A stretch of 64,000 nucleotides of DNA from Actinernus sp. WN-2022 (lineage: Eukaryota > Cnidaria > Anthozoa > Actiniaria > Actinernidae), in contig JAOWCC010001634.1 in assembly GCA_030867875.1 (NCBI GenBank), positions 103,705,321-103,769,320 of the forward strand, in the 5' to 3' direction. The notes under the pieces are model-generated. The model saw only the letters and a list, made by a program, of their open reading frames with translations. It was not told where the DNA came from and ran no database searches. Position numbers and translations under genes: made by a program. Position 1 is the first letter of the stretch. The number at the start of each line of letters is the position of its first letter. This document shows, one piece after another, positions 1-64,000 of the stretch.

Positions 1-521
1 AGGACTCCATGTTGTGTCAGAATGTCAACATCTAATGGAATCCTATACTTTGAACCACATGCAGTTAGGAGCGCGTTGTCTGCAGCAGATGAAGTACTTG
101 CGTCACCAGCTTTCGATCGTAGCTTATTCAAGTTCTCTGATTGAATGCCTTGTTGTATTCTAGACTCTCTCTCCTGCGTAGATAGGTATACATCGGAGTA
201 TGTTTGTAGGAGGTCTGGCCTGACAAGGTCTTCTACTGTTTCAGCTCCCATCCTACAGATTCTACGCATGACCAAACAGCGTCCAACGTTCGAAACGACT
301 CTGTTATTCACATGTCCACCAGATAGTACGATGTCGCCCAATAGCGCTAAGCTACCAGGTACTAGTACTACATCTTCTGCTAGCTTTGGAACTTCTACGT
401 ATAGAGTCTCACCTGGATTGGCAGATGATCGAGTGAAAGTTTTCCTATACAAGTCTCGCGGAGCCTTGAGTGCATGAGGCTCTCTTCGTACTTGTGTGGG
501 ATCCAATGTTAACGAGATCAT
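1..521 (-). CDS. Capsid-like structural protein, N-terminal 173 residues (partial)
   Basis: An uninterrupted minus-strand frame runs from an ATG at 521-519 to the window edge, so the C-terminal part is missing. The start is supported by the promoter just upstream, shared with the plus-strand gene at 556. The first 90 residues are strand-rich with few charged clusters and contain a short hydrophobic/Gly stretch (VLVPGSLALLGDIVLSGGH, about residues 52-70) typical of packed beta strands; a helical, charged segment follows (about residues 95-145). From general familiarity with predicted proteins of coral and hydra polinton-like/adintovirus-like elements I think this is the major capsid (double jelly-roll) protein, but no search was run. 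Head-to-head position with a membrane protein and closeness to a second jelly-roll candidate fit a morphogenesis cluster. It could instead be another virion protein. Confidence 0.6.
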   Translation of the reverse strand, partial: MISLTLDPTQVRREPHALKAPRDLYRKTFTRSSANPGETLYVEVPKLAEDVVLVPGSLALLGDIVLSGGHVNNRVVSNVGRCLVMRRICRMGAETVEDLVRPDLLQTYSDVYLSTQERESRIQQGIQSENLNKLRSKAGDASTSSAADNALLTACGSKYRIPLDVDILTQHGV

Positions 522-555
522 GTTGAATATAACTATATATGTAGATATGTTTAAC
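522..555. promoter_or_regulatory. Bidirectional viral promoter between divergent genes
   Basis: The gap between the minus ATG (521) and the plus ATG (556) contains TATAACTATATAT at 528-540, the same AT-rich core found before the genes at 3332/3374, 4059 and 7379. With only 34 bp between the two start codons, one element must serve both directions. Function is inferred from recurrence at gene starts. Confidence 0.55.
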
Positions 556-1647
556 ATGGCCTCTGAGGGTAGGTATGATGAAAGAACTGATGAAGCTGAA
601 AGAGGAAGAGACTACGACAACGATGATACTGTCAATGAAGAAGCACGGAAATTGGCGTCAGACTCTACGAATGTGGATCCGAGTGAATCATTAAACCTGA
701 AAACTAGACGCGACTTCGCCAAGGAAGGTGCTCGACCAAAGAATCGGGAAACCTCGTTTACCGTAGAAGATAACGATTACTTCGACGAACTCGTTGCGGA
801 GGATGAGGATAGAATCAAACATCCGAAATTTAGCGATCGCCGCGTAGTCTTCAAAACAGGCACATCGGATGAAATGAAACAAATGCTATTCGATACTGTA
901 TGGAAACACTATGCGGATGTAGGGATTCGTGGAGACCTTGAGATAACTAAAGTATGGGAGGCCGATAAGGAACGGGGCAGAATCTATCTTCACGCATTTG
1001 GAAGTAAAGAGAAGCCCATACCTTTGACCACAGTGAAGGGTGAAAGATATCAAAGTATGGGTAAAGATCTCAAATTTGCCCTAGGCCCTACAGATGCAGA
1101 AAGAGAAGACCAAGTCGTCCAAGGTCAAGAAAAGGCCACTGCACATCTCGAAATGGAAGATAGCATACTTCAAGATCTAACGTCAACTGAGGATCAGAAG
1201 GAAGCGGCTAAGAAAGAGAAAGTACACATCCATAACGAAATAGAATTACTCGAACGTCAAGAGGGAGCCATACTAGAACGTATGTCGCTACGTGAAAGGA
1301 TCAAATACATTTTCAGAAAGCATGGAATGACCGTTCTTGCAGTGGTAACTTCCGTTGGCGCTATCGTTAGTACGATAGTTTCCCTGTTGGCGAGATCCGT
1401 ACCGAAACCAGTAAAGGCTGGTATCGATAAAGCAGCAGATGCAGTAAAGAAGGGATTGCAAACGACTGGGGGGTTGTTGAAAGAAATGGGAAAGAAACTT
1501 GGACAGATCCTACCTGGAATGATTGGATCGATTGCGAGTTTCATATTTACTATTGCTGGTAAAGCTCTGGGAGTACTAGCACAGAATGTTTGGTTATTCA
1601 TCGTAGCAATAGTGGTGATCACGATAGAGCAATACAAACGACGTTAA
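556..1647 (+). CDS. Viral coiled-coil protein with C-terminal membrane segments
   Basis: A 363-residue open frame. I place the start at ATG 556 (MASEGRYDE) because the frame extends upstream only through the shared promoter and into the opposite gene's coding sequence; ATG 547 is an alternative. In order: an acidic, charged N-terminal part (residues 1-75); a mixed alpha/beta middle part (about 90-185) with the local sequence IYLHAFGSKEKPIPLTTVKG; a charged helical, probably coiled-coil stretch (about 200-255); one hydrophobic segment (about 258-280); an amphipathic Lys-rich linker; and a strongly hydrophobic C-terminus with one or two spans (about 318-358) ending in basic QYKRR. This suggests a membrane-inserted virion or morphogenesis protein. 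Its TAA overlaps the stop of the convergent gene by two bases. The family is not named; a similar layout occurs in cnidarian viral-element proteins as far as I recall. Confidence 0.75.
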   Translation: MASEGRYDERTDEAERGRDYDNDDTVNEEARKLASDSTNVDPSESLNLKTRRDFAKEGARPKNRETSFTVEDNDYFDELVAEDEDRIKHPKFSDRRVVFKTGTSDEMKQMLFDTVWKHYADVGIRGDLEITKVWEADKERGRIYLHAFGSKEKPIPLTTVKGERYQSMGKDLKFALGPTDAEREDQVVQGQEKATAHLEMEDSILQDLTSTEDQKEAAKKEKVHIHNEIELLERQEGAILERMSLRERIKYIFRKHGMTVLAVVTSVGAIVSTIVSLLARSVPKPVKAGIDKAADAVKKGLQTTGGLLKEMGKKLGQILPGMIGSIASFIFTIAGKALGVLAQNVWLFIVAIVVITIEQYKRR

Positions 1648-3332
1648 CGAAACAACATCCATGCAATTCCAGCTGCGGCAATGGATGTCACTGCGAGATT
1701 AATTTCATGTTGTGGGGCAGCCTTTTGTACGGGATCTTGTTTCTTGTGCGTGACAGCCTTTGGTACAGGAACTCGTTTCTCGAGATGCGGCACCAATTTC
1801 TTATCTGGTGGTCCTTTCATAGGAAGAGGTAGGTGTCCTTTGCCTTCTGCATTGATGTCGTTAGTGCCTAGCACCATATCTTTCGTAGCTTTCGGGATTG
1901 GATTCTTATAGCCATCTTTCTCACTAAGATAGTACACTAGATTGCTTGGCAATAATCGCACGTCTACAGCTATTGCTAGATCGAGCCTCTTATGCGTTGA
2001 CGTTATAGCGGTAAGATAGTTTTTGTAGCTCACCACTAAGTCGTTTTCGAGAATAGCATCTTCGACTAAGCTCTTAAACTTTTCTTGGACGTTATGGCTA
2101 TCTATGATGGATCCGTTCAAGTCGGCTTGAGCACCAAGTATGCAATGTCCAAAAGCCTCGACAGATCTATTCAACCTACCCAATCCAACAGCTGTCAAAC
2201 CCTTTCCGATTGGTGGCGTAAACCAATTGTATTGCTTTCCTTCATGTTCATCGTTCCTAATGAAGGCCACAAGATCGCCCTGATCCTCCTTACCTCCTTG
2301 GTCTGCAAATAAGTTATGTTTCTGAGGCCATGTGGTTGCACCTTTGTCATAGCTTCGGTCTCCATGGACGTTTACGTATCCTCTCGAACCTGGGTACAAA
2401 AGGAATATATCTCCTAGTCCATTATTCCTACCTCCGTGCCATCGGAAATCTGGTGTTCGAGATATACCGAATTCAATGCACAATTTCTCAAGAGCTGCTT
2501 TGTTATAGAGGTTATCCATTTGCTTGAAATGAGAGTCACCAGGTAAAGGAACTCCATGAGTACCACCAAGTTCACGTAGAATTCTTCGTATCGTGAAATA
2601 AACATGGAATCGTAGGAACCCCTGAACGACTGGTGGATACGTTTTGAAAATAGGATCAAACAATGACACTCCACATCCAGAAGTTGCACACCACGTTGCG
2701 AAATTCAATTGTTGAGGCCAATATTTGAAATCCGGACCATGTAACCAATGGTAGGACTCATTTGCTGTCATATGCTTTACGACGGTCTCCTTGAATATAT
2801 TTGGAACGCCTGCTTTGAACTTATTCTTTGAGGTGGCATATATCCATAGATTAGTGAGATCGATATCTTGTGCCGGTCCAGTAGAAGGAACTGCTGTAAT
2901 AGGATACTTCGCACTCCTGTCTAGGGTCAACGTAGATGGGAAACCTTTATGCACATCCCACAACGCATTATCGATGCGTCCTTGAGTGACTGCAGGTAGC
3001 TTGGAGACATCATCGCCGTAAACGACATAGCTAGAATCTCCATCTCGAAACCAAATACTCGTCGAATATTTGTTTGGACCATTTATTTCCGTAGAGACAT
3101 AGAACTTGTGAAGATCTGCATGTGGGTATTTCTTCTTGAACTTCGCTAATAGATTTGCATTCAACGTTGCGACCTCTCTACTTTCCACATCTTCCCTATC
3201 TATCCGAGCTTGCTTCTCTCTCCTAGCTCGATTCTCAGCCTTTGACCGTATATTAGCATTCGGCGTTGGGACCTCTTCCTCTTCGTCTTTCCCTTCGTAA
3301 TGGTAACTGAAAAGACCTCCGGACCTCCTCAT
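1644..3332 (-). CDS. Large viral protein of unknown function with C-terminal membrane anchor
   Basis: A 562-residue intact frame starting at ATG 3332-3330, right beside the bidirectional promoter at 3333-3373. The N-terminus carries a charged Lys/Arg/Glu-rich helical stretch (about residues 28-60). The large central domain (about 75-460) is rich in Trp, Tyr, Gly and His; a Cys-containing patch, WCATSGCG, lies near residue 220. Its C-terminal part (about 385-450) is helical. A Pro/Lys-rich linker follows (about 485-540), then a single hydrophobic segment at the extreme C-terminus (NLAVTSIAAAGIAWMLF), as in tail-anchored proteins. I remember similar proteins predicted in coral genomes beside viral-type genes, but cannot name a family or a catalytic motif. 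A structural or virion-membrane role is inferred only from the neighbours. The stop codon overlaps that of the convergent plus-strand gene. Confidence 0.75.
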   Translation of the reverse strand: MRRSGGLFSYHYEGKDEEEEVPTPNANIRSKAENRARREKQARIDREDVESREVATLNANLLAKFKKKYPHADLHKFYVSTEINGPNKYSTSIWFRDGDSSYVVYGDDVSKLPAVTQGRIDNALWDVHKGFPSTLTLDRSAKYPITAVPSTGPAQDIDLTNLWIYATSKNKFKAGVPNIFKETVVKHMTANESYHWLHGPDFKYWPQQLNFATWCATSGCGVSLFDPIFKTYPPVVQGFLRFHVYFTIRRILRELGGTHGVPLPGDSHFKQMDNLYNKAALEKLCIEFGISRTPDFRWHGGRNNGLGDIFLLYPGSRGYVNVHGDRSYDKGATTWPQKHNLFADQGGKEDQGDLVAFIRNDEHEGKQYNWFTPPIGKGLTAVGLGRLNRSVEAFGHCILGAQADLNGSIIDSHNVQEKFKSLVEDAILENDLVVSYKNYLTAITSTHKRLDLAIAVDVRLLPSNLVYYLSEKDGYKNPIPKATKDMVLGTNDINAEGKGHLPLPMKGPPDKKLVPHLEKRVPVPKAVTHKKQDPVQKAAPQHEINLAVTSIAAAGIAWMLFR

Positions 3333-3373
3333 GTTGAAGCTATACGTATATATAGTTATACCTTCAACATATA
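3333..3373. promoter_or_regulatory. Bidirectional promoter with palindromic layout
   Basis: Between the start codons at 3332 (minus) and 3374 (plus) the sequence reads GTTGAAG (3333-3339), CTATACGTATATATAGTTAT (3340-3359), then CTTCAAC (3362-3368). The outer heptamers are exact reverse complements and the core reads as the same promoter motif from both strands (CTATACGTA one way, ATAACTATA the other). This is the clearest promoter copy in the block. Confidence 0.65.
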
Positions 3374-4039
3374 ATGACGATCCTTACTGTCACCACAACC
3401 TTGGCTGACCATACTGTCTACTTCGACGACCCTATTCTTATACGGAACATTTCACTAGTCGAGGTCACTTTCGAGAATAGCTGGTGGAACCTAGAAACGG
3501 AGGCTACGTTCGAGTGGGATACCGGAGGCTTAGGGTTCCCATACAAAATCTATCCGGGGTCTCATAATATACGTACACTCAAGCCCTTCTTCAATGAAGC
3601 TATGTCGAATAAAGTCGTAAGCTTTATAAATAGAGGTAGTAAGAGGGATTGGATCCTAAAGGTTCAGAAAACAATCAAGCTCAGTAAGAATCTCTGCGAA
3701 CTATTGGGTATCGAAGGAAATGAAGATGTGGAGGGAAACGTATCGCTAAAAATTGGACACTACGATCTGGTGATCAAAGATATCAACACAATGTATGTAT
3801 ACTGCGATGTGGTAGATTCCAATTTCTCACTACTAGAGGGAAAGCGATCGAATGTACTGGCTAGCTTTAAAGTACGAGGCAGCTGGTTTGACGTAAATAC
3901 GTATTCTACAACGCCCCCACTACCTGTCCGAGCTCCAGGGACAATGCAAAGCAGCCTTCGCCTTACGATTCGTGATGAGAAAGGCAACGTGGTAGACTTC
4001 CGTGGTCGACCTATACGATACGTGTTGAAGCTTGAGTAA
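3374..4039 (+). CDS. Probable jelly-roll minor capsid (penton-like) protein
   Basis: A 221-residue intact frame starting at ATG 3374 directly after the divergent promoter. The predicted protein is almost entirely beta-strand-like: short alternating hydrophobic runs separated by Gly/Asp/Asn turns, with no membrane segment or coiled coil. Near residue 136 there is a strand IYVYCDVV-like patch (MYVYCDVVDSNFSLL), and the last 30 residues (LRLTIRDEKGNVVDFRGRPI) make a charged turn between two strands before the end. In polinton and polinton-like viruses the single jelly-roll penton protein has this size and strand-rich nature and often ends in such a segment; the assignment rests on that resemblance and on neighbours, not on a search. 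A promoter-like element starts right after its stop codon, before the next gene. Confidence 0.55.
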   Translation: MTILTVTTTLADHTVYFDDPILIRNISLVEVTFENSWWNLETEATFEWDTGGLGFPYKIYPGSHNIRTLKPFFNEAMSNKVVSFINRGSKRDWILKVQKTIKLSKNLCELLGIEGNEDVEGNVSLKIGHYDLVIKDINTMYVYCDVVDSNFSLLEGKRSNVLASFKVRGSWFDVNTYSTTPPLPVRAPGTMQSSLRLTIRDEKGNVVDFRGRPIRYVLKLE

Positions 4040-4058
4040 GCTATACGTATAACGTACA
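4040..4058 (+). promoter_or_regulatory. Promoter of the 200-residue membrane protein gene
   Basis: Only 19 bp separate the stop at 4039 from the ATG at 4059, and they contain CTATACGTATAAC (4041-4053), the same core as in the divergent promoter at 3340. GTTGAAGC at 4024-4031, inside the previous gene's last codons, copies the outer heptamer seen there. So the gene probably has its own promoter and is not simply read through. Confidence 0.5.
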
Positions 4059-4661
4059 ATGGAAGGCGATTCGATTCAACCGTTTCCATCAGCACCAAGT
4101 ATCTATCCACAGATCGCTAGTGACACTGGAAAGAACTTTAGACTGCAAACGATCCGAGACACGCTTTCGGACATAGAAGTTCAAGAAAGGCACTACGAAG
4201 GTGTGCGCAAGAAATATGCACGTTCTCAAGGAATAGTTCATGGCATCGCAGTGATAACTGGAGGTCTATCTGTGATCTTATCTGGATCTGGATTGGGAGC
4301 AGCGTTAACTGGGGTTGGAATAGTGATTGGTCTACCACTTGGAGTTATTGGTGGACTATGTGGATTAATTTCAGCATCTACGACCGTTGGAGCTAAGAAG
4401 TTAGGAATGAAGGTTTCTAAGCATGAAAAGACAACTATGTTGGCAAAGGCAAAAATCAATACGATTCGCGATCTAGTATCGAAGGCCTTACGCGATGAGA
4501 ACGTATCCGACTCAGAATACAGTCTCATCCTGAACGAAGCGAATAAGTATGAGATCATGAGATCTGAAATTCGTCGCAAGGCTTCCATAGGTGAAAAAAG
4601 CATTCGAGCCGAACTCAAGCAAGAAGTGCAAAAGGAAATGCGAGAAAAACTTGGAATGTAA
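4059..4661 (+). CDS. Small Gly-rich membrane protein with helical flanks
   Basis: A 200-residue intact frame. Residues 1-27 are Pro/Ser-rich. Residues 28-58 are charged and helical. Residues 60-112 form a long hydrophobic, Gly-rich region (two spans: about GIAVITGGLSVILSGSGLG and GVGIVIGLPLGVIGGLCGL) that looks like a membrane hairpin or amphitropic insert. Residues 120-200 are strongly charged, heptad-like helix ending in a basic tail. This arrangement recurs in small proteins predicted beside viral-element genes in cnidarian genomes, as I remember it; no named family is claimed. It is the third hydrophobic protein of the cluster, which argues for a lipid component in the virion or a membrane step in assembly. 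Its stop lies 3 bp from the stop of the convergent transcription-factor gene. Confidence 0.7.
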   Translation: MEGDSIQPFPSAPSIYPQIASDTGKNFRLQTIRDTLSDIEVQERHYEGVRKKYARSQGIVHGIAVITGGLSVILSGSGLGAALTGVGIVIGLPLGVIGGLCGLISASTTVGAKKLGMKVSKHEKTTMLAKAKINTIRDLVSKALRDENVSDSEYSLILNEANKYEIMRSEIRRKASIGEKSIRAELKQEVQKEMREKLGM

Positions 4662-4664
4662 GAA

Positions 4665-5657
4665 TCAACGTTTCCTATGAAAGGAACGAACATGGTTCTC
4701 ACTTTCACTTTGCCAAGTCCTACTGCTAGTTAGCCTATGTCTAGTGTAGATTGGTTCGAAGTGGGAATGGTAAGAAGACAACTCCTTGACAAAACGCTTG
4801 ACCGCATTTCCAAATATGCCACATCGCTTAACGACATCCTTAAAAGACATAGACGATCCGGAGCGACGTAGCACCTCGTAACTTGCTCCAACGACTTTCG
4901 TCTTAAGCATTGATTTTGGGCCTATATTGTTTTCCATTGCCGTAGTAACGACCTCGTGGACTATTTGTTGAACGTCCCTAGGTACTACTACAAGATCTAG
5001 TTGTAGGAAAGTCGTTGCAATGTGAGGAACTATGCGCTCAGCATCCAAGTCTACATCAATCTTATCGTCGTCACACAGAGAACGTATGAAGACCTCTCCA
5101 CTATGAATGCCTTCGTTTCTTAGTTGCATGAAGCGAGCGACCTCACCTTTAGATCGGACGAATCCACATTGTATGCATGCATGGTAGAGTAGAGCAGCTA
5201 AAATATTTTTCTTAGCATCGCTACGCTTGAGACAAACTTTCATTACTTGGGTGAATGCGTCGGCTACGATTTCTAACGCGTTCATAGGGAACGATAGGTC
5301 ATAACTTTGTTTATAAATAGTGTTGTATGCTCGTAGTTCTTGTAGGAGCGTTCGTCGTTTCAGTTCTATGTCATCATCGCTTTGCTTTGGTTTTGCGTGG
5401 TCTAGATCACTTTGATACTTAAACCCGTCCGGACCTACTATACGCAGTCGAGTAGTAATAATGTCGATCTTAGTTTCTTCACATGGTTCGACCTCGGAAA
5501 CAAGCCCACATGTGGGACACACGAATTCCGTTCCTTGTATTTCAAAGGGGCAGAGACAATCAGAACATGTTTCACTGGTGTTAATATGTTCCACTTGTGG
5601 TTTGATATTCAGGCTTCTACGAATTCCAGGCCCAAACAATCTGACTAGCTCGTCCAT
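4665..5657 (-). CDS. TFIIB/VLTF3-like transcription factor
   Basis: A 330-residue intact frame from ATG 5657-5655. An N-terminal zinc ribbon is plain: Cys31, Cys34, Cys47 and Cys50 (CSDC, then 12 residues, then CPTC) followed by GLV, the usual layout of TFIIB and of the late transcription factor VLTF3 of large DNA viruses. Two helical, cyclin-like repeats follow: about residues 110-190, including AKKNILAALLYHACIQCGFV then KGEVARFM, which matches the repeat's helix pattern and the specificity-helix region of these families; and about 210-295, with LKTKVVGASYEVLRR. It should recruit RNA polymerase to viral promoters. Host TFIIB genes are spliced, whereas this frame has no intron and lies within the viral cluster, so it is the element's own gene. 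Whether TFIIB or VLTF3 is the closer relative cannot be settled by eye. Confidence 0.75.
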   Translation of the reverse strand: MDELVRLFGPGIRRSLNIKPQVEHINTSETCSDCLCPFEIQGTEFVCPTCGLVSEVEPCEETKIDIITTRLRIVGPDGFKYQSDLDHAKPKQSDDDIELKRRTLLQELRAYNTIYKQSYDLSFPMNALEIVADAFTQVMKVCLKRSDAKKNILAALLYHACIQCGFVRSKGEVARFMQLRNEGIHSGEVFIRSLCDDDKIDVDLDAERIVPHIATTFLQLDLVVVPRDVQQIVHEVVTTAMENNIGPKSMLKTKVVGASYEVLRRSGSSMSFKDVVKRCGIFGNAVKRFVKELSSYHSHFEPIYTRHRLTSSRTWQSESENHVRSFHRKR

Positions 5658-5690
5658 GATACAACTATAGATGTCGTACGTTCAATAGAA
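5658..5690 (-). promoter_or_regulatory. Promoter of the TFIIB/VLTF3-like gene
   Basis: Immediately upstream of the start codon (plus-strand view) lies ACAACTATAGATGTCGTACG (5661-5680), a degenerate form of the block's ATAACTATA core with a CGTAC element seen also before the gene at 4059. It is squeezed between the start codon and the hairpin that ends the neighbouring minus-strand gene. Confidence 0.4.
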
Positions 5691-5692
5691 AA

Positions 5693-5747
5693 AAAAAAGG
5701 AAGAATGAAGAGGGCCACGCAACGACCTTCTTCATTCTTCCTTTTTT
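5693..5747 (-). terminator. Hairpin 3'-end signal of the zinc-protein gene
   Basis: A perfect 19-bp stem: left arm 5693-5711, right arm 5729-5747, with A-run on one end and T-run on the other and a 17-base loop containing CACGCAACGAC. It starts 18 bp beyond the stop codon of the minus-strand gene at 5766-6203. A near copy ends the next minus-strand gene (6368-6422). It may act as a transcript-end hairpin, comparable in form to the hairpin polyadenylation signals known in mimiviruses; that role is inference. Confidence 0.6.
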
Positions 5748-5765
5748 CTTTTTTCGTGGCTATTC

Positions 5766-6203
5766 CTAAGCGTCCTTCTCGTTCCTCAAGGCAGCCAACA
5801 CCTCGTTGAGCACATGGTTGAGAGACTCTCCGAGACCTTCCACTGGTTCCAGCACTCTTGATTCAGCGGGCAATGCTACCTCCGGTTCCACCATGTTTGG
5901 CTCCTCCTTTCTTGGATCCTCTAGCTTCTTGCTGGACTTCTTAGCGCGTTTTATATAGACACCGGGACACTTCATCTTGATGGCGAGACGGTCGCATCCT
6001 GAGCAAAGCTCGTAATCAGTACGACATCCTTTACCGCACTTCGAGCATGGTACATATGGGGCACAGCCTTTTGAGATTTGGTAGTTATGCTGGGAACAGA
6101 ACTTCGTTGTCTTCGAAATCCTCTTTGGGCATTTCAAGTCCTTCCCTCTCATCAACCAATCACAAGTTATTGCGGTGTCTACGTTCGAGTCCTTCTTCGA
6201 CAT
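5766..6203 (-). CDS. Cys-rich zinc-binding protein, unknown function
   Basis: A 145-residue frame starting at ATG 6203-6201 (MSKKDSNVDT). Residues 14-78 hold nine or more Cys and one or two His (CDW...C...FCSQH...CAPYVPCSKCGKGC...LCSGC), arranged as probable zinc knuckles or a small treble-clef/ring-like fold. After a Lys-rich stretch (about 80-96) there is an acidic, Pro/Glu-rich linker and a short hydrophobic amphipathic helix near the C-terminus (SLNHVLNEVLAALRNE). The family is not recognised. A role as a DNA/RNA-binding or transcription-elongation accessory protein is possible because it sits beside the transcription-factor gene. No clear TATAACTATA motif precedes it, unlike its neighbours. 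Confidence 0.65.
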   Translation of the reverse strand: MSKKDSNVDTAITCDWLMRGKDLKCPKRISKTTKFCSQHNYQISKGCAPYVPCSKCGKGCRTDYELCSGCDRLAIKMKCPGVYIKRAKKSSKKLEDPRKEEPNMVEPEVALPAESRVLEPVEGLGESLNHVLNEVLAALRNEKDA

Positions 6204-6367
6204 GTTTGATCTGTATGGTGTTAATGTGTACTAAGATGACAACGAATGCTAATATCGTGGAATAAAGAATATATACTAATACCATTCGGTGGTAATATAC
6301 AGTATAATAATCATTCCTTTAACATATGCTTCAAGTTTAGATTTTATGTACAAGAATGTCTAGTGAC
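6204..6367 (-). promoter_or_regulatory. Intergenic leader with repeat copy A
   Basis: This 160-bp AT-rich gap lies before the zinc-protein gene. It contains ATACAGTATAATAATC (6298-6313), the nearest thing to a promoter, and at 6341-6368 a 28-bp segment (ATTTTATGTACAAGAATGTC and on) repeated exactly at 7506-7533 and partly at 7435-7454. The repeat marks gene-flanking control DNA or a duplicated end segment. Confidence 0.4.
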
Positions 6368-6422
6368 AAAAAAAGAAGAATGAAGAGAGTCACGCAACGA
6401 CTTCCTTCATTCTTCTTTTTTT
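6368..6422 (-). terminator. Hairpin 3'-end signal of the 312-residue gene
   Basis: A perfect 18-bp stem: left arm 6368-6385, right arm 6405-6422, A-run to T-run, with the loop again holding CACGCAACGAC. It lies 18 bp past the stop of the gene at 6441-7379, the same distance as the first hairpin from its gene. Conservation of both stem (GAAGAATGAAG) and loop between two copies implies a sequence-specific signal. Confidence 0.6.
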
Positions 6423-6440
6423 TCCCTCCATTACCTACGT

Positions 6441-7379
6441 TCACTCATCTTCTGCGGCTGTGGCACTATGCTTAGTATTGGCGGCATAAACATCTTGTTG
6501 CTCATACCTATTCCTCTTTGAGGGTTGTTGTACTATACCGATCTCTATGTCTAGTGGGTAGGAAAGTCCCATACTAGATGCACAAATACTTGAGGCGTTA
6601 CAAATACCATCATGAATGGAACCTGGTAGAATGAGTTTGCTCACATTGTCGACGCCTAGACCGCTAGAGTTCTCATCGACTAGAGGTTCATACTTAGTGT
6701 TGTCCCCATCAGCGTACGATTTACTTTTATCAAAGAATTGTCCATTAGGCGTTCCAGTCTTGTAATCACATTTCATTCGCATCCTCATCATGGGATTGGG
6801 TAATTGACATCCAGCATTGGTAGTGGAGTTCGTGGAAATGAACTTTTGGATCATCGGAACCACCTTGGTGTTGGGGACGATGATGGCGTCGTGTGGACTG
6901 CGTTTCCGTGGATTGCGCATACAGACCTTCTCGTTTTCGATTAATTTTCTTATTTCACTTTCAAAGGCCTCATCAAGGTATTCTACTAACTTGAACGTAG
7001 GACTCAACTTTTCATCTGCAGGAAGGTCCAATTCTCCCTTGTCATTTTGCTTAATTGTGATTCCATCTGCCTCAGTAGGTACGAGGGCATTCCACTTTTG
7101 GAATTGGAGGCAAGGATGACGATCACGTTTCTTGCCTGCATCTTGTTCGTTGTGTGGTGCTATCTTTCCCACGTGCTTTTCCCCTTCTAACCGAAAGACC
7201 GCAGGATGAGGTCCATCGCCAATGTCAAAGAATACGGAAATATACTTGCATCCGTTAGGTCCGTTCCTAGGCTTGGTCCAGTCGAACGATATGATGGATC
7301 CATGGGATTGTCCATCTTCTTTGGTCCTTTCTAATGCTTTGATCACATCGCCTACGTTGAAAAGCTTTGAACTCGCCAT
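6441..7379 (-). CDS. Unrecognised viral protein, 312 residues
   Basis: An intact frame from ATG 7379-7377. The N-terminal half (residues 1-130) looks compact and beta-rich (ISVFFDIGDGPHPAVFRLEG, about 47-66). Residues 125-185 include charged helices; 200-225 have a Met/Arg-rich patch (MMRMRMKCDYKTG). The last 80 residues are low in structure, Ser/Asn-rich, and end acidic (AAEDE). No transmembrane segment. A strand-rich body with a disordered acidic tail is a general feature of viral single-stranded-DNA-binding proteins, but no motif proves this and I do not assign it. It has its own promoter core (7391-7403) and a hairpin end, so it is probably strongly and separately expressed. Confidence 0.65.
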   Translation of the reverse strand: MASSKLFNVGDVIKALERTKEDGQSHGSIISFDWTKPRNGPNGCKYISVFFDIGDGPHPAVFRLEGEKHVGKIAPHNEQDAGKKRDRHPCLQFQKWNALVPTEADGITIKQNDKGELDLPADEKLSPTFKLVEYLDEAFESEIRKLIENEKVCMRNPRKRSPHDAIIVPNTKVVPMIQKFISTNSTTNAGCQLPNPMMRMRMKCDYKTGTPNGQFFDKSKSYADGDNTKYEPLVDENSSGLGVDNVSKLILPGSIHDGICNASSICASSMGLSYPLDIEIGIVQQPSKRNRYEQQDVYAANTKHSATAAEDE

Positions 7380-7531
7380 TTTCTCTTCGATATAACTATA
7401 CGTTAGGATAGCTTTAACAGATACTCGAGTTTGGATTTTATGTGTAAGGATGTTGCGGCGATATAACTATATGTAATCATATCTCTAATAGGATTATCGA
7501 GTTGGATTTTATGTACAAGAATGTCTAGTGA
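7380..7531 (-). promoter_or_regulatory. Tandemly duplicated promoter region at the end of the viral block
   Basis: Two successive ~70-bp modules, each with the promoter core followed by a shared segment: TATAACTATACGT (7391-7403) with GGATTTTATGTGTAAGGATG (7433-7452), then TATAACTATATGTA (7462-7475) with the 28-bp segment at 7506-7533. Only the first module is next to a gene start (7379). The second may be a spare promoter or the remains of a lost divergent gene. Confidence 0.5.
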
Positions 7532-7721
7532 CACTTTGAATGACCCTTAGTACCCCACCTAGTAGTATAGTCGGTATTAAAATGATACAACTTTTTGTTG
7601 CACAAGAAAACTCAAAAGTGAATTTCTGAATTCGACTTTTGAGTTTTGTTGTGCAAGAAAAAGTGGTATCATTTTAATACCGACTATACTACTTATAGCG
7701 ATCCTAAAGTCAGTCAAAGTG
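7532..7721. repeat. Long imperfect palindrome at the viral/host boundary
   Basis: The core 7561-7693 is nearly its own reverse complement: the outer 26 bases of each arm (AGTAGTATAGTCGGTATTAA and on) pair perfectly, and the inner arms differ at a few positions (e.g. AACTTTTTGTTGC against CACTTTTTCTTGC). Weaker pairing continues outward to CACTTTGAATGAC (7532-7544) and GTCAGTCAAAGTG (7709-7721). Coding density collapses to its right. It could be a virus genome end, an insertion junction, or simply a MITE. Confidence 0.6.
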
Positions 7722-8640
7722 AATCAAATTTCCGTCGACATTTCCGTTGATCTAGTCGAAAATTGATAAGATATTTCGATTATTCGAAAACCAGCAGAGC
7801 AAGAAGAAATGCCAAGACAACTGCCCTGGAACCCGCAAGCGGTAGCTAGTTTTTATTATATACGGAGCGTTAGCGTTTATACTCCATGGCGAAGCTGTGA
7901 AAATAACACGTCGGAACGAAGCTGTTAAAATCTCAGTTGAAAGTACCACAAACACGCCTGTTCTGCTCATTGATTGGGCGCTCGTTAATTCTTATTTCCA
8001 CGGGTTATTTCAACAGTCGCATGGTAGTTCATATGTATCTGAAGTAGTTCGAAAATCACTCGTTTATGTTTTGATTAACGGGTTTGATTGAATCTGGAAC
8101 TTTCACAGTTTTAGCGGTCGTGCGTGATACACATGAACGGAGCCATAATATGCAAATTTGTTGTGTTTCATACCGTGTACATAGATATCGAGTGCGACGA
8201 AAACCTTTGCAGTTGATTTAGTCGAAAACCTTTGCAGTTGATTTGGTCGAAAACCTTTCCGAGAACCTTACCAACCAAAAGCCATGTAAATTGCAATTTG
8301 ACCGAAGAAATCGTGTCCTCGATTGTGTCCATTATTACAACTAAAAGTTGTTTATTTTATTACTTCGTGCTCAGTAGACTATACATTGCAATCGGCCCAG
8401 AAGAGACAAAGCCAGCAAATGACACACCAGTTTTACGGCAGCTACTGTAAAACTTGAGCTTCAAATTTTAATATTCCTCAGGGCTTGCGAGCTTGATCCG
8501 GCGATGATAGATTAAAATCGGCTAGCTCCAAGGTGAGGAGGCGGCTTTCATTCACAAAAATTATGACCCACCCCTCCCCAAATATATATTATTATGCGCA
8601 CAAAAACCTGCGCGAAGTGGCGATAACATGTCGATTTTTG
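7722..8640. other. Non-coding stretch with a short tandem repeat
   Basis: No gene is recognised. At about 8197-8263 a 27-bp unit (GTCGAAAACCTTTGCAGTTG and on) occurs two and a half times in tandem. Base composition and lack of frames resemble the host part of the window and not the viral block. Confidence 0.5.
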
Positions 8641-8768
8641 GCAGGCATCTCTCTTCCTTTCTCTCTCTCTTCTCTCTCGGCTCCAATCTCCCTCTCTTTT
8701 CTTCACCTGCCACAGGGAGCCCATAATCTGATTTCCTCAAAAATTAGAGATGCCTGCGGAGGAGGCTA
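8641..8768. mobile_element. MITE of the CCTCCTCCGCAGGC family, left end truncated
   Basis: The right end (GAGATGCCTGCGGAGGAGG then CTA) and body match the two complete copies at 62,013 and 62,749. The left end begins only at GCAGGCATCTCT, lacking the first ~12 bases of the terminal repeat. Confidence 0.7.
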
Positions 8769-8787
8769 GGAATTTACCGCGAACTGG

Positions 8788-8832
8788 TCTATTGAAGTTG
8801 AATAATAGGTGAATGATTGAATAAGGGTTGAA
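8788..8832. repeat. GTTGAA minisatellite, left fragment
   Basis: TTGAAGTTGAATAATAGG and variants; the rest of the array continues at 11,453 beyond an inserted element. Confidence 0.7.
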
Positions 8833-9025
8833 TAGGCTTTTTGCAGGACATGGTCACGTGACCATTTTAGCCTGTCAATCAAAAACAATTTGGCGCTAGA
8901 ACAACATGAATGCCAGAAATGGAAGAGCAAGCCAAAATTAGTAAAAAGCCCAAGTTTTAGGTTCATATCTTTAAAACCGAAGGAATGGCAAATTGCTGAA
9001 AACTCTATAATTTAGCTTAATTTAG

Positions 9026-10443
9026 TCCTATTTTTACTTTTTGTTTAAAAAAATTGGTCAGTCGGGCGAATGGAAATGAAATATTTTATGGGGACTTGTA
9101 AAAGTATTATTTTAATCATTCTGGTACTAGTCAATGTGTAAAGGGCAAAAAATTCCTAGAAATTTTCCGGGAATCCCCGACATCTGAAAGTGAAAGCTAG
9201 TTCTCATGTACGTTCCGCGACGTGAGAGCCATAGAGCAAAGACAAATTAAACCTTATAAATTAAAGCATCGATCAATCTGTCAGTTAAGATATCTCTTGC
9301 TCACGGATTGGGCATTTCGCTTCATTATGAACTGGACAAAAGCAAATTTGCTTTCGAAAGGACTGTTAATATTCATCGCACGGTGACTTGAATACTAAAA
9401 AACATAGATTTTTTTGCTATAAATTCTGACAAACTATAGTACTCGTAAATGGAAACCATTTCAACATTCAAAACTGAAGAAAGTTTCATAAGAGAAACAA
9501 ACAGAAACATGAAACTGATTGGAAGCTATGAGTAGACGCTATTTCCGTAATAAACACTAATAACATCAGTAATAACATCAGCGGAGAAACTTCTCGGACA
9601 TTGATGTTTCAGTCCCAATAAAAGACAGTACGTTGGTTTGTTTCTATGGGACTGTGCTTTGTGGAATTTCACTTCCTAAACATATGAAGAACTGGCCATA
9701 TATTTGGCAGTGACCGGCTTCTAACCCGAGTACTCAATAAACCAAGCGGTGAAATGGCGCTAAAACAATAAAAAAGAGCACATGCAGCATATCTAACCTT
9801 CTTTGACAGTTGTAGACTTGAATACACAAGAGAAACGCTTGAGAAACATCGGAGAAAAGCGTCAAAGATGAATTGTGCCGTTCAAACACCTTTTACTCGG
9901 CTCTAAAAATATTACAGCTGATCGATAACAGAGTTCCAGGAATTGTGGATTAGGGGATTTCCCCGAAAATTACGTAATAGACATTGTTTACAATCCGATT
10001 TGAATATTAATTTTACAAGCAAGGGAAAACCCCTTTAGAATAGAAGACAAAACATTGTATTTTCAAAATATTATCTTGGCATACAACTGTGGCTCTTTCA
10101 CAAAAGTAGGAGGGAAACAAGATTTTAATAAATAAACAAGAAGCTGCACACAGCTTGAACTCCGGCGTATCTTTTGCAACTAAAATTCCACACGAGTAAG
10201 AACACGAGTAAACACAAGTACAACACGAACACAAGCAGAACATGAGTGAACACGAGCGAGGTTAAGTAAGCCAGGATACTCTTGGATAACACAGATAGCT
10301 CCAAAATACTACTGAGGATACAAATGCTGACGAACTGATCTAAAACTCCACACGAGTCAGAACACGAGTATACTAGCGATTCATAATTTAATTAACCAAA
10401 AATTATAATAAAAATCAACAATAAAAATTTGTTATCATCTTAG
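9026..10443. repeat. Long direct duplication, copy 1
   Basis: Closely matches 12,036-13,380 from CTATTTTTACTTTTTG through to TTGTTATCATCTTAGT, with small indels. The last 300 bp contain runs of ACACGAGT/GAACACGAG words. Similar words recur at 24,600-26,180. No coding capacity. Confidence 0.75.
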
Positions 10444-11150
10444 TTGTTTCGGGTTACCTGTTCTTAGCTTACCCATCCACCTGCGTGTTTAGCACTTTAC
10501 GGACGCACAATCATGACTGGTCAGAACACGAGCGAACACGAGCGACTTCAAGTAAGCCAGGGTACACTAGGATAACACAGGAAGCCCAAAATGTGATCTA
10601 AAATTCCACACGAGTAAGAACACGAGTGCACTAGCACTTTTTAATGAATCTACTAATGTAATTACTCCGGCGCTGCTATGCAGCCGCCAGCCGCCGGAGT
10701 CTTAAAATACAGTCTGTCTTTTGTATTATTATTATTATTATTATTTTTATTGTGTCTACTGCTTCTTGAAGAAGCTGTAGGCACTATGTCATCGTGTCGA
10801 TTTGGTATATACTTCATGTATAAGATTTGATTGCTTTTGGGCAAAGGCTTCTATCATGGGTCTGTTAGAAACAACTTACATCAAGTATTGCCGATGTAAG
10901 GATGTTATCATTGTCGATAAGCGTTCGTAAAGTTTTATTCGGGACCAATTAAACGTGGCGATGGCTTTCGTGCATTACTCGGACCTTAATTCAATCAGAA
11001 AATGGGGACGAAAAAGGACGACTATTCGCCGATGATGACTAAGGTTTGAGCTGAAGTCTGCCTTTTTCCTCGCGAGGTCAGCTTCTGCGAGATATCGGTG
11101 AGTTTATGTCCAAATTTTACCATGAATTTCCTAAGATTTACGAGCTTGAT
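10444..11150. other. Non-coding, repeat-rich interior
   Basis: Holds further ACACGAG words (about 10,520-10,640), a short hairpin CTCCGGCG/CGCCGGAG (about 10,664-10,700) and a (TTA)n run (about 10,725-10,745). No gene seen. Confidence 0.5.
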
Positions 11151-11452
11151 TAGCTACAGCTTTCGCAGAGTTTTTGAAAACTCTGTAATTTAGCTTAACT
11201 TAACAAAGTTTGTGAGCCTTTAGTAAAAAAGCCGTGCCAGTCAGCACTGAAAAAAAAGCCTCACAAACTCTGTTAAGTTAAGCTAAATTATAGAGTTTTC
11301 AAAAATTTGCCATTCCTATGAGGCTAAAACTTGGGCTTTTTACTAATTTTGGCTTGCTCTTTCCATTTCTGGCATTCATGTTGTTCTAGCGCCAAATTGT
11401 TTTTGATTGATAGGCTAAAATGGTCACGTGACCAGGTCCTGCAAAGGGCCTA

Positions 11453-11750
11453 TTGAAGTTGGATAATAGTCGAATGGTGCACGAAGAAGGAGGTTGAATT
11501 GAAGTTGAGTGATCAATAGTAGTTGAAATAAGAGGTTGAATTGAAGTTCAATAATAGTTGAATGGTTGGATAAGGGTTGCATTGACGTTGAATAATTATA
11601 AGTTGAATGGTTGAACGAAGGGTTGAATTGAAGTTGAATAATAATTGAGTGGTTGGATGAGGGGTTGAATTGAAGTTGAATAATAGTTGAATAAGGGTTG
11701 AATTGAAGTTGAATAATAGTTGAATTGCATATAATATCAAATAATTGAAT
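11453..11750. repeat. GTTGAA minisatellite, main part
   Basis: Irregular units of about 30 bp built on TTGAATTGAAGTTGAATAAT, eight to ten copies. It is the continuation of 8788-8832, split by the inserted element. Nothing is recognised from 11,751 to 12,035. Confidence 0.75.
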
Positions 11751-12035
11751 ATTAATTGCTACAATCGGCCTGTCATATCCAAGTCAGCAGTGGCAGGGAA
11801 AACACAGCGAGTACCTCTGAAATGTGTCTTGCTCTAACTTCGCTTAGCATCAAGACTCTTCATCGGAATAAATTGGAAAAAGACTTGGTAGTTCTAAATC
11901 AGTTTCGCAACTTTATTATTTGATTTACGTCCATCAAAACACGTCTTCTTCGTCGAGACAAAATTCTAAAAGGGCATGTGTGAATCGCTAAACAATAATC
12001 ATTATGAACATGTAAAACATTTTTTTTTTATCCGT

Positions 12036-13380
12036 TCTATTTTTACTTTTTGTAAAAAAGAATGGGTCAGTCGGGCGAATGGAAATGAAATATTTTATGG
12101 GGACTTGTAAAAGCTCTCTCAAAAACGTATTATTTTAATCATTCTGGTACTAGTCAATGCGTGAAGGGCAAAAAAATCCTAGAAACTTTCCGGGAATCCC
12201 CGACATCTGAAAGTGAAAGCTAGTTCTCATGTACGTTCCGCGACGTGAGAGCCAAAATATAGAGCAAAAGACAAATGCAACCTTTTAAATTTAAAGCATC
12301 GATCAATCTGATTCTCGGATTGGGCATTTCGCTTCATTATGAACCGGACAAAAGCAAATTTGCTTTCGAAAGGACTGTGAATATTCATCGCACGGTGACT
12401 TGAAGACTAGAAAGCATAAGTTTTTTTGCTATAAATTCTGACAAACTAAGAAAGTTTAATAAGAGAAACAAACAGGAACATGAAATATTGGAAGCTATGA
12501 GCAGACGCTAGACGCTGTTTCCGTAATAAACACTACATGTGCATCAGTAATAACATCAGCGGAGAAACTTCTCGGACATTCATGATGTTTCAGTCCCAAT
12601 AAAAGTCAGTACGTTGGTTTGTTTCTATGGGACTGTGCTTTGTGGAATTTCACTTCCTAAAAATTTGAAGAACTGGCCATATATTTGGCACTGACACTTC
12701 TAACCCGAGTAAAACAATAAAAAAGAGCACATACAGCATATCTAACCTTCTTTGACAGTTGTAGACTTGAATACACAAGAGAAACGCTTGAGAAACATCG
12801 GAGAAAAGCGTCAAAGATGAATTGTGCTTTTCAAACACATTTTACTCGGCTCTAAAAATATTACAGCTGATCGATAACATAGTTCCAGGAATTGGGGATT
12901 AGGGGATTTCCCCGAAAATTACGTAATAGACATTGTTTACAATCCAATTTGAATATTAATTATACAAGCAAGGGAAAACCCCTTTAGAATAGAAGACAAA
13001 ACATTTTATTTTCAAAATATTATCTTGGCATACAACTGTGGCTCTTTCAGAAAAGTAGGAGGGAAACAAGGTTTTAATAAATAAACCGCAAGAAGCTGCA
13101 CGCAGCTTCAACTCCGGCGTATATTTTGCAGCTAAAATTCCACACGAGTTAGAACACGAGTAAACACAAGTACAACACGAACACAAGCAGAACATGAGTG
13201 AACACGAGCGAGGTTAAGTAAGCCAGGTTACTCTTGGATAACACAGATGGCCCCAAAATACTAGGATACAAATGCTGACGAACTGATCTAAAACTCCACA
13301 CGAGTCAGAACACGAGTACACTAGCGATTCATAATTTAATTAACAAAAAAATTATAATAACAATTTGTTATCATCTTAGT
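12036..13380. repeat. Long direct duplication, copy 2
   Basis: Second copy of 9026-10,443, same orientation, about 3.0 kb away, with scattered substitutions and indels. It ends abruptly where LINE coding sequence begins. Confidence 0.75.
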
Positions 13381-13781
13381 CTCTCTTTGTGTTGGCGATG
13401 AGGTTATCCCTCTGAGTCGGCTAGAAACATTGGAGTCATTTTTGATAGGTCTTTAACTAATGAATGATCACGTCAATACTGTATGTAAGTCAGCTTTTTA
13501 TTATTTAAGGAATATAAGTAAGATTAGGAAATATTTAAGTCTTAATACTACGAAAATTCTTATTCATGCTTTCGTCACTGCGAAATTAGACCATTACAAT
13601 TCTCTACTTTATGGCCTGCCTATATATTCGTTACAGAAACTCCAGTATGTACAGAACGATGCTGCTCGCCTTGTTACCTATACACTTGTAAATATGAACA
13701 CATTACTCCAGTTTTAGTCGAACTGCATTGGTTACCAATTGAACAGCGTATTATTTTTAAAAGTTTATCATTATCTTTTAA
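13381..13781 (+). pseudogene. LINE reverse transcriptase C-terminal fragment, first part
   Basis: Translates in two frames with the usual post-catalytic region of CR1/L2/Rex-type LINE proteins: NIGVIFD, then FYYLRNISKIRKYLS, LDHYNSLLYGLP, LQKLQYVQNDAARLV and ELHWLPIEQRIIFK. There are frameshifts near 13,465 and 13,700. The catalytic core is absent (5' truncation). The sequence is cut in mid-frame by the TTAA-flanked element and continues at 18,671. Confidence 0.8.
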
Positions 13782-15206
13782 GAGGGCATCCATGTGAAAA
13801 CCATGCACCCTGAAAAAATGAGTCTACATGGTACATCTCAGATTTTGTTCATATTTTGCACATATGTTACTATTGGCCTGGCATTAGACTTGGTAGAATA
13901 TTTTGGAAAAATTCTAAAAACTCTAAGAGATATGGGGGTCAGTACGAACTGCCTCGGTTTGAGGGGTATTTCCACTATGTATTTTTAGTCATGTTTACAG
14001 AATATTTTTGAACAAACCATATAAGCTATATACACAAAACGTTTCTACAGCATAAACACGACCAATTGCAATTTAATTATGATATAAGTGCCAAAAAATA
14101 TTCAGTATTCAAGGAGTAAGGCTTTCATGTACAAGTGACTGCCGAAATTATTTTTCAAAAAGTCAAATTTTAGGGTAAAATGACATTCGAATACTATCGA
14201 TGCGGCGAAATTGTAGAAGATGAGAGAGTTATTATTTTGTAGATCAGTCATTTGGAAATACAACTGGGGACTAAAAAGTTTGTAAAGTTTATTCAGCTTA
14301 GGAGTAGTGAGGCCAAAGTAACATACTCCCAACGCCCGGGTCCAACGTAAATAAACAATCAACGCCAGATGCAAGCTGTATCGTGTGCAGAATAACGGGA
14401 CAAATAACGGACAGGAATGATAAACATAGCCCTAAAATAACTGGGTGATAAATTTATTTGTCACTTATGCCTATGGTTTTGCAATAAACAACAACTAATT
14501 AACAATCAACTTCAAAATAAGAGAAATTAGTAATACGAAGGATGAATCAGCGATAAATGCATACCTCATTCTAGCCTTATTTGTGCTCTCCTCCCCAGCT
14601 CTGTCATGGTCTCGAAGCCACAACTTACGATAATTATCTTCTTGTCGATTTTACACCGAAAGAACCTTTACCCATTATAGTTTATACAGATGGCTTTGTA
14701 GCATCCGCCATTTTATTTAGGACTAGAACCCAGTCTGCTGTTGTGCACCACAGGTAGCCCGAACACAGATGTGTACATTCCATGTGGAATATTGGAAGAA
14801 AAAACTCTCTACCGTTGAATCAGCCTTTCCTTTCTTGTCTATTTATATATATATATTGCTGATCAGATCCCTACACGCTAGGAGATCCGGTGTTTTATCA
14901 TTTCGTCTGTGGTGCCCAACATATATACCAGAGTGGGTAATTTATATTGAAATATTTATGAATCTCATGAAACAGAACTGAAAATACTCATAATGCACTA
15001 CTAATACATCTACATAATTTTGTTTGCAAAACTTTAATTTTTGTCAAGCTGATTATAGGTTAAAATTACCCATGATGCACCTGATATATGTAACTGTTAT
15101 GGGGTCAAATGTTTGCATACATTCATACACAAGGTCACAACAATGAATTATAAATGATTTCTAACATCCCGTGCATATATCCTGTATATTCACACGACCC
15201 ACATAC

Positions 15207-15398
15207 GGCCATCCCAATAAAATGTTCCGTTTCCAATCGCCAGACCGACCCAATTTTTTTTGGAAAAGTTAACAAAAATACAAAGCTTGACATTTACCCA
15301 ATTTTTTGGAAAAGTTAAAAAAAAAAAATTGAAGAACATACTTTCAACTACACCTCTTTTCCTAGCTCTCTACGTATTTGCATTTTATTGGGATGGCC
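15207..15398. mobile_element. Small MITE with 18-bp perfect TIRs
   Basis: GGCCATCCCAATAAAATG (15,207-15,224) and its exact reverse complement (15,381-15,398). Inside is a repeated motif CCCAATTTTTT...GGAAAAGTTAA, twice. No clear target duplication. Confidence 0.7.
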
Positions 15399-15797
15399 TA
15401 ATCAGCTGTGTCGGTTCCGAACTGGAGCGCAGTGCCATCCTGGAAAGCGAAGTTCAGAAATATCTGACGTATGTTGCTATTTCTACAAACTATCTTAGAA
15501 AAGGGTTCAGAAAACATATGGGTGAACGATGAAACATATTGTGTGGATCGTGACAGATTTTATCCAGACCTGAATTACGCTGGATTTACATATACATGTA
15601 TGTGCGGGGCGCTTGTTCAGACACACGGTAAGCCACGCAGTTTACAAGCATGAGTAGTTATGTTAGTTATTTTCCCATTAATGCGGCTGACCAACAAGCA
15701 CTGAGGGTGGTCACTGCCAGATATTTGTTTAACGTCCAAAGTGGTTCCTTAGCGTCCTGTGATACACAGCTGCTGATGAATACGAGCGTCGTGAGAT

Positions 15798-15881
15798 GCA
15801 ATCTCGTTCCCAGAGCCCGCGATCTTTTGACCAGCGCCAAGATACTGGCCAAAAGATCGCGGGTTATGAGAACGAGATTGC
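15798..15881. repeat. 84-bp palindromic repeat
   Basis: GCAATCTCGTTC at the left and GAACGAGATTGC at the right, with GCGATCTTTTG/CAAAAGATCGC inner arms. It looks like a foldback MITE. Confidence 0.65.
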
Positions 15882-16900
15882 GTGAGACGGGACCGCCATT
15901 TTACGTGATCATCCGATCGAGGCACGAGGCATAGAAAAGGCGTAGGCGCGAACACTGCGCTTCTCTGTTTCTCTTAATGTTGCCTGGGTGGCTAATTGAA
16001 CGAGCAGGAAGCATACAAATGTTTTGCTGCACGGGTGTAATACGAGGAAACGTTGTTGCAGAAAAAAAACTAACGAATGCGCACTGTGTCAAATTGTCTT
16101 GCCGGTGGGGTCTGGGTTTGTGTTGCTAAGAAACACATATACTGTGTGTCCCTGGAGCCTAGTAAACATTGTTTTCCTCCAAAGCCAATGTGAAAACATT
16201 GTTGCGGAAGCAAATTTTGCCTCATCGAAACAAAAAAATGTCTTTGAAATGCTCCAGAAAAAAATTTCCTTCCTGGAAGATTGATTTTTTTTGCACAAAT
16301 TTTCCCGCGGACTTTGACTCGTTTTTACAGACAAATGTATGGAAAACTAAATCCACGATTGCATGCTTCCCAGCACAGCTACATCCCTCAAATTTCGATC
16401 AATTAATCTTTTACCTGGTATCTTAAGTTTGTATCTGAAGAATATTTCAGAAATTCGATTTTACGGATTTTATTTGTCATCGGATTCCCATACAAACACT
16501 GTATTCCGCGCCATGTTTAACACCCCTTTCAAAATGTCGGAATTATAATAAACCGCGAACTGGTCTATTACCTTAAAACTGTAAAGAAATACGTTATTCT
16601 GTGTGTACGAGGTTTGTAGTTTCTCAGCTGTAGGATGTCCGGTGTCCGCGGGGAACAGGATATCAGGACACGTGACTTGTCCCTTCGTGTGTACCGACCT
16701 TTACGTCTGCGAGCGGGCGAGGCGCGGCGCGCGGCGTGATTTTTGTTTCACTTGTGTGGGTTGTTCTTTTATCTTTTGTTTTCCATATTGATTTTTTTTT
16801 TTTTTTATGCAACGAGCTCCGCTATAAAGAGATACGAGGACGACAGTAACAAATCGCATACAAGTGTATCACAGGCAGCTTTAAGCAGAGAGTGAGCCAT

Positions 16901-17009
16901 TATGCACTAGTCTAGATAAACCCCCACCCCCCCCCCCTCCCCCTCCCACCCTGTCCCGGGTTGGGGGAGGAGGAGGAGGGGGGGGGGGGGTTACTTTGAC
17001 TAGTGCATT
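16901..17009. repeat. C-rich/G-rich foldback repeat
   Basis: Arms TATGCACTAGTC (16,901) and GACTAGTGCATTA (16,998-17,010) enclose a C-run arm followed by a G-run arm, so the whole ~110 bp can fold into a hairpin. The homopolymer lengths are doubtful in any assembly. Confidence 0.65.
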
Positions 17010-18660
17010 ACCACGTACCCCGTCCTAAAATCAAAAATGAATAAAATATCCTGTCTAGACAGTACAGTACAGGTGAAAATATTTATAGATTTTATGATAA
17101 TTTTACTTGACACGCGCCATCAACAACATCCGCGCCAAGTGCCAAGGCATTTCATACAATTCTTAGTAAGGGGGTCGGGACATGCCTTCAACGTTAATAT
17201 AGTTGTTTTTACCTGGTAACGCCGAGAAGATATGCCACATTCCCTCGTTGAATATACACAAAATGAGCACTTGATCAAGTCCAAATCCATCTCGTGGATA
17301 GGGCGGGAAATACACGTACAGACGTTACACGCAGTTCCTGTCACGCAATTCTTGAGATATCATTATATCACTGAAGGGATTTCATCTATTTCGGTGATAC
17401 CACATTTGATTTCATGGATTATACACACATTTTGGTATTTCAACGGAACGAACAGAATATTATGCACAAGATTGAAACAAATTGAGTCCGTAACAAGGTA
17501 GTAACGACATCAGAATGGCTTCCCGTTGCTGAATCTAAACGGTTCTAACTTGGCCAACTATTCGATGAGCATATAATAAAGAGCTTCCAAGAAAACGAAA
17601 CCATTAGGTTTTTTTTATTATGAAAAGAAAACATCGTTTCTTTACAGAATAAAAACTAAAAACTTGAATAGAGAATCGGCTGAAGAACCTAAATACGACT
17701 GTACGTGCATTTCTACTTGTCACTCATTCACCCCGCTACAGAGGCTCGCAAAATTCAGAGTGACTCGCCGGATTAGAAGCTGTATTTAAAGCGTAGCGTA
17801 GTTTGAAATCCTCTATATATCATATTCAAAGAAAATTCATTGTCTTTGATCCAATCAAACAATTTTAAACGAAGATACTGCCATAAACTATGAGTACCTA
17901 TTTTTCAGCTTTGACTCCGTCAAACTCGACAATAATTCAGTCACTTTAGACATCTGCATATCGGGTGATGGACTTGGTCACCCTTCAAAACTAAAATAAT
18001 ATTGAAAATGAATGTGCATTCGAATTCTTAAAGCAATTATTGTCAGAAAATCTGTGAAGTTCACCGTATTTTCGATTTTAATCGAAAAAAAATCGCCGTG
18101 TCACCATATCGTCGTTTATTCAATAACTGAACATTGCGGATTTTGAGAGTGCGTACTCTCTAACCCAGCATTAACTTTACAGAGATTTTTTTTACCAGAT
18201 GCAAAGATCTATTGTAAGTCAATCTAGAAATATTTCTAAATTCAAAGAAAAGAAGGCCGCAACTCTGCAAACGGCCATTGCCAGACAGCATTTATCGGGT
18301 TTTAAAAAGACCTATTAAAGTAGCGTTAAATAAAAATTCGACAGAAGCGACAAAATATAAATAAAATTAGTTGATTTTGGTTTTAATATGCTGACGGGAC
18401 TTAGTACTAAAGCAGGTAAAAATATTATCTTTCTACTTAAAATAATTTGCGATTGCGACATGTTACAACATAAGGTATATTTTGCTCTGATTTTGAGCAT
18501 TTCAGGGGGTCAAACAGTTAGATTGTCATATCTCAAAGGCCTTTTACATTTCAGCCAAACTATTTCACATGGGACATTAGCTAGTTAAGATATAAATGTG
18601 TGCCAAGTTTAAAGGAAATCGGAGAGGTGCACTGTAGACTCATCTGCATGGTTTTCACAT
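17010..18660. other. Non-coding interior of the TTAA element
   Basis: Only short chance frames occur. No transposase, RNA gene or tandem repeat is seen between the foldback repeat and the right inverted end. Confidence 0.45.
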
Positions 18661-18670
18661 GGATCCTCTC

Positions 18671-19098
18671 TTAAGGCATTGAATGGACTTGCTCCTTGTT
18701 ACTTAACTGACATTATTGAACATTATAAACCGGCGAGATAACTTCGTTCCTCGTCGTTAGTCAGCCATCTACGAGTTCCCACTTTTAATCTAACTATAGT
18801 CATATGGTTATCGAGCCTTTTCAGTTCACGCTCCTAAGCTATGGAATAACCTTCCACTTGCTCCAACGTTGCTGCTTTTAAGTCTAAGTTAAAAACGTAT
18901 CTTTTTAAATTAGCGAACAATTGATTTTTACATTTTTTATATTTTTTACATTGCATAATTATCAATTTGTATTTGTATATTCATATCTTTCTATTATATC
19001 AATTTTTAACTATTATCACTGTTATTGGAAAATGTATTGTAAAGCGCTTAGGGCAGTTTCATGAATAAGCGCTATATAAATCAGATATTATTATTATA
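18671..19098 (+). pseudogene. LINE reverse transcriptase C-terminus and 3' end, second part
   Basis: Continues the frame of 13,381-13,781 with KALNGLAPCYLTDIIEHYKP, then broken frames resembling the usual end (AMEXP..LK..LKTYLF). The 3' end has AAGCGCTATATAAATCAGAT followed by an (ATT)n tail (about 19,085-19,098), the microsatellite tail type of CR1/L2-group LINEs. Confidence 0.8.
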
Positions 19099-19450
19099 AC
19101 ACAGGTTTCGAGCGATTATAGTATACCCAGCCGCCATCCCGAAGTGAATGAATAATAATTTTGCTAAGGCATGAAACTAAATCCTATTGAGAATCACGCC
19201 AAATTCAAACAGTTTAGAACTACACAATTATAATATTATTCTTATTGTCAATTATTCTAGCTAACTGCGGACCGCAGTAGCAGTGTTTTCTCACAACCTA
19301 TACAATAGCCGGCCAGTGAATCGCTTCTGCAAGCTAAGGTGATCTGCAGATCCCATTGTATCCACCTATACTCCGACAACATTCTTTACACCGCTAGTGT
19401 ATCATCCTAATACCTTTCTCTGATGTATATGGCAGTATAAATGTTCGTAT
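19099..19450. other. Non-coding, nothing recognised
   Basis: AT-rich sequence with no frame, repeat or RNA signal that I can support. Confidence 0.4.
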
Positions 19451-19700
19451 CAGGAGCACGGGTGGCGCAGTGGTTAAGCGCTTCGCCTCTTACCTCTGTG
19501 GCCCAGGTTCGAATCCCGGACGCGGCGCCATATGTGAGCTGAGTTTGTTGGTATCTCACCCTTGCTACGAGGGTTTTTCTCCGTGTTCTCCGGTTTTCCT
19601 CCCTCCTCAAAAACCAACCGAAATTCCAATTCGACCATGGAGTTCGTCGGAATACTTAAAGTGCATATGAAGGCTGGCCAGTTAAACGTTTTTTTGAAAA
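19451..19700 (+). mobile_element. tRNA-derived SINE
   Basis: RNA polymerase III promoter boxes are visible: A box TGGCGCAGTGG (19,463-19,473) and B box GGTTCGAATCC (19,506-19,516), followed by the SINE body (GGCGCCATATGTGAGCTGAG, then TCCGGTTTTCCTCCCTCC). Matching pieces occur at 40,100 (-), 40,915 (-) and 41,950 (+). It is not a tRNA gene: the acceptor stem does not close. Confidence 0.75.
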
Positions 19701-20324
19701 GCTTATACCTTGTACGTATCAGGAAAAATAATAAAAAAAATCTGAGAAAAAAACTTAACCATTTTATCAGGAAATAAAAAAAATGAAAATTACGTATTTC
19801 CGAGCTTGTTGGGGCCTGGAGAGAGAGAGGGTGTGACGTCACCTCGGGAAGTCCTATTTGTGAAAGTGTGTGAAGCGAGCTGAAGTTTGCTGTCGGTAGC
19901 CACTTATTTTCCATAATCAGCCCGCAATTTTTCAGAATTATCGAGAATTTATAGCCTACCCTCAGAGGAAAATGTCACTTCGAGTCTGAAGAAAGTAAAA
20001 AACTCAGAACATGACTTTGGAGATGACTTTGTCTTGGAAGTCGAACGGTAGAGGTGATCTAGCTGTACCGTGTACGACTCGCACTCGCAGTTCAAGAACC
20101 ATACGCAGATGAGCCAATTTCAGACGAAGAATGGATCCAGGAATATATATAATACGAGGCAACAGGAGAGACATGACAGGGAAAGAGATTTGCAAAGGCG
20201 ACTAGTGGGTACCGAAAACATTCGATCATGGTAAAATTGGGCCGCTCCAAGTCCAAGCAAAAAGCTTAATTTATCACACTTATGATATATTGCCGATTTT
20301 TAGTTTTTACTTCAGCCTGTTCAG
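19701..20324. other. Non-coding, nothing recognised
   Basis: Poly-A-rich sequence (19,725-19,790) that may be the SINE's decayed tail, then AT-rich DNA without frames. Confidence 0.4.
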
Positions 20325-20455
20325 GGCTACCCTGGTTCCAGAGGGGCTCAGGTACGAATATACTGTAATGTGCCGCGATCGAAAGTGTTTTGATTCCCCG
20401 AAGGAGTTTTGTTTTGCGTGACGACCGTTGAGCCCCTCTGGCCGCTCGAGTAGCC
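20325..20455. mobile_element. MITE, CCAGAGG family, copy 1
   Basis: Ends GGCTACCCTGGTTCCAGAGG and, reversed, GGCTACTCGAGCGGCCAGAG form imperfect inverted repeats sharing CCAGAGGGGCTCA. A related element in the opposite sense is at 21,075. Confidence 0.55.
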
Positions 20456-21074
20456 AACCTCAATCTCATGCCCATAGACTCGCTTTTATGTTTACAAGTC
20501 CAGTCAAACTGGTTTCGACTCGGCGGTTAATTGGCATGTCACTTTCACGTGGTGAAGTGTGTGATTCAAAACATAAAACATGCCGTTGTCGGGATTTGCG
20601 AAGATAAAGGAAAAATATCCTCGATTTACTTCGTCGGGTTTGATGTTTGGATCTCCCAATGAGCATGCTTTGATTCCTCGTTGTTCTAGCTCTGTTATGT
20701 GGGAGTAAATCACGGCATATAGAGGGAAAACCCCCAGTACAATTGCTCGTTTTGGATAATCGAACGTGAAGGAAGAAGCAAATACCAGGTATGAGTTGGA
20801 AAATTTTCCTTAGCCAGTAGGCCGTACTGAGAAGACATCACGCCGCTTCAAGAACATGAACAAACTTCAACTCGTTTATTTCGAGGCTAACTACTGTGAA
20901 ACATTACGTTTGTGTATAATCTGTCAAGACTCGTGAACCGGTTTGTAACACGATCTCAAGATGAAAACCAATCAAAATGTTCCTTTGATCCGAATGCCTC
21001 AGTTTCCATGGCCACAACTCGATCAACCAATCAGGGACGAGGTACAGATTCTGTACCGGAAGAAACGAAAATCT

Positions 21075-21184
21075 CTACTCGGGCGGCCAGAGGCTCGTCG
21101 CTTCGCGACTCGTGCTGAAATCAAGCCTTTCAGCTGGCGAGCTTTGCTCGCCCCGACGATTTCGAGCCTCTGGTATCCAGGGTA
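21075..21184. mobile_element. MITE, CCAGAGG family, copy 2
   Basis: CTACTCGGGCGGCCAGAGGC at the left, GCCTCTGGTATCCAGGGTAG at the right: the same pair of ends as copy 1, flipped. Confidence 0.55.
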
Positions 21185-21189
21185 GTTCA

Positions 21190-24100
21190 GGGCAGCTTGA
21201 AAATAGAAAACATGAGCTAAATGTAATATTCATAGCGATCTCGCCATCTTATCTCCGAATGAGTTGTTGTGTAACTTGTAAATGTATAGTAGAGAAAAGT
21301 TAGCGTTAAACTTTGTTTTCGAAAGCTGCTCGAAAACCTATTCTATCGCGAACTCTTCCGAACTCATTCTCTGCAGCATTAAAAATTAACAGTTCTCACT
21401 TAAAAATTATCTTTCAAGATGCTCTGTTCTTTGAGTCCAACAATCTCCTTATCATCCTCTCATCTACATAGAAAGCCATATTAAACTGCAGTTGTTTAGC
21501 TCAATATTCAAGCCGATAAAAGTTGAACAACAGCAAACACTCAAACCAGTGCTTGCATCCTTTATTCTTTATATTTGAAAAGCCGTTAATCTTACGAAAT
21601 GTCTTTTTAATGAATGACAACATGTGCTACTAATATTATTCTACAACTTTTCTTTCATTTTGACCGTCTCAAACTGACAGATCATCTGTGAAAGTAATTT
21701 TGGTTCTACTTTATATTATTTGGTAAGCTGATTTGTTTTCGCGCTTTGTGTTTTACCCCGTTCTTACAAAGTGGCCAGGATTGTCCGAGTCTGCACTTCT
21801 GTCTGCAGTGTTGAAGTTGAACGCGTGAAAACCTTTATGAGACTCAAACTTGACATTTTGAATGACATTCTTTGAAACTTCTGGGTTTTTAAACTTAATA
21901 ACTAATTTGCAATTACATTGGACTTGTAAGAACAAACAAACGCCAAAATGACGGATAAACTGAGTCAACTTTGCAGTGACAAATACACGACGAATTCGTG
22001 TATTGCCTCAAAATATCCTTTAGAAATTTGTATAATAACACTTATGACCTACCTATAAACGGAACTTTCTGTTGTCATGAAATGGTTTTAAAATCCTTAT
22101 TTGTTTGCTTTTTTTGGAGTAGAAGTGCCACGTGCGCGAGCTGAAGCCTGAACAGGCTGAAGCGAAATTCTCTCGGCAATTGAAAGTTCACTGAATTCTC
22201 TCCCGGATTATGTCACTGCTGTTTGTGAGTGTATTTAACTCGCTAACACATAAGCGCTTCAAAATAAACATCTCGAGAGCCGGCCTGCTACACGACAATA
22301 GATTCGAATCGAGGTTCCATTTCGTTTCCTGAGAGTTGTACATGTAGTTCTTCGACTCAGCACCGAGGAAAATGCCGATAACCCGAAGCTATCTCGGTTT
22401 AGATAGGCATTCTGCCTAGACAAGGCCATCAACTTACTGTGATCTTCGTTTCTAAAGTGTGCTGAGCACACAACCGAATACTCCGACGGAGACCATATTT
22501 CCCTCATCCAAAGAACGAAATCGACTCACTTCTTTCTTCGGTTCGCTTCGCCTTCGGGGCGATCGTCGCCAAAATAAGGCATTGGATGTAAGTATATCCC
22601 GTTTCCCTGGCCTTTTACGTTGGAACAACGTCCCACCACGCATCTCCTTGTCATTTTACCCGAAAAAAATACAAAACCTTAGGAATAAATCAAGAAGCTT
22701 ACTCCGCTAGACTCGGCTATAGCCTTTCACGCAAAGCGCCAAAATACAACATCCCGAGGTGACGTAGTAAACTAGTTCCAGTCTCTTTTTTTACGCGCGC
22801 GAGAATTTTGGGCATAGACAACCCAAATCGTGCATTTTGGCCATTTTGAACCGGTGATATCTCACAAGGAAAAAGTCGGAGGGATTTTTTTGGTATGAAA
22901 TTTAGAAACCTTGGGCATGAATCTTTTAATAAAAAATGTATCCAGCCAGGGTTCATATGCACTTTAAACATAAGCCTCTGGCTTGGGAGACCCGGTAACG
23001 GCTTCCTGTATCTTCGACGTAAAATAAACCATTTTTTTATTTTATTTTTTTATTGTATATTTTTATCAGGATTTTGTGTGAGATATTTATTGTATTAACC
23101 TTTGGCATCAGGCAACTCTCGGCATAGAAGGGAAATTATGCTTGATAAAAGGTTTTCAAGAGTCCAGGAGAACTCTGAAATAGGTTAATGCACAACCAGT
23201 AAAGATTTCGCTTCAACTGGGGAATTTATCAATTATGGTTTGAGGTCAACTTGCCTCCGGAAACAACGATACCTCCATGATTACTCGCAGTGGAATATTT
23301 ATCATTCATTGTTTATACTGCGACTTAGTATATCAGAAACTGGCTTTTGTCCTGTGCTTTCACTGCTTGAGTACTCTCTTTAATTTATTTGCTCGATAAT
23401 ATGGCTTTGGAAACCAAAAAAACACATTCTAATCACATATCCGAGGTTGTTGTCCTTTTATAGATCCAGAAATAACTATTAGTTAAAGTCATATAAGAGA
23501 AATCCAATGAAGAATTGAACACAAACATACACGTTCGCCTAAAATTATAATATTTAGCGCTAGAATTAATGAAACATATATATATATATACAAGTTTCGT
23601 GGCCGATCGATCGATCAGTCACGTAACGCAGTTCGATCCATTTTCTCTCGCAATCTAGGATTAATCCAAACTCGTGTGATTTTCAAAGAGCATTATATAT
23701 TTGCATGATCTCTGGTTTCAACAGCGGCTTTACTGCCAACTGGCCATGGTGGACGAAGGAAACAAATGTCGCCAGCCCGAAAGCGCAGCGGAGAACGTGT
23801 CAGGAAAGCCCACAAGAGTATATATTTTGTCTGCAACATTTATGTCAGTGTTTTGATTCTCTTTGACCCGTGTAGACTATCGTCTCTTCAGAAGAATCAC
23901 TCCATAAATACCCCGCTTGCCGGTATTTACTTCATGTAAAAGCTCAATGAGTATCTTCCTCAGCTTTCCCCATATTAACAGGCATGTATAATGTCTCTCA
24001 CTCCAGTAGAAAGACTCTCTAGCTAGGTTATTCTGTCGTAAAACATGCCTTAGCTGTGTAGTTGCCTGACAAAAACTGTCAACAGTTTTACCCATTGACA

Positions 24101-24590
24101 GACTGTAGTAGAGCCTAATTTCTGACAATGACTCATCGAAATCGATACCTCCTCGTCTCGCCATGTCTGAGAGCTTTGACCTTTCTTATCTGAGCGCGCC
24201 TGACGAAATCTAACCTGAGATTATAATTCGATACCTTTTATATCTAAACGTGTTTGGATACACTAAAGCTGAGATTGTATTTCGCTCACGCATTAGATCT
24301 GTTCAGACAGCGCAGGTGAATGTATTACGTTGTTGGTGTATTTTTGGTCTATAACAGTTCCTTTACAAGAATCAGAAGATTAAAAAGTAGTTAAAAAGAA
24401 CTGTAGTGCCTCGAAAGTCTCACGCGTTGCTCATTCTCACAGTGGTAATTATATGGTGATAGTATTATGTGATGTAAACAGTGTTAAATAAATTTATAAA
24501 TTAAATGCGCATGCCTCCTGCTTTATCGCTCGATCACAGCGTCTCCGACCCAGATTGTTAGCGACAAAGGTGTGAACTAACTTTTTTTTT
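21190..24590. other. 3.4 kb with no recognised gene
   Basis: Only short frames occur. The longest tidy one (23,877-24,164, minus, 95 codons) has no motif I know. A phrase at 22,935-22,985 (CCAGGGTTCATATGCACTTT) resembles 19,655-19,680 reversed, so old shared repeat sequence is present. A short (TA)n run lies at 23,575-23,590. Confidence 0.45.
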
Positions 24591-24599
24591 TTACAGGAG

Positions 24600-26180
24600 A
24601 GAACAATAATAACAAGAAGCTGCACGCAGCTTGAACTCCGGCGTATTTTTTTAACGCGAATGTGCTCATACACCTGCGTGTTTGTCACATTACGAACACG
24701 CAATTAGATGCGAAAGTACGCACATACAGTCGATCTCATCTAAAATTACACACGACTCGTCAGAACATGAGTAAAAAACAAGTGACTTCAAGTGACTTCA
24801 AGTAAGCCAGGTTACCCTAGGATAACATAGGTAGTTTAAAAATCCTCGGATTCAAATACTATTGTTACTCTGATCTAAAATCTGATCTAAAACTCCACAC
24901 GAGTCAGAACACGAGTGAAGACGAGTGCATAATTCTTCATAATTTAATTTTAAAGAATATAATAGTAATAATCTTTTATAATAATCGTCTTTATAGTAAA
25001 ATGTTGTTTTAGATTACCCGTGTTATCCGCGTGGTACCCTCATCGTATTTCCGGGCTGCTTATGTTATACTAGGGTACCATAGGTCAGTTATTTCGGGTT
25101 ACCTGTGTTTTCAGTAAGGTACCCTCTCCTTGTATTTTCGGACTACCTGTGTTCACATCGTTATTACACACAGTCAGATCACTGTTAGTACACACGCACA
25201 ACCAGTCAAATTAGATTAAATGGACAATCAGATACGAAAGTATGCATGCACAGTTGCATAACGTAGCAGCGGCAGATTAACAGGCAGCTGCACGCAGGGG
25301 AACTAAACTCGGTGCAGGCCGGAAGTGAATAGTGTTTGACTGCCTATGAATACATTGCGTCTCCCTGGCCCAAAAACGAACGAGTTCTCAAGTATTTAGA
25401 GCTAGGGTTCAAGTATTTAGAGCTAGGTGAAATAGTACTGAATAATTGCAATATTTTTGTTATTACAACCTGACACGTGACTTCCGGCCCCGAGTATTTG
25501 AATCAAGCCCTAAACTCTAAATTCAACTCAATCTCTATGCAAAGATGTATTCGAATTAAATAAATTGTGCTATTTAATTTCTCTATGTTACGCGTCTATC
25601 CGCTCAGACGGCTCAAATCTTGCATTTTGTGACGTCAGTTCCCGACATTGAAAAGCTGGACTAACGGCTCCTAATTGCGAACGAAACCATTGTGTTATTT
25701 TTGTGCTGGAGGTCGATATAGGGAAATTTGCACTGAATTGAGCCGCCGCACAATCTAGATTTATCATCGGAGAATCGAACTTGAAAACTAATTCTCTCTT
25801 CAAAAACGCGCAACACAGAAAAATATAATAGCAGAACTTATGTCTTTGAATACATCTTTGTTTACACGTTGTTGACACAAGTAGAACACGAGTGCACGCA
25901 AGTAGAACATGAATAAAAATGAGCAACTTCACGTAAGCCAGGATACCCTAGGATAACACAGGTAGTCCAAAAATACTAGGATCCAAATACTATTAGGATA
26001 TGAACTATAACTCACACGAGTCAGAACACGAGCGAAGATGAGTGCACTAGCGCTTCATGATGTCATAATATTAAAAAGAAAAGATTTTGTTATTGGCTTA
26101 GTTGTTCCGGGTTACCTGTGTTATCAGTGCGTTCTGTCTTTGTATATTCGGGCTACCTGTGTTAACCAGGGGAACGCCAT
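24600..26180. repeat. ACACGAGT-word repeat clusters with inverted subrepeats
   Basis: Two clusters (about 24,600-25,290 and 25,860-26,170) share with 10,140-10,640 and 13,090-13,330 the phrases CACACGAGTCAGAACACGAG, CTTCAAGTAAGCCAGG and CCTAGGATAACACAGG. Each is followed by reversed versions (GGGTTACCTGTGTTATC, GGACTACCTGTGTT), so a foldback structure is likely. The family is not named. The 25,290-25,860 gap holds nothing recognised. Confidence 0.65.
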
Positions 26181-26536
26181 TCAATCGGACGGCTGTACGA
26201 TGTTACCGTAGAGTCCCTCTATATCTCTCAGAACATAACAACATAACAGGAGTCTGAGTCAGTAGTTTGCGTTGGACCTGATATGATTAGCCGGCTTGTT
26301 TTCAGGAATTTTCAAACTTAAATTTACCCCTCCGGAAAGTAACGATCCCTCGAACGTAACGTCTGGTCAGGACTGGAAAAATCGAAAGTAACGACACTCG
26401 GCACTTTCGGGACTATATTCTCACATAGCTCACTTCCGGTTGCCATCCGCATATGTCTTGACCTTTTAGACATGTCTCGTTCTAGTTAGCCTACTATGCA
26501 GCCGTTCTTAGTATCGGTCCCAATACTCCCTCCCCA
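26181..26536. other. Non-coding, nothing recognised
   Basis: No frame, repeat or RNA signal that I can support. Confidence 0.4.
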
Positions 26537-26682
26537 CAGCAAATGGAAGTCAAAGTTGGCCAGATCCTCTTGGCCACACTTTCTTAAAAGGGACGGGTTC
26601 GATCTGGAGCAGCAAATGGAAGTCAAAGTTGGCCAGATCCTCTTGGCCACACTTTCTTAAAAGGGACGGGTTCGATCTGGAG
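26537..26682. repeat. 73-bp exact tandem duplication
   Basis: The unit starting CAGCAAATGGAAGTCAAAGT occurs at 26,537-26,609 and again at 26,610-26,682 without visible difference, so it is recent or an assembly artefact. Nothing recognised follows to 27,342, apart from two helical-looking minus-strand frames (26,702-27,070 and 27,107-27,316) with no known motif. Confidence 0.8.
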
Positions 26683-27452
26683 CCGGCAGAGGCCACTAAC
26701 CTCAGTTGAAATTTGGCGAAGGACACTCACCACGTGCTTCGTCAAGAGTTTGCACTTGACAACAGCTTTCGCAAGTCTTTGAGGCGGCCCATAAATAAGA
26801 GCTCTCCCAATGGCTTCGTAATCTGATGTTAAAAGTCTTGTTAACGGTATTACTCGGACATTGGATACAAAGTTTTACAACTGCAACGTCTGACTGAACT
26901 GTCCTTGTTTTAGAAGAAAGTAAATTCCTCTTAATCGGCATGGAAGTAATTAATGACGGAAGTGTCAAAGGTAATCCATTGTTGTTTACTTCACCACTGA
27001 GTACGACACAAATAGCGTCCATGAATTGCAGGTAGCATTTCAAAATAAATACAAGTGGTAGGGAAATCACTAAATTTTAAAGACTTTGCAGAACAACATT
27101 GTTTTTCTAAATCTGCAGCTGCCGTAGCACTCGACTCTCTCGCGAAACTTGAACTTGACTCTCTAGGTTTACTGCTCTCCGTTTGTCTTCGCAGTCTTTT
27201 ACATCGGCAGGGCCACTTTTCTTGAAATCTTCTTGTATCTCAACTCGAACAGCTTGTAAATTTGACTTATTTTTTTCGAAGCGAAGTAACCGCTTGTAAC
27301 AAGTCTTAGTACACACAACAAATCACTCGATCAATGAACCCCTTTAGTATAATTTCATCAGTGAATATAGAGATCCCCGTGCTCTGATTGATCGAGAATT
27401 ACGTCATATGGCGCTATATTCACCTCCAGAGCACATGGAGGTGAATATAATT

Positions 27453-29147
27453 AACAAATAAAAGATGGTTCTCCTTGTTATATAACAAAATGATGCACGC
27501 TCGAGGTCTTGAAAAACTGCGGATGCACGAGCGGAACGCAGTTTTCAAGACCTCGAAAGTGCATTATGTAAGGGTTAGAGACTGCTTGTGAGTTCTTTAT
27601 CGACAAATACAGGCACGCGCTGACTGTACGATGAACGAAAAATAATGAATACTGCATGAGGCCGAAGGCCGAATGCAGTATGAAGAAATTTTGAGTTCAT
27701 CGTACAGTCAGCAAGTGACTGTATTTTACCTTTTTAATATTCAAACTGAGTGCACTGTCAGCCGTGAATTTCAATTGAAATCAGTTGTCAATAACAATTT
27801 CATAAAGAAGTCAAATATTTCGCATGAATTAAATCATTTTACGGTAAATATCTCCACAAAGAAAAGTCATTTCAATAGACAATGAATAAAAACAGAAGTA
27901 GATAACTTTGCAAAGAATAATTTACTTTGGCGTTCGGTCAGTTTAGTTGACGCCTTCCGAGTACATGTTTGTACATTTAACTCGAAAACATTTCTCTTGG
28001 AGCCATGTATTAAAACATCGAGTATTTAGCCGGCTTAACTCCTAGATAGTCTACTTTCTTTAATAGTTTCTTTCATTCGAAAATAACTAACCTGCAGATT
28101 CCAGTGAATTGAAATCTTGAAACCGGCCTTCATGTGCTCGGCTCTTTTGCAAACATTTTCCAAATAAAAATATCCTAGGTTTTCGAACCTTCCACTGAAT
28201 TGTCGCTTCATTGTCTCCTCTTATTGACAGAGTAAGGTCTCGCCGGAAATAAAATCCATTTCTTCAGTTTGGACTGCTAGAGTGTTGTAGAAACTTTTGT
28301 TTACTCAGACACATGTTGACTTGTTAGTTGTTGTACTTCCAGCACTTGCAAATCAGCCATTTCTAACGAACGATTATGCGAAATGTTTGCCTGAAAACAT
28401 AATGTGAGGCGAATAGTATGATTGTACATTTAACTCGAAAACGTTTCTCTTGGAGCCATGTATTCAAATATCAATTATTTAGCCGGCTTAACTCCTAGAT
28501 AGTCTGCTTTCTTTAATAGTTTCTTTCATTCGAAAATAACTAACCTGCAGATTCCAGTGGGGCAGTGAATCGAAATCTTGACTCGAAACCGGCCTCCGGC
28601 CATGTGCTCGGCTCCGATGCAAACATTTTCCAAATCAAATATCCTGGGTTTTCGAACCATCCACTGAATTCTCGCTTAATTTTCTCCTCTTATTGACAGA
28701 GTAAGGTCTCGGAAATACAATCCATTTCTTAACTAAGACTGCTAGAGTGTTGTAGAAACCTTTGTTCACTCGGACACATGTTGACTAGTAAAGTTGTACT
28801 TCCAGCACTCGCAAATCAGCCATTTCCAACGAGCGATTATGCAAATGTTGCCTCAAAATATGTATCTTCTGTCACACAGGCAACAGAGTTCAATCCTGCC
28901 GTTACCTTTCTAGTAATTGTCTGCATTTTCACTGCTTAATATGCGATGAGGTTTTCCAAGCCGTCCAAACACGTAACTAAGCGAAGGACCAGGTCTCCCT
29001 TTCCCTAGGTAAGAGAGGGTCTGGGTCGAGTGCTGTGGTCACCAATAATGCACGCTCATTAGCCAATCACATGCTTGGATTTTGTACAATGCACGAAATT
29101 TGAACATTAATTTGTTATATAACAAGGAGAACCATCTTTTATTTGTT
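27453..29147. mobile_element. 1.7 kb TIR element, nested
   Basis: Perfect 37-bp inverted ends (AACAAATAAAAGATGGTTCT on, 27,453-27,489; reversed at 29,111-29,147), flanked by TATAAT-like sequence on both sides. The interior has a hairpin (GAGGTCTTGAAAAC/GTTTTCAAGACCTC, about 27,503-27,557) and two diverged direct copies of a ~420-bp segment: 27,971-28,392 and 28,434-28,853. No coding frame. Confidence 0.7.
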
Positions 29148-29916
29148 TTATAATATAAACTTCAATGTAGACGAAGGAAATAAAGCTATCTTTAGAACCC
29201 GCGTAAAAATCTAAAAGCAAACTGACGACAGCGAAAACCCCATTTTACTACTTGACTTGTTTACAACTTTTTTCGTCGCTGATTGGTTCAATTGTGACAG
29301 CTTGACATTGACGATCTGAAAGCTCGTTTCTTATTGGATGAAGTAATCTGCTAAGAATAGAACGTGTCAATCGATAAAAGTGAAAGACAGAAATTGCAAG
29401 AGCCGGCAAATGCAATGGGTTGTAATATTGTCATCTGGTCAAAACTGTTGCAGGAAACAAAGTGCTTTCTTTTTACAATTTCTGGTCAGCACAGGAGAGG
29501 TTTATCTGCACTGATTGTGATAGTGCCAAGCGTTGAAAATGCCTGATGGAAAAGCATTCACAGAGAAAGCGTTAGCGAATTAGCGGCAGTAGAGTTGGAC
29601 ACGTGAATTGAGGATTGCCGACTATTTTCTACAACAACTGCATAGTTGACACTGATTACTGATTCTGTGGTCTGAAGAAGAATATTTTCTTTATCCCAAG
29701 GAACAGTGTTGTAACTGCTACTCTGATGGCCGTGTTGCGTAGCTTTTGAGGCTCTCTTCGTTGGCATGGCCGCTATACACATGAAAGATAATCTACTCTT
29801 TTGAAATTCTGTCAGTTCTGGGTTCTCTGCAAGTTGTATCGCCCGTTTTTCATTCAGGGACATTCCAGAACCTCTCAAACGAACTTCTACATGAAACCAG
29901 ATGATCATTTTTCATA

Positions 29917-30219
29917 TCAAACTCTCAATGAGTAACGCTGTATTAGAATGTGGGCATTGCTTTTCTCAACTTCAAACGTTTTAGCATCCCATTTTGTGGT
30001 CGCTTTAGAGTACGAAGCCGATGCTAAATTCTCTCGCCGATCACTTTCTTTTAGTTTTGGGAAGCGACTTTTATTTTCCTTTTCTTCAACACACCTTAAC
30101 AACTCAAAGTCGGACATGTTTTCTTCCCAGTCTATGAAATTAGAGTCTATGAAATTAAACTCGCGAAAAACAATCACCGATACGTTTTGTTTTGATTGGA
30201 TTCTCTCTTGAGCGTGCAT
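29917..30219 (-). pseudogene. Possible KIAA1958/Crypton-like N-terminal fragment
   Basis: The minus frame contains SRFPKLKESDRRE followed by SKATTKWDAKTFEV. The order (RF, acidic/charged helix, KATKW..K.F) resembles the N-terminal helix segment at 45,947 (SRFAIISEEDIRE, KATKYGLKVFQ), which continues into a recognisable KIAA1958-like domain there. The downstream exons are not seen here. The assignment is inference from that parallel. Confidence 0.35.
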
Positions 30220-31255
30220 TTATAACAAAATCAAGCACGCTGAGCATCCAATCAAATCGCATGTTCTTAGGATGATCCCATAATTTATATTATAACATAC
30301 AATAAGGCATTTACCAAAATGGCCGCTCGCATATTTACCGATGTTTCTCACGTCACGAAGAAAGAAAAAATATGAAAGAAAAAGCTTTTCCAAAACCCAC
30401 TAAAGAAGCAACTAAATAAGTATGGCTAAACTTGAAACTTGTTTTAATCCATAAGCCTTCACAAACAAAGTTTACTTACGAGTTTTGGGTTGAGTTTATT
30501 CGATCCTCATGTCTTCATGAATCACAAATTTTCACAAGGAAATAACCTCTACTTAAAGCAATAAATATCACAACGAGACCTTGTCCTACAGATTTTGGAA
30601 CTGTTCGACTTAAAAAGAGTGTACTTACTTGAGTTATTTTCCTCGTGCTCCTTGATAGAAAAACAACAAGTTCTAGTTTCATTCAGGGAGCCGGTTGCTG
30701 TTATGCTCTTCTCTCGCCGCTCTCGGTGTGTTTTCAAGTTTTATCTCATACCGAAATCACTTGTCATTGTCTTTGATTCTGTGATGGCTATAATCCACAA
30801 AACTACAAACTGTAGTTTGTAGTTTCCAGCAAATGTGTCCTTTCGCTTTGAAGTGAACTCATTAAAGCGGTTCCTTTCGATAAACTCACTCGCCGTGGCA
30901 GATTTACAGTTTTGCCCATTTCCACTCATTTTCGCTGCATTTCCTCTCTTTGTAACACAGTTCGAGGTCTTAAAAGTGAAGACTGCTGCTTCAACTTGAA
31001 TTCTGGTGTGCATTTGGACTGCTTTTCGGTATTTCTCTGTCTTTAGCAAATCCATTCTTGTAGTCCCTGCAAGTCCGTGTCGAGTCGGTTTGTGCAGTGA
31101 ACCGTAGTGGCACGTTATTATGCAAATGTTTGTCACAAAACTATCCTGTCACGCGCGCTTGTAAAACTTATAAAAGTTTTATAAAAGGGTCGAAAGTCAG
31201 ACTAATATTGTCTAGTTTTAATTTCTCTGATATTCACTGATGAAATTATACTAAA

Positions 31256-31360
31256 ACAATTATTCACTTCAGTTTCAGTGACTATTCATGAATATTTACC
31301 TTGACTTCTTCTCGGTAAATATTCACCAATAGTCACTGAGACTGAAGTGAATAATTGTTA
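31256..31360. mobile_element. Foldback MITE, AATTATTCAC family
   Basis: ACAATTATTCACTTCAGT at the left and ACTGAAGTGAATAATTGT at the right, with inner arms GAATATTTACC/GGTAAATATTC: almost a full palindrome. The same family is at 39,546-40,012. Confidence 0.65.
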
Positions 31361-31369
31361 AATATATAT

Positions 31370-34300
31370 GGGCCGCGTCAGGCAAAAAGGGCCCGGATGA
31401 CATAATATGTAAATGTGATTCGAAATTGCACCATGTTTTTTATATTTGTGGTGCGATTACAATATGCATCGCGAGCGCCACATTGTGCTACTAACAAGTA
31501 GTGTTGATTTCGTGAAATTGACCAGTGAAATCGAAGACGAAATTTACGATATTTTTACATGAGGGTGTGATCACAATATTAGCAGGCGCAAATAGAGGCT
31601 TTCCAACGTAACAAAGTGAGTTGGAAAGCGTCTTCATTACGGCACGTAGCTATTTGTTTATCACTTAAGTGATAGTTCATTAGTTATTTTCTTGTACATA
31701 TGTTTAATATTCATATTTGAGGTATATAAAGACCAATCAGTTTAGAATTCTTTCTCTCGCTTGCTGGACAGCCACAAGTCAGCCAAACTTTCTGACGGAG
31801 ATTTTATAGTGGAAGATACGTATGCAACTCTGCGCGAAGGTACGTATATATTCGTAATGTTTTTGAACACGTCGTATATTCACGAAATGTTTGAGTCAGC
31901 GATGCAGTAGACATAATTTGCTAGGGCTCGTTTTTTGCTTTACAAGGCATTTGTGACATTAATGATTCTTCTGTCTATTTTTTCTCCTATGAATTCTCGT
32001 CTCCACCGCGGGAAAATCGGACAATTTTGGAGGAACTATTATCCAAGAACCTTCAGCGTTGAAACACAACGGAAGAGCACTGAGTTTGAGCTAAAGATTA
32101 TTTCAAGTCTCCTTGGAAGGTGGCGTACTCTATTCTGTTAAGAGGTAAATTAGAGGATACCTTGAAACTCTACGTGAAGGTATGTATTCGTACTGTTGCA
32201 TAGTCGTAAAAGATTTGAGTCAACGAGGCAGTACAAAAAATTTGAGAATTTCAAAATTCAGTCCTACAACGTAGTACATAACATTTAGTGCTCCTTATGT
32301 GTTTTACAAGCCTTCTGACATGATTTTTCTTTGTCTATTTTTTCTCCTATGAATTCTCGTCTCCTCCGCGGGAGAACCGGATATTTTTGGAGGAACTATT
32401 ATCTCGGCCATTGTCAGCCGCCCAGTCACACGTGCACGTGCAGATCGAACATCAACACCAAAGGGTCGTGAGTCCCTTTTCAAACGCCATCCAGATTGTT
32501 ATGCCAAGAGAAACCTTTAGCTTAATGAGTTCAGTTGTTATACGATCAGACTTTCATTATTTTTAAGATTCTTCAATTTTTGTTTAGGTGACATTGATTT
32601 TGAATTATTGCCTGCTGTTTTCTATAAACTATAGGCGAAGTTGCTTGAGAGTTAATGATCTATAAGTGTTTAATGTGAAGGATTTCTTTCTGTAGTTATA
32701 AACATTGATAGTTTGAGGTTTGCGGATATCAGTTGCTTTTATATAGCTTAAGTATAGAGCTCGCTCTTATTCAGTTATTTTTTAACTACAGTAATTAGAT
32801 GTTATTGATTCATCCAGATTTCACTGGGAATGCAATTCATGAATTATTACGTAACAGATTTAGAGTGAATTTTCAGCTAACTCTTTGTAATATGTTTTTT
32901 GTAGCTGACAGAAGGCCGTAAATTATTACTATACTCTTAGTCATTCAGTTACCCCGTATTATGTCATTCAAGTTCAAGTATATGAAGTGGTTCATTTTGG
33001 CTACTTTATCGATTCTTTAACGAAATGCTAAGAGAAGGATTGTTTTTCTCTTAATTACTAGTAATTTGAATTAGTTGAAATTTATTATCACGTACCATTG
33101 CTCGGGTATTAATCCAAATCGTTGAAAGTGTCTGTCTCAAAAAATCAAGGATTTTCTGGGATATATTGTGATATATTAATATATCGTGTTTAAATATATC
33201 GTTCAGACTTTATTATTACTAGTTGTAGATCTTTGCATTTCCGCGGTATTATGTACATTAATAGATGATAGTAATTTTGCTTGTAAAATTTGTCTTTACA
33301 TATATATATATATATATATATATAGCTAAGTCTGCTTACTGAAATTCGTTTGTAAAGTCTGATTTAAAATCGGGCTGGAAGTGTAATGATAAAAGTTTAA
33401 TAAGTTGTAACTATCCTATCGAAGCATTATTTTACTTTATTAGTTCTGTTACGCAGGACCCCATTGTAAACTCCTCGAAGATATGTGCACCCTGTCTAAA
33501 CATAGCAGTTGTTGTTATTAGTATTATTATTATTGTGAGCCTCTTAGACAGGCGAATGATTTGGTATTATTAAGTATACCATGTTTGTACGTTGTTTAAG
33601 ATTGTGAAATTGATCTGTTTGAAGCAGATTTCCCTGACCTTAGAGTAAGGGATGTGATATAGTGTAGCACGATTTCAGTGCCGTTGTCTTTTTGGCATTA
33701 CTGCATGGATTGCATTAGGTCCAATTGGACCAGATTATTTATCAGACAAATAATGGATCTGATTTTGCACAAGAGTATTGAAATATGTATATAATGAAAG
33801 CGTTTGATGGTGTATTAAATGAATACATTTTTAAGGATTTTAATTTCATATTGACAGTTTTGTCTTGTATAGCAGCTTTGATCTGTGATGCAAGTTTTAC
33901 AGGTTATGGTCCATTTATTTTTTGTTGATCGCAAAATTCTGAATGTATATGAAATGAAGATGTTAGTGTAGAGAGATTACTGTTGAGAGTTGGACTGTTG
34001 TTAATTTACGTTATTCATGTATTATAGTCCTATTGTCATTTTCATGATTTATTTTATTAACCTTTTGTTTTCAGACTCGTTGGATTCCTCGAGACCAGAT
34101 TTCATTTGTTGGATATAGATATCAATAATGGTTGTTAACCCTAAGCTGTTCAAAATGATTTTCAGTCAGTCTTAGTCCGTTTTGATATAGACATGTTGTA
34201 CTGACATTCAATTCTTACTTGCCACGGTTAACTATTCCGATCTTGAATCTGTTGTTTTTTCAACACAAATGTTGGAGTGATTTGTAACAATTGGGCTGGA

Positions 34301-36923
34301 AGTGTGATGATAAAAGTTTAACTGTGAGCCTCTTAGCGGGCGAATGATTAGGTATGCTCTTAGGTATACCATATATTAGAATGTTATTTAAGATTCTGAA
34401 ATATAATTGATCTGTTTTAAACAGATTTCCCAGACCTTAGATAAGGGATGTATTACTAGTGTAGTGTGGTTTCAGTATCGTCTTTTACACTGTATCGATC
34501 GCATTTAAGGTCGAATTTCACCACATTTTATCAAACAAGTGGATCAGTATTTTCTGATTCTGCAAAGAAGTATTGATATACGTATTTAATTAGGAATACC
34601 TGTACCCTTTGTTGTCGATCGTGCTCTGTTTATCGAGTAGAAACTAAAAGTCAGTGTTTTCTGCATGTCCTAAATTTAGTGTAAAAATTATTGAAGAGGG
34701 AACTGCACACGTGTAAGATAGCGGTATGATGCATGTTTTTCTCATGTTACTCTTTTTGTTTTGTTGTCAACGGTCTTCCCACAGGTCGGAGTCTTGAGCC
34801 GAGCATGACTGGTTGAACATCTCCTCAAATGCCGATGCTAGCAGATCACTTCCTCCTTATCAGATGTGTTTCAAGGCATCGTTAATCTCCTCAAACGTCG
34901 AGGCTAGCAGTTCACTTCCTCCTTATCAGATGTGTTTCAAGGCATCGTTCCCGATTGTAGGAATACAAGAATGCATGGATTCATTGGGGAAAAGAGAATA
35001 GATCGCGAAGTTCTAATTGTTTTACCCATGTTCATTGCTGTTGTTTTCTCGTATTTTAGAGATTAATTTTGTCTTTTTGAAGTTTCATTACAAGTCACCT
35101 GCACGTGCCTAGTTAAGGAAGCCTTGTACGGTGTATGGTGTTGACGAGCCATAAAGTTGCATGTCTATTTTCAACTGATATTTCGTTACGTTTCGGTAAA
35201 ACAAACTGAGGCATCCATGAAATTGCTAGGAAAACTAGTACACTGAAAGAAACCCCGTGAATAGAATTGTAATCTCTTGGTGGCCAGAATCAGTTCTCTT
35301 TTTTCATTTAAGGGCAATGTTTCATCTTGTTTCGTTTGTACCCTTTATAAGATGGTAATTAATTCAAATCGTTAGGAAGCATGTGGCTCATATTTACCTT
35401 AGCACATGATTATTTTTGCTCTAAGCGGTCAGTATTCCTTTTATGCTCTGTTACTTCAGTATTATTTACTTCTGGTGGTGTATTGCAACTTCATGCGGTT
35501 TCCAATTACTTTTCCAGAGACGGGAAGATAGTTAAAACATGTTATGCTGTTGCCATTAGATTACAAGATGATAAGCTAATGGTATCTAGATCTTTCGATC
35601 GATCGATTATTTATTTACTTGTCTCTTTCTATGCTTGCTTCCGTTACGGTTCTCGTCTTTGTAGTTTTCTCGTTTGCCGTTTGCTGCTGTCCACCAGGCA
35701 TCCGGCACTGTCACACTCCACTAGTTGTAGTGTTATTATGATTTTGTACGCGTTGGTCGTGTTGTGTAGTATAGGAATGAATAGAGGCTTTCCAACGTAA
35801 CAAAGTGAGTTGGAAAGCGTCTTCATTACGGCACGTAGCTATTTGTTTATCACTTAAGTGATAGTTCATTAGTTATTTTCTTGTACATATGTTTAATATT
35901 CATATTTGAGGTATATAAAGACCAATCAGTTTAGAATTCTTTCTCTCGCTTGCTGGACAGCCACAAGTCAGCCAAACTTTAGTTTCAAATGTTTTAAATT
36001 ATTATTCATCAAGATATAACCATTTTGGCTTTAGCCCTCGGAGCCTTGTACGATTGCATTCGGTCGAGGAGTACGTTTCCAGAAGTTTTTCCACGTAGCA
36101 AGACGTGGTTTTTTACGATGGTTTTTCGTACCGGGCAACGTACATTATTTTCTTTAGATATCGATTTTTCGGTATTATTTGATTTAAGCATGTGAAAAGC
36201 TATTTATTATCATGTGATTACGTCATTTGATTGTGCAACCATCCGTTTAGGATGATGTGTGGTTATGGAATGTTTTCTCTATTCCTTCATGTCCTGTTAA
36301 ATCATGTCTTGTTAAATATTATGATTTTGTAATATTAGCACTATGTAATGATTTGTAATACCGTAGTTTATTAAAGAAACCGTTTGCTGCTGTCCACCAG
36401 GCATCCGGCACTGTCACACTCCACTAGTTGTAGTGTTATTATGATTTTGTACGCGTTGGTCGTGTTGTGTAGTATAGGAATGAATGATTCCTTATCAAGA
36501 TCAGACGATTGTTTCAAGGTGTAACTTGTACTATCGCTAAAATCATATTATGAGCTACGGTGAGTAGAATGACTACAGAAAATATTTTTTTTGGCCAAAA
36601 AGTGATCATCTTGTTCATCTTATTTATGTTTTACTCTTTAATGCCAGCAGGTATAAATGAATGTCATACATCAAAATCATCCCCTCTGACAGGATTCCTA
36701 ATTTTTGTGGTCATATTTGTAATCGGGCCCTTGCATCAAAATCACGTAAATTTCACCCCTGATTTTTGTTGTCAATTTCTTGAAACTGACATTTGTTGTT
36801 AGGAATGAAATGTAGCGCTTCTCGTCAAGAATACAATACAATCTTCAACCTGTTATTAGGAACAGCGTTGTAGGAATTATTTAACTTCAATGTCGTCCGG
36901 GCCCTTTTTGCCTGACGCGGCCC
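31370..36923. mobile_element. 5.55 kb TIR element with split direct repeats
   Basis: Ends GGGCCGCGTCAGGCAAAAAG (31,370 on) and its reverse complement (to 36,923) agree at 31 of 32 positions; ATAT stands on both sides. Inside, a 201-bp segment A (31,591-31,791 and 35,780-35,980) and a 106-bp segment B (35,677-35,782 and 36,380-36,485) are each repeated without visible difference, in the order A1, body, B1-A2, B2. A contains a TATA box (GTATATAAAG). The body has older duplications: TATTTTTTCTCCTATGAATT at about 31,975 and 32,336; GAGCCTCTTAG...GCGAATGATT at about 33,537 and 34,324; and a 68-bp tandem pair at about 34,815-34,950. No coding frame has a known motif; a 139-codon frame at 35,381-35,800 crosses B1 and is probably chance. 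A (TA)n run lies at about 33,300-33,324. Confidence 0.65.
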
Positions 36924-37429
36924 ATATTTCTAGTGCGCTGTTGATAAGCTAGGCTTGCTATATCTACTGCACACAAACTATGATCCTATCTTTAGTCGAC
37001 AAGCTTACACCACAAAGAAAACAGTTCAAGTGTCCTTCGACGAGTTTTTTGGAGTCTCTCCATCAAATGAGTGCCAGCAAAGATGTGGAATCGATCTGCA
37101 TGTCATTGTTGTTTTGTTGTTTTATTTTAGCGCCAAAAAAGGCATCGAATTCTATCGCAGCGTTATATTGGCTGTTCAAGAAACAATAACTCGACTTTGA
37201 TTGGATATTTCATTACAATGGGAAAGGAATGTGCGGCTCGTTTCAGCAGATGTTAGTGAGGAGGAAGTATTGGGACCGACACAAAGAACGGCTGCATAGG
37301 AGGCTAACACAAATGCCGATACTTGCCGGCAGCGAGAGTAGAGTTAGTGATTATCCGCTTCAACTATCCCTCGTATGGTCAGAGGTCCAGTCTTCCTCTC
37401 GACGTCAGACCATGCAATGACAAATATTG

Positions 37430-39130
37430 AAACAGCAACGCTTGACCCATGCAGTTACTTTAAACAGCCTAATTGTGCTATCGTACTTACCAATTTCGTC
37501 AACCTTTCCACGTTTGTCTCGATGGCCATTATTACCGCCAATGGCATTATATATGGAGACCAGGGTCTCTCTGTCCACGAAATCTCTTATTCTCCTGATG
37601 GCTCCTATGCCGGATGTAATCTTTTTGCCTATACTTTCGATATGCTTGTTCCAAGCAAAAACTGATCAATTTCGACACCAACAAGAACCTTACTATGGTA
37701 AACTTGTTTTAAGGAGTTTTGACCAATCTTTATGTTTGGCTGAGCAGCGAGAGTTCTTAGGTTATAGTTGGAGCCGATCAGAAAAAAAATCTTTTTTTGC
37801 CACATTAAGGCTCGATTTGTTTGCTAATAACCATTCCTTGACACACTCAATTTCCCCATTCATGGCCCTCTCAATTTCCTCAGTTGATTGATCAGATGCC
37901 GGTGTTATCAGCAAATAAGCGAGGGGTTGTTTGTTTTAGGCATTCTGGTAGATCATTTATGTACAAAATGAAGAAGAGGGGGCCAAGGATAGAGCCTGGG
38001 GAATTCCGCAGCCAATGTGGCTATCTGCAGACATTACGCCATTAAGCTGGCACATTTGTTTACGATTTGTTAGATAAGATTTTATAAGGTTTAAGACATT
38101 CCCAGTTATACCGTATATTTCTATTTTACGCAACAGTATTTCGTGGTTGACCGTATCGAATGCCTTTTTCAGGTCCAGAAAAACCACCAAATTAAACATC
38201 TCACGGTCCATGTTAGTATACCAGCTATTTGTACTGTCCAGAAGTGCTGAAACAGTAGACTGTAGGCTTCGAAAACCAAATTGGCGTTCACAGAGGAGAT
38301 TGTTCGCCGAGAGGTATTCGTGTAGTTGATCTAATAGGATTCGTTCCATTATTTTACTTTACTTATTGCTGGTAAAATAGAAATTGGCCTATAATTGTCA
38401 GGCAAATTGCGTGGACCATTTTCCAATCATCCAGGAAAACAACAAGAAATAATAGCCTGATTAAAAAAATGTATCTAAGGGATGGAGAAACAGCCGATGC
38501 AGCAACTTTTAGTATTTTGCCAGAGATCTTATCAATGCCAGTGGCTTTGGACTTAGATAGCCCACATAGGTGTTTCTGAACTTTGGCATCATTGGTAACA
38601 GCTCTGAATCGTGACATTTCCGAATGCGGTGGCTTTAACGAAACTTTCAAATGAAACACTTGAATCGGCCATCGTATGGGCAAAGTTAGGTCCAATGTTG
38701 ATGAAATAATTATTGAAGGCTTCAGCTATTTTTTCTGGGGAATTGATATTAACACCATTTAGTTTCAATTCGTTTACATCAGTGCTGTTGCACGGTTTCC
38801 CATGCAAGAAGATTATATTAATTGTTCTCCAGGCATCTTTAGGATTATCCTTCTGGAGCGCAATTTTATCGCGATAATAATTTGTTTTAGCCTGCCACAA
38901 GGCGACATTAACCTTATTTCGGTAAGTTTATAGTCCTGCTAATCTGTGTTCTGTTTAGTTATTATGGCCTTGCATTTTAGCTTATCCCTGATATGTATTA
39001 ACTGTTTTATCTCCTTGGTCAACAAAGCATATGGTTACATGTTTACATTGTCAGTTTCAGTAAAGATATGAATAATATTTTCAGAATATTCCAATACGGT
39101 ACAAAACAAAGCACATATAACGTCCTCTCT
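37430..39130 (-). pseudogene. LINE reverse transcriptase remnant
   Basis: Minus-strand frames read, in order: the linker (KLKCKAIITKQNTD, WQAKTNYYRDKIALQKDNPK, AWRTIN), NYFINIGPNFA, LCGLSKSKATGIDKI, then the palm with QFGFRSLQSTVSALLD, VVFLDLKKAFDTVNHEILL and GCGIPQ. After a frameshift near 37,995 come [14 protein letters not shown] and a damaged catalytic box (FADN where FADD is expected), then a C-terminal region to about 37,430. At least four frame breaks. The endonuclease part is absent. CR1/L2/Rex-like group. Confidence 0.85.
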
Positions 39131-39370
39131 GAACTCTCTGAACAAAAACGCTTCACAACTTTAGAAGCACTCTGATTGGTCAACTTGAGTCACGTGAACC
39201 GTGTCCAGCATCGCCTGTGTACTGGTCTTGTAAACCAGGTATATGACACCACAATAAGCCTTCTTACTGGCGTCCGCAAAACAACACAATGATATCCAGT
39301 GTTGTTAATGCTCTGTGGTGTTCTTCGCAATCATCATATAACCTCCTCAGTCGGGACGTATATATGTATA

Positions 39371-39545
39371 TTTAGTATATACCACACTTTTCGCGCGCTC
39401 TGATTGGCTACTCAAACAGTGAATATATTTCATATTCACCTCCGAGCAAAGCAGCGATCATCTCGCGCGAGTGTTTGTCCATTTGACAGAAAATAAATTA
39501 ACTATTTGGTGATGGCTACTCACCTGGAGTGTGGTATATACTAAA
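39371..39545. mobile_element. 175-bp MITE with 18-bp perfect TIRs
   Basis: TTTAGTATATACCACACT at 39,371-39,388 and its exact reverse complement at 39,528-39,545. It abuts the next foldback repeat at exactly the same phrase (AAACAATTATTCAC) as does the element ending at 31,255. Confidence 0.75.
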
Positions 39546-40012
39546 CAATTATTCACCTCAGTGTTGGTGAATGCATGGTGGCAGGAGCCCATTACCAGGA
39601 GCGTCCATCTTCCCCACTGTGTCTGTACCCCAGCACAGAGGTAGATGAGGCTATTTTTAGCATTGCGTTTCGCACGAAAAAGAACAAAGGTAGGCTATTC
39701 TTATCCAATCAGATAGCTAACGTCACTTCTCATTATCATTCTTCTCACTTTCAACGCGGGAATTCGAATTGCTGGTTTTCACTCAATCCCCAGAGATTCA
39801 AATGTTGGTGCCCCAACAAAAGAAGCTAACGAGGAATCTATTGTTTAAGGACACCAACATGGCGGCAACCTCTTTTCGCGGGAATTTCGAATCTAAAAAT
39901 AGCCTCATCTACTCCTGTGCTGGGGACCCAACCCATAACAGAGGAACGCTCCTGGTAATGGGCTCCTGATGGTGGTGGATATTTACTTCGCCGAAGCGGT
40001 TCGGTAAATATC
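39546..40012. mobile_element. Foldback MITE carrying a second MITE
   Basis: Outer arms CAATTATTCACCTCAGTG and GGTAAATATC belong to the family seen at 31,256. Within it an inserted element has ~90-bp inverted ends: GGAGCCCATTACCAGGAGCG at about 39,584 and its reverse complement near 39,970, continuing with AGATGAGGCTATTTTTAG on both sides. Confidence 0.6.
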
Positions 40013-40099
40013 TCTGAATTTCTAACGATACCCGAAACAACCATGGGGGCTGATCAAAGCCAGGTCCCGGCTAATCCACAGATCGAATTGGAATTTAGC

Positions 40100-40225
40100 G
40101 TGTTGGTTTTTGCGGAGGGAGGAAAACCGGAGAACCCGGAGAAAAACCCTCGGAGCAAGGGCGAGATACCAACGAACTCAACTCACATAGAGGCGAAGCG
40201 CTTAACCACTGCGCCACCCGAGCTC
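40100..40225 (-). mobile_element. SINE fragment
   Basis: Reads on the minus strand as the A box (TGGCGCAGTGGTTAAGCGCT), then ATGTGAGTTGAG, TCCGGTTTTCCTCC. Part of the tRNA head with the B box is deleted relative to the copy at 19,451. Confidence 0.65.
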
Positions 40226-40445
40226 CCCAACGCATATATCTTTCTCGATATCGTTTTCTAATCCCTCACATGAGCCCAATAATCTATTCATCTAGTTCCT
40301 TTATGGCTAAAAACGATTCCCTTACCGTTAGCACACGTCTGTCTGACCAGTTCGCCGATTCGTCTTTTAATTTCTCACTCACTTTGGCGAGCAACATCGT
40401 TGCAGCCCCGCTGTGAATCGCTCTGACTTTCTTCGTCTTCACTAA

Positions 40446-40690
40446 TTCCGACATACTTCAGTGTTGGTAGTGTTGCTCTTTTTTTACCTTCGCTCGCGTT
40501 CTATTCGGACAGTGTTCAACCACTCGCTTTTCCGATCCGGTGTCACAGCGATTTCGCCCCCTCCCCCCCTCCTCCCCCACTCATTCCGGCAAACTTCAGT
40601 ATAGGTAGTGTTGCTCTTTTTTTACCTTCACTCACGTTCTATTGACAGTCTTGAACCATTCAGTTCGCTTTTCCGATCCGGCTCGAAGGA
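40446..40690. repeat. ~136-bp tandem duplication
   Basis: ATTCCGACATACTTCAGT at 40,446 and ATTCCGGCAAACTTCAGT at 40,582 begin two copies that share GGTAGTGTTGCTCTTTTTTT and CGCTTTTCCGATCCGG. Confidence 0.65.
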
Positions 40691-40734
40691 CCGCTTGTCG
40701 CGGAATCAATCCGCCCTCTGCCTCTCAATAAGGG

Positions 40735-40995
40735 AGTGTATATAAAATAAAATAAACCATATCAAATATTTTCTTTACCGTCGTATATTTAGGCTTATCA
40801 GGCCTCAGCAGATCCTGCTAATGATCCGAGCATTATCCACACACATTCCTTACTACCATACATTCATATATTCTCTGCGCTCAACGCTCAACTCACATTT
40901 TAATTTGATTTTTACGGAGGGAGGAAAACCGGAGAACCCGGAGAAAAACTCTCTGAGGCATGCGTGAGAATCAACAAACTCAACTCACATATGAC
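40735..40995 (-). mobile_element. SINE, body and 3' part
   Basis: Minus-strand sequence shares GGTTTTCCTCCCTCCG, GAGTTGAGCGTTGAG and AGAATATATGAATGTA with the copies at 19,451 and 41,945; the head is largely lost, ending near GGGCGTCATATGTGAGTTGA. Confidence 0.6.
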
Positions 40996-41944
40996 GCCCG
41001 GGTCACAGAGATATTAAAGAGCGCCTATACACGAATATATTTAGCACGACACTCTTTTTCTTCAGACATACTTTATTCTTGCTCCCCCTTCTACACTGAT
41101 CCTTGGTACAAAGTTCAGTCATTCAACAATCACCTGATTGCTATACGTTCATCTAAAAAGATCTGATTACAGCCCGTTCGACGAAATATATATCATGATT
41201 ACAGCACGTCTATTATGTCAACACATCTGATTATAGTCATGCAACATTAACACACAAGATGTCTGGCATTAAACTGATAGGGAAACTAGTATCAAACCCT
41301 GCATACGGCACTGCTACTTATAAAAACAGAAATTAAAGGAACTTAACTTACTACTATTTAATTTGGAATATATATTTTTCATATGCTCATGTGGAGAAGT
41401 CTTTACACCCGGACTGATCACTCTAACAAATATATAACGTTATTTAAACTCAGTTTCCTGTTAAATGCTCACCGCCTTTATGTCACAGCTGATATCAGAC
41501 ACATAGCCAATAATATAGCAGTAAATATAACAGGCCTTGTTATTTTACCTTCGATGTTTATCAAAGCCGAGCCATATTAGGAAATATAATGAAGTCGAAA
41601 GTAGAAGCTGAGTGCATAATTAAAGTAATTGTGAGCACCGCGACAAGAAGAGTGAAGACGACGAACGAGCGAGGGAAAAGAATAAGAACAGAAACCAAAA
41701 GTTGTCTCGCTACATGGAGGTGAAAGATCGAGAGCGGGTAAGTTGTTAGAATCTTGTGTACGGTCGTCCATATCGACATTGCGGTATTAATCACTGATCA
41801 AGTGTTTGAATTGTTTTTAAAACTTTCAAGTTAATACCAGATATAAAATGTTAAACCGGTATCGAGGAATATCTCGATGCCTAGCTAACGCCAAATAGCA
41901 CTGCAGTTCTACTTTTCCTGGCATTAACTTCATACTGACACATA
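40996..41944. other. Non-coding, nothing recognised
   Basis: AT-rich, only chance frames. Confidence 0.4.
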
Positions 41945-42235
41945 CATGGGAAGCTGTGTGTTGCAGTCTGTGGCCCGTCAGATCGATTCCCGGACGCGGC
42001 GCCATATGTGAGTTTGTTTGTTGATTTCACATCCATGCTCCGAGTGTTTTTCTCCAGGTTCTTCGGTCCTCCCTCCATGAAATCAACATGTGAGTTGAGC
42101 GTTGAGTGTAGAGAATATATGAATGTAGTAAGAAGTGTGTGTGGAATCAGTCTCGGAACGTTAGCATATCTTGCTAGAGGCCTAATCAGTCTCATTCATC
42201 CGAGGATAAACAATGTATATATAGTATATATTTAA
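41945..42235 (+). mobile_element. SINE, near complete with damaged head
   Basis: Damaged B box region (GATCGATTCCCGGACGCGGC), then CCATATGTGAG, TTCTTCGGTCCTCCCTCC, and the 3' part GAGTTGAGCGTTGAGTGTAG and AATATATGAATGTAG. Ends in an AT-rich run at about 42,215-42,235. Confidence 0.65.
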
Positions 42236-42844
42236 CGTTTTCAAAGGAAGTTTGTGTCCAAATTAGTCAAATTAAGGGCTCTCACTTTACCAAGACTACG
42301 TTACACTAGGAGAAAATGTTTCCGGAGTTATGTTGTTTTACATTCTCCCGGGAATAGATAACAATATGAAACCGAAACCGTTTTTCCTTAGTGCATGTGA
42401 AACAGTCAAAGGCCCGATTCAAACGTCGACTTTTTACATAAGCCGACGTTTGAATTGGGCCGAAGTCACTACGGTTCCTTCCAAACAAACTCTTGCCATG
42501 TAGCGAGGCAGAAACTAAAGCATGTACTGTGATATTGTATTACAAGCAAGAGCGATAGCACATAATATCAATAGCTAACAATTATTCACCAAAGGCGGAA
42601 GTAATAAGAAAAGAGAAAGCTGCATGTGACTCAATTTAAATAATAGATGAGAGACTAAGAACGAAACAAAATAAAAATATTCTCTATGGTTTATCGTATA
42701 CAAATGAACACATTATGGAGCCAGATAAAACATAGACTCCTTAAAATAAATTTAACTTGATCTCTGTGCTTTCCCGGTGCATTGATATCGGCGAATCCTT
42801 GCTGACGTTTAATACGAAAGCGTGATAGGCTTTTGAAAAGTCAA
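42236..42844. other. Mostly unrecognised, one short hairpin
   Basis: A 50-bp foldback at 42,411-42,462 (GGCCCGATTCAAACGTCG paired with CGACGTTTGAATTGGGCC). Otherwise no feature. Confidence 0.45.
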
Positions 42845-43140
42845 AATAATAGGCCCTTTGCAGGACCTGGTCACGTGAACTTTTTAGCCTGTCAATCAAA
42901 AAATATTTGCGCTAGAACAACATGAATGCCAGAAATGGAAAGAGCAAGCCAAAATTAGTAAAAAGCCCAAGTTTTAGGTTCATGTCTTTAAAACTGAAGG
43001 AATGGCAAATTGTTGAAAACTCTATAATTTAGCTTAATTTAACAGAGTTTGTGAGGCTTTTTTTTGCTGACTGGCACGGCTTAGTCAGCAAAAAAGCCTC
43101 ACAAACTCCGTTAAATTAAGCTCAATTTTAGATTTTTCAA
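42845..43140. repeat. End segment of the 8.8-11.4 kb element, solo copy
   Basis: TAATAGGCCCTTTGCAGGAC and the following ~190 bp match the terminal repeat of the element at 8833-11,452, then a hairpin: TTAACAGAGTTTGTGAGGC paired with GCCTCACAAACTCCGTTAA around GCTGACTGGCACGGC. Confidence 0.65.
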
Positions 43141-43379
43141 AGTCATAAGATTGCAGGATGAAACGACGATCCCAAGCTGCCGCAAAGGCACCCCAAAGAC
43201 CAAGGAATGAAGCATTCAACACCAAATTAAAAGATTGTTAGATGCTTCTTTCCCGAGTTTCCAAAACACATCCAGAACAGCCCAGATTCGCCATCTCGCC
43301 CTATGAATAATCCTAATGATAATCCAGTGGTTAAAGGATATTACTAATGACCCCAAAATTTACCTGGCTAACCATAATC

Positions 43380-44157
43380 TGAAGCGAGTTTCCGAATCCC
43401 GTATTGTAGCGGTAACAATTGATGAAAATCTAAAATATGGTGAGCATATTTAATGGTCACAAATAACTTAAAACTTATGAAACGGGTTCGACATCTGATG
43501 GATAAAGACACTCTACTATCAGTTTATCGTTCATTGGTCACTCATTACTTTGATTATTGTGGTAAAATCTGGGGGAATACCTCCAAGGGTCTAGTAGATA
43601 AACTACAAATACTCCAAGACAGAGCGGCCAGAATTATAACCATGAGCTCATTTGATGCTCCGTCCGCTCTAGTTCGCAATGATCTCGAGTGGTAACATTA
43701 CACCAAAAAAAGACAAAAACAATTAGCCATATGTGTGTTTAAAACCATGAATGGCCTTAGCCCAAAATATCTTACGGAGTTGTTTTCTAAAACATCAAAT
43801 TATCAGAATTACATACTGCGAAATTCTGACATCAATATAGTCCCACCGAATTTTCTTAAATCTAGTTTTTCAAATAGCGGACCACTCCTTTGGAACTCTC
43901 TCCCCTTCATCTATAACCCAATTTCGCCGAAAGCTGGATGATTATACATTTTAATTTTAATTTTAGTCTTTCATTATCTAACAATCATTAATTGTTGGTA
44001 TTTTTTAGTTCTTTAATTAGGTTATTGTAGGAAAGTTAATTAGTGATTATTGATTGGTCCATTACATGTGGTTATTATCTTCGTTGCTCAGGAATAGGAA
44101 ATATTGTCATGAACATACGTGGTGAAATAAATGAGATCCTGTTCTATTCTATTCTGG
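43380..44157 (+). pseudogene. LINE reverse transcriptase C-terminal fragment
   Basis: Frames give a C-terminal LINE region: MDKDTLLSVYRSLVTHYFDY, LQILQDRAARIITM, then after a stop VFKTMNGLSPKYLTELF and NSGPLLWNSLP. The 3' end carries a (TTCTA)n-like tail (about 44,140-44,157). It is a different subfamily from 13,381. A G-run (44,167-44,187) follows. Confidence 0.75.
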
Positions 44158-44567
44158 TGGAATTGGGTGGGGGGGGGGGGGGGGGGGCATGTGAAAAAAA
44201 AGAACTTTAAAGGGGGCTGCTCCAATAAAATGAAGAAAAAGGGGGGTCACTTTAAATAATTACGTGAATTTATCGTAATAACGGTGTGCTTTTTTCAGTT
44301 CGTTTGGTATGGGACCCCTCCCCCCAATAAAAAATAAACGGTCCCTTAGATCAATGTGTTGAAGTCTTAGCGTATAACTTGAATCAGGTTTGAAATTACA
44401 GCTGCAGAGTATATTAGTGCTGCACGTTGTATTTACTCGAGTTTCTGAGCGAGATCGATTATATTATTTAAAGAGAAAATCCTCGTTTGAGAAACTGCAG
44501 AAATAGAGTGAATAAGAAATGGAAAATATTATGTCTGCTTACCGCATATATCAAACGACAATTCGCT

Positions 44568-44689
44568 CTAGGCAGGGACGTAGCTAGCTTTTTGAAAGTT
44601 GTACACAGTATGTTATGTGTGTGTTCAAGTTGGCTGAAATTTTGTAGGCCCGGGCATACAGGCATATCGGCTAGCTACGTCCCTGCTAG
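44568..44689. repeat. Foldback repeat
   Basis: CAGGGACGTAGCTAGC and GCTAGCTACGTCCCTG form perfect arms about 80 bp apart. Confidence 0.6.
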
Positions 44690-44984
44690 GAAAGGTAATC
44701 AGCCTGCGATAACGCGAGCTGATGCGCATTGAGACCTAGTTTAAATGTAACATGGTTTCACTTCCGGTTTCCGGCCGCTTGACTTTGCCATGTCTCGCTC
44801 TAGTCCTACGACCGCGCGATAAAGTGATTAGAAAGGAGACGTGTGTGCTTTGTTGGTGTGATTCAGTCGACTCGCAAACATTAAATGGCTTGAACCCAGT
44901 TACATTAAGTTTAATGTTGTGTGCTGAACCCATACCGAATGATTTAAATATATATATATTCCTTTTGTTGTAGCATAGCTGGTG

Positions 44985-45055
44985 GGGGCCGAATCCGGGA
45001 ATCGAACTCGGGCCACAGTAGTGAGAGGCGAGGGTTAACACACTGCGCCACCCAT
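44985..45055 (-). mobile_element. tRNA-like SINE head
   Basis: On the minus strand: ATGGGTGGCGCAGTGTGTTA (A box-like), then CCCGAGTTCGATTCCCGG (B box-like), as in the heads of the SINE at 19,451. No body is recognised next to it. Confidence 0.45.
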
Positions 45056-45429
45056 GCCAATTTAAGCAATCTCGCGTATGAAACTAGTCATAAAAATAAA
45101 TTTCTTTCACGATCTCCTAATCCCTTCGTAGGATCCTGACCTCTTTCAGTATTATCCCTCTAAGTTCAATTTGTCTCATTAATATATCTTACTTTCATAT
45201 CTTACCTTTTTTACCCGAGACCTTCAGTATGCAATACCAGAACTTTACAAATGAGTCACAGAAACTTGCGATGGAAGGACTGTCACTTTTAAAAATAATA
45301 ACCAGGCCTACACCCGTACCATAAATCTAATCCTAACCGTCAGTAAACAAGTTCCCAGGTAAACGACGAGGTCTCACCCACCTAGAGCTAGGGGTCCACA
45401 GGTAAACAACGTATTCTTACTATAATGAG

Positions 45430-45830
45430 AGCTTGCTTGGTGTTCCTCATAGCTCCTCCTTAGGCCCTCTGTTATTTACTATTTATGCTAGAAAGCTATT
45501 TCAAATTATCAAAGTTCATCTCCCCAGAGGTACACGCCTACGCAGACGACACCCATCTTTACCTGTCCTTTAAACCTGACTCGGACAGTAGCCAGGCGGA
45601 AGCCATGTGTGCAATGGAATCAGGGTGCGTTAGAGATATCAGAACGTGGATGGCAGTTCACAAACTAAATCTAAATGACGACAAAACATAATTATTGCTG
45701 ATTGACACACGATGGCAACTGAACAAAGTCAATATTTATTGGTCAATTGACGGTTGGAGTATATGTGCCCCAGTGGTATCATCAGTTAAGAATCTTGGGA
45801 CGTGGTTTGACTCCTATCCTTAATTTCCGC
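45430..45830 (+). pseudogene. LINE reverse transcriptase fragment with YADD box
   Basis: Reads LLGVPHSSSLGPLLFTIYA, then after a frameshift HAYADDTHLYLSFKPDSDSS (catalytic YADD intact), WMAVHKLNLNDDKT and a broken KNLGTWFD. Only the palm region is kept. Confidence 0.75.
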
Positions 45831-45946
45831 AATATAAATAATAAATATTATTAGTATATACCAACTTAATAACCTCCTAAGAACGCGCAATTTGATTGGT
45901 TTGCAAACAGCTATACCTCCGAAACATGGGCTATTCATCCAGCAAC

Positions 45947-46525
45947 AGAATGGCCGCTGTAAACTCGCGTTTTGCGATAATTTCAGAGGAAGATATTCGA
46001 GAAATTGAAAAGCAAGCAGTACCAGAAAAAGCTACTAAATACGGGTTGAAGGTGTTTCAAGGTAAAAAAACAATATAGGCCACGAAAAACACGACTTAAA
46101 AGATAAAAAGCTATGAAATTGGCTTGTCTTTTGCACTTTTGACACAAATAATTTTGTATTTTAGAGTGGTTTTAACAGCAAGATGAGTTTTCGACAAGTA
46201 TTGTAGACATGCAAGTAGACGAGCTGAACAAATGTCTGAGAAAGTTTTACTTGTCGGCGAGAAAGAAGGAACATAGTTATTACAACAAGGCAACGCTTAC
46301 CGGCTCGATACGGGCGGCCATTGAGCGCTTTCTCCGAAATGACAACAACAAGCCTTCTCGATAATCAGTAACCCAGAGTTTCCAGAAGCGAACAAAGCCT
46401 TGAATTCCTTCTTGAAGAATTTAAGCAAGTCTGGACAAATTCGTCCTACGCAACACAAGCCACCATTGCCGAAGAAAGCGATAACAAAGTTGTACAACGC
46501 AGGCGAGCTTGTCGACTGCACGTGC
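45947..46525 (+). pseudogene. KIAA1958/Crypton-like gene fragment, spliced, truncated
   Basis: First exon (to about 46,061): MAAVNSRFAIISEEDIREIE then KATKYGLKVFQ, followed by a GT donor (CAAGGTAAAA). After ~100 bp the second part reads VDELNKCLRKFYLSARKKEH, YYNKATLTGSIRAAIERFL, and in another frame FPEANKALNSFLKNLSKSGQ with PLPKKAITKLYNAGELVD. This is the usual N-terminal domain of KIAA1958/ZMYM-type proteins derived from Crypton tyrosine-recombinase elements, as I know the family. The catalytic domain is missing: a LINE 3' end begins about 15 bp on. One frameshift and a stop show that it is not functional. Confidence 0.6.
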
Positions 46526-46539
46526 ATTGACCCGGCGAA

Positions 46540-48190
46540 GCTACATCATCATCATCATCATCTTTATTATTTAAACACGGAAACTCTAACAGCTTCACGC
46601 TGATTTCCATAGATGCCGTGTAATCTAGACTACAAATATTCAAAATACTCAATAAGCAAACTCGAAGAATATAAACCCCTAAATGCTAAATACTAATCCA
46701 AATTATATTATAACACAAATACTAAGCTTTATAATTAATTATTTGAACTACTAGCTAATGAAAGCTACATGTATTATTTACCATCAAGCAGAGTGGTAGT
46801 CGCAATTTCTTTCTTAAAGGAAACAAGAGATTTAATTTCGCGTACTCCAGCTGGAAGATTATTCCATAACTTTGCACCGTTGTATGAGAATCTCTTTTTC
46901 ATACATTCAGTTTTTGGTTTAGGAAGGCAAAGTTTGGTGTCGCACCCTCGTAGATTATAGCGGGTTAAGCTTCCAACTGTGTTAAACAACTCGGCAAGAC
47001 TGGCTGGTGCGCAATCATTTCTAATATTATGCATGACAACCGCTTTATGCTTAGCTCTTCTTTCATCTAGTCTATCCCAGCCTAGGGTATTTAAGAGTAG
47101 GCTGGAACTTGTATAGTAGTCCGCTCTTAGAATGAGTCTAGCAGCACTATTTTGTAAGATCTGTAGTTTGTCTGAAAGGACTTTACCAAATGTGTCCCAG
47201 ACTTCACAACAATAATCCAGGTGTGTTTGAATATGAGAATCATACACTTTTACAAGAATGTCATGAGATACAAATGGTCTAATCCTTTTTAGTGCTTCTA
47301 GGCCAGATACTACCTTTTTTGTTATGTAGTTAATGTGCTCTTCCCATTTTAAATTCCCAACTACTATTACTCCAACTGCTTTCGTTTGGGTAATTCTTTT
47401 TAAATATTTACCTCCTATCTCTAAGAGGCATATGGTCTAGGTTAGATAGACGCTGTCGAGAACCGATCATCAAGAACTCAGTCTTGGTAACATTCAAATG
47501 AAGCTTATTGGCTAAAAGCCAATGGCTAATCTTTAGGAGTTCACAATTTGCTCTCGATTCAGCGTCATCTATATTCGAGCCGCATAGTTACATTTGTGTC
47601 ATCAGCAAAAAGACATGGTGTTGATGCGTCTAAAACAATTTGGAAGGTCATTTATATAGATGAGAAATAACAATGGGCCTAAGATTGTATCTGAGGCACT
47701 CCACAAGTGATTAATTTCTCGCTAGATTAAATATTTTGGACTGAGCATGACTGCATTCCGTCTGATAGGTAAGATTGTAATAAGCTGATTGGCCTGTGAC
47801 TGATTCCGTACATTTTTATTTTTTCTAGTAACAATTCGTGATCAACAGTGTCAAATGCTTTTTTGAGGTCTAGATAGATTACGATATTAAAGAGACCTCT
47901 AATCCATGTTTATTAGCCATGAATTGGTGGAATTTAAAAAAGCAGACATTGTCGAATGCAGTCGTCTGAAGCCAAATTGTTTGTTTGTTAGTAGATTTTC
48001 TGAAGAAAGGTAATTGTATAATTGGTTGTATAATATTCTTTCAAAAACTTTACTGATGACCGGAAGAATTGATATGGGTCTATAATTGTCCATATCATTT
48101 CGTGCTCCATTTTTGATGCAGTGGACGGACTCGAGCTATTTTCCATTCTAAACGGGGAAACAAGAGGCCCTGAGTGGCCTTAACTCGGGC
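46540..48190 (-). pseudogene. LINE reverse transcriptase remnant with ATG-repeat tail
   Basis: Minus strand: MDNYRPISILPVISKVFERI, QFGFRRLHSTMSAFLNSTNS, then a frame-broken palm, then an intact C-terminal stretch at 47,247-46,774 (HIQTHLDYCCEVWDTFG, LQILQNSAARLILR, SYNGAKLWNNLPAGVREIKS). The 3' end is AATAATAAAG followed by an (ATG)n tail at 46,566-46,544. It is 5'-truncated near 48,190. A CR1/L2-group copy with a long clean C-terminal frame, so younger than the other LINE pieces. Confidence 0.85.
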
Positions 48191-51023
48191 CACCCAGGAA
48201 TATGTGAATACATTTAGTTTATGGAGTTCTAGCATATTTTTGACAGTGTCATACATGGTTTGTGCTTGCCTGTTTGTTGCCTCATTTCAGACCATGTGAT
48301 AGTTCTCCAGAGGATTCAGTGTTTCGTTTTCCAATTATAGAAATTGGTACATTTCCTCTTGGGTTATTTCAGCATTACTCAAGGGACAAGAAACAGGATA
48401 AATTAAGATGCGCAAAAACTCAAAATGCTGCTGAAATAATATCTTAGCAAACATATGTTCACTTCTGTCATAGCTATGTATACAATATCGAAGATCTTTT
48501 CAACCATGGAACCTCAGTAAAACCATTTCAAAATCTTGGCACTTTTATATTGCCACCTAGGTGCTTGAAGTGCAATTGCATCGAACAACAAAGCCAGTAC
48601 CAGTGTGAGATCTGACAGCACATTAGTACACAAGCTCCTGTGAATGTAACCAAGGTGAGCTTTTACCCCTGACCGATGGGCAACAAACGTCTGACAAACG
48701 CCCCTGGGTTCCCAGGGGTCGACTCCTGGGAAAAGCCACAGATACATGCAATATTTACCCACCTATTTACAACAACAAAATATTTTAAGGTAGCGGTCAT
48801 TATTATATTTTATGTAGTATGTATGCTACCATCTACTAGGTTTAGCCTGCATATTAATATAATATATATATATACATTGAGAAGCACCAAGGGAGGAGAG
48901 GAAAATAAAGACTACCACTAGGTATTGCTACTGTAATTGCTAAGGGACACTGTTTTAATAAACTCTCTCTCTATGTAAGACTATATCCACTCCACTCAAG
49001 AGTAGTCACTGCCAGAGATTCGTTTGCACTCTGTGTCATGATTTAACATCCTGATCCAAGAAAACACGAAGGTCTAATCCATCTATTCACCATTTGCAGA
49101 TGTCAGCTAGAGCATTTAGGCAGTACCTTCTCCCAGCTCTTTTAAGGTCCCACCTGGGGAACGTGGGGAGGAAAGGGACCAACACTAAGAGTGGATGCAA
49201 AGGTGGCTACACCAGGGTTTGAACTCACTACCTCTGAACCACTGAGCTTTAATACCACAATGTAGTTAGCAAACTGGAGCCAGTGAGTCTGTGGGCCAAA
49301 CTTAGTTCTGATAAAAATTAATGAGTGAAATTATACATAAAATGATACACATATAACTGAAATGTAAAGTAAATTATTAGTTCTCAAATAAATAATAGAC
49401 AAACCGATCCCAAACGATGTCTCGTATTTCAGAAATAAACATGCGATTTCCACTCGGTTTTTAGATCATTGGCATTGGAGTCGTCTGTCTTCACACCAAA
49501 TTGTGGGAATGTTTAAAACTAAAAGTACTCCTAACCCGTAGAATTTAAGTGCTGGCCTCCTGTAAGATCCAAGAACTGAGAAATCGGGCCAGTTTCTACT
49601 CTATTTGAAGCCATTAACCTAATAAATGACAACGTAACACTGCAAGCTTGCATTAAAGTTTGTGTTTATACTTACAATTCGGTTTATATAGTGTTGACCC
49701 GGCCAGACTAGCTAACTGTGCGTCCTTTCGTAAATGTGAGAATTTTCCATCGAAAGTCCCTAAAAGTCCTGTCAGCTCTAGAATAACTGAACATCTTGTT
49801 ATTTCAGTCGAAGAAACCTTTGGTTTCAGCAAAATAATAGTTAAGAATGGCTCAAATCTTAGCTCCCGTTCCTGGGAATATCGGATCGATCTTGCCTCTC
49901 TCCCTGAGAACCAAGTTCCTGCGTGTATCGAATCTAATTGGTTGATCCTGTCACGTGATGTCCATCGAACAATGGGCTCTTGTGTAATCTGATTGGTTAA
50001 CGGCTAAAAAGTTCGACGTTAAGGCCGATTTCGTGAACTCCGCGGCGATCGCCAAATAGTTCCTCGACCTACGTACAGCGAGTGTTCAGAGCCTTACTCA
50101 GTCATCTACTGCACCTCAACAGCTATCTTTGCCCTCCTGTTCTGGCCATGTGAACGGATCCCCAAACGCTGCCATCCAGGTTCAAGAAATTATGGATCAA
50201 TCGGTTTCGTTCTAGTCACAGAGGTTTACTCCAGCAATGATTTCTGGTGGTTCTTTTGTGAATTGCACCTTCAATTTCAACTTGAGTCATCCTTGAACTA
50301 ACTAGATCTTGCATGAACACGATCACACCAGATATTTAATCCAATAGTTTACTTCATTATTATATTACATTTCATTTCAGTTACCATACGGTAATTTAGA
50401 AGCGAATAAATTCATTTCCTCTCCTATTCTTGATACAAATCTGAAAAGCAAAACACACATTTCACTTTCAGAAAAAAGATTGGATACAAGTACAACCAAT
50501 GCCGTTAACATCAAGAATACGCGTAAATTTGAACTTGTGAAAACGTTCTCATACAGTTTCAACCCCGGACACACTGCCATATTCTCTCAAAGCTAAATGT
50601 TGTAGTGTCTTTTCTCTAAATCATCATGAAAAGTGTTTTTTTTATTGAAACTTATTTTTTCTCGACATTTTCTCCAAGAGCAAAGCTCATCGAGGGAGAT
50701 TATGTCTGTATTGTTTACAAAAGTAGTGGAGAGTGCATTATAGTAATATTAATATTTAACTAAATTAACAGTGATTATAATGACAAATATAAACAAATAT
50801 ATTAACAAAGTGCGTAGACAAAAGACAAAAGATACTAAATCATAGGTCAATGGTCTGCTACTATTTTCGTCAGTTAATTGTCTGATCAGTTGTTAAATCG
50901 TTTGGTTTTCAATATGAATGACTGAACATTACACATTAGAGCATTGTTTTCTTCATTGCCAATCTGTTCTGAGCCGTGTAAAAATATATGATTTTTTTGT
51001 GAATCTGATAAACTTAACCATCT
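48191..51023. other. 2.8 kb without a recognised gene
   Basis: Only chance frames. Around 49,190-49,265 the minus strand has CTCAGTGGTTCAGAGG and GAGTTCAAACCCTGG, which look like decayed polymerase III A and B boxes of another SINE, but the spacing is too short to be sure. Confidence 0.4.
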
Positions 51024-51162
51024 GGGCCGGGTTGTTCGAAGCCAAGGTTAACTTTAACCCTAGGTTAGCGCTAAATCTGTAATTGCAATCTGTACAGTTT
51101 AACCCAGGGTTAGCGATTTAACCCTGGGTTAGCGCTTAACCTTGCTTCGAACAACCGGGCCC
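51024..51162. mobile_element. 139-bp foldback MITE
   Basis: Left end GGGCCGGGTTGTTCGAAG, right end CTTCGAACAACCGGGCCC. Inside, AACCCTGGGTTAGCG-type words repeat in both senses. Confidence 0.75.
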
Positions 51163-51449
51163 TGGAATGGAGTAACTGTGCAGAGAAGGAAACTAATTGC
51201 TGACGCTGGGCGGCATATCGGGGGCAATATAGAAAATAATGTTGGACAGTTTCAATCGTTTCCCATGTACAATCGCACTAAGGATAGGGTTTAATTTACA
51301 ATTAATTATATATAGGTGCGCATTGAGAGCGCAATGATTTAAACGCAATTCGAGCCATATCGACTCAAGGAACGTTATAAATTTTGTTATATTTATTCCA
51401 ATTACAATTTTACAATTTTTTTATTTCCACACTGTTTACATAAATCAGG

Positions 51450-52440
51450 TAAGGAAAATCTAAAGTATTTTAAGATAAGTAAATATAAAAATAAAGAATT
51501 AAAAGAGAGCTATGATAGGAATATGTGTGCAGTAGTCAAAGTAGCCGAGGCTTTCGAGTTGACCACAGAATATATTACGTAATCTGGTTTTGAATAAAGA
51601 CAGAGGTTCGACAGAACGTGTACCAATATCCAAATTATTCCATGATACTAGATGGTAGAAAGGGAAAAACGATTTCTTAAAGCGCTCGTAAAATTTTCAT
51701 TTGATCGTAATGCATATCTTGATCTTTGACTTAAGGCTGGTTCACATATAATCGCCCCGATCGCCCGAATCGCGTTAAAAAATGTGCAAGCGATCGAGAC
51801 GATTCGAGCGATTCGCTGTTCACATATGATCGCACCTGATCGCATGTGAGTTCAATTCCGAGATGTATTTTCGCGCCATATTGACACAAAATGGCGGCAG
51901 AAAATCGAAGAAGAACAGCTTATTGCTTGTGAGAATAATGCATCTTGGGTACATGCAGTGCATTTTGGGACATATTTCGATCGTCCGAATCGTCCGAATC
52001 GCCTGGCCATGTTCACATATAATCGCTCACGATTGCTCGTGGCTTTTTCTCGATCGCACCGATCGCCCCGATAGAGCAGTGTTCTATCGGGGCGATCGGT
52101 GGCGATCGCGATCTCCCGATCGCCTGGATCGTCCCACAACTTAAAACGTGTGTTCACATATAATCGCCCGGATCGCCCGCGCACTATTTCAAGCGATTCG
52201 GGCGATCGGGGCGATTATATGTGAACCAGCCTTTAGTTTTACAGGTAAAAGCTCACGACGGTAGGACGGTGTATACGAGTTAACTACTTTATATAATAAA
52301 GTTAATTTATTTAGAAATCTACTAGTTACCATATTCTCCCAGCATAATTCATTTAACAGTCGCTTTCTATTAGTTCCCTTCATAGCCCCCAGTAACGAAA
52401 AGAGTTTGGCAGAGTTATGCTTGAAAAATTACGAAAAATC
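51450..52440 (-). pseudogene. LINE reverse transcriptase C-terminus split by a MITE
   Basis: Minus strand, before the insertion: KGTNRKRLLNELCWENMV, FLNKLTLLYKVVNSYTPSYR, ELLPVKLK. After the insertion: SRYALRSNENFTSALRNRFS and then, with stops, the usual tail. The two pieces belong to one LINE C-terminal domain interrupted at 51,734-52,232. Confidence 0.7.
51734..52232. mobile_element. 499-bp MITE with TTA target duplication
   Basis: Inverted ends of 40 bp (AGGCTGGTTCACATATAATC on), target duplication TTA at 51,731-51,733 and 52,233-52,235. A 3-bp TWA duplication is the mark of PIF/Harbinger elements. The body is unusually rich in CGATCG words and repeats TTCACATATAATCG internally at least four times. 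Confidence 0.75.
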
Positions 52441-52767
52441 AAATCTGTAATCATACGATATAATAAAACGTTTGGTACTCGGCGTTTAACCAGAGAAAAC
52501 ATGGCTTCCATCATGCTGAAACATGGCAGCTCAAACACAAATTCGCCCTAGGCTCACTTGTATATCTACTCGACCGGGTCCGCCGTTAACCCAAATTTTT
52601 GCTCCGTATTCCAATTGCGCATGCCAATAACGCACTACTATAAATAACTTATCCTTCGCATTTCAGCGAAAGTTCTGAAAATTATTATAGTTTGAAGCCG
52701 TTTAATGAACTGGCAGTACGTGTTTGATCAAGTCTAAAATTAAGCCTGGTCAAACACAACTACAACC
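52441..52767. other. Non-coding, nothing recognised
   Basis: No feature that I can support. Confidence 0.4.
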
Positions 52768-53421
52768 CGGGGGGGGGGGGGGGGGGGGGGGGGGGGTACT
52801 CCCATATATGGACTATACGGGGGTGATCCGCTGGACAGGTTATGGTTTTTCGAGTTTCTGATCTTAGACAGGGTATCCATTTTCACATCGACAGATCTTG
52901 AACAGGGTATGGTATTTATCTAGTGCCGTTATTTAGTCTAGTGCTTGATGAAGACTTATTTAGTTATGACACTCATTATACAAGATCACAATAAACACTG
53001 ACATCCAAGTATAGATAATTTGTTATTTGTCTTATAGAGGGAAAACTTTAACACTTTGTCTTGAACAGGGTATGGAAATTTGAGGGTAAGGGTTTCAGAG
53101 CCCCAGCGGCACACCCTACCCAACTTTGGGTAGAGTACCACAGCCCCCTCCCATCCCCCCATTCGGGCATTACCGGGGCAAAGCGGGGGACTGTCACTGG
53201 AAATTCACTCTGTTTAAGTGCCCTGGTAGGCACTTCTTTTCACAGCTTCGCCTCTCCGGCTGGGGAATGAGCGAGGGATAATCGAGGCATTCACACTTTT
53301 ATTATGGGTTAGCGGTTTTCGCGCTTTATTGTCTTAAACAGGGTAAGGGTTTCAGAGCCCCAGCGGCACACCCCTACCCAATTTTGGGTAGAGTATCCCC
53401 CCCCCCCCCCCCCCCCCCCCC
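52768..53421. mobile_element. Repeat element bounded by G-run and C-run
   Basis: Starts with a ~26-base G run followed by TACTCCCATATATGG and ends GGGTAGAGTATC followed by a ~25-base C run, so the ends are inverted. Inside, GGGTTTCAGAGCCCCAGCGG and the following ~30 bp occur twice (about 53,089 and 53,347). Words like GAACAGGGTATGG recur. Run lengths are unreliable. Confidence 0.6.
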
Positions 53422-55190
53422 CGGAACACAACAATCACTACTGATATACGGTGTAAAGGTCATTTCTCTGTTTCTCTGTAGGATTAACGAAGTCAAGCAT
53501 AACGATCTCAACAAACACGATATGGCGTCGACTGTGATGTATAACAGATATGAGTTCGCTTTGGAGAGAAATGAAGAGCGGTTGATGTGCATGCAGACTC
53601 CAGATATCCTGGCGTATTTGTTCCAGGAGGAGCATTTTACCCCTGGGAGAGCTTAGTGACGTCAACAAAATAAATACAACAAGGGGGAAAAGCCAGAGAG
53701 ATCTACACACTTCTTAAAAAGAAAGGAGGGAGTGCCTTTCAACACTTTCCACCAAGCACTTTGTGAATCCAACCAACAACAATTAGCAGACGAAGTCGAC
53801 AAGGGATCTCGGTACATTTAAAAATAAAGTTCTTAAATATCCTTAATTATGCATGCATGCTAGGTGTAAATTTATGTTATGTTGTTTGTTTGCTGATTCA
53901 GGGTGTTTGATTTTCAGTTTCAGGTTGATTTGTTTTCCCGCTTTTATTTAGTTCTTTTCGAGTGTTAAACTGACCTACGAGCCTACGAGATTCAGGATTT
54001 CGGAGTTAGGGGTTATATTACATGTAATTAGTTTATTCAGTTCGGTCCCACGGTCGAAATCCTGGCTCGAACTACGGACTTTTTAAAATTCAGTCGAGCT
54101 TCTAAACTCGGGCTGCGGCTTATGTCACCTTTTTTTCGTTAGTACATTAAAGCCTGTTTCAAACATTAGTAAAAAGCGGATCGAAAGTCTCCAATCAAAT
54201 TTAAGGGGATTCAACCGGCTGCATGCAGTTATAAACATGTTTCCCTACGGGTTTGGCTATTCCCCTGCAATACGATTTTTGCATTTTATTTTCACCTCAA
54301 GTTCAACTTACAAAGTTCATGTTGACAATCACGAGTCAGAAACGCCGTTTTTGTTGAGCTGAAAAAGATATTTTTACTGGACTATTGATGCACATGAGAT
54401 GAAAATAAACGCTGTTTTCATTTGGTTTAGCTCGCGCCGAGAAAAGAATACGAGAAATTCAAACTGGGGCCTGCGCAATACTGAAAGAACGTGATGACTT
54501 TATTTATTCCAATCAGTGTCAAGTTCACAATTATACTTTCTTTCTCAAAGTATATTCGCAGTTCATACTAGTTTGACTTAAAGTTAGCAATATTAACAAC
54601 ATGGACTGATTGACTAGAAAAATAACAGGCTCAGCTATTCAGCAGGATCTATGTACATGCGTATAACGTGCCAAGTAAATGTTACCCAGTATGATTGAAT
54701 ATTTTTCATGTTATCTATGTATGCGTCAATAATTCAACCAATCAGCTTCGATCAAAAAACTGTGTTTACCATGCAGAGCTCTGTCATAAAACTAGACATG
54801 CAATCTCGTGTCCACAATCTTCCGGTCTCTGATCAGCGGCTCGATTCCAGGAAAGACTTAGTGGGGAAACGGAGTTTTCGAGCCCCAGATTTCTGGTGTT
54901 CCTGTCTGATTGAGACCATCACTCGTGCTGCTCTTTCTTGGAAATGTTAACATCATAATGTCATAACGGCAACGTCTAGGACGACGGGCTTAAAACAATA
55001 GTCTTAAATACAAACTAAAAATCACGCAGTCGCTGGCATAGCGACTGTTCTCTTCAAAAACATACATTGTGAAAACTCCAAATTCGACGTTTTTAAAAGG
55101 GAAACTGAGCCCTAAATTACGATTAACTCAACGACTATAAAACGATGTATTCGAAAGAAATAAGTTTTGGTATTTTATTTCTCTGTGTTG
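53422..55190. other. 1.8 kb without a recognised gene
   Basis: Chance frames only; nothing repeated that I can see. Confidence 0.4.
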
Positions 55191-55317
55191 CGTGGGTATA
55201 TACTTCATGGTAGTGTTTCGTTCCATATAGTCTCCCTGTATAACTACTGTAAAACAGTAGATAAAATTATTATGCAGGGAGACTATATGGAACGAAACAC
55301 TACCATGAAGTAGTATA
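55191..55317. mobile_element. Foldback MITE with 38-bp perfect arms
   Basis: TACTTCATGGTAGTGTTTCG on (55,201-55,238) and its exact reverse complement (55,275-55,312); GGTATA/TATACC extend the arms with one slip. The loop has its own hairpin (CTACTGT/ACAGTAG). TTGCGTG on both outer sides (55,188 and 55,320) may be the target duplication. Confidence 0.75.
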
Positions 55318-55969
55318 CCGTTGCGTGTCTATGAACAGGAGAGTTCGAAAAATAACCGATTCTCCGCTGATGCATCTAGTTTGTGTGGCGGGGCTCAATT
55401 CAGTGCAAATTTTCCCATACCAAGGAGAAACAATCACACTCACAGTAAAAAGAAAACACATTGGTTGGTATTACTTCGGAGCCGTTAGTTCAGCTTTTCA
55501 ACGACGGGGACATTATTGCAAAACTAATTTATTTCACTTACTTGACGTCACTTATTACAAGATTTGAGCCGTCTGTACATAGTGGAGGAAGGTTACGCGA
55601 AACACAATATATTGATTTATAATCTAAGGCTCTTCAAATACCCTTAGGAATTATTGTTTGAGGTTTGGTAAATAAATGTACTAAACAAGATTGTTTTTTT
55701 CGGTGTATTCGGGCCTTTTTCGGAATACGCGCCCTTAACGCTTAAAGTGCATATAAGCCCTAGCCAATTATCTTTGATATCGATTGTACATGAAGTGGAT
55801 AGTCCAACGGTAGAATATTTCTTGATTTGGTGTTATGTCTACGAGATATAAAGGTTTATATTTCCAATATGCTAATGATGTGATGAGTGAAGGGCCTTCG
55901 ACCCTTTACGAAACAGCTCTGTATGCATTAAACAGAAGCAAAAGTACAACCGTGACCAGTTAACTGTGT

Positions 55970-55973
<4 letters not shown>
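55318..55973. other. Non-coding, nothing recognised
   Basis: No motif-bearing frame; an 80-codon frame at 55,325 has no recognisable content. Confidence 0.4.
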
Positions 55974-56010
<37 letters not shown>

Positions 56011-56371
56011 CATGTGGACATCCATCTAACACATGTGAGATGTGTGTTTAGAGTCTTTAGTTTCATCGACAAATCTTAGTTACTATACTTAGTACCGTGA
56101 GTATATATATAGGTCATGTGGACATCCCGTCTAACACATGTTGAATGTGTGTTTAGAGTCTTTAGTTTCATCGACGAATCTTAGTTACTATACTTAGTAC
56201 CGTGCGTTTATATATAGGTCATGTGGACATCCGTCTAACACATGTTGAATGTGTGTTTAGAGTCTTTAGTTTCATCGACGAATCTTAGTTACTATACTTA
56301 GTACCGTGAGTATATATATAAGTCATGTGGACATCCGTCTAGCACATGTGGGATGTGTGTTTAGAGAGTTT
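55974..56371. repeat. (TA)n run followed by a 104-bp satellite, 3.5 copies
   Basis: The TA run ends near 56,006. Units start with GGTCATGTGGACATCC at 56,008, 56,112 and 56,217 and AGTCATGTGGACATCC at 56,321. Each includes TAGTTTCATCGAC, ACTTAGTACCGTG and TATATATA. The last unit is partial. Confidence 0.85.
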
Positions 56372-57786
56372 CATCACCAACTTCAACAAACCCGTTAGTA
56401 CTCTTAAAATGCGCTGTGTGTGTTATTTTTATTTTTATTCATTTTTTCCGGCGTCGAAAGTGGAAATTGCATAAGAGATTCATTACCGTGCTATCGATAT
56501 GGCCGGATGGATCAGTTTCAGTGTCATATGGCTACCGCACCGTATATGTTAAGTATGTTAAGGCGGCCTGGGGTCATTGACTGAAAATAGGAAAAACACA
56601 TCTTTTCAAGATTATGAGCTAGAACCTTGACAAAAATATGTGAAACTCAGTACATCAATATACCTTCACGTGATAAAGAACCTTAACTAGCGTTTTTGAA
56701 TTTTGGATGATCACGTGACCTATTAACACGAATATCAGAGGGAGAAACTCCTTCTAAAATGGGGTTGCGAGTTTTCGCCAAGTAAACAAGTTACTATATC
56801 CAGTATATTTTGATTACTGATTTCTACAAACTCACGCTTAGAGAATTTGATTATCGTTTACTGTTAAGGGGATATTCAGCAAAACAGGTCACGTTACCAC
56901 ATTCCCCCCTTAATATCTTAATATCTTATCCCCTAATCAATAAAAACAACTCTAGTCGTGATACGATGAGATACGATGTTTCTCAGTGCTGGAAGTCCTT
57001 GCAAAACACTGTAGTTTATGGAATAAACTCATTTATCTCACATCAATAACACAGTAATGGACCTACTTTGCAATTTCCCACTTGCGAAGTCGAAAAAAAA
57101 ATATAGAAAAGAATATACAGAGACGAATTCAAGACTCGGACCCGCTTACGCGGTTCGAGTGACAATTACCATACTCAGTTCTACGCACAGGGATTCCTAT
57201 ATCAATCGTATTGTTGTGGTATGGACCTATCAAGTTATGTTCTTCAATACCTTCATATAAGAAACGTCTGCCTGAGTCATTAAAAATACTTTTATTTATT
57301 GAAGTCCACTCAGTTCAATCCAGATCGTTTGCGCAGCCTTTATGATAGACTTGCTCCAAGTCGAACTTGCTGAGTCACTGGGTAAGCGATTACTGGGTCA
57401 AAAATCGAGCGCGTGAATCGAAGCGAGAGGCGAGTTCGACTTGTTTCACTTGCAGGAAATTGAATCGGGGGATTATGTTTTGGCGCGAAAACACGTTTCA
57501 GGGGCGGAGCTTACATTTCGCTCCTTTGACAAACTCTTTCTGAGTACAATCAAATTGTTAATACCACATCCACGGTCGACTGATTCGACACGTCAACATA
57601 CAATACCTGAAGAATTGACGCTTTGTGATTGGACAAATCTTAGTACGTTATAAGCCACGCCTCCGGTTGGGAAATTAACCGGTACATTTGGCGCGCTGCA
57701 AGTGGGAAAAGTCCTTCCTACCTTTATGCTTTCCTTTACGTTTTCGTCGTTCGACTAACTGTTTGTGTTTTATGTTTTCTTGACAG
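56372..57786. other. Upstream of the NHL exon; no exon recognised
   Basis: No RING or B-box coding sequence is visible, so the earlier exons of the NHL gene lie either left of this region beyond the repeats or in an intron-separated place outside the window. The 3' end is intron-like, with a pyrimidine-rich tract and TTTCTTGACAG. Confidence 0.4.
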
Positions 57787-58904
57787 TCGACCCTCGTCAC
57801 TGTTCAGTTGATAACCTAAAGCGTTCTGTTTACGGATTTGAGCCACAAAGGTTTGATATTACAACAAAGAACGTAAATGGAAACAACTTCTTTTGCCCCC
57901 CGGAGTTAATAGGCGTTAAAGTAGAAGAAAGTACGGTCGACGGAGAAGGACAAATATCCGTAGAAATTTTTAATGGTAAAGATGGAGCTTACCAAGTTGA
58001 GTTTAAGCCAACAAAAGAAGGGAAACACATAGTTACCATCGATGGAGAGGAACTTGAACATGGAACTGTGGATGTTATTAAAAAATTTGAGCCTGTACGT
58101 TCATTCGGTTCTCGTGGAAGTTTAAGTGGACAGTTTTTTGAGCCAGATGGCATTACAGTTGATAATGAAAATTATGTCCTTGTAGCTGACACCAGCAACC
58201 ACCGAGTTCAAGTATTTAATGCGGATGGTCAATACATACGAGAACTCGGTGGCGAGAGAATAATGAACAAACCTACAGGAATCACGGTAAACAAAGACAA
58301 TAATATTATTGTTAGTAACAATTATGATCTCAATGTTCAAGTGTTTACATCAGATGGAAGGCAGTGTATTCGTAGTATTGGTCAGGGGATAGTTACACGT
58401 GCTTGTGGTGTGTGTGTGTCTAGTGATGGTAATATTGTAGTGTGTAGTAGTAGAGATATGCGAGGTGTAAAGATGTTTAGCGAAGAGGGACAGTTACTAA
58501 GTAAAGACATGTTTCCCGCACAAGAGGAAGATGAAAGCCCTCAATATGTCACCTACTCTAATGGTAAATATTTTGTAACATATTATCTTAAACACTTTAT
58601 ACGGGTTTACGATGATAATGGACGATTCGTTGACCAGTTCAGTTTCTATGGAGATAGTCATAATCAATCCTCTGGTCCCATTGGTCTTACAGTGTATAGA
58701 GAACATTATTTGCTGGTGTGTGACCAGTATAATTATCGTGTACAGGTATTAACACTACAGGGAGAATTTCTCGGTTCATTTGGTAGTCGTGGTTTTGATC
58801 GTGGGGAGATGTGTGCCCCAACAGACATTACTGTTCTCTCGGATGGCCGTACTGTGATGTTGACAGACTGGTCCAGCGATTGTGTTCATATATGGCGTAA
58901 CTGA
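57787..58904 (+). CDS. Filamin/NHL-repeat protein, last coding exon (TRIM2/3/71 type)
   Basis: An intact ~372-codon exon. It begins after the acceptor TTTCTTGACAG (57,776-57,786) because no ATG is near and the frame enters from upstream in phase 1. Residues 1-110 (counting from VDPRH) make the filamin-type Ig domain, including AYQVEFKPTKEGKHIVTIDG, which is typical for it. Then come about six NHL blades: FGSRGSLSGQFFEPDGITVD with VADTSNHRVQVFNADG is the first and clearest; the last ends FGSRGFDRGEMCAPTDITVL and HIWRN. In TRIM2/3/71 proteins this part follows RING, B-boxes and coiled coil, binds RNA or partner proteins, and the RING gives ubiquitin ligase activity. The N-terminal part is not in the window, so ligase function cannot be judged. 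Anthozoans carry many such genes. No AATAAA is seen within 200 bp after the stop. Confidence 0.85.
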
Positions 58905-59070
58905 ATTATTTTATATACCGACATATACAACACTCACTATCTACAATCTTTGAAGTGCCACTACGATCAAATTTGCTATAAAAGTTCCTATATTTTTTGT
59001 CTACCCACACCGTTTTTTGATCTGACGATGGGAAGTCTTACTTTTTGGGGTCCGAATCTTGAGTTTTTAT
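58905..59070. other. 3' flank of the NHL exon
   Basis: AT-rich; no clear polyadenylation signal. Confidence 0.4.
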
Positions 59071-59373
59071 GTCCGCCATTACTCGAACGTTAACCCGTTC
59101 CGTGACATAGCCATGACAGAGCTAATTTCCAGCGAACGTGACGTCATCTTCTCGACACAACAACATCCGGGGCTACGTTTCACACAAACTTTCGCACGAA
59201 CTTATAAGTAAAGTACATGTTTATACTATTTTTCCAAAAAGGAAACGAAAGAACGAAGTTTTGAATGGAAATACGCATTTACAAGAGCGACGCGTTGAGA
59301 AGATGACGTCACGACAGCAAACCGCTGGTCGAAAATCTCGAAGTATTTGGAACACACTTCAGTAATGGCGGAC
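59071..59373. mobile_element. 303-bp foldback MITE
   Basis: GTCCGCCATTACT at 59,071-59,083 and AGTAATGGCGGAC at 59,361-59,373; inner arms CGTGACGTCATCTTCTC and GAGAAGATGACGTCACG. Confidence 0.65.
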
Positions 59374-61208
59374 GTGATTTCAACGTTAAACTCCCTACAA
59401 AATTCATAGGTTAATTTGGTCCTTTGGTAATATTTTTCAATGATTTGGATATTTTCGACACTGTGTGTCGTTTTGGAAGACAAAAAAGTAGAAAAGAATA
59501 TAGTCGAATTTCATCGTATTGGCCTTTAATACGTGAGTACAACATTTACAACTATTATCAGGGAGGTGGGAGGGAATGCAGACGCAATTCAGATTATGCT
59601 ATAACTGAGCAGCAATCCTTGTTATCACATTGGCTGCGCCTGAGTAATGTTCGCACGGTCGAGACGATCGAAATACCTGAAAGAACAAAACAAAAACATC
59701 ACTCACGATGGAGAAATAGGGAATACAGAAAATAGGAAATAATTTAGTTTACTAGAGTCGGTCAACTTGAATGAGTAGGAACTGATAATTAAAATAAAGT
59801 TTGCTGTAATTTACCTATGTCTAGTTATTGTTATCTTTCGTTATATATATAATTTTAGATAAGATTAGGCTAGTCTAGTGAATTAAACTGATCAATTTTG
59901 AGACCATCTGTATAACTGATTTTTGGGATTTCAAGATATCCATAAGTAATCCAAGGTTTTGTTCATTGTTTAGCTCATAGTTACGCTTAGATAACGGTTT
60001 AAAAGGTGTTTGTTTACAATTAAGTTATTCCGCTTTGTTATATGCATAATTATCTCGTCAATGTCAGTATTATTTGTAATAATATCATTCCAGTTATTTT
60101 TGCAAGAGCGGCATTACATTTTCTCTCAATGAAAAGATGTCGATTACAATTTTTTGAACACAATGCCGGCTCAACATTTATAAAACTGAGCGAGAGAGAA
60201 TTTCATTACGGGCTGCCTCTTTCAATTGGAATATCAACTTTAAGTCTTTAATTCAACTCGTGTCTCAGTGTTTATGTGAATATTAAAGACTCTGTCGTTA
60301 AGCTTTGCGCGACTCAAGTAAATTCCGAGCTTGAAAGCGTAAAAACAATTGCGATATAATTTAGTATTGTTTTTAGTGTTCCCAGGAATGTATGCAACAA
60401 TCACACAAAGTCAAACGGCTGCGCATGCGCATTACCGTCAGTCAAAATTACCATAAAATATCGTAACAACCCGGTGTCCGGTACTCCACTTGCGAACTTC
60501 AACCTCAAAAACAAGACAAATACATTAAAGTCAAGCTTTTAAATTTCATAGCTTTAAGTTTAGTTCCAGATTACCGATTTATTTTTAGAAATGAACAAAA
60601 CATTCTGAAAGGTTACTGGTTAGAAAAAGGGTGCTTGAACATGATACCAATACACTCAACAGGAAAATATTTTCGTAAGATGCAGACGATTGAATTATGT
60701 TGGTTTATGGTTTCCATTCCAGAAAATAAGGAAAGTTAACACCAATATACAACCACCACGTGCGCAATTTTTCAGCCATTTTGAAAATGTTAGTTGACGC
60801 ATGCGCAGAAATTTGACCGCTTTGTGTGCAATAATAGCTACACTCTCGCAAAGCATAACGGTCGACAAAGAGTCTTAGTGAAGTGAAGTGCCGTTACTGA
60901 AGGTGATTGATCTTGGTTGTTCTAGTATAGAGTAGTGTGTTCATATATTGTAGTTTAGTTAGAGTTAGGTGTGTAGTTATGTGTCAGTATGAGTGTTTAT
61001 TATTCAACTACACTCACTTGTTCCAGATAACGCCCGAGAGAGCCTGGAACGAATACAGATATCCCGCATTATAACCCATCAAATATTTTCTCTCGCGCGT
61101 GATTGGAGGAATGCGTCACGTGACCCGATATTTTCTCTTCGCCAGAGGACAACTATCAGCGAGCGTAAGTGTAAGAGCGCGTGAAAGAAAATATTTGAAG
61201 GATTTTAA
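59374..61208. other. 1.8 kb without a recognised gene
   Basis: Chance frames only; no repeat structure seen. Confidence 0.4.
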
Positions 61209-61316
61209 CAACAATAACCTGCATTGTGGCGTCTAAATATGCCCTGGTATTTGTCCTCGCGCTTCGCTCTCGGGAATATCAAGGCATATTTTGACGCCAC
61301 AAATAAGTTATTGTTG
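61209..61316. mobile_element. Foldback MITE, 108 bp
   Basis: CAACAATAACCTGCATTGTG with GGCGTC, AATATGCC at the left, and the reverse (GGCATATT, GACGCCAC, GTTATTGTTG) at the right. Confidence 0.65.
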
Positions 61317-61397
61317 ATATATTGTAACATTATTTATTTGTACTCTGCTGCGGGCGCTTTTATTTTATTATGAGAAAAAGTTGGATAATAGATATCT

Positions 61398-61502
61398 TAT
61401 TAGACAGTCCAATGTGTAGTAAGCCATTTGTATTCTGTCGAGCCGGTATAACTCGTAAAATATCCAGCCATGCTACACACTAGACCGTCTAACAAGATAA
61501 TA
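61398..61502. repeat. Imperfect inverted repeat
   Basis: ATCTTATTAGACAGTC...TGTGTAG and CTACACA...GACCGTCTAACAAGAT pair with a few mismatches across ~105 bp. Confidence 0.5.
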
Positions 61503-62012
61503 ACAAATAATGATTAGTCATGATTATTGATACAGCAATTCATGAAATGTTGTGCACAAAAGCTGAAATAGTAAAAATATTTTAGGGGAAATTATTGTAC
61601 AATTTCGTTATATAATACTTATATTTGAAAACTACTTTTCCGCTTTTATAAACATATCCTGTTTGCACGTTTTCAAATCGCTGTATTTGGTTGAACACTT
61701 GAATCCTGTATTTGCTTTGTCTACTGTGACTCCGTTCTGTATGTAATGTTCAAAGCTCTTAGCTTGTTATCGTCTAGTTTACTCATAATAAGTTTATAGT
61801 TAGACGATTTTCATCGATAAGTTGCACCTCTATGGCATGCACGGAGATAGTGTATGTAAGATATCGAGTTCTAGTTAATAGTCTACTTAGTGATTTACGT
61901 GATTGACCTTAAATATCATGTTACACGACCGCATGGTAAGATCGACACTAACGCTACGGGAGGAAAGAGGTATGTGATTACTATGACCATCTCTGTAGGA
62001 TTTAAGCAATAA
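61503..62012. other. Non-coding, nothing recognised
   Basis: No feature that I can support other than the target site of the next MITE. Confidence 0.4.
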
Positions 62013-62192
62013 TAGCCTCCTCCGCAGGCATCTCTAATTTTTGAGGAAATGAGATTATGGGCTCCCTGTGGCAGGTGAAGAAAAGAGAGGGAGATTGGAT
62101 CCGAGAGAGAAGTCCTCCTCTTCTCTCAAGGAGTCACAGGTAACCCAATTCACGATTTTTAAAATCTGATAGAGATGCCTGCGGAGGAGGCT
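62013..62192 (-). mobile_element. MITE of the CCTCCTCCGCAGGC family, complete
   Basis: Ends TAGCCTCCTCCGCAGGCATC and its reverse complement; target duplication AGCAATAA at 62,005-62,012 and 62,193-62,200 (8 bp, 9 if one more base is counted). Orientation is opposite to the copies at 8641 and 62,749. Confidence 0.8.
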
Positions 62193-62598
62193 AAGCAATA
62201 ATAGTGTCAAGGATTTCTACGTTTTCCGCATGATTCATTCTTTATGCCTTTTCCATATACTGTTGTGATTCATTTATTGTTAACGATCTTCAACTTCGTA
62301 TAATTTAGTTCGGTACAACGATACGGTTTAAATGTCCTTATTGTGTTATGAGTAGCATTAATATTTAGTTACGTATACTTTACTCTATTGATTTCAGTTT
62401 TTACGTGAATCCAGTGATATAATAATAAAGAATAATTATCAAGATCGGTGTTGCTGGTTTCGCAGAGTATTACAAAAGAACCTATCCTCAAGCGGCCTAA
62501 CTGGGGCCGAACGAAATTATCCCAGTAGGGCCTCAAGTCGCTACAGTAAAATCTCTTCGTCATCTTCGCATATAAGTACAAACTTCAATGCATACAAC
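62193..62598. other. Non-coding, nothing recognised
   Basis: Only AT-rich sequence and chance frames before the gag-like fragment. Confidence 0.4.
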
Positions 62599-63135
62599 AT
62601 GTCCGAACCAGACAAACAAACACATCAACCGTGGGAATGAGAGAAAGGATTATGATCGAGAAGGGGAAGGAATTTCACTTAGAACTATTAGAAGTGGATC
62701 GCATTTCCGCACAGAGAAATTGGAGGAAACACTATAATAAGGTCGCAGTAGCCTCCTCCGCAGGCATCTCTATCAGATTTTAAAAATCGTGAATTGGGTT
62801 ACCTGTGACTCCTTGAGAGAAGATCCAATCTCCCTCTCTTTTCTTCACCTGCCACAGGGAGCCCATAATCTCATTTCCTCAAAAATTAGAGATGACTGCG
62901 GAGGAGGCTAAGGTCGCAGCCCTCAGCGGATTCTCGAAATATCGGGACGCTCCAAATCGAAAGAGCCAGCCTCGAAACCCAATTTAAAATTGTAACGGCA
63001 GTGTACGAAAGGCTAGAGGACGCTCTAGAGTGCTTCGAAGAAAGACGAATAATTACTGAGAAATTCGAAGCACTCGAGAAAGAAAACACAGAGGTGTTGA
63101 AATCAGTAAACGCCCACGCCGGGTCAGCTGTCTGA
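62599..63135 (+). pseudogene. Gag-like coding fragment broken by a MITE
   Basis: An ATG at 62,599 opens MSEPDKQTHQPWE and a stop; the next frame carries a charged, helical stretch with SAQRNWRKHYNKVA right up to the MITE at 62,749. Just beyond it coding resumes as ALSGFSKYRDA, then after another frameshift as ERLEDALECFEERR and EKFEALEKENTEVL, ending at a stop near 63,135. The coiled-coil helical nature and a W..H/R-rich start resemble the first part of LTR (e.g. BEL/Pao-type) gag proteins in invertebrates. Two frameshifts plus the insertion make it non-functional. No zinc knuckle or protease is in view. It could also be a host coiled-coil gene remnant. Confidence 0.45.
62749..62910 (+). mobile_element. 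MITE of the CCTCCTCCGCAGGC family, inside the gag-like fragment
   Basis: Ends TAGCCTCCTCCGCAGGCATC and GACTGCGGAGGAGGCTA; 9-bp target duplication AGGTCGCAG at 62,740-62,748 and 62,911-62,919. Its body matches the copy at 62,013 in reverse, and 8641 directly. Confidence 0.85.
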
Positions 63136-63221
63136 AGAAAGTAGTCATTTAGCTACTGCAGTCAGTACAGCATTGTACAGCGGTAATCTAATAAAACAAA
63201 ATGGCGAGTTTCACCATTCGG

Positions 63222-64000
63222 ATAGTAACAGTCAGTGATGGCTCGACAGACTCGAATGTGCCGAACCTTACATATAATTATTTAGATATACCAAAATATA
63301 GAAGACTTCCATGCTATACAATTAATAAGGGAGATAATTTCCCGTCCGATCATATTTCAGTCAGCGCCGTTCAAATATTAAAATTCATTCGATCGCTTAT
63401 AAAAAAGCTAGAGCAGTTTCGAATAAAATAAGTTGTTCAAAAGAACGTTGTTTAAAATATGACTTACTCGTATCCGAAGAAAAAATTCAATCGTTGTAAA
63501 ATAGCGAATGAGCACAGTCACAAATAAGCTTTCTACTTCTAGTTCTGGCATAAAATATAATATCAACAACATTACATCGCGTGCACATTACTGTTTGTTC
63601 GGATAGTAACAGTATACTCGAATGTGCCGAACCTTACATATAATTATTTAGATACACCAAAATATAGAAGACTTTCATGCTATACAATTAATAAGGGAGA
63701 GAAATGCTGTTACAAATTTAGGGTTAAGCCGAGGTGATCACTATCTAATTTCTCCTTTCTCAGTTACAAAAAAAATGCAAATTTTCAAGAGAGAATTTCC
63801 CGTCCGATCATATTTCATTCAGCGGCTCAAATAAATCCAATCGTTTAAAAAGCTAAATCAGTTTCGAACAAAATAAGTTGTTCAAAAGAACGTTGTTTAA
63901 AATATGACTTACTCGTATCCGAAGAAAAAATCCAATCGTTATAAAAGAGCGAAAGAGCACAGTCACAAATAAGCTATCTAGTTCTGGCATAACATATAAT
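63222..64000. repeat. Tandem duplication of ~330-400 bp at the window end
   Basis: CTCGAATGTGCCGAACCTTA and the following sequence (from 63,222) recurs from about 63,598 to the edge. Copy 2 carries ~110 extra bases (GAAATGCTGTTACAAATTTA on) and a short deletion at its start. Copy 1 contains a 76-codon frame (63,201-63,431, MASFTIRIVTVSDGSTDSN) that copy 2 does not keep. Confidence 0.75.

What the first reader, a model, noticed from the sequence alone, without database searches (positions are those of the whole stretch)
1..7550. A dense viral gene block with all complete frames open in otherwise gene-poor host DNA
Seen: six complete and one partial frame fill about 90% of 7.4 kb on both strands, with no internal stop, while the adjoining 50 kb has almost none. 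Known: polinton-like viruses and adintoviruses integrate in metazoan genomes, and their genes are usually decayed if old. Inference: this is a recent or still active integration, or viral DNA joined in assembly. The gene set here (two capsid-like proteins, three hydrophobic proteins, a TFIIB/VLTF3-like factor, a zinc protein) with no polymerase, ATPase or integrase in view means that the rest lies left of position 1.
Basis: partly seen in the sequence, partly recalled or inferred. Interest (0 to 1): 0.9.

Follow-up and report, generated by a model that had tools for sequence, protein, structure and literature searches.

The report
Recombining virus-like transposons in sea anemone
The block is the right half of a complete 15.8-kb Polinton/Maverick (a transposon that carries virus-type genes), one of hundreds of close relatives in what is very probably a deep-sea anemone genome, many with undamaged genes, which look recently copied and which swap discrete versions of a putative capsid-vertex gene and of an end gene.

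Summary
In detail: seven complete frames and one partial frame cover 94% of window 1-7400. It is the right half of a 15,813-bp Polinton/Maverick with ~322-bp inverted ends and a 5-bp target duplication; PolB, rve integrase and A32-type ATPase lie left of position 1. The family is large and looks young: in a capped, ranked list 150 of 150 PolB segments are 100% identical and 140 lie in frames of 1081 aa or more; four capped searches mark about 330 loci. Of 21 copies, 19 had both ends in view and all 19 have perfect 5-bp duplications. Unexpected: copies whose 562-aa genes differ by 0.1-0.2% carry penton-like genes differing by 31-37% in DNA; these fall into four discrete alleles with sharp borders. 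The right-end slot holds either a 312-aa gene or an F-box/ankyrin protein. Best reading: a recently active, recombining virus-transposon population. Virion spread is inferred. Capsid identities are unproven; no maturation protease was found.

The parts
1..7693 (.). Right part of the Polinton/Maverick; the left 8,120 bp lie outside the window (G000:C685:103697201-103705320, L009:1881-10000)
   Evidence: Inverted ends, target duplication and gene content
3..557 (-). [quoted passage not shown] the true start may be the ATG at 524
   Evidence: Frame continues in L009; whole frame in copy L012. No capsid profile hit; assigned by position and recalled motif
556..1647 (+). Frame listed as 383 aa, ~364 aa from the ATG at 556; hydrophobic C-terminus; exists in divergent alleles
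1644..3332 (-). 562-aa protein with C-terminal hydrophobic segment, function unknown; 77 scored genomic copies, 75 without stops
3374..4039 (+). Putative penton (minor capsid) protein, allele A of four; N- and C-termini conserved, middle divergent
   Evidence: penton identity inferred, no profile or solved-structure hit
4059..4661 (+). 200-aa hydrophobic protein, lowest pairwise dN/dS of the seven genes tested
   Evidence: Mean dN/dS 0.115 over 171 pairs
4665..5657 (-). TFIIB-like transcription factor, CxxC...CxxC ribbon plus cyclin-like repeat
   Evidence: Pfam TFIIB E 0.0042, below cutoff; profile vs human TFIIB E 0.0017
5689..5751 (-). Hairpin and T-run downstream of the 145-aa gene
5766..6203 (-). 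Cysteine-rich 145-aa protein
6368..6422 (-). Hairpin and T-run downstream of the 312-aa gene
6441..7379 (-). 312-aa accessory gene; other copies have an F-box/ankyrin frame in this slot
   Evidence: Present in 11 of 21 copies; replacement identified by Pfam in the 2 copies scanned
7372..7693 (.). Right terminal inverted repeat, ~322 bp, 97.8% identical to the left one
7561..7693 (.). Tip of the TIR: a 133-bp palindrome (66-nt arms, 91% complementary) with AGTAGT...ACTACT at its edges
7694..7698 (.). Target-site duplication TATAG (the other copy ends at L009:1880)
528..537 (-). Promoter-like motif TATAGTTRTA between the divergent capsid-protein and 364-aa genes
   Evidence: 7 sites in the element, 4 of them in the two TIRs; 0 in window 7694-64000; Markov expectation 0.06
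3351..3360 (+). Promoter-like motif TATAGTTRTA between the divergent 562-aa and penton genes
5660..5669 (-). Promoter-like motif TATAGTTRTA upstream of the TFIIB-like gene
7391..7400 (-). Promoter-like motif TATAGTTRTA upstream of the 312-aa gene, inside the right TIR
7462..7471 (-). Further copy of the motif inside the right TIR

Best explanation
The block is the right half of an integrated Polinton/Maverick in a genome that is very probably the deep-sea anemone Actinernus sp. Shown: it is bounded by ~322-bp inverted ends and a 5-bp target duplication, encodes PolB, rve integrase and an A32-type ATPase, and belongs to a family of about 330 loci by four capped searches, in whose best-scoring copies most genes examined are open. 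Shown: copies are mosaics. Near-identical backbones carry any of four discrete penton-like alleles, divergent alleles of the 364-aa gene, and either of two right-end genes. Inferred: the element is copied by its own PolB from its ends, possibly transcribed with help of its own TFIIB-like factor from the shared TATAGTTRTA promoters, packaged by the ATPase, and inserted by its integrase with a 5-bp stagger. Inferred: the mosaics arose when several copies replicated in one cell and recombined through conserved gene ends. Exchange of a vertex protein then suggests, but does not prove, that copies spread as virions.
For: Ends and duplication. Left genes: PF03175 E 2.7e-12, PF00665 5.3e-10, PF04665 5.7e-11. 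Youth: 75 of 77 scored 562-aa copies without stops, all at least 91% identical; 39 of 39 scored full PolB at least 99% identical, no stops; 150 of 150 listed PolB segments 100% identical, 140 in frames of at least 1081 aa; private substitutions 0-1.6% per copy among 21. Openness: 141 of 150 gene slots open where the gene is present, in 20 right halves. Exchange: L019, L020 and L021 differ by 0.1-0.2% in the 562-aa gene but 31-37% in the penton gene; 0-1 differences per 100 bp over ~1.6 kb, then 35-76 per 100 bp in the cassette core. Penton dS between alleles 0.59-1.0 against at most 0.14 in the adjacent 200-aa gene. Promoter motif.
Against: No virion, transcript or transposition was observed. 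No protein tried matched a capsid profile or solved capsid; both single-sequence structure models were unusable. No maturation protease was recognised. Eight IMG/VR scans with six different proteins found no relative. Constraint is uneven: dN/dS 0.29-0.53 for five of seven genes in pairs above 90% identity, and 0.66 (TFIIB-like) and 0.86 (145 aa) in more distant pairs. Nine gene slots in six of 20 copies are broken, and at least two of the 20 (L016, L030) have shortened PolB frames of 470 and 308 aa. The two TIRs of one copy differ by 0-5%, in many copies more than the private substitutions, so TIRs cannot be used to date. Lists are capped and ranked by score, which favours intact copies. Allele C rests on one full-length copy.
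Confidence: 0.82

Rival explanations
1. A purely intracellular, vertically inherited transposon family: copies amplify in the germ line without virions, and the mosaics come from gene conversion or recombination between integrated copies.
For: All copies studied sit in one host genome; no relative was found in viral contigs; capsid proteins are not proven; several genes show only moderate dN/dS.
Against: The putative capsid genes stay open in most of the 20 copies examined, and the penton-like alleles are old (dS 0.59-1.0), which is odd for proteins without use. This does not exclude the rival.
Confidence: 0.35
2. Free viral DNA or contamination joined to host DNA in assembly.
Against: Perfect 5-bp duplications in all 19 two-ended copies, all 19 of different sequence; 261 of 330 loci on twelve contigs of 17.5 Mb or more; the published assembly used HiFi reads and Omni-C.
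Confidence: 0.02
3. The penton differences arose in place by fast adaptive evolution, not by exchange.
For: The middle of the protein is the variable part and the ends are conserved, as for exposed loops.
Against: Silent sites are equally old (dS 0.59-1.0) while the neighbouring 562- and 200-aa genes have dS of at most 0.16; the same allele (1.2% DNA difference) sits on backbones 6.9-8.5% apart.
Confidence: 0.04
4. Host-domesticated copies kept for an antiviral or other cellular function.
For: Most genes examined are open across many copies.
Against: Many loci, clean mobile-element ends and low private divergence fit recent insertion rather than retention.
Confidence: 0.04

Closest known systems
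Vertebrate Mavericks (PMC8097293, abstract and passages seen)
   Same: (AGT)2//(ACT)2 end motif, mean size ~17 kb, long TIRs, pPolB, rve integrase, ATPase, accessory genes near the ends
   Different: 6-bp duplications there, 5 bp in all 19 here; 96% of copies defective there and at most 38 intact copies in one genome by a stricter criterion (all core genes, TIRs and duplications), while here 140 of 150 top-ranked PolB segments lie in long frames; gene order differs and no protease was recognised here
Polintons in general (PMC4028283, abstract and passages seen)
   Same: 15-20 kb, pPolB, RVE integrase, FtsK-like ATPase; putative MCP and penton
   Different: Adenovirus-like protease (identifiable in 74% of Polintons there) not recognised; the TFIIB-like factor and F-box/ankyrin slot are not in the conserved set named in the passages
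Adintoviruses (PMC11071296, passages seen)
   Same: Animal-associated; PolB, integrase, and putative hexon and penton genes
   Different: The OTU-like domain of PolB and the chromodomain of the integrase gave no Pfam hit; reciprocal BLASTp of hexons could not be run
Endogenous virophages of Cafeteria (EMALEs; PMC8547959, passages seen)
   Same: Many integrated copies with mostly intact genes, evidence of recombination and gene exchange; 5-6 bp duplications reported there for mavirus and Maverick/Polintons
   Different: Protist host and virophage genes; the exchange in the passages is of a whole capsid module, not of discrete penton alleles on one near-identical backbone
Polinton-like viruses of cryptophytes (PMC12220804, passages seen)
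   Same: Lineage-specific expansions, modular gene turnover, one 5-nt duplication among those described
   Different: Algal hosts; fibre proteins rather than penton alleles are the attachment parts described

Membership tests
Polinton/Maverick (broad sense) | 15-20 kb element with long terminal inverted repeats | tested here: met
   15,813 bp; TIR ~322 bp, 97.8% identical
Polinton/Maverick (broad sense) | Short target-site duplication, 5-6 bp | tested here: met
   Perfect 5 bp in 19 of 21 copies examined; left tip not in view in the other 2
Polinton/Maverick (broad sense) | Family B DNA polymerase of protein-primed type | tested here: met
   DNA_pol_B_2 E 2.7e-12, above cutoff; protein priming itself not tested
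Polinton/Maverick (broad sense) | Retroviral-type (rve) integrase | tested here: met
   PF00665 E 5.3e-10, above cutoff
Polinton/Maverick (broad sense) | FtsK/A32-type packaging ATPase | tested here: met
   Pox_A32 E 5.7e-11, above cutoff
Polinton/Maverick (broad sense) | Double jelly-roll MCP and single jelly-roll penton | tested here: inconclusive
   Candidates of 423 and 221 aa; no capsid profile, PDB-sequence or usable structure match; PDB search of the MCP covered its first 185 aa only
Polinton/Maverick (broad sense) | Adenovirus-like cysteine protease (74% of Polintons, PMC4028283) | tested here: inconclusive
   No Pfam hit to such a protease in the 15 viral frames or frame pieces scanned; not universal in the family
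Vertebrate-type Maverick | 6-bp target-site duplication | tested here: not met
   5 bp in all 19 two-ended copies; so not filed in that group
Vertebrate-type Maverick | (AGT)2//(ACT)2 end motif | tested here: met
   AGTAGT...ACTACT at the ends of the 19 two-ended copies; the ends were located by that string, but the duplications beside it confirm them
Adintovirus | PolB with N-terminal OTU-like domain | tested here: inconclusive
   No Pfam OTU hit up to E 1; structure not tested
Adintovirus | Integrase with C-terminal chromodomain | tested here: inconclusive
   No Pfam chromodomain hit up to E 1
Adintovirus | Hexon reciprocally found by BLASTp with adintovirus hexons | not testable with these tools
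   Protein database switched off

The most novel reading that the evidence does not exclude
One anemone genome preserves a snapshot of a circulating, sexually recombining Polinton virus population: virions with at least four serotype-like penton alleles and two alternative host-interaction genes keep reassorting onto nearly identical backbones, with selection on the vertex protein by host receptors or immunity. Polintons would then be infectious viruses of this animal, not only transposons.
Probability: 0.4. Interest if true: 0.88.

Novelty: new variant of a known kind. Interest (0 to 1): 0.7.

Why it matters
Whether Polintons make virions is a long-standing open question. A host with many near-identical copies whose genes are largely open, and with discrete alleles of a putative vertex protein moving between near-identical backbones, offers a direct natural test. 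The family also carries, in part of its copies, an F-box/ankyrin gene, and a TFIIB-like factor with a shared promoter motif, which point to host manipulation and own-promoter transcription. The published genome paper reports 39% unclassified repeats with recent expansion and does not use the words Maverick or Polinton in its main text, so this family may have gone unremarked there.

Tried and rejected
Assembly join or contamination was rejected on the duplications and the spread over chromosome-size contigs. In-place adaptive divergence of the penton was rejected on dS. A polinton-like virus without PolB and integrase, which the window alone suggested, was rejected by the left flank. The hairpin at 7561-7693 was first taken for an inserted MITE; it is the tip of the TIR, present at both ends. 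Whether solo tips exist was not tested.

Led nowhere: Pfam for most proteins, PHROGs for eight window proteins, NCBIfam for six proteins (weak hits far below cutoff); PDB sequence searches for the first 185 aa of the MCP, the penton alone and as a profile, and PolB; tblastn of the 562-aa protein in phage records; eight IMG/VR scans, the ATPase not among them; two single-sequence structure models with mean pLDDT 30.5 and 35.9, so no fold search was run. A whole-genome count of the F-box/ankyrin gene was tried seven times and never answered. An empty-site search was not made. One search was a mistyped alignment and is not used. One search failed on a mistyped reference and was repeated correctly. 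One search failed on a disallowed term and was repeated without it.
Full report
1. Observation. The window's left end holds seven complete frames and one partial frame. ATG-initiated frames of 140 aa or more cover 94% of 1-7400; the next seven 7.4-kb blocks have 0-9%, and 200 single-base shuffles of the block reached at most 8.7%. GC is 43-45% in 1-6000, 40-41% in 6001-9000 and 31-47% per kb beyond, so composition alone marks the border poorly.

2. The host. The window is G000:C685:103705321-103769320 in an assembly of 1,390,003,549 bases and 1772 contigs. The published Actinernus sp. assembly is 1.39 Gbp with scaffold N50 71.9 Mbp (PMC10598428, passages seen). Of the contig lengths I saw, C235 (71,937,244 bp) is the one at which the sum from the longest down passes half the genome. 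I did not list all contigs, so this is a strong match, not a proof. The rest of the window looks like animal DNA, with an NHL/filamin exon and a reverse-transcriptase-like fragment (my reading of the translation).

3. The rest of the element. Left of position 1, L009 holds a 1196-aa family B DNA polymerase, a 350-aa rve integrase, frames of 143, 116 and 181 aa, a 207-aa A32-type ATPase and the C-terminal part of the 423-aa putative capsid protein. The ends are inverted repeats of ~322 bp, 97.8% identical. The element is 15,813 bp and is flanked by TATAG on both sides. That is a Polinton/Maverick by size, ends, polymerase, integrase and ATPase. The capsid assignments rest on position, size and motifs recalled from memory; no search confirmed them.

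4. Copies, ends and age. The genome searches score only the best candidates, so the counts are lower bounds and lean towards intact copies. The 562-aa protein has 77 scored matches (of 5282 first-look candidates), all at least 91% identical; 75 have no stop. Full-length PolB: 39 of 39 scored (6706 candidates) are at least 99% identical without stops. An 80-aa PolB segment: the list stops at 150 (2029 candidates); all 150 are 100% identical, 140 lie in frames of 1081 aa or more and 10 in frames of 276-723 aa. The middle of the window's penton allele: 150 listed (3532 candidates), 88-100% identical, one with a stop. Merging the four lists by position gives 330 loci on 66 contigs, 261 of them on the twelve contigs with most loci; an element split by a long insertion would count twice, close neighbours once, and some loci may be partial or belong to related subfamilies. 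I fetched the right halves of 20 copies and short left ends of the same 20. With the window's copy that is 21; both ends were found in 19, and all 19 have a perfect 5-bp duplication, all of different sequence, directly at AGTAGTATA...TATACTACT. In two (L014, L016) the left tip was not in the fetched stretch. Private substitutions in four genes are 0-1.6% per copy within this sample. The two TIRs of one copy are 95-100% identical over the stretch that aligns, and in L029 they align only in part, so TIR pairs are not a clock here.

5. Openness. Over 20 right halves and eight genes there are 160 slots. Ten are the missing 312-aa gene; of the other 150, 141 are open over at least 95% of the window protein and 9 are not, spread over six copies (L014, L015, L018, L023, L026, L030). 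Of the left halves, only the window's and L029's were read; in L029 (L052) all seven genes match open frames, PolB and the capsid frame being cut by the ends of that stretch. L016 and L030 have PolB frames of only 470 and 308 aa. Pairwise dN/dS among copies above 90% identity is 0.115 for the 200-aa gene, 0.19 (312), 0.29 (145), 0.31 (TFIIB-like), 0.41 (562), 0.48 (383) and 0.53 (penton); in more distant pairs it is 0.66 (TFIIB-like) and 0.86 (145). Constraint is real but uneven.

6. Mosaic structure. Identity to the window in 250-bp steps is mostly 90-100% along the right half, but falls to 53-62% at the penton in 14 of 20 copies, to 56-70% in the 383-aa gene in L024, L026 and part of L028, and to 47-67% in the right-end slot of ten copies. 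The 18 full-length pentons among 21 copies fall into four types: A (221 aa; window, L012, L013, L015, L016, L021), B (222 aa; L017, L018, L020, L025, L027-L030), C (234 aa; L019 only) and D (239 aa; L022, L024, L031). Within a type identity is at least 97%; between types 48-64%. The other three (L014, L023, L026) are broken; for I set their types by hand (A, C, D), and they have no penton distances there. L019, L020 and L021 are nearly identical in the 562-aa gene (0.1-0.2%) yet carry types C, B and A; L028 and L029 share type B (1.2%) but differ by 6.9% in the 562-aa gene and 8.5% in the TFIIB-like gene. In the three pairs of L019-L021, differences go from 0-1 per 100 bp to 35-76 in the cassette core (3500-3799) and back to 0-11 over 4000-6000. 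Silent divergence between types is 0.59-1.0, against at most 0.14 in the adjacent 200-aa gene and 0.16 in the 562-aa gene. Rank correlations of pairwise distances between genes run from -0.05 to 0.56. These facts fit exchange of old alleles and not fast change in place.

7. The right-end slot. In 11 of 21 copies it holds the 312-aa gene. Nine of the other ten hold a 225-232-aa frame starting MDYISCLPLEILTKIVEHA or similar; in L023 it is truncated. Pfam, run on two of them (L019, L029), finds an N-terminal F-box (E 3.8e-6 and 2.2e-5) and ankyrin repeats (Ank_2 8.9e-18 and 1.7e-13). F-box/ankyrin proteins of large DNA viruses redirect host ubiquitin ligases (recalled); here that role is inferred. 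A whole-genome count of this gene did not complete.

8. Expression signals. TATAGTTRTA occurs 7 times in the element and not in window 7694-64000; a first-order Markov model gives a mean of 0.06 and at most 2 in 200 runs. Four of the 7 are in the two TIRs, so only five are independent. Sites lie upstream of PolB, the capsid-protein/383 pair, the 562/penton pair, the TFIIB-like gene and the 312-aa gene, and one precedes the F-box gene in L019; the 20 other right-half stretches have 3-5 sites each. The 145-aa gene and most of the left-half genes have no such site. Hairpins followed by T-runs lie downstream of the 143-, 145- and 312-aa genes. The TFIIB-like protein is supported by a profile match to human TFIIB (E 0.0017) and a sub-threshold Pfam hit. 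That it reads these promoters is inference.

9. Mechanism and novelty. Replication from the ends, integration with a 5-bp stagger and packaging follow from the enzymes and from what is known of Polintons. Recombination between co-replicating copies is the simplest source of the mosaics; gene conversion between integrated copies is the main rival. In vertebrates 96% of Mavericks are defective and the most intact copies in one genome is 38, by a stricter criterion (PMC8097293, abstract and passages seen). Gene exchange is described for endogenous virophages (PMC8547959, passages seen) and gene turnover for cryptophyte polinton-like viruses (PMC12220804, passages seen). My ten literature searches (listings, with passages of eight papers) showed no report of discrete penton alleles on one Polinton backbone or of this family in Actinernus. 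Only combined Polinton, penton and recombination, and the library is open-access only, so this is weak evidence of absence.

Noticed in passing
window 7561-7693; L009:1881-2013; ends of the 19 two-ended copies: Each TIR begins with a palindrome whose edges carry AGTAGT/ACTACT: 66-nt arms, 91% complementary in the window; in the copies its span is 82-234 bp judged by the recurrence of the inverted tip, and in L029 it differs between the two ends. How this fits protein-primed replication is unexplained.
   Followed up: partly
G000:C398:38272924-38423630: Six PolB copies on one strand, 20-50 kb apart, perhaps a segmental tandem duplication.
   Followed up: no
L009:6860-6910, window 5689-5751 and 6368-6422: Three similar hairpins with T-runs downstream of genes, possible 3'-end signals; the first follows a tandem repeat.
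   Followed up: partly
window 57765-58904: Host exon with filamin and NHL repeats, TRIM-like.
   Followed up: no
window 37957-38349: Reverse-transcriptase-like fragment of a host retroelement, read from the translation; not profile-tested.
   Followed up: no
window 8828-9024 and 11274-11457: Inverted repeat arms of 44-97 bp, 93-96% complementary, 2.2-2.4 kb apart in host DNA beside the element.
   Followed up: no
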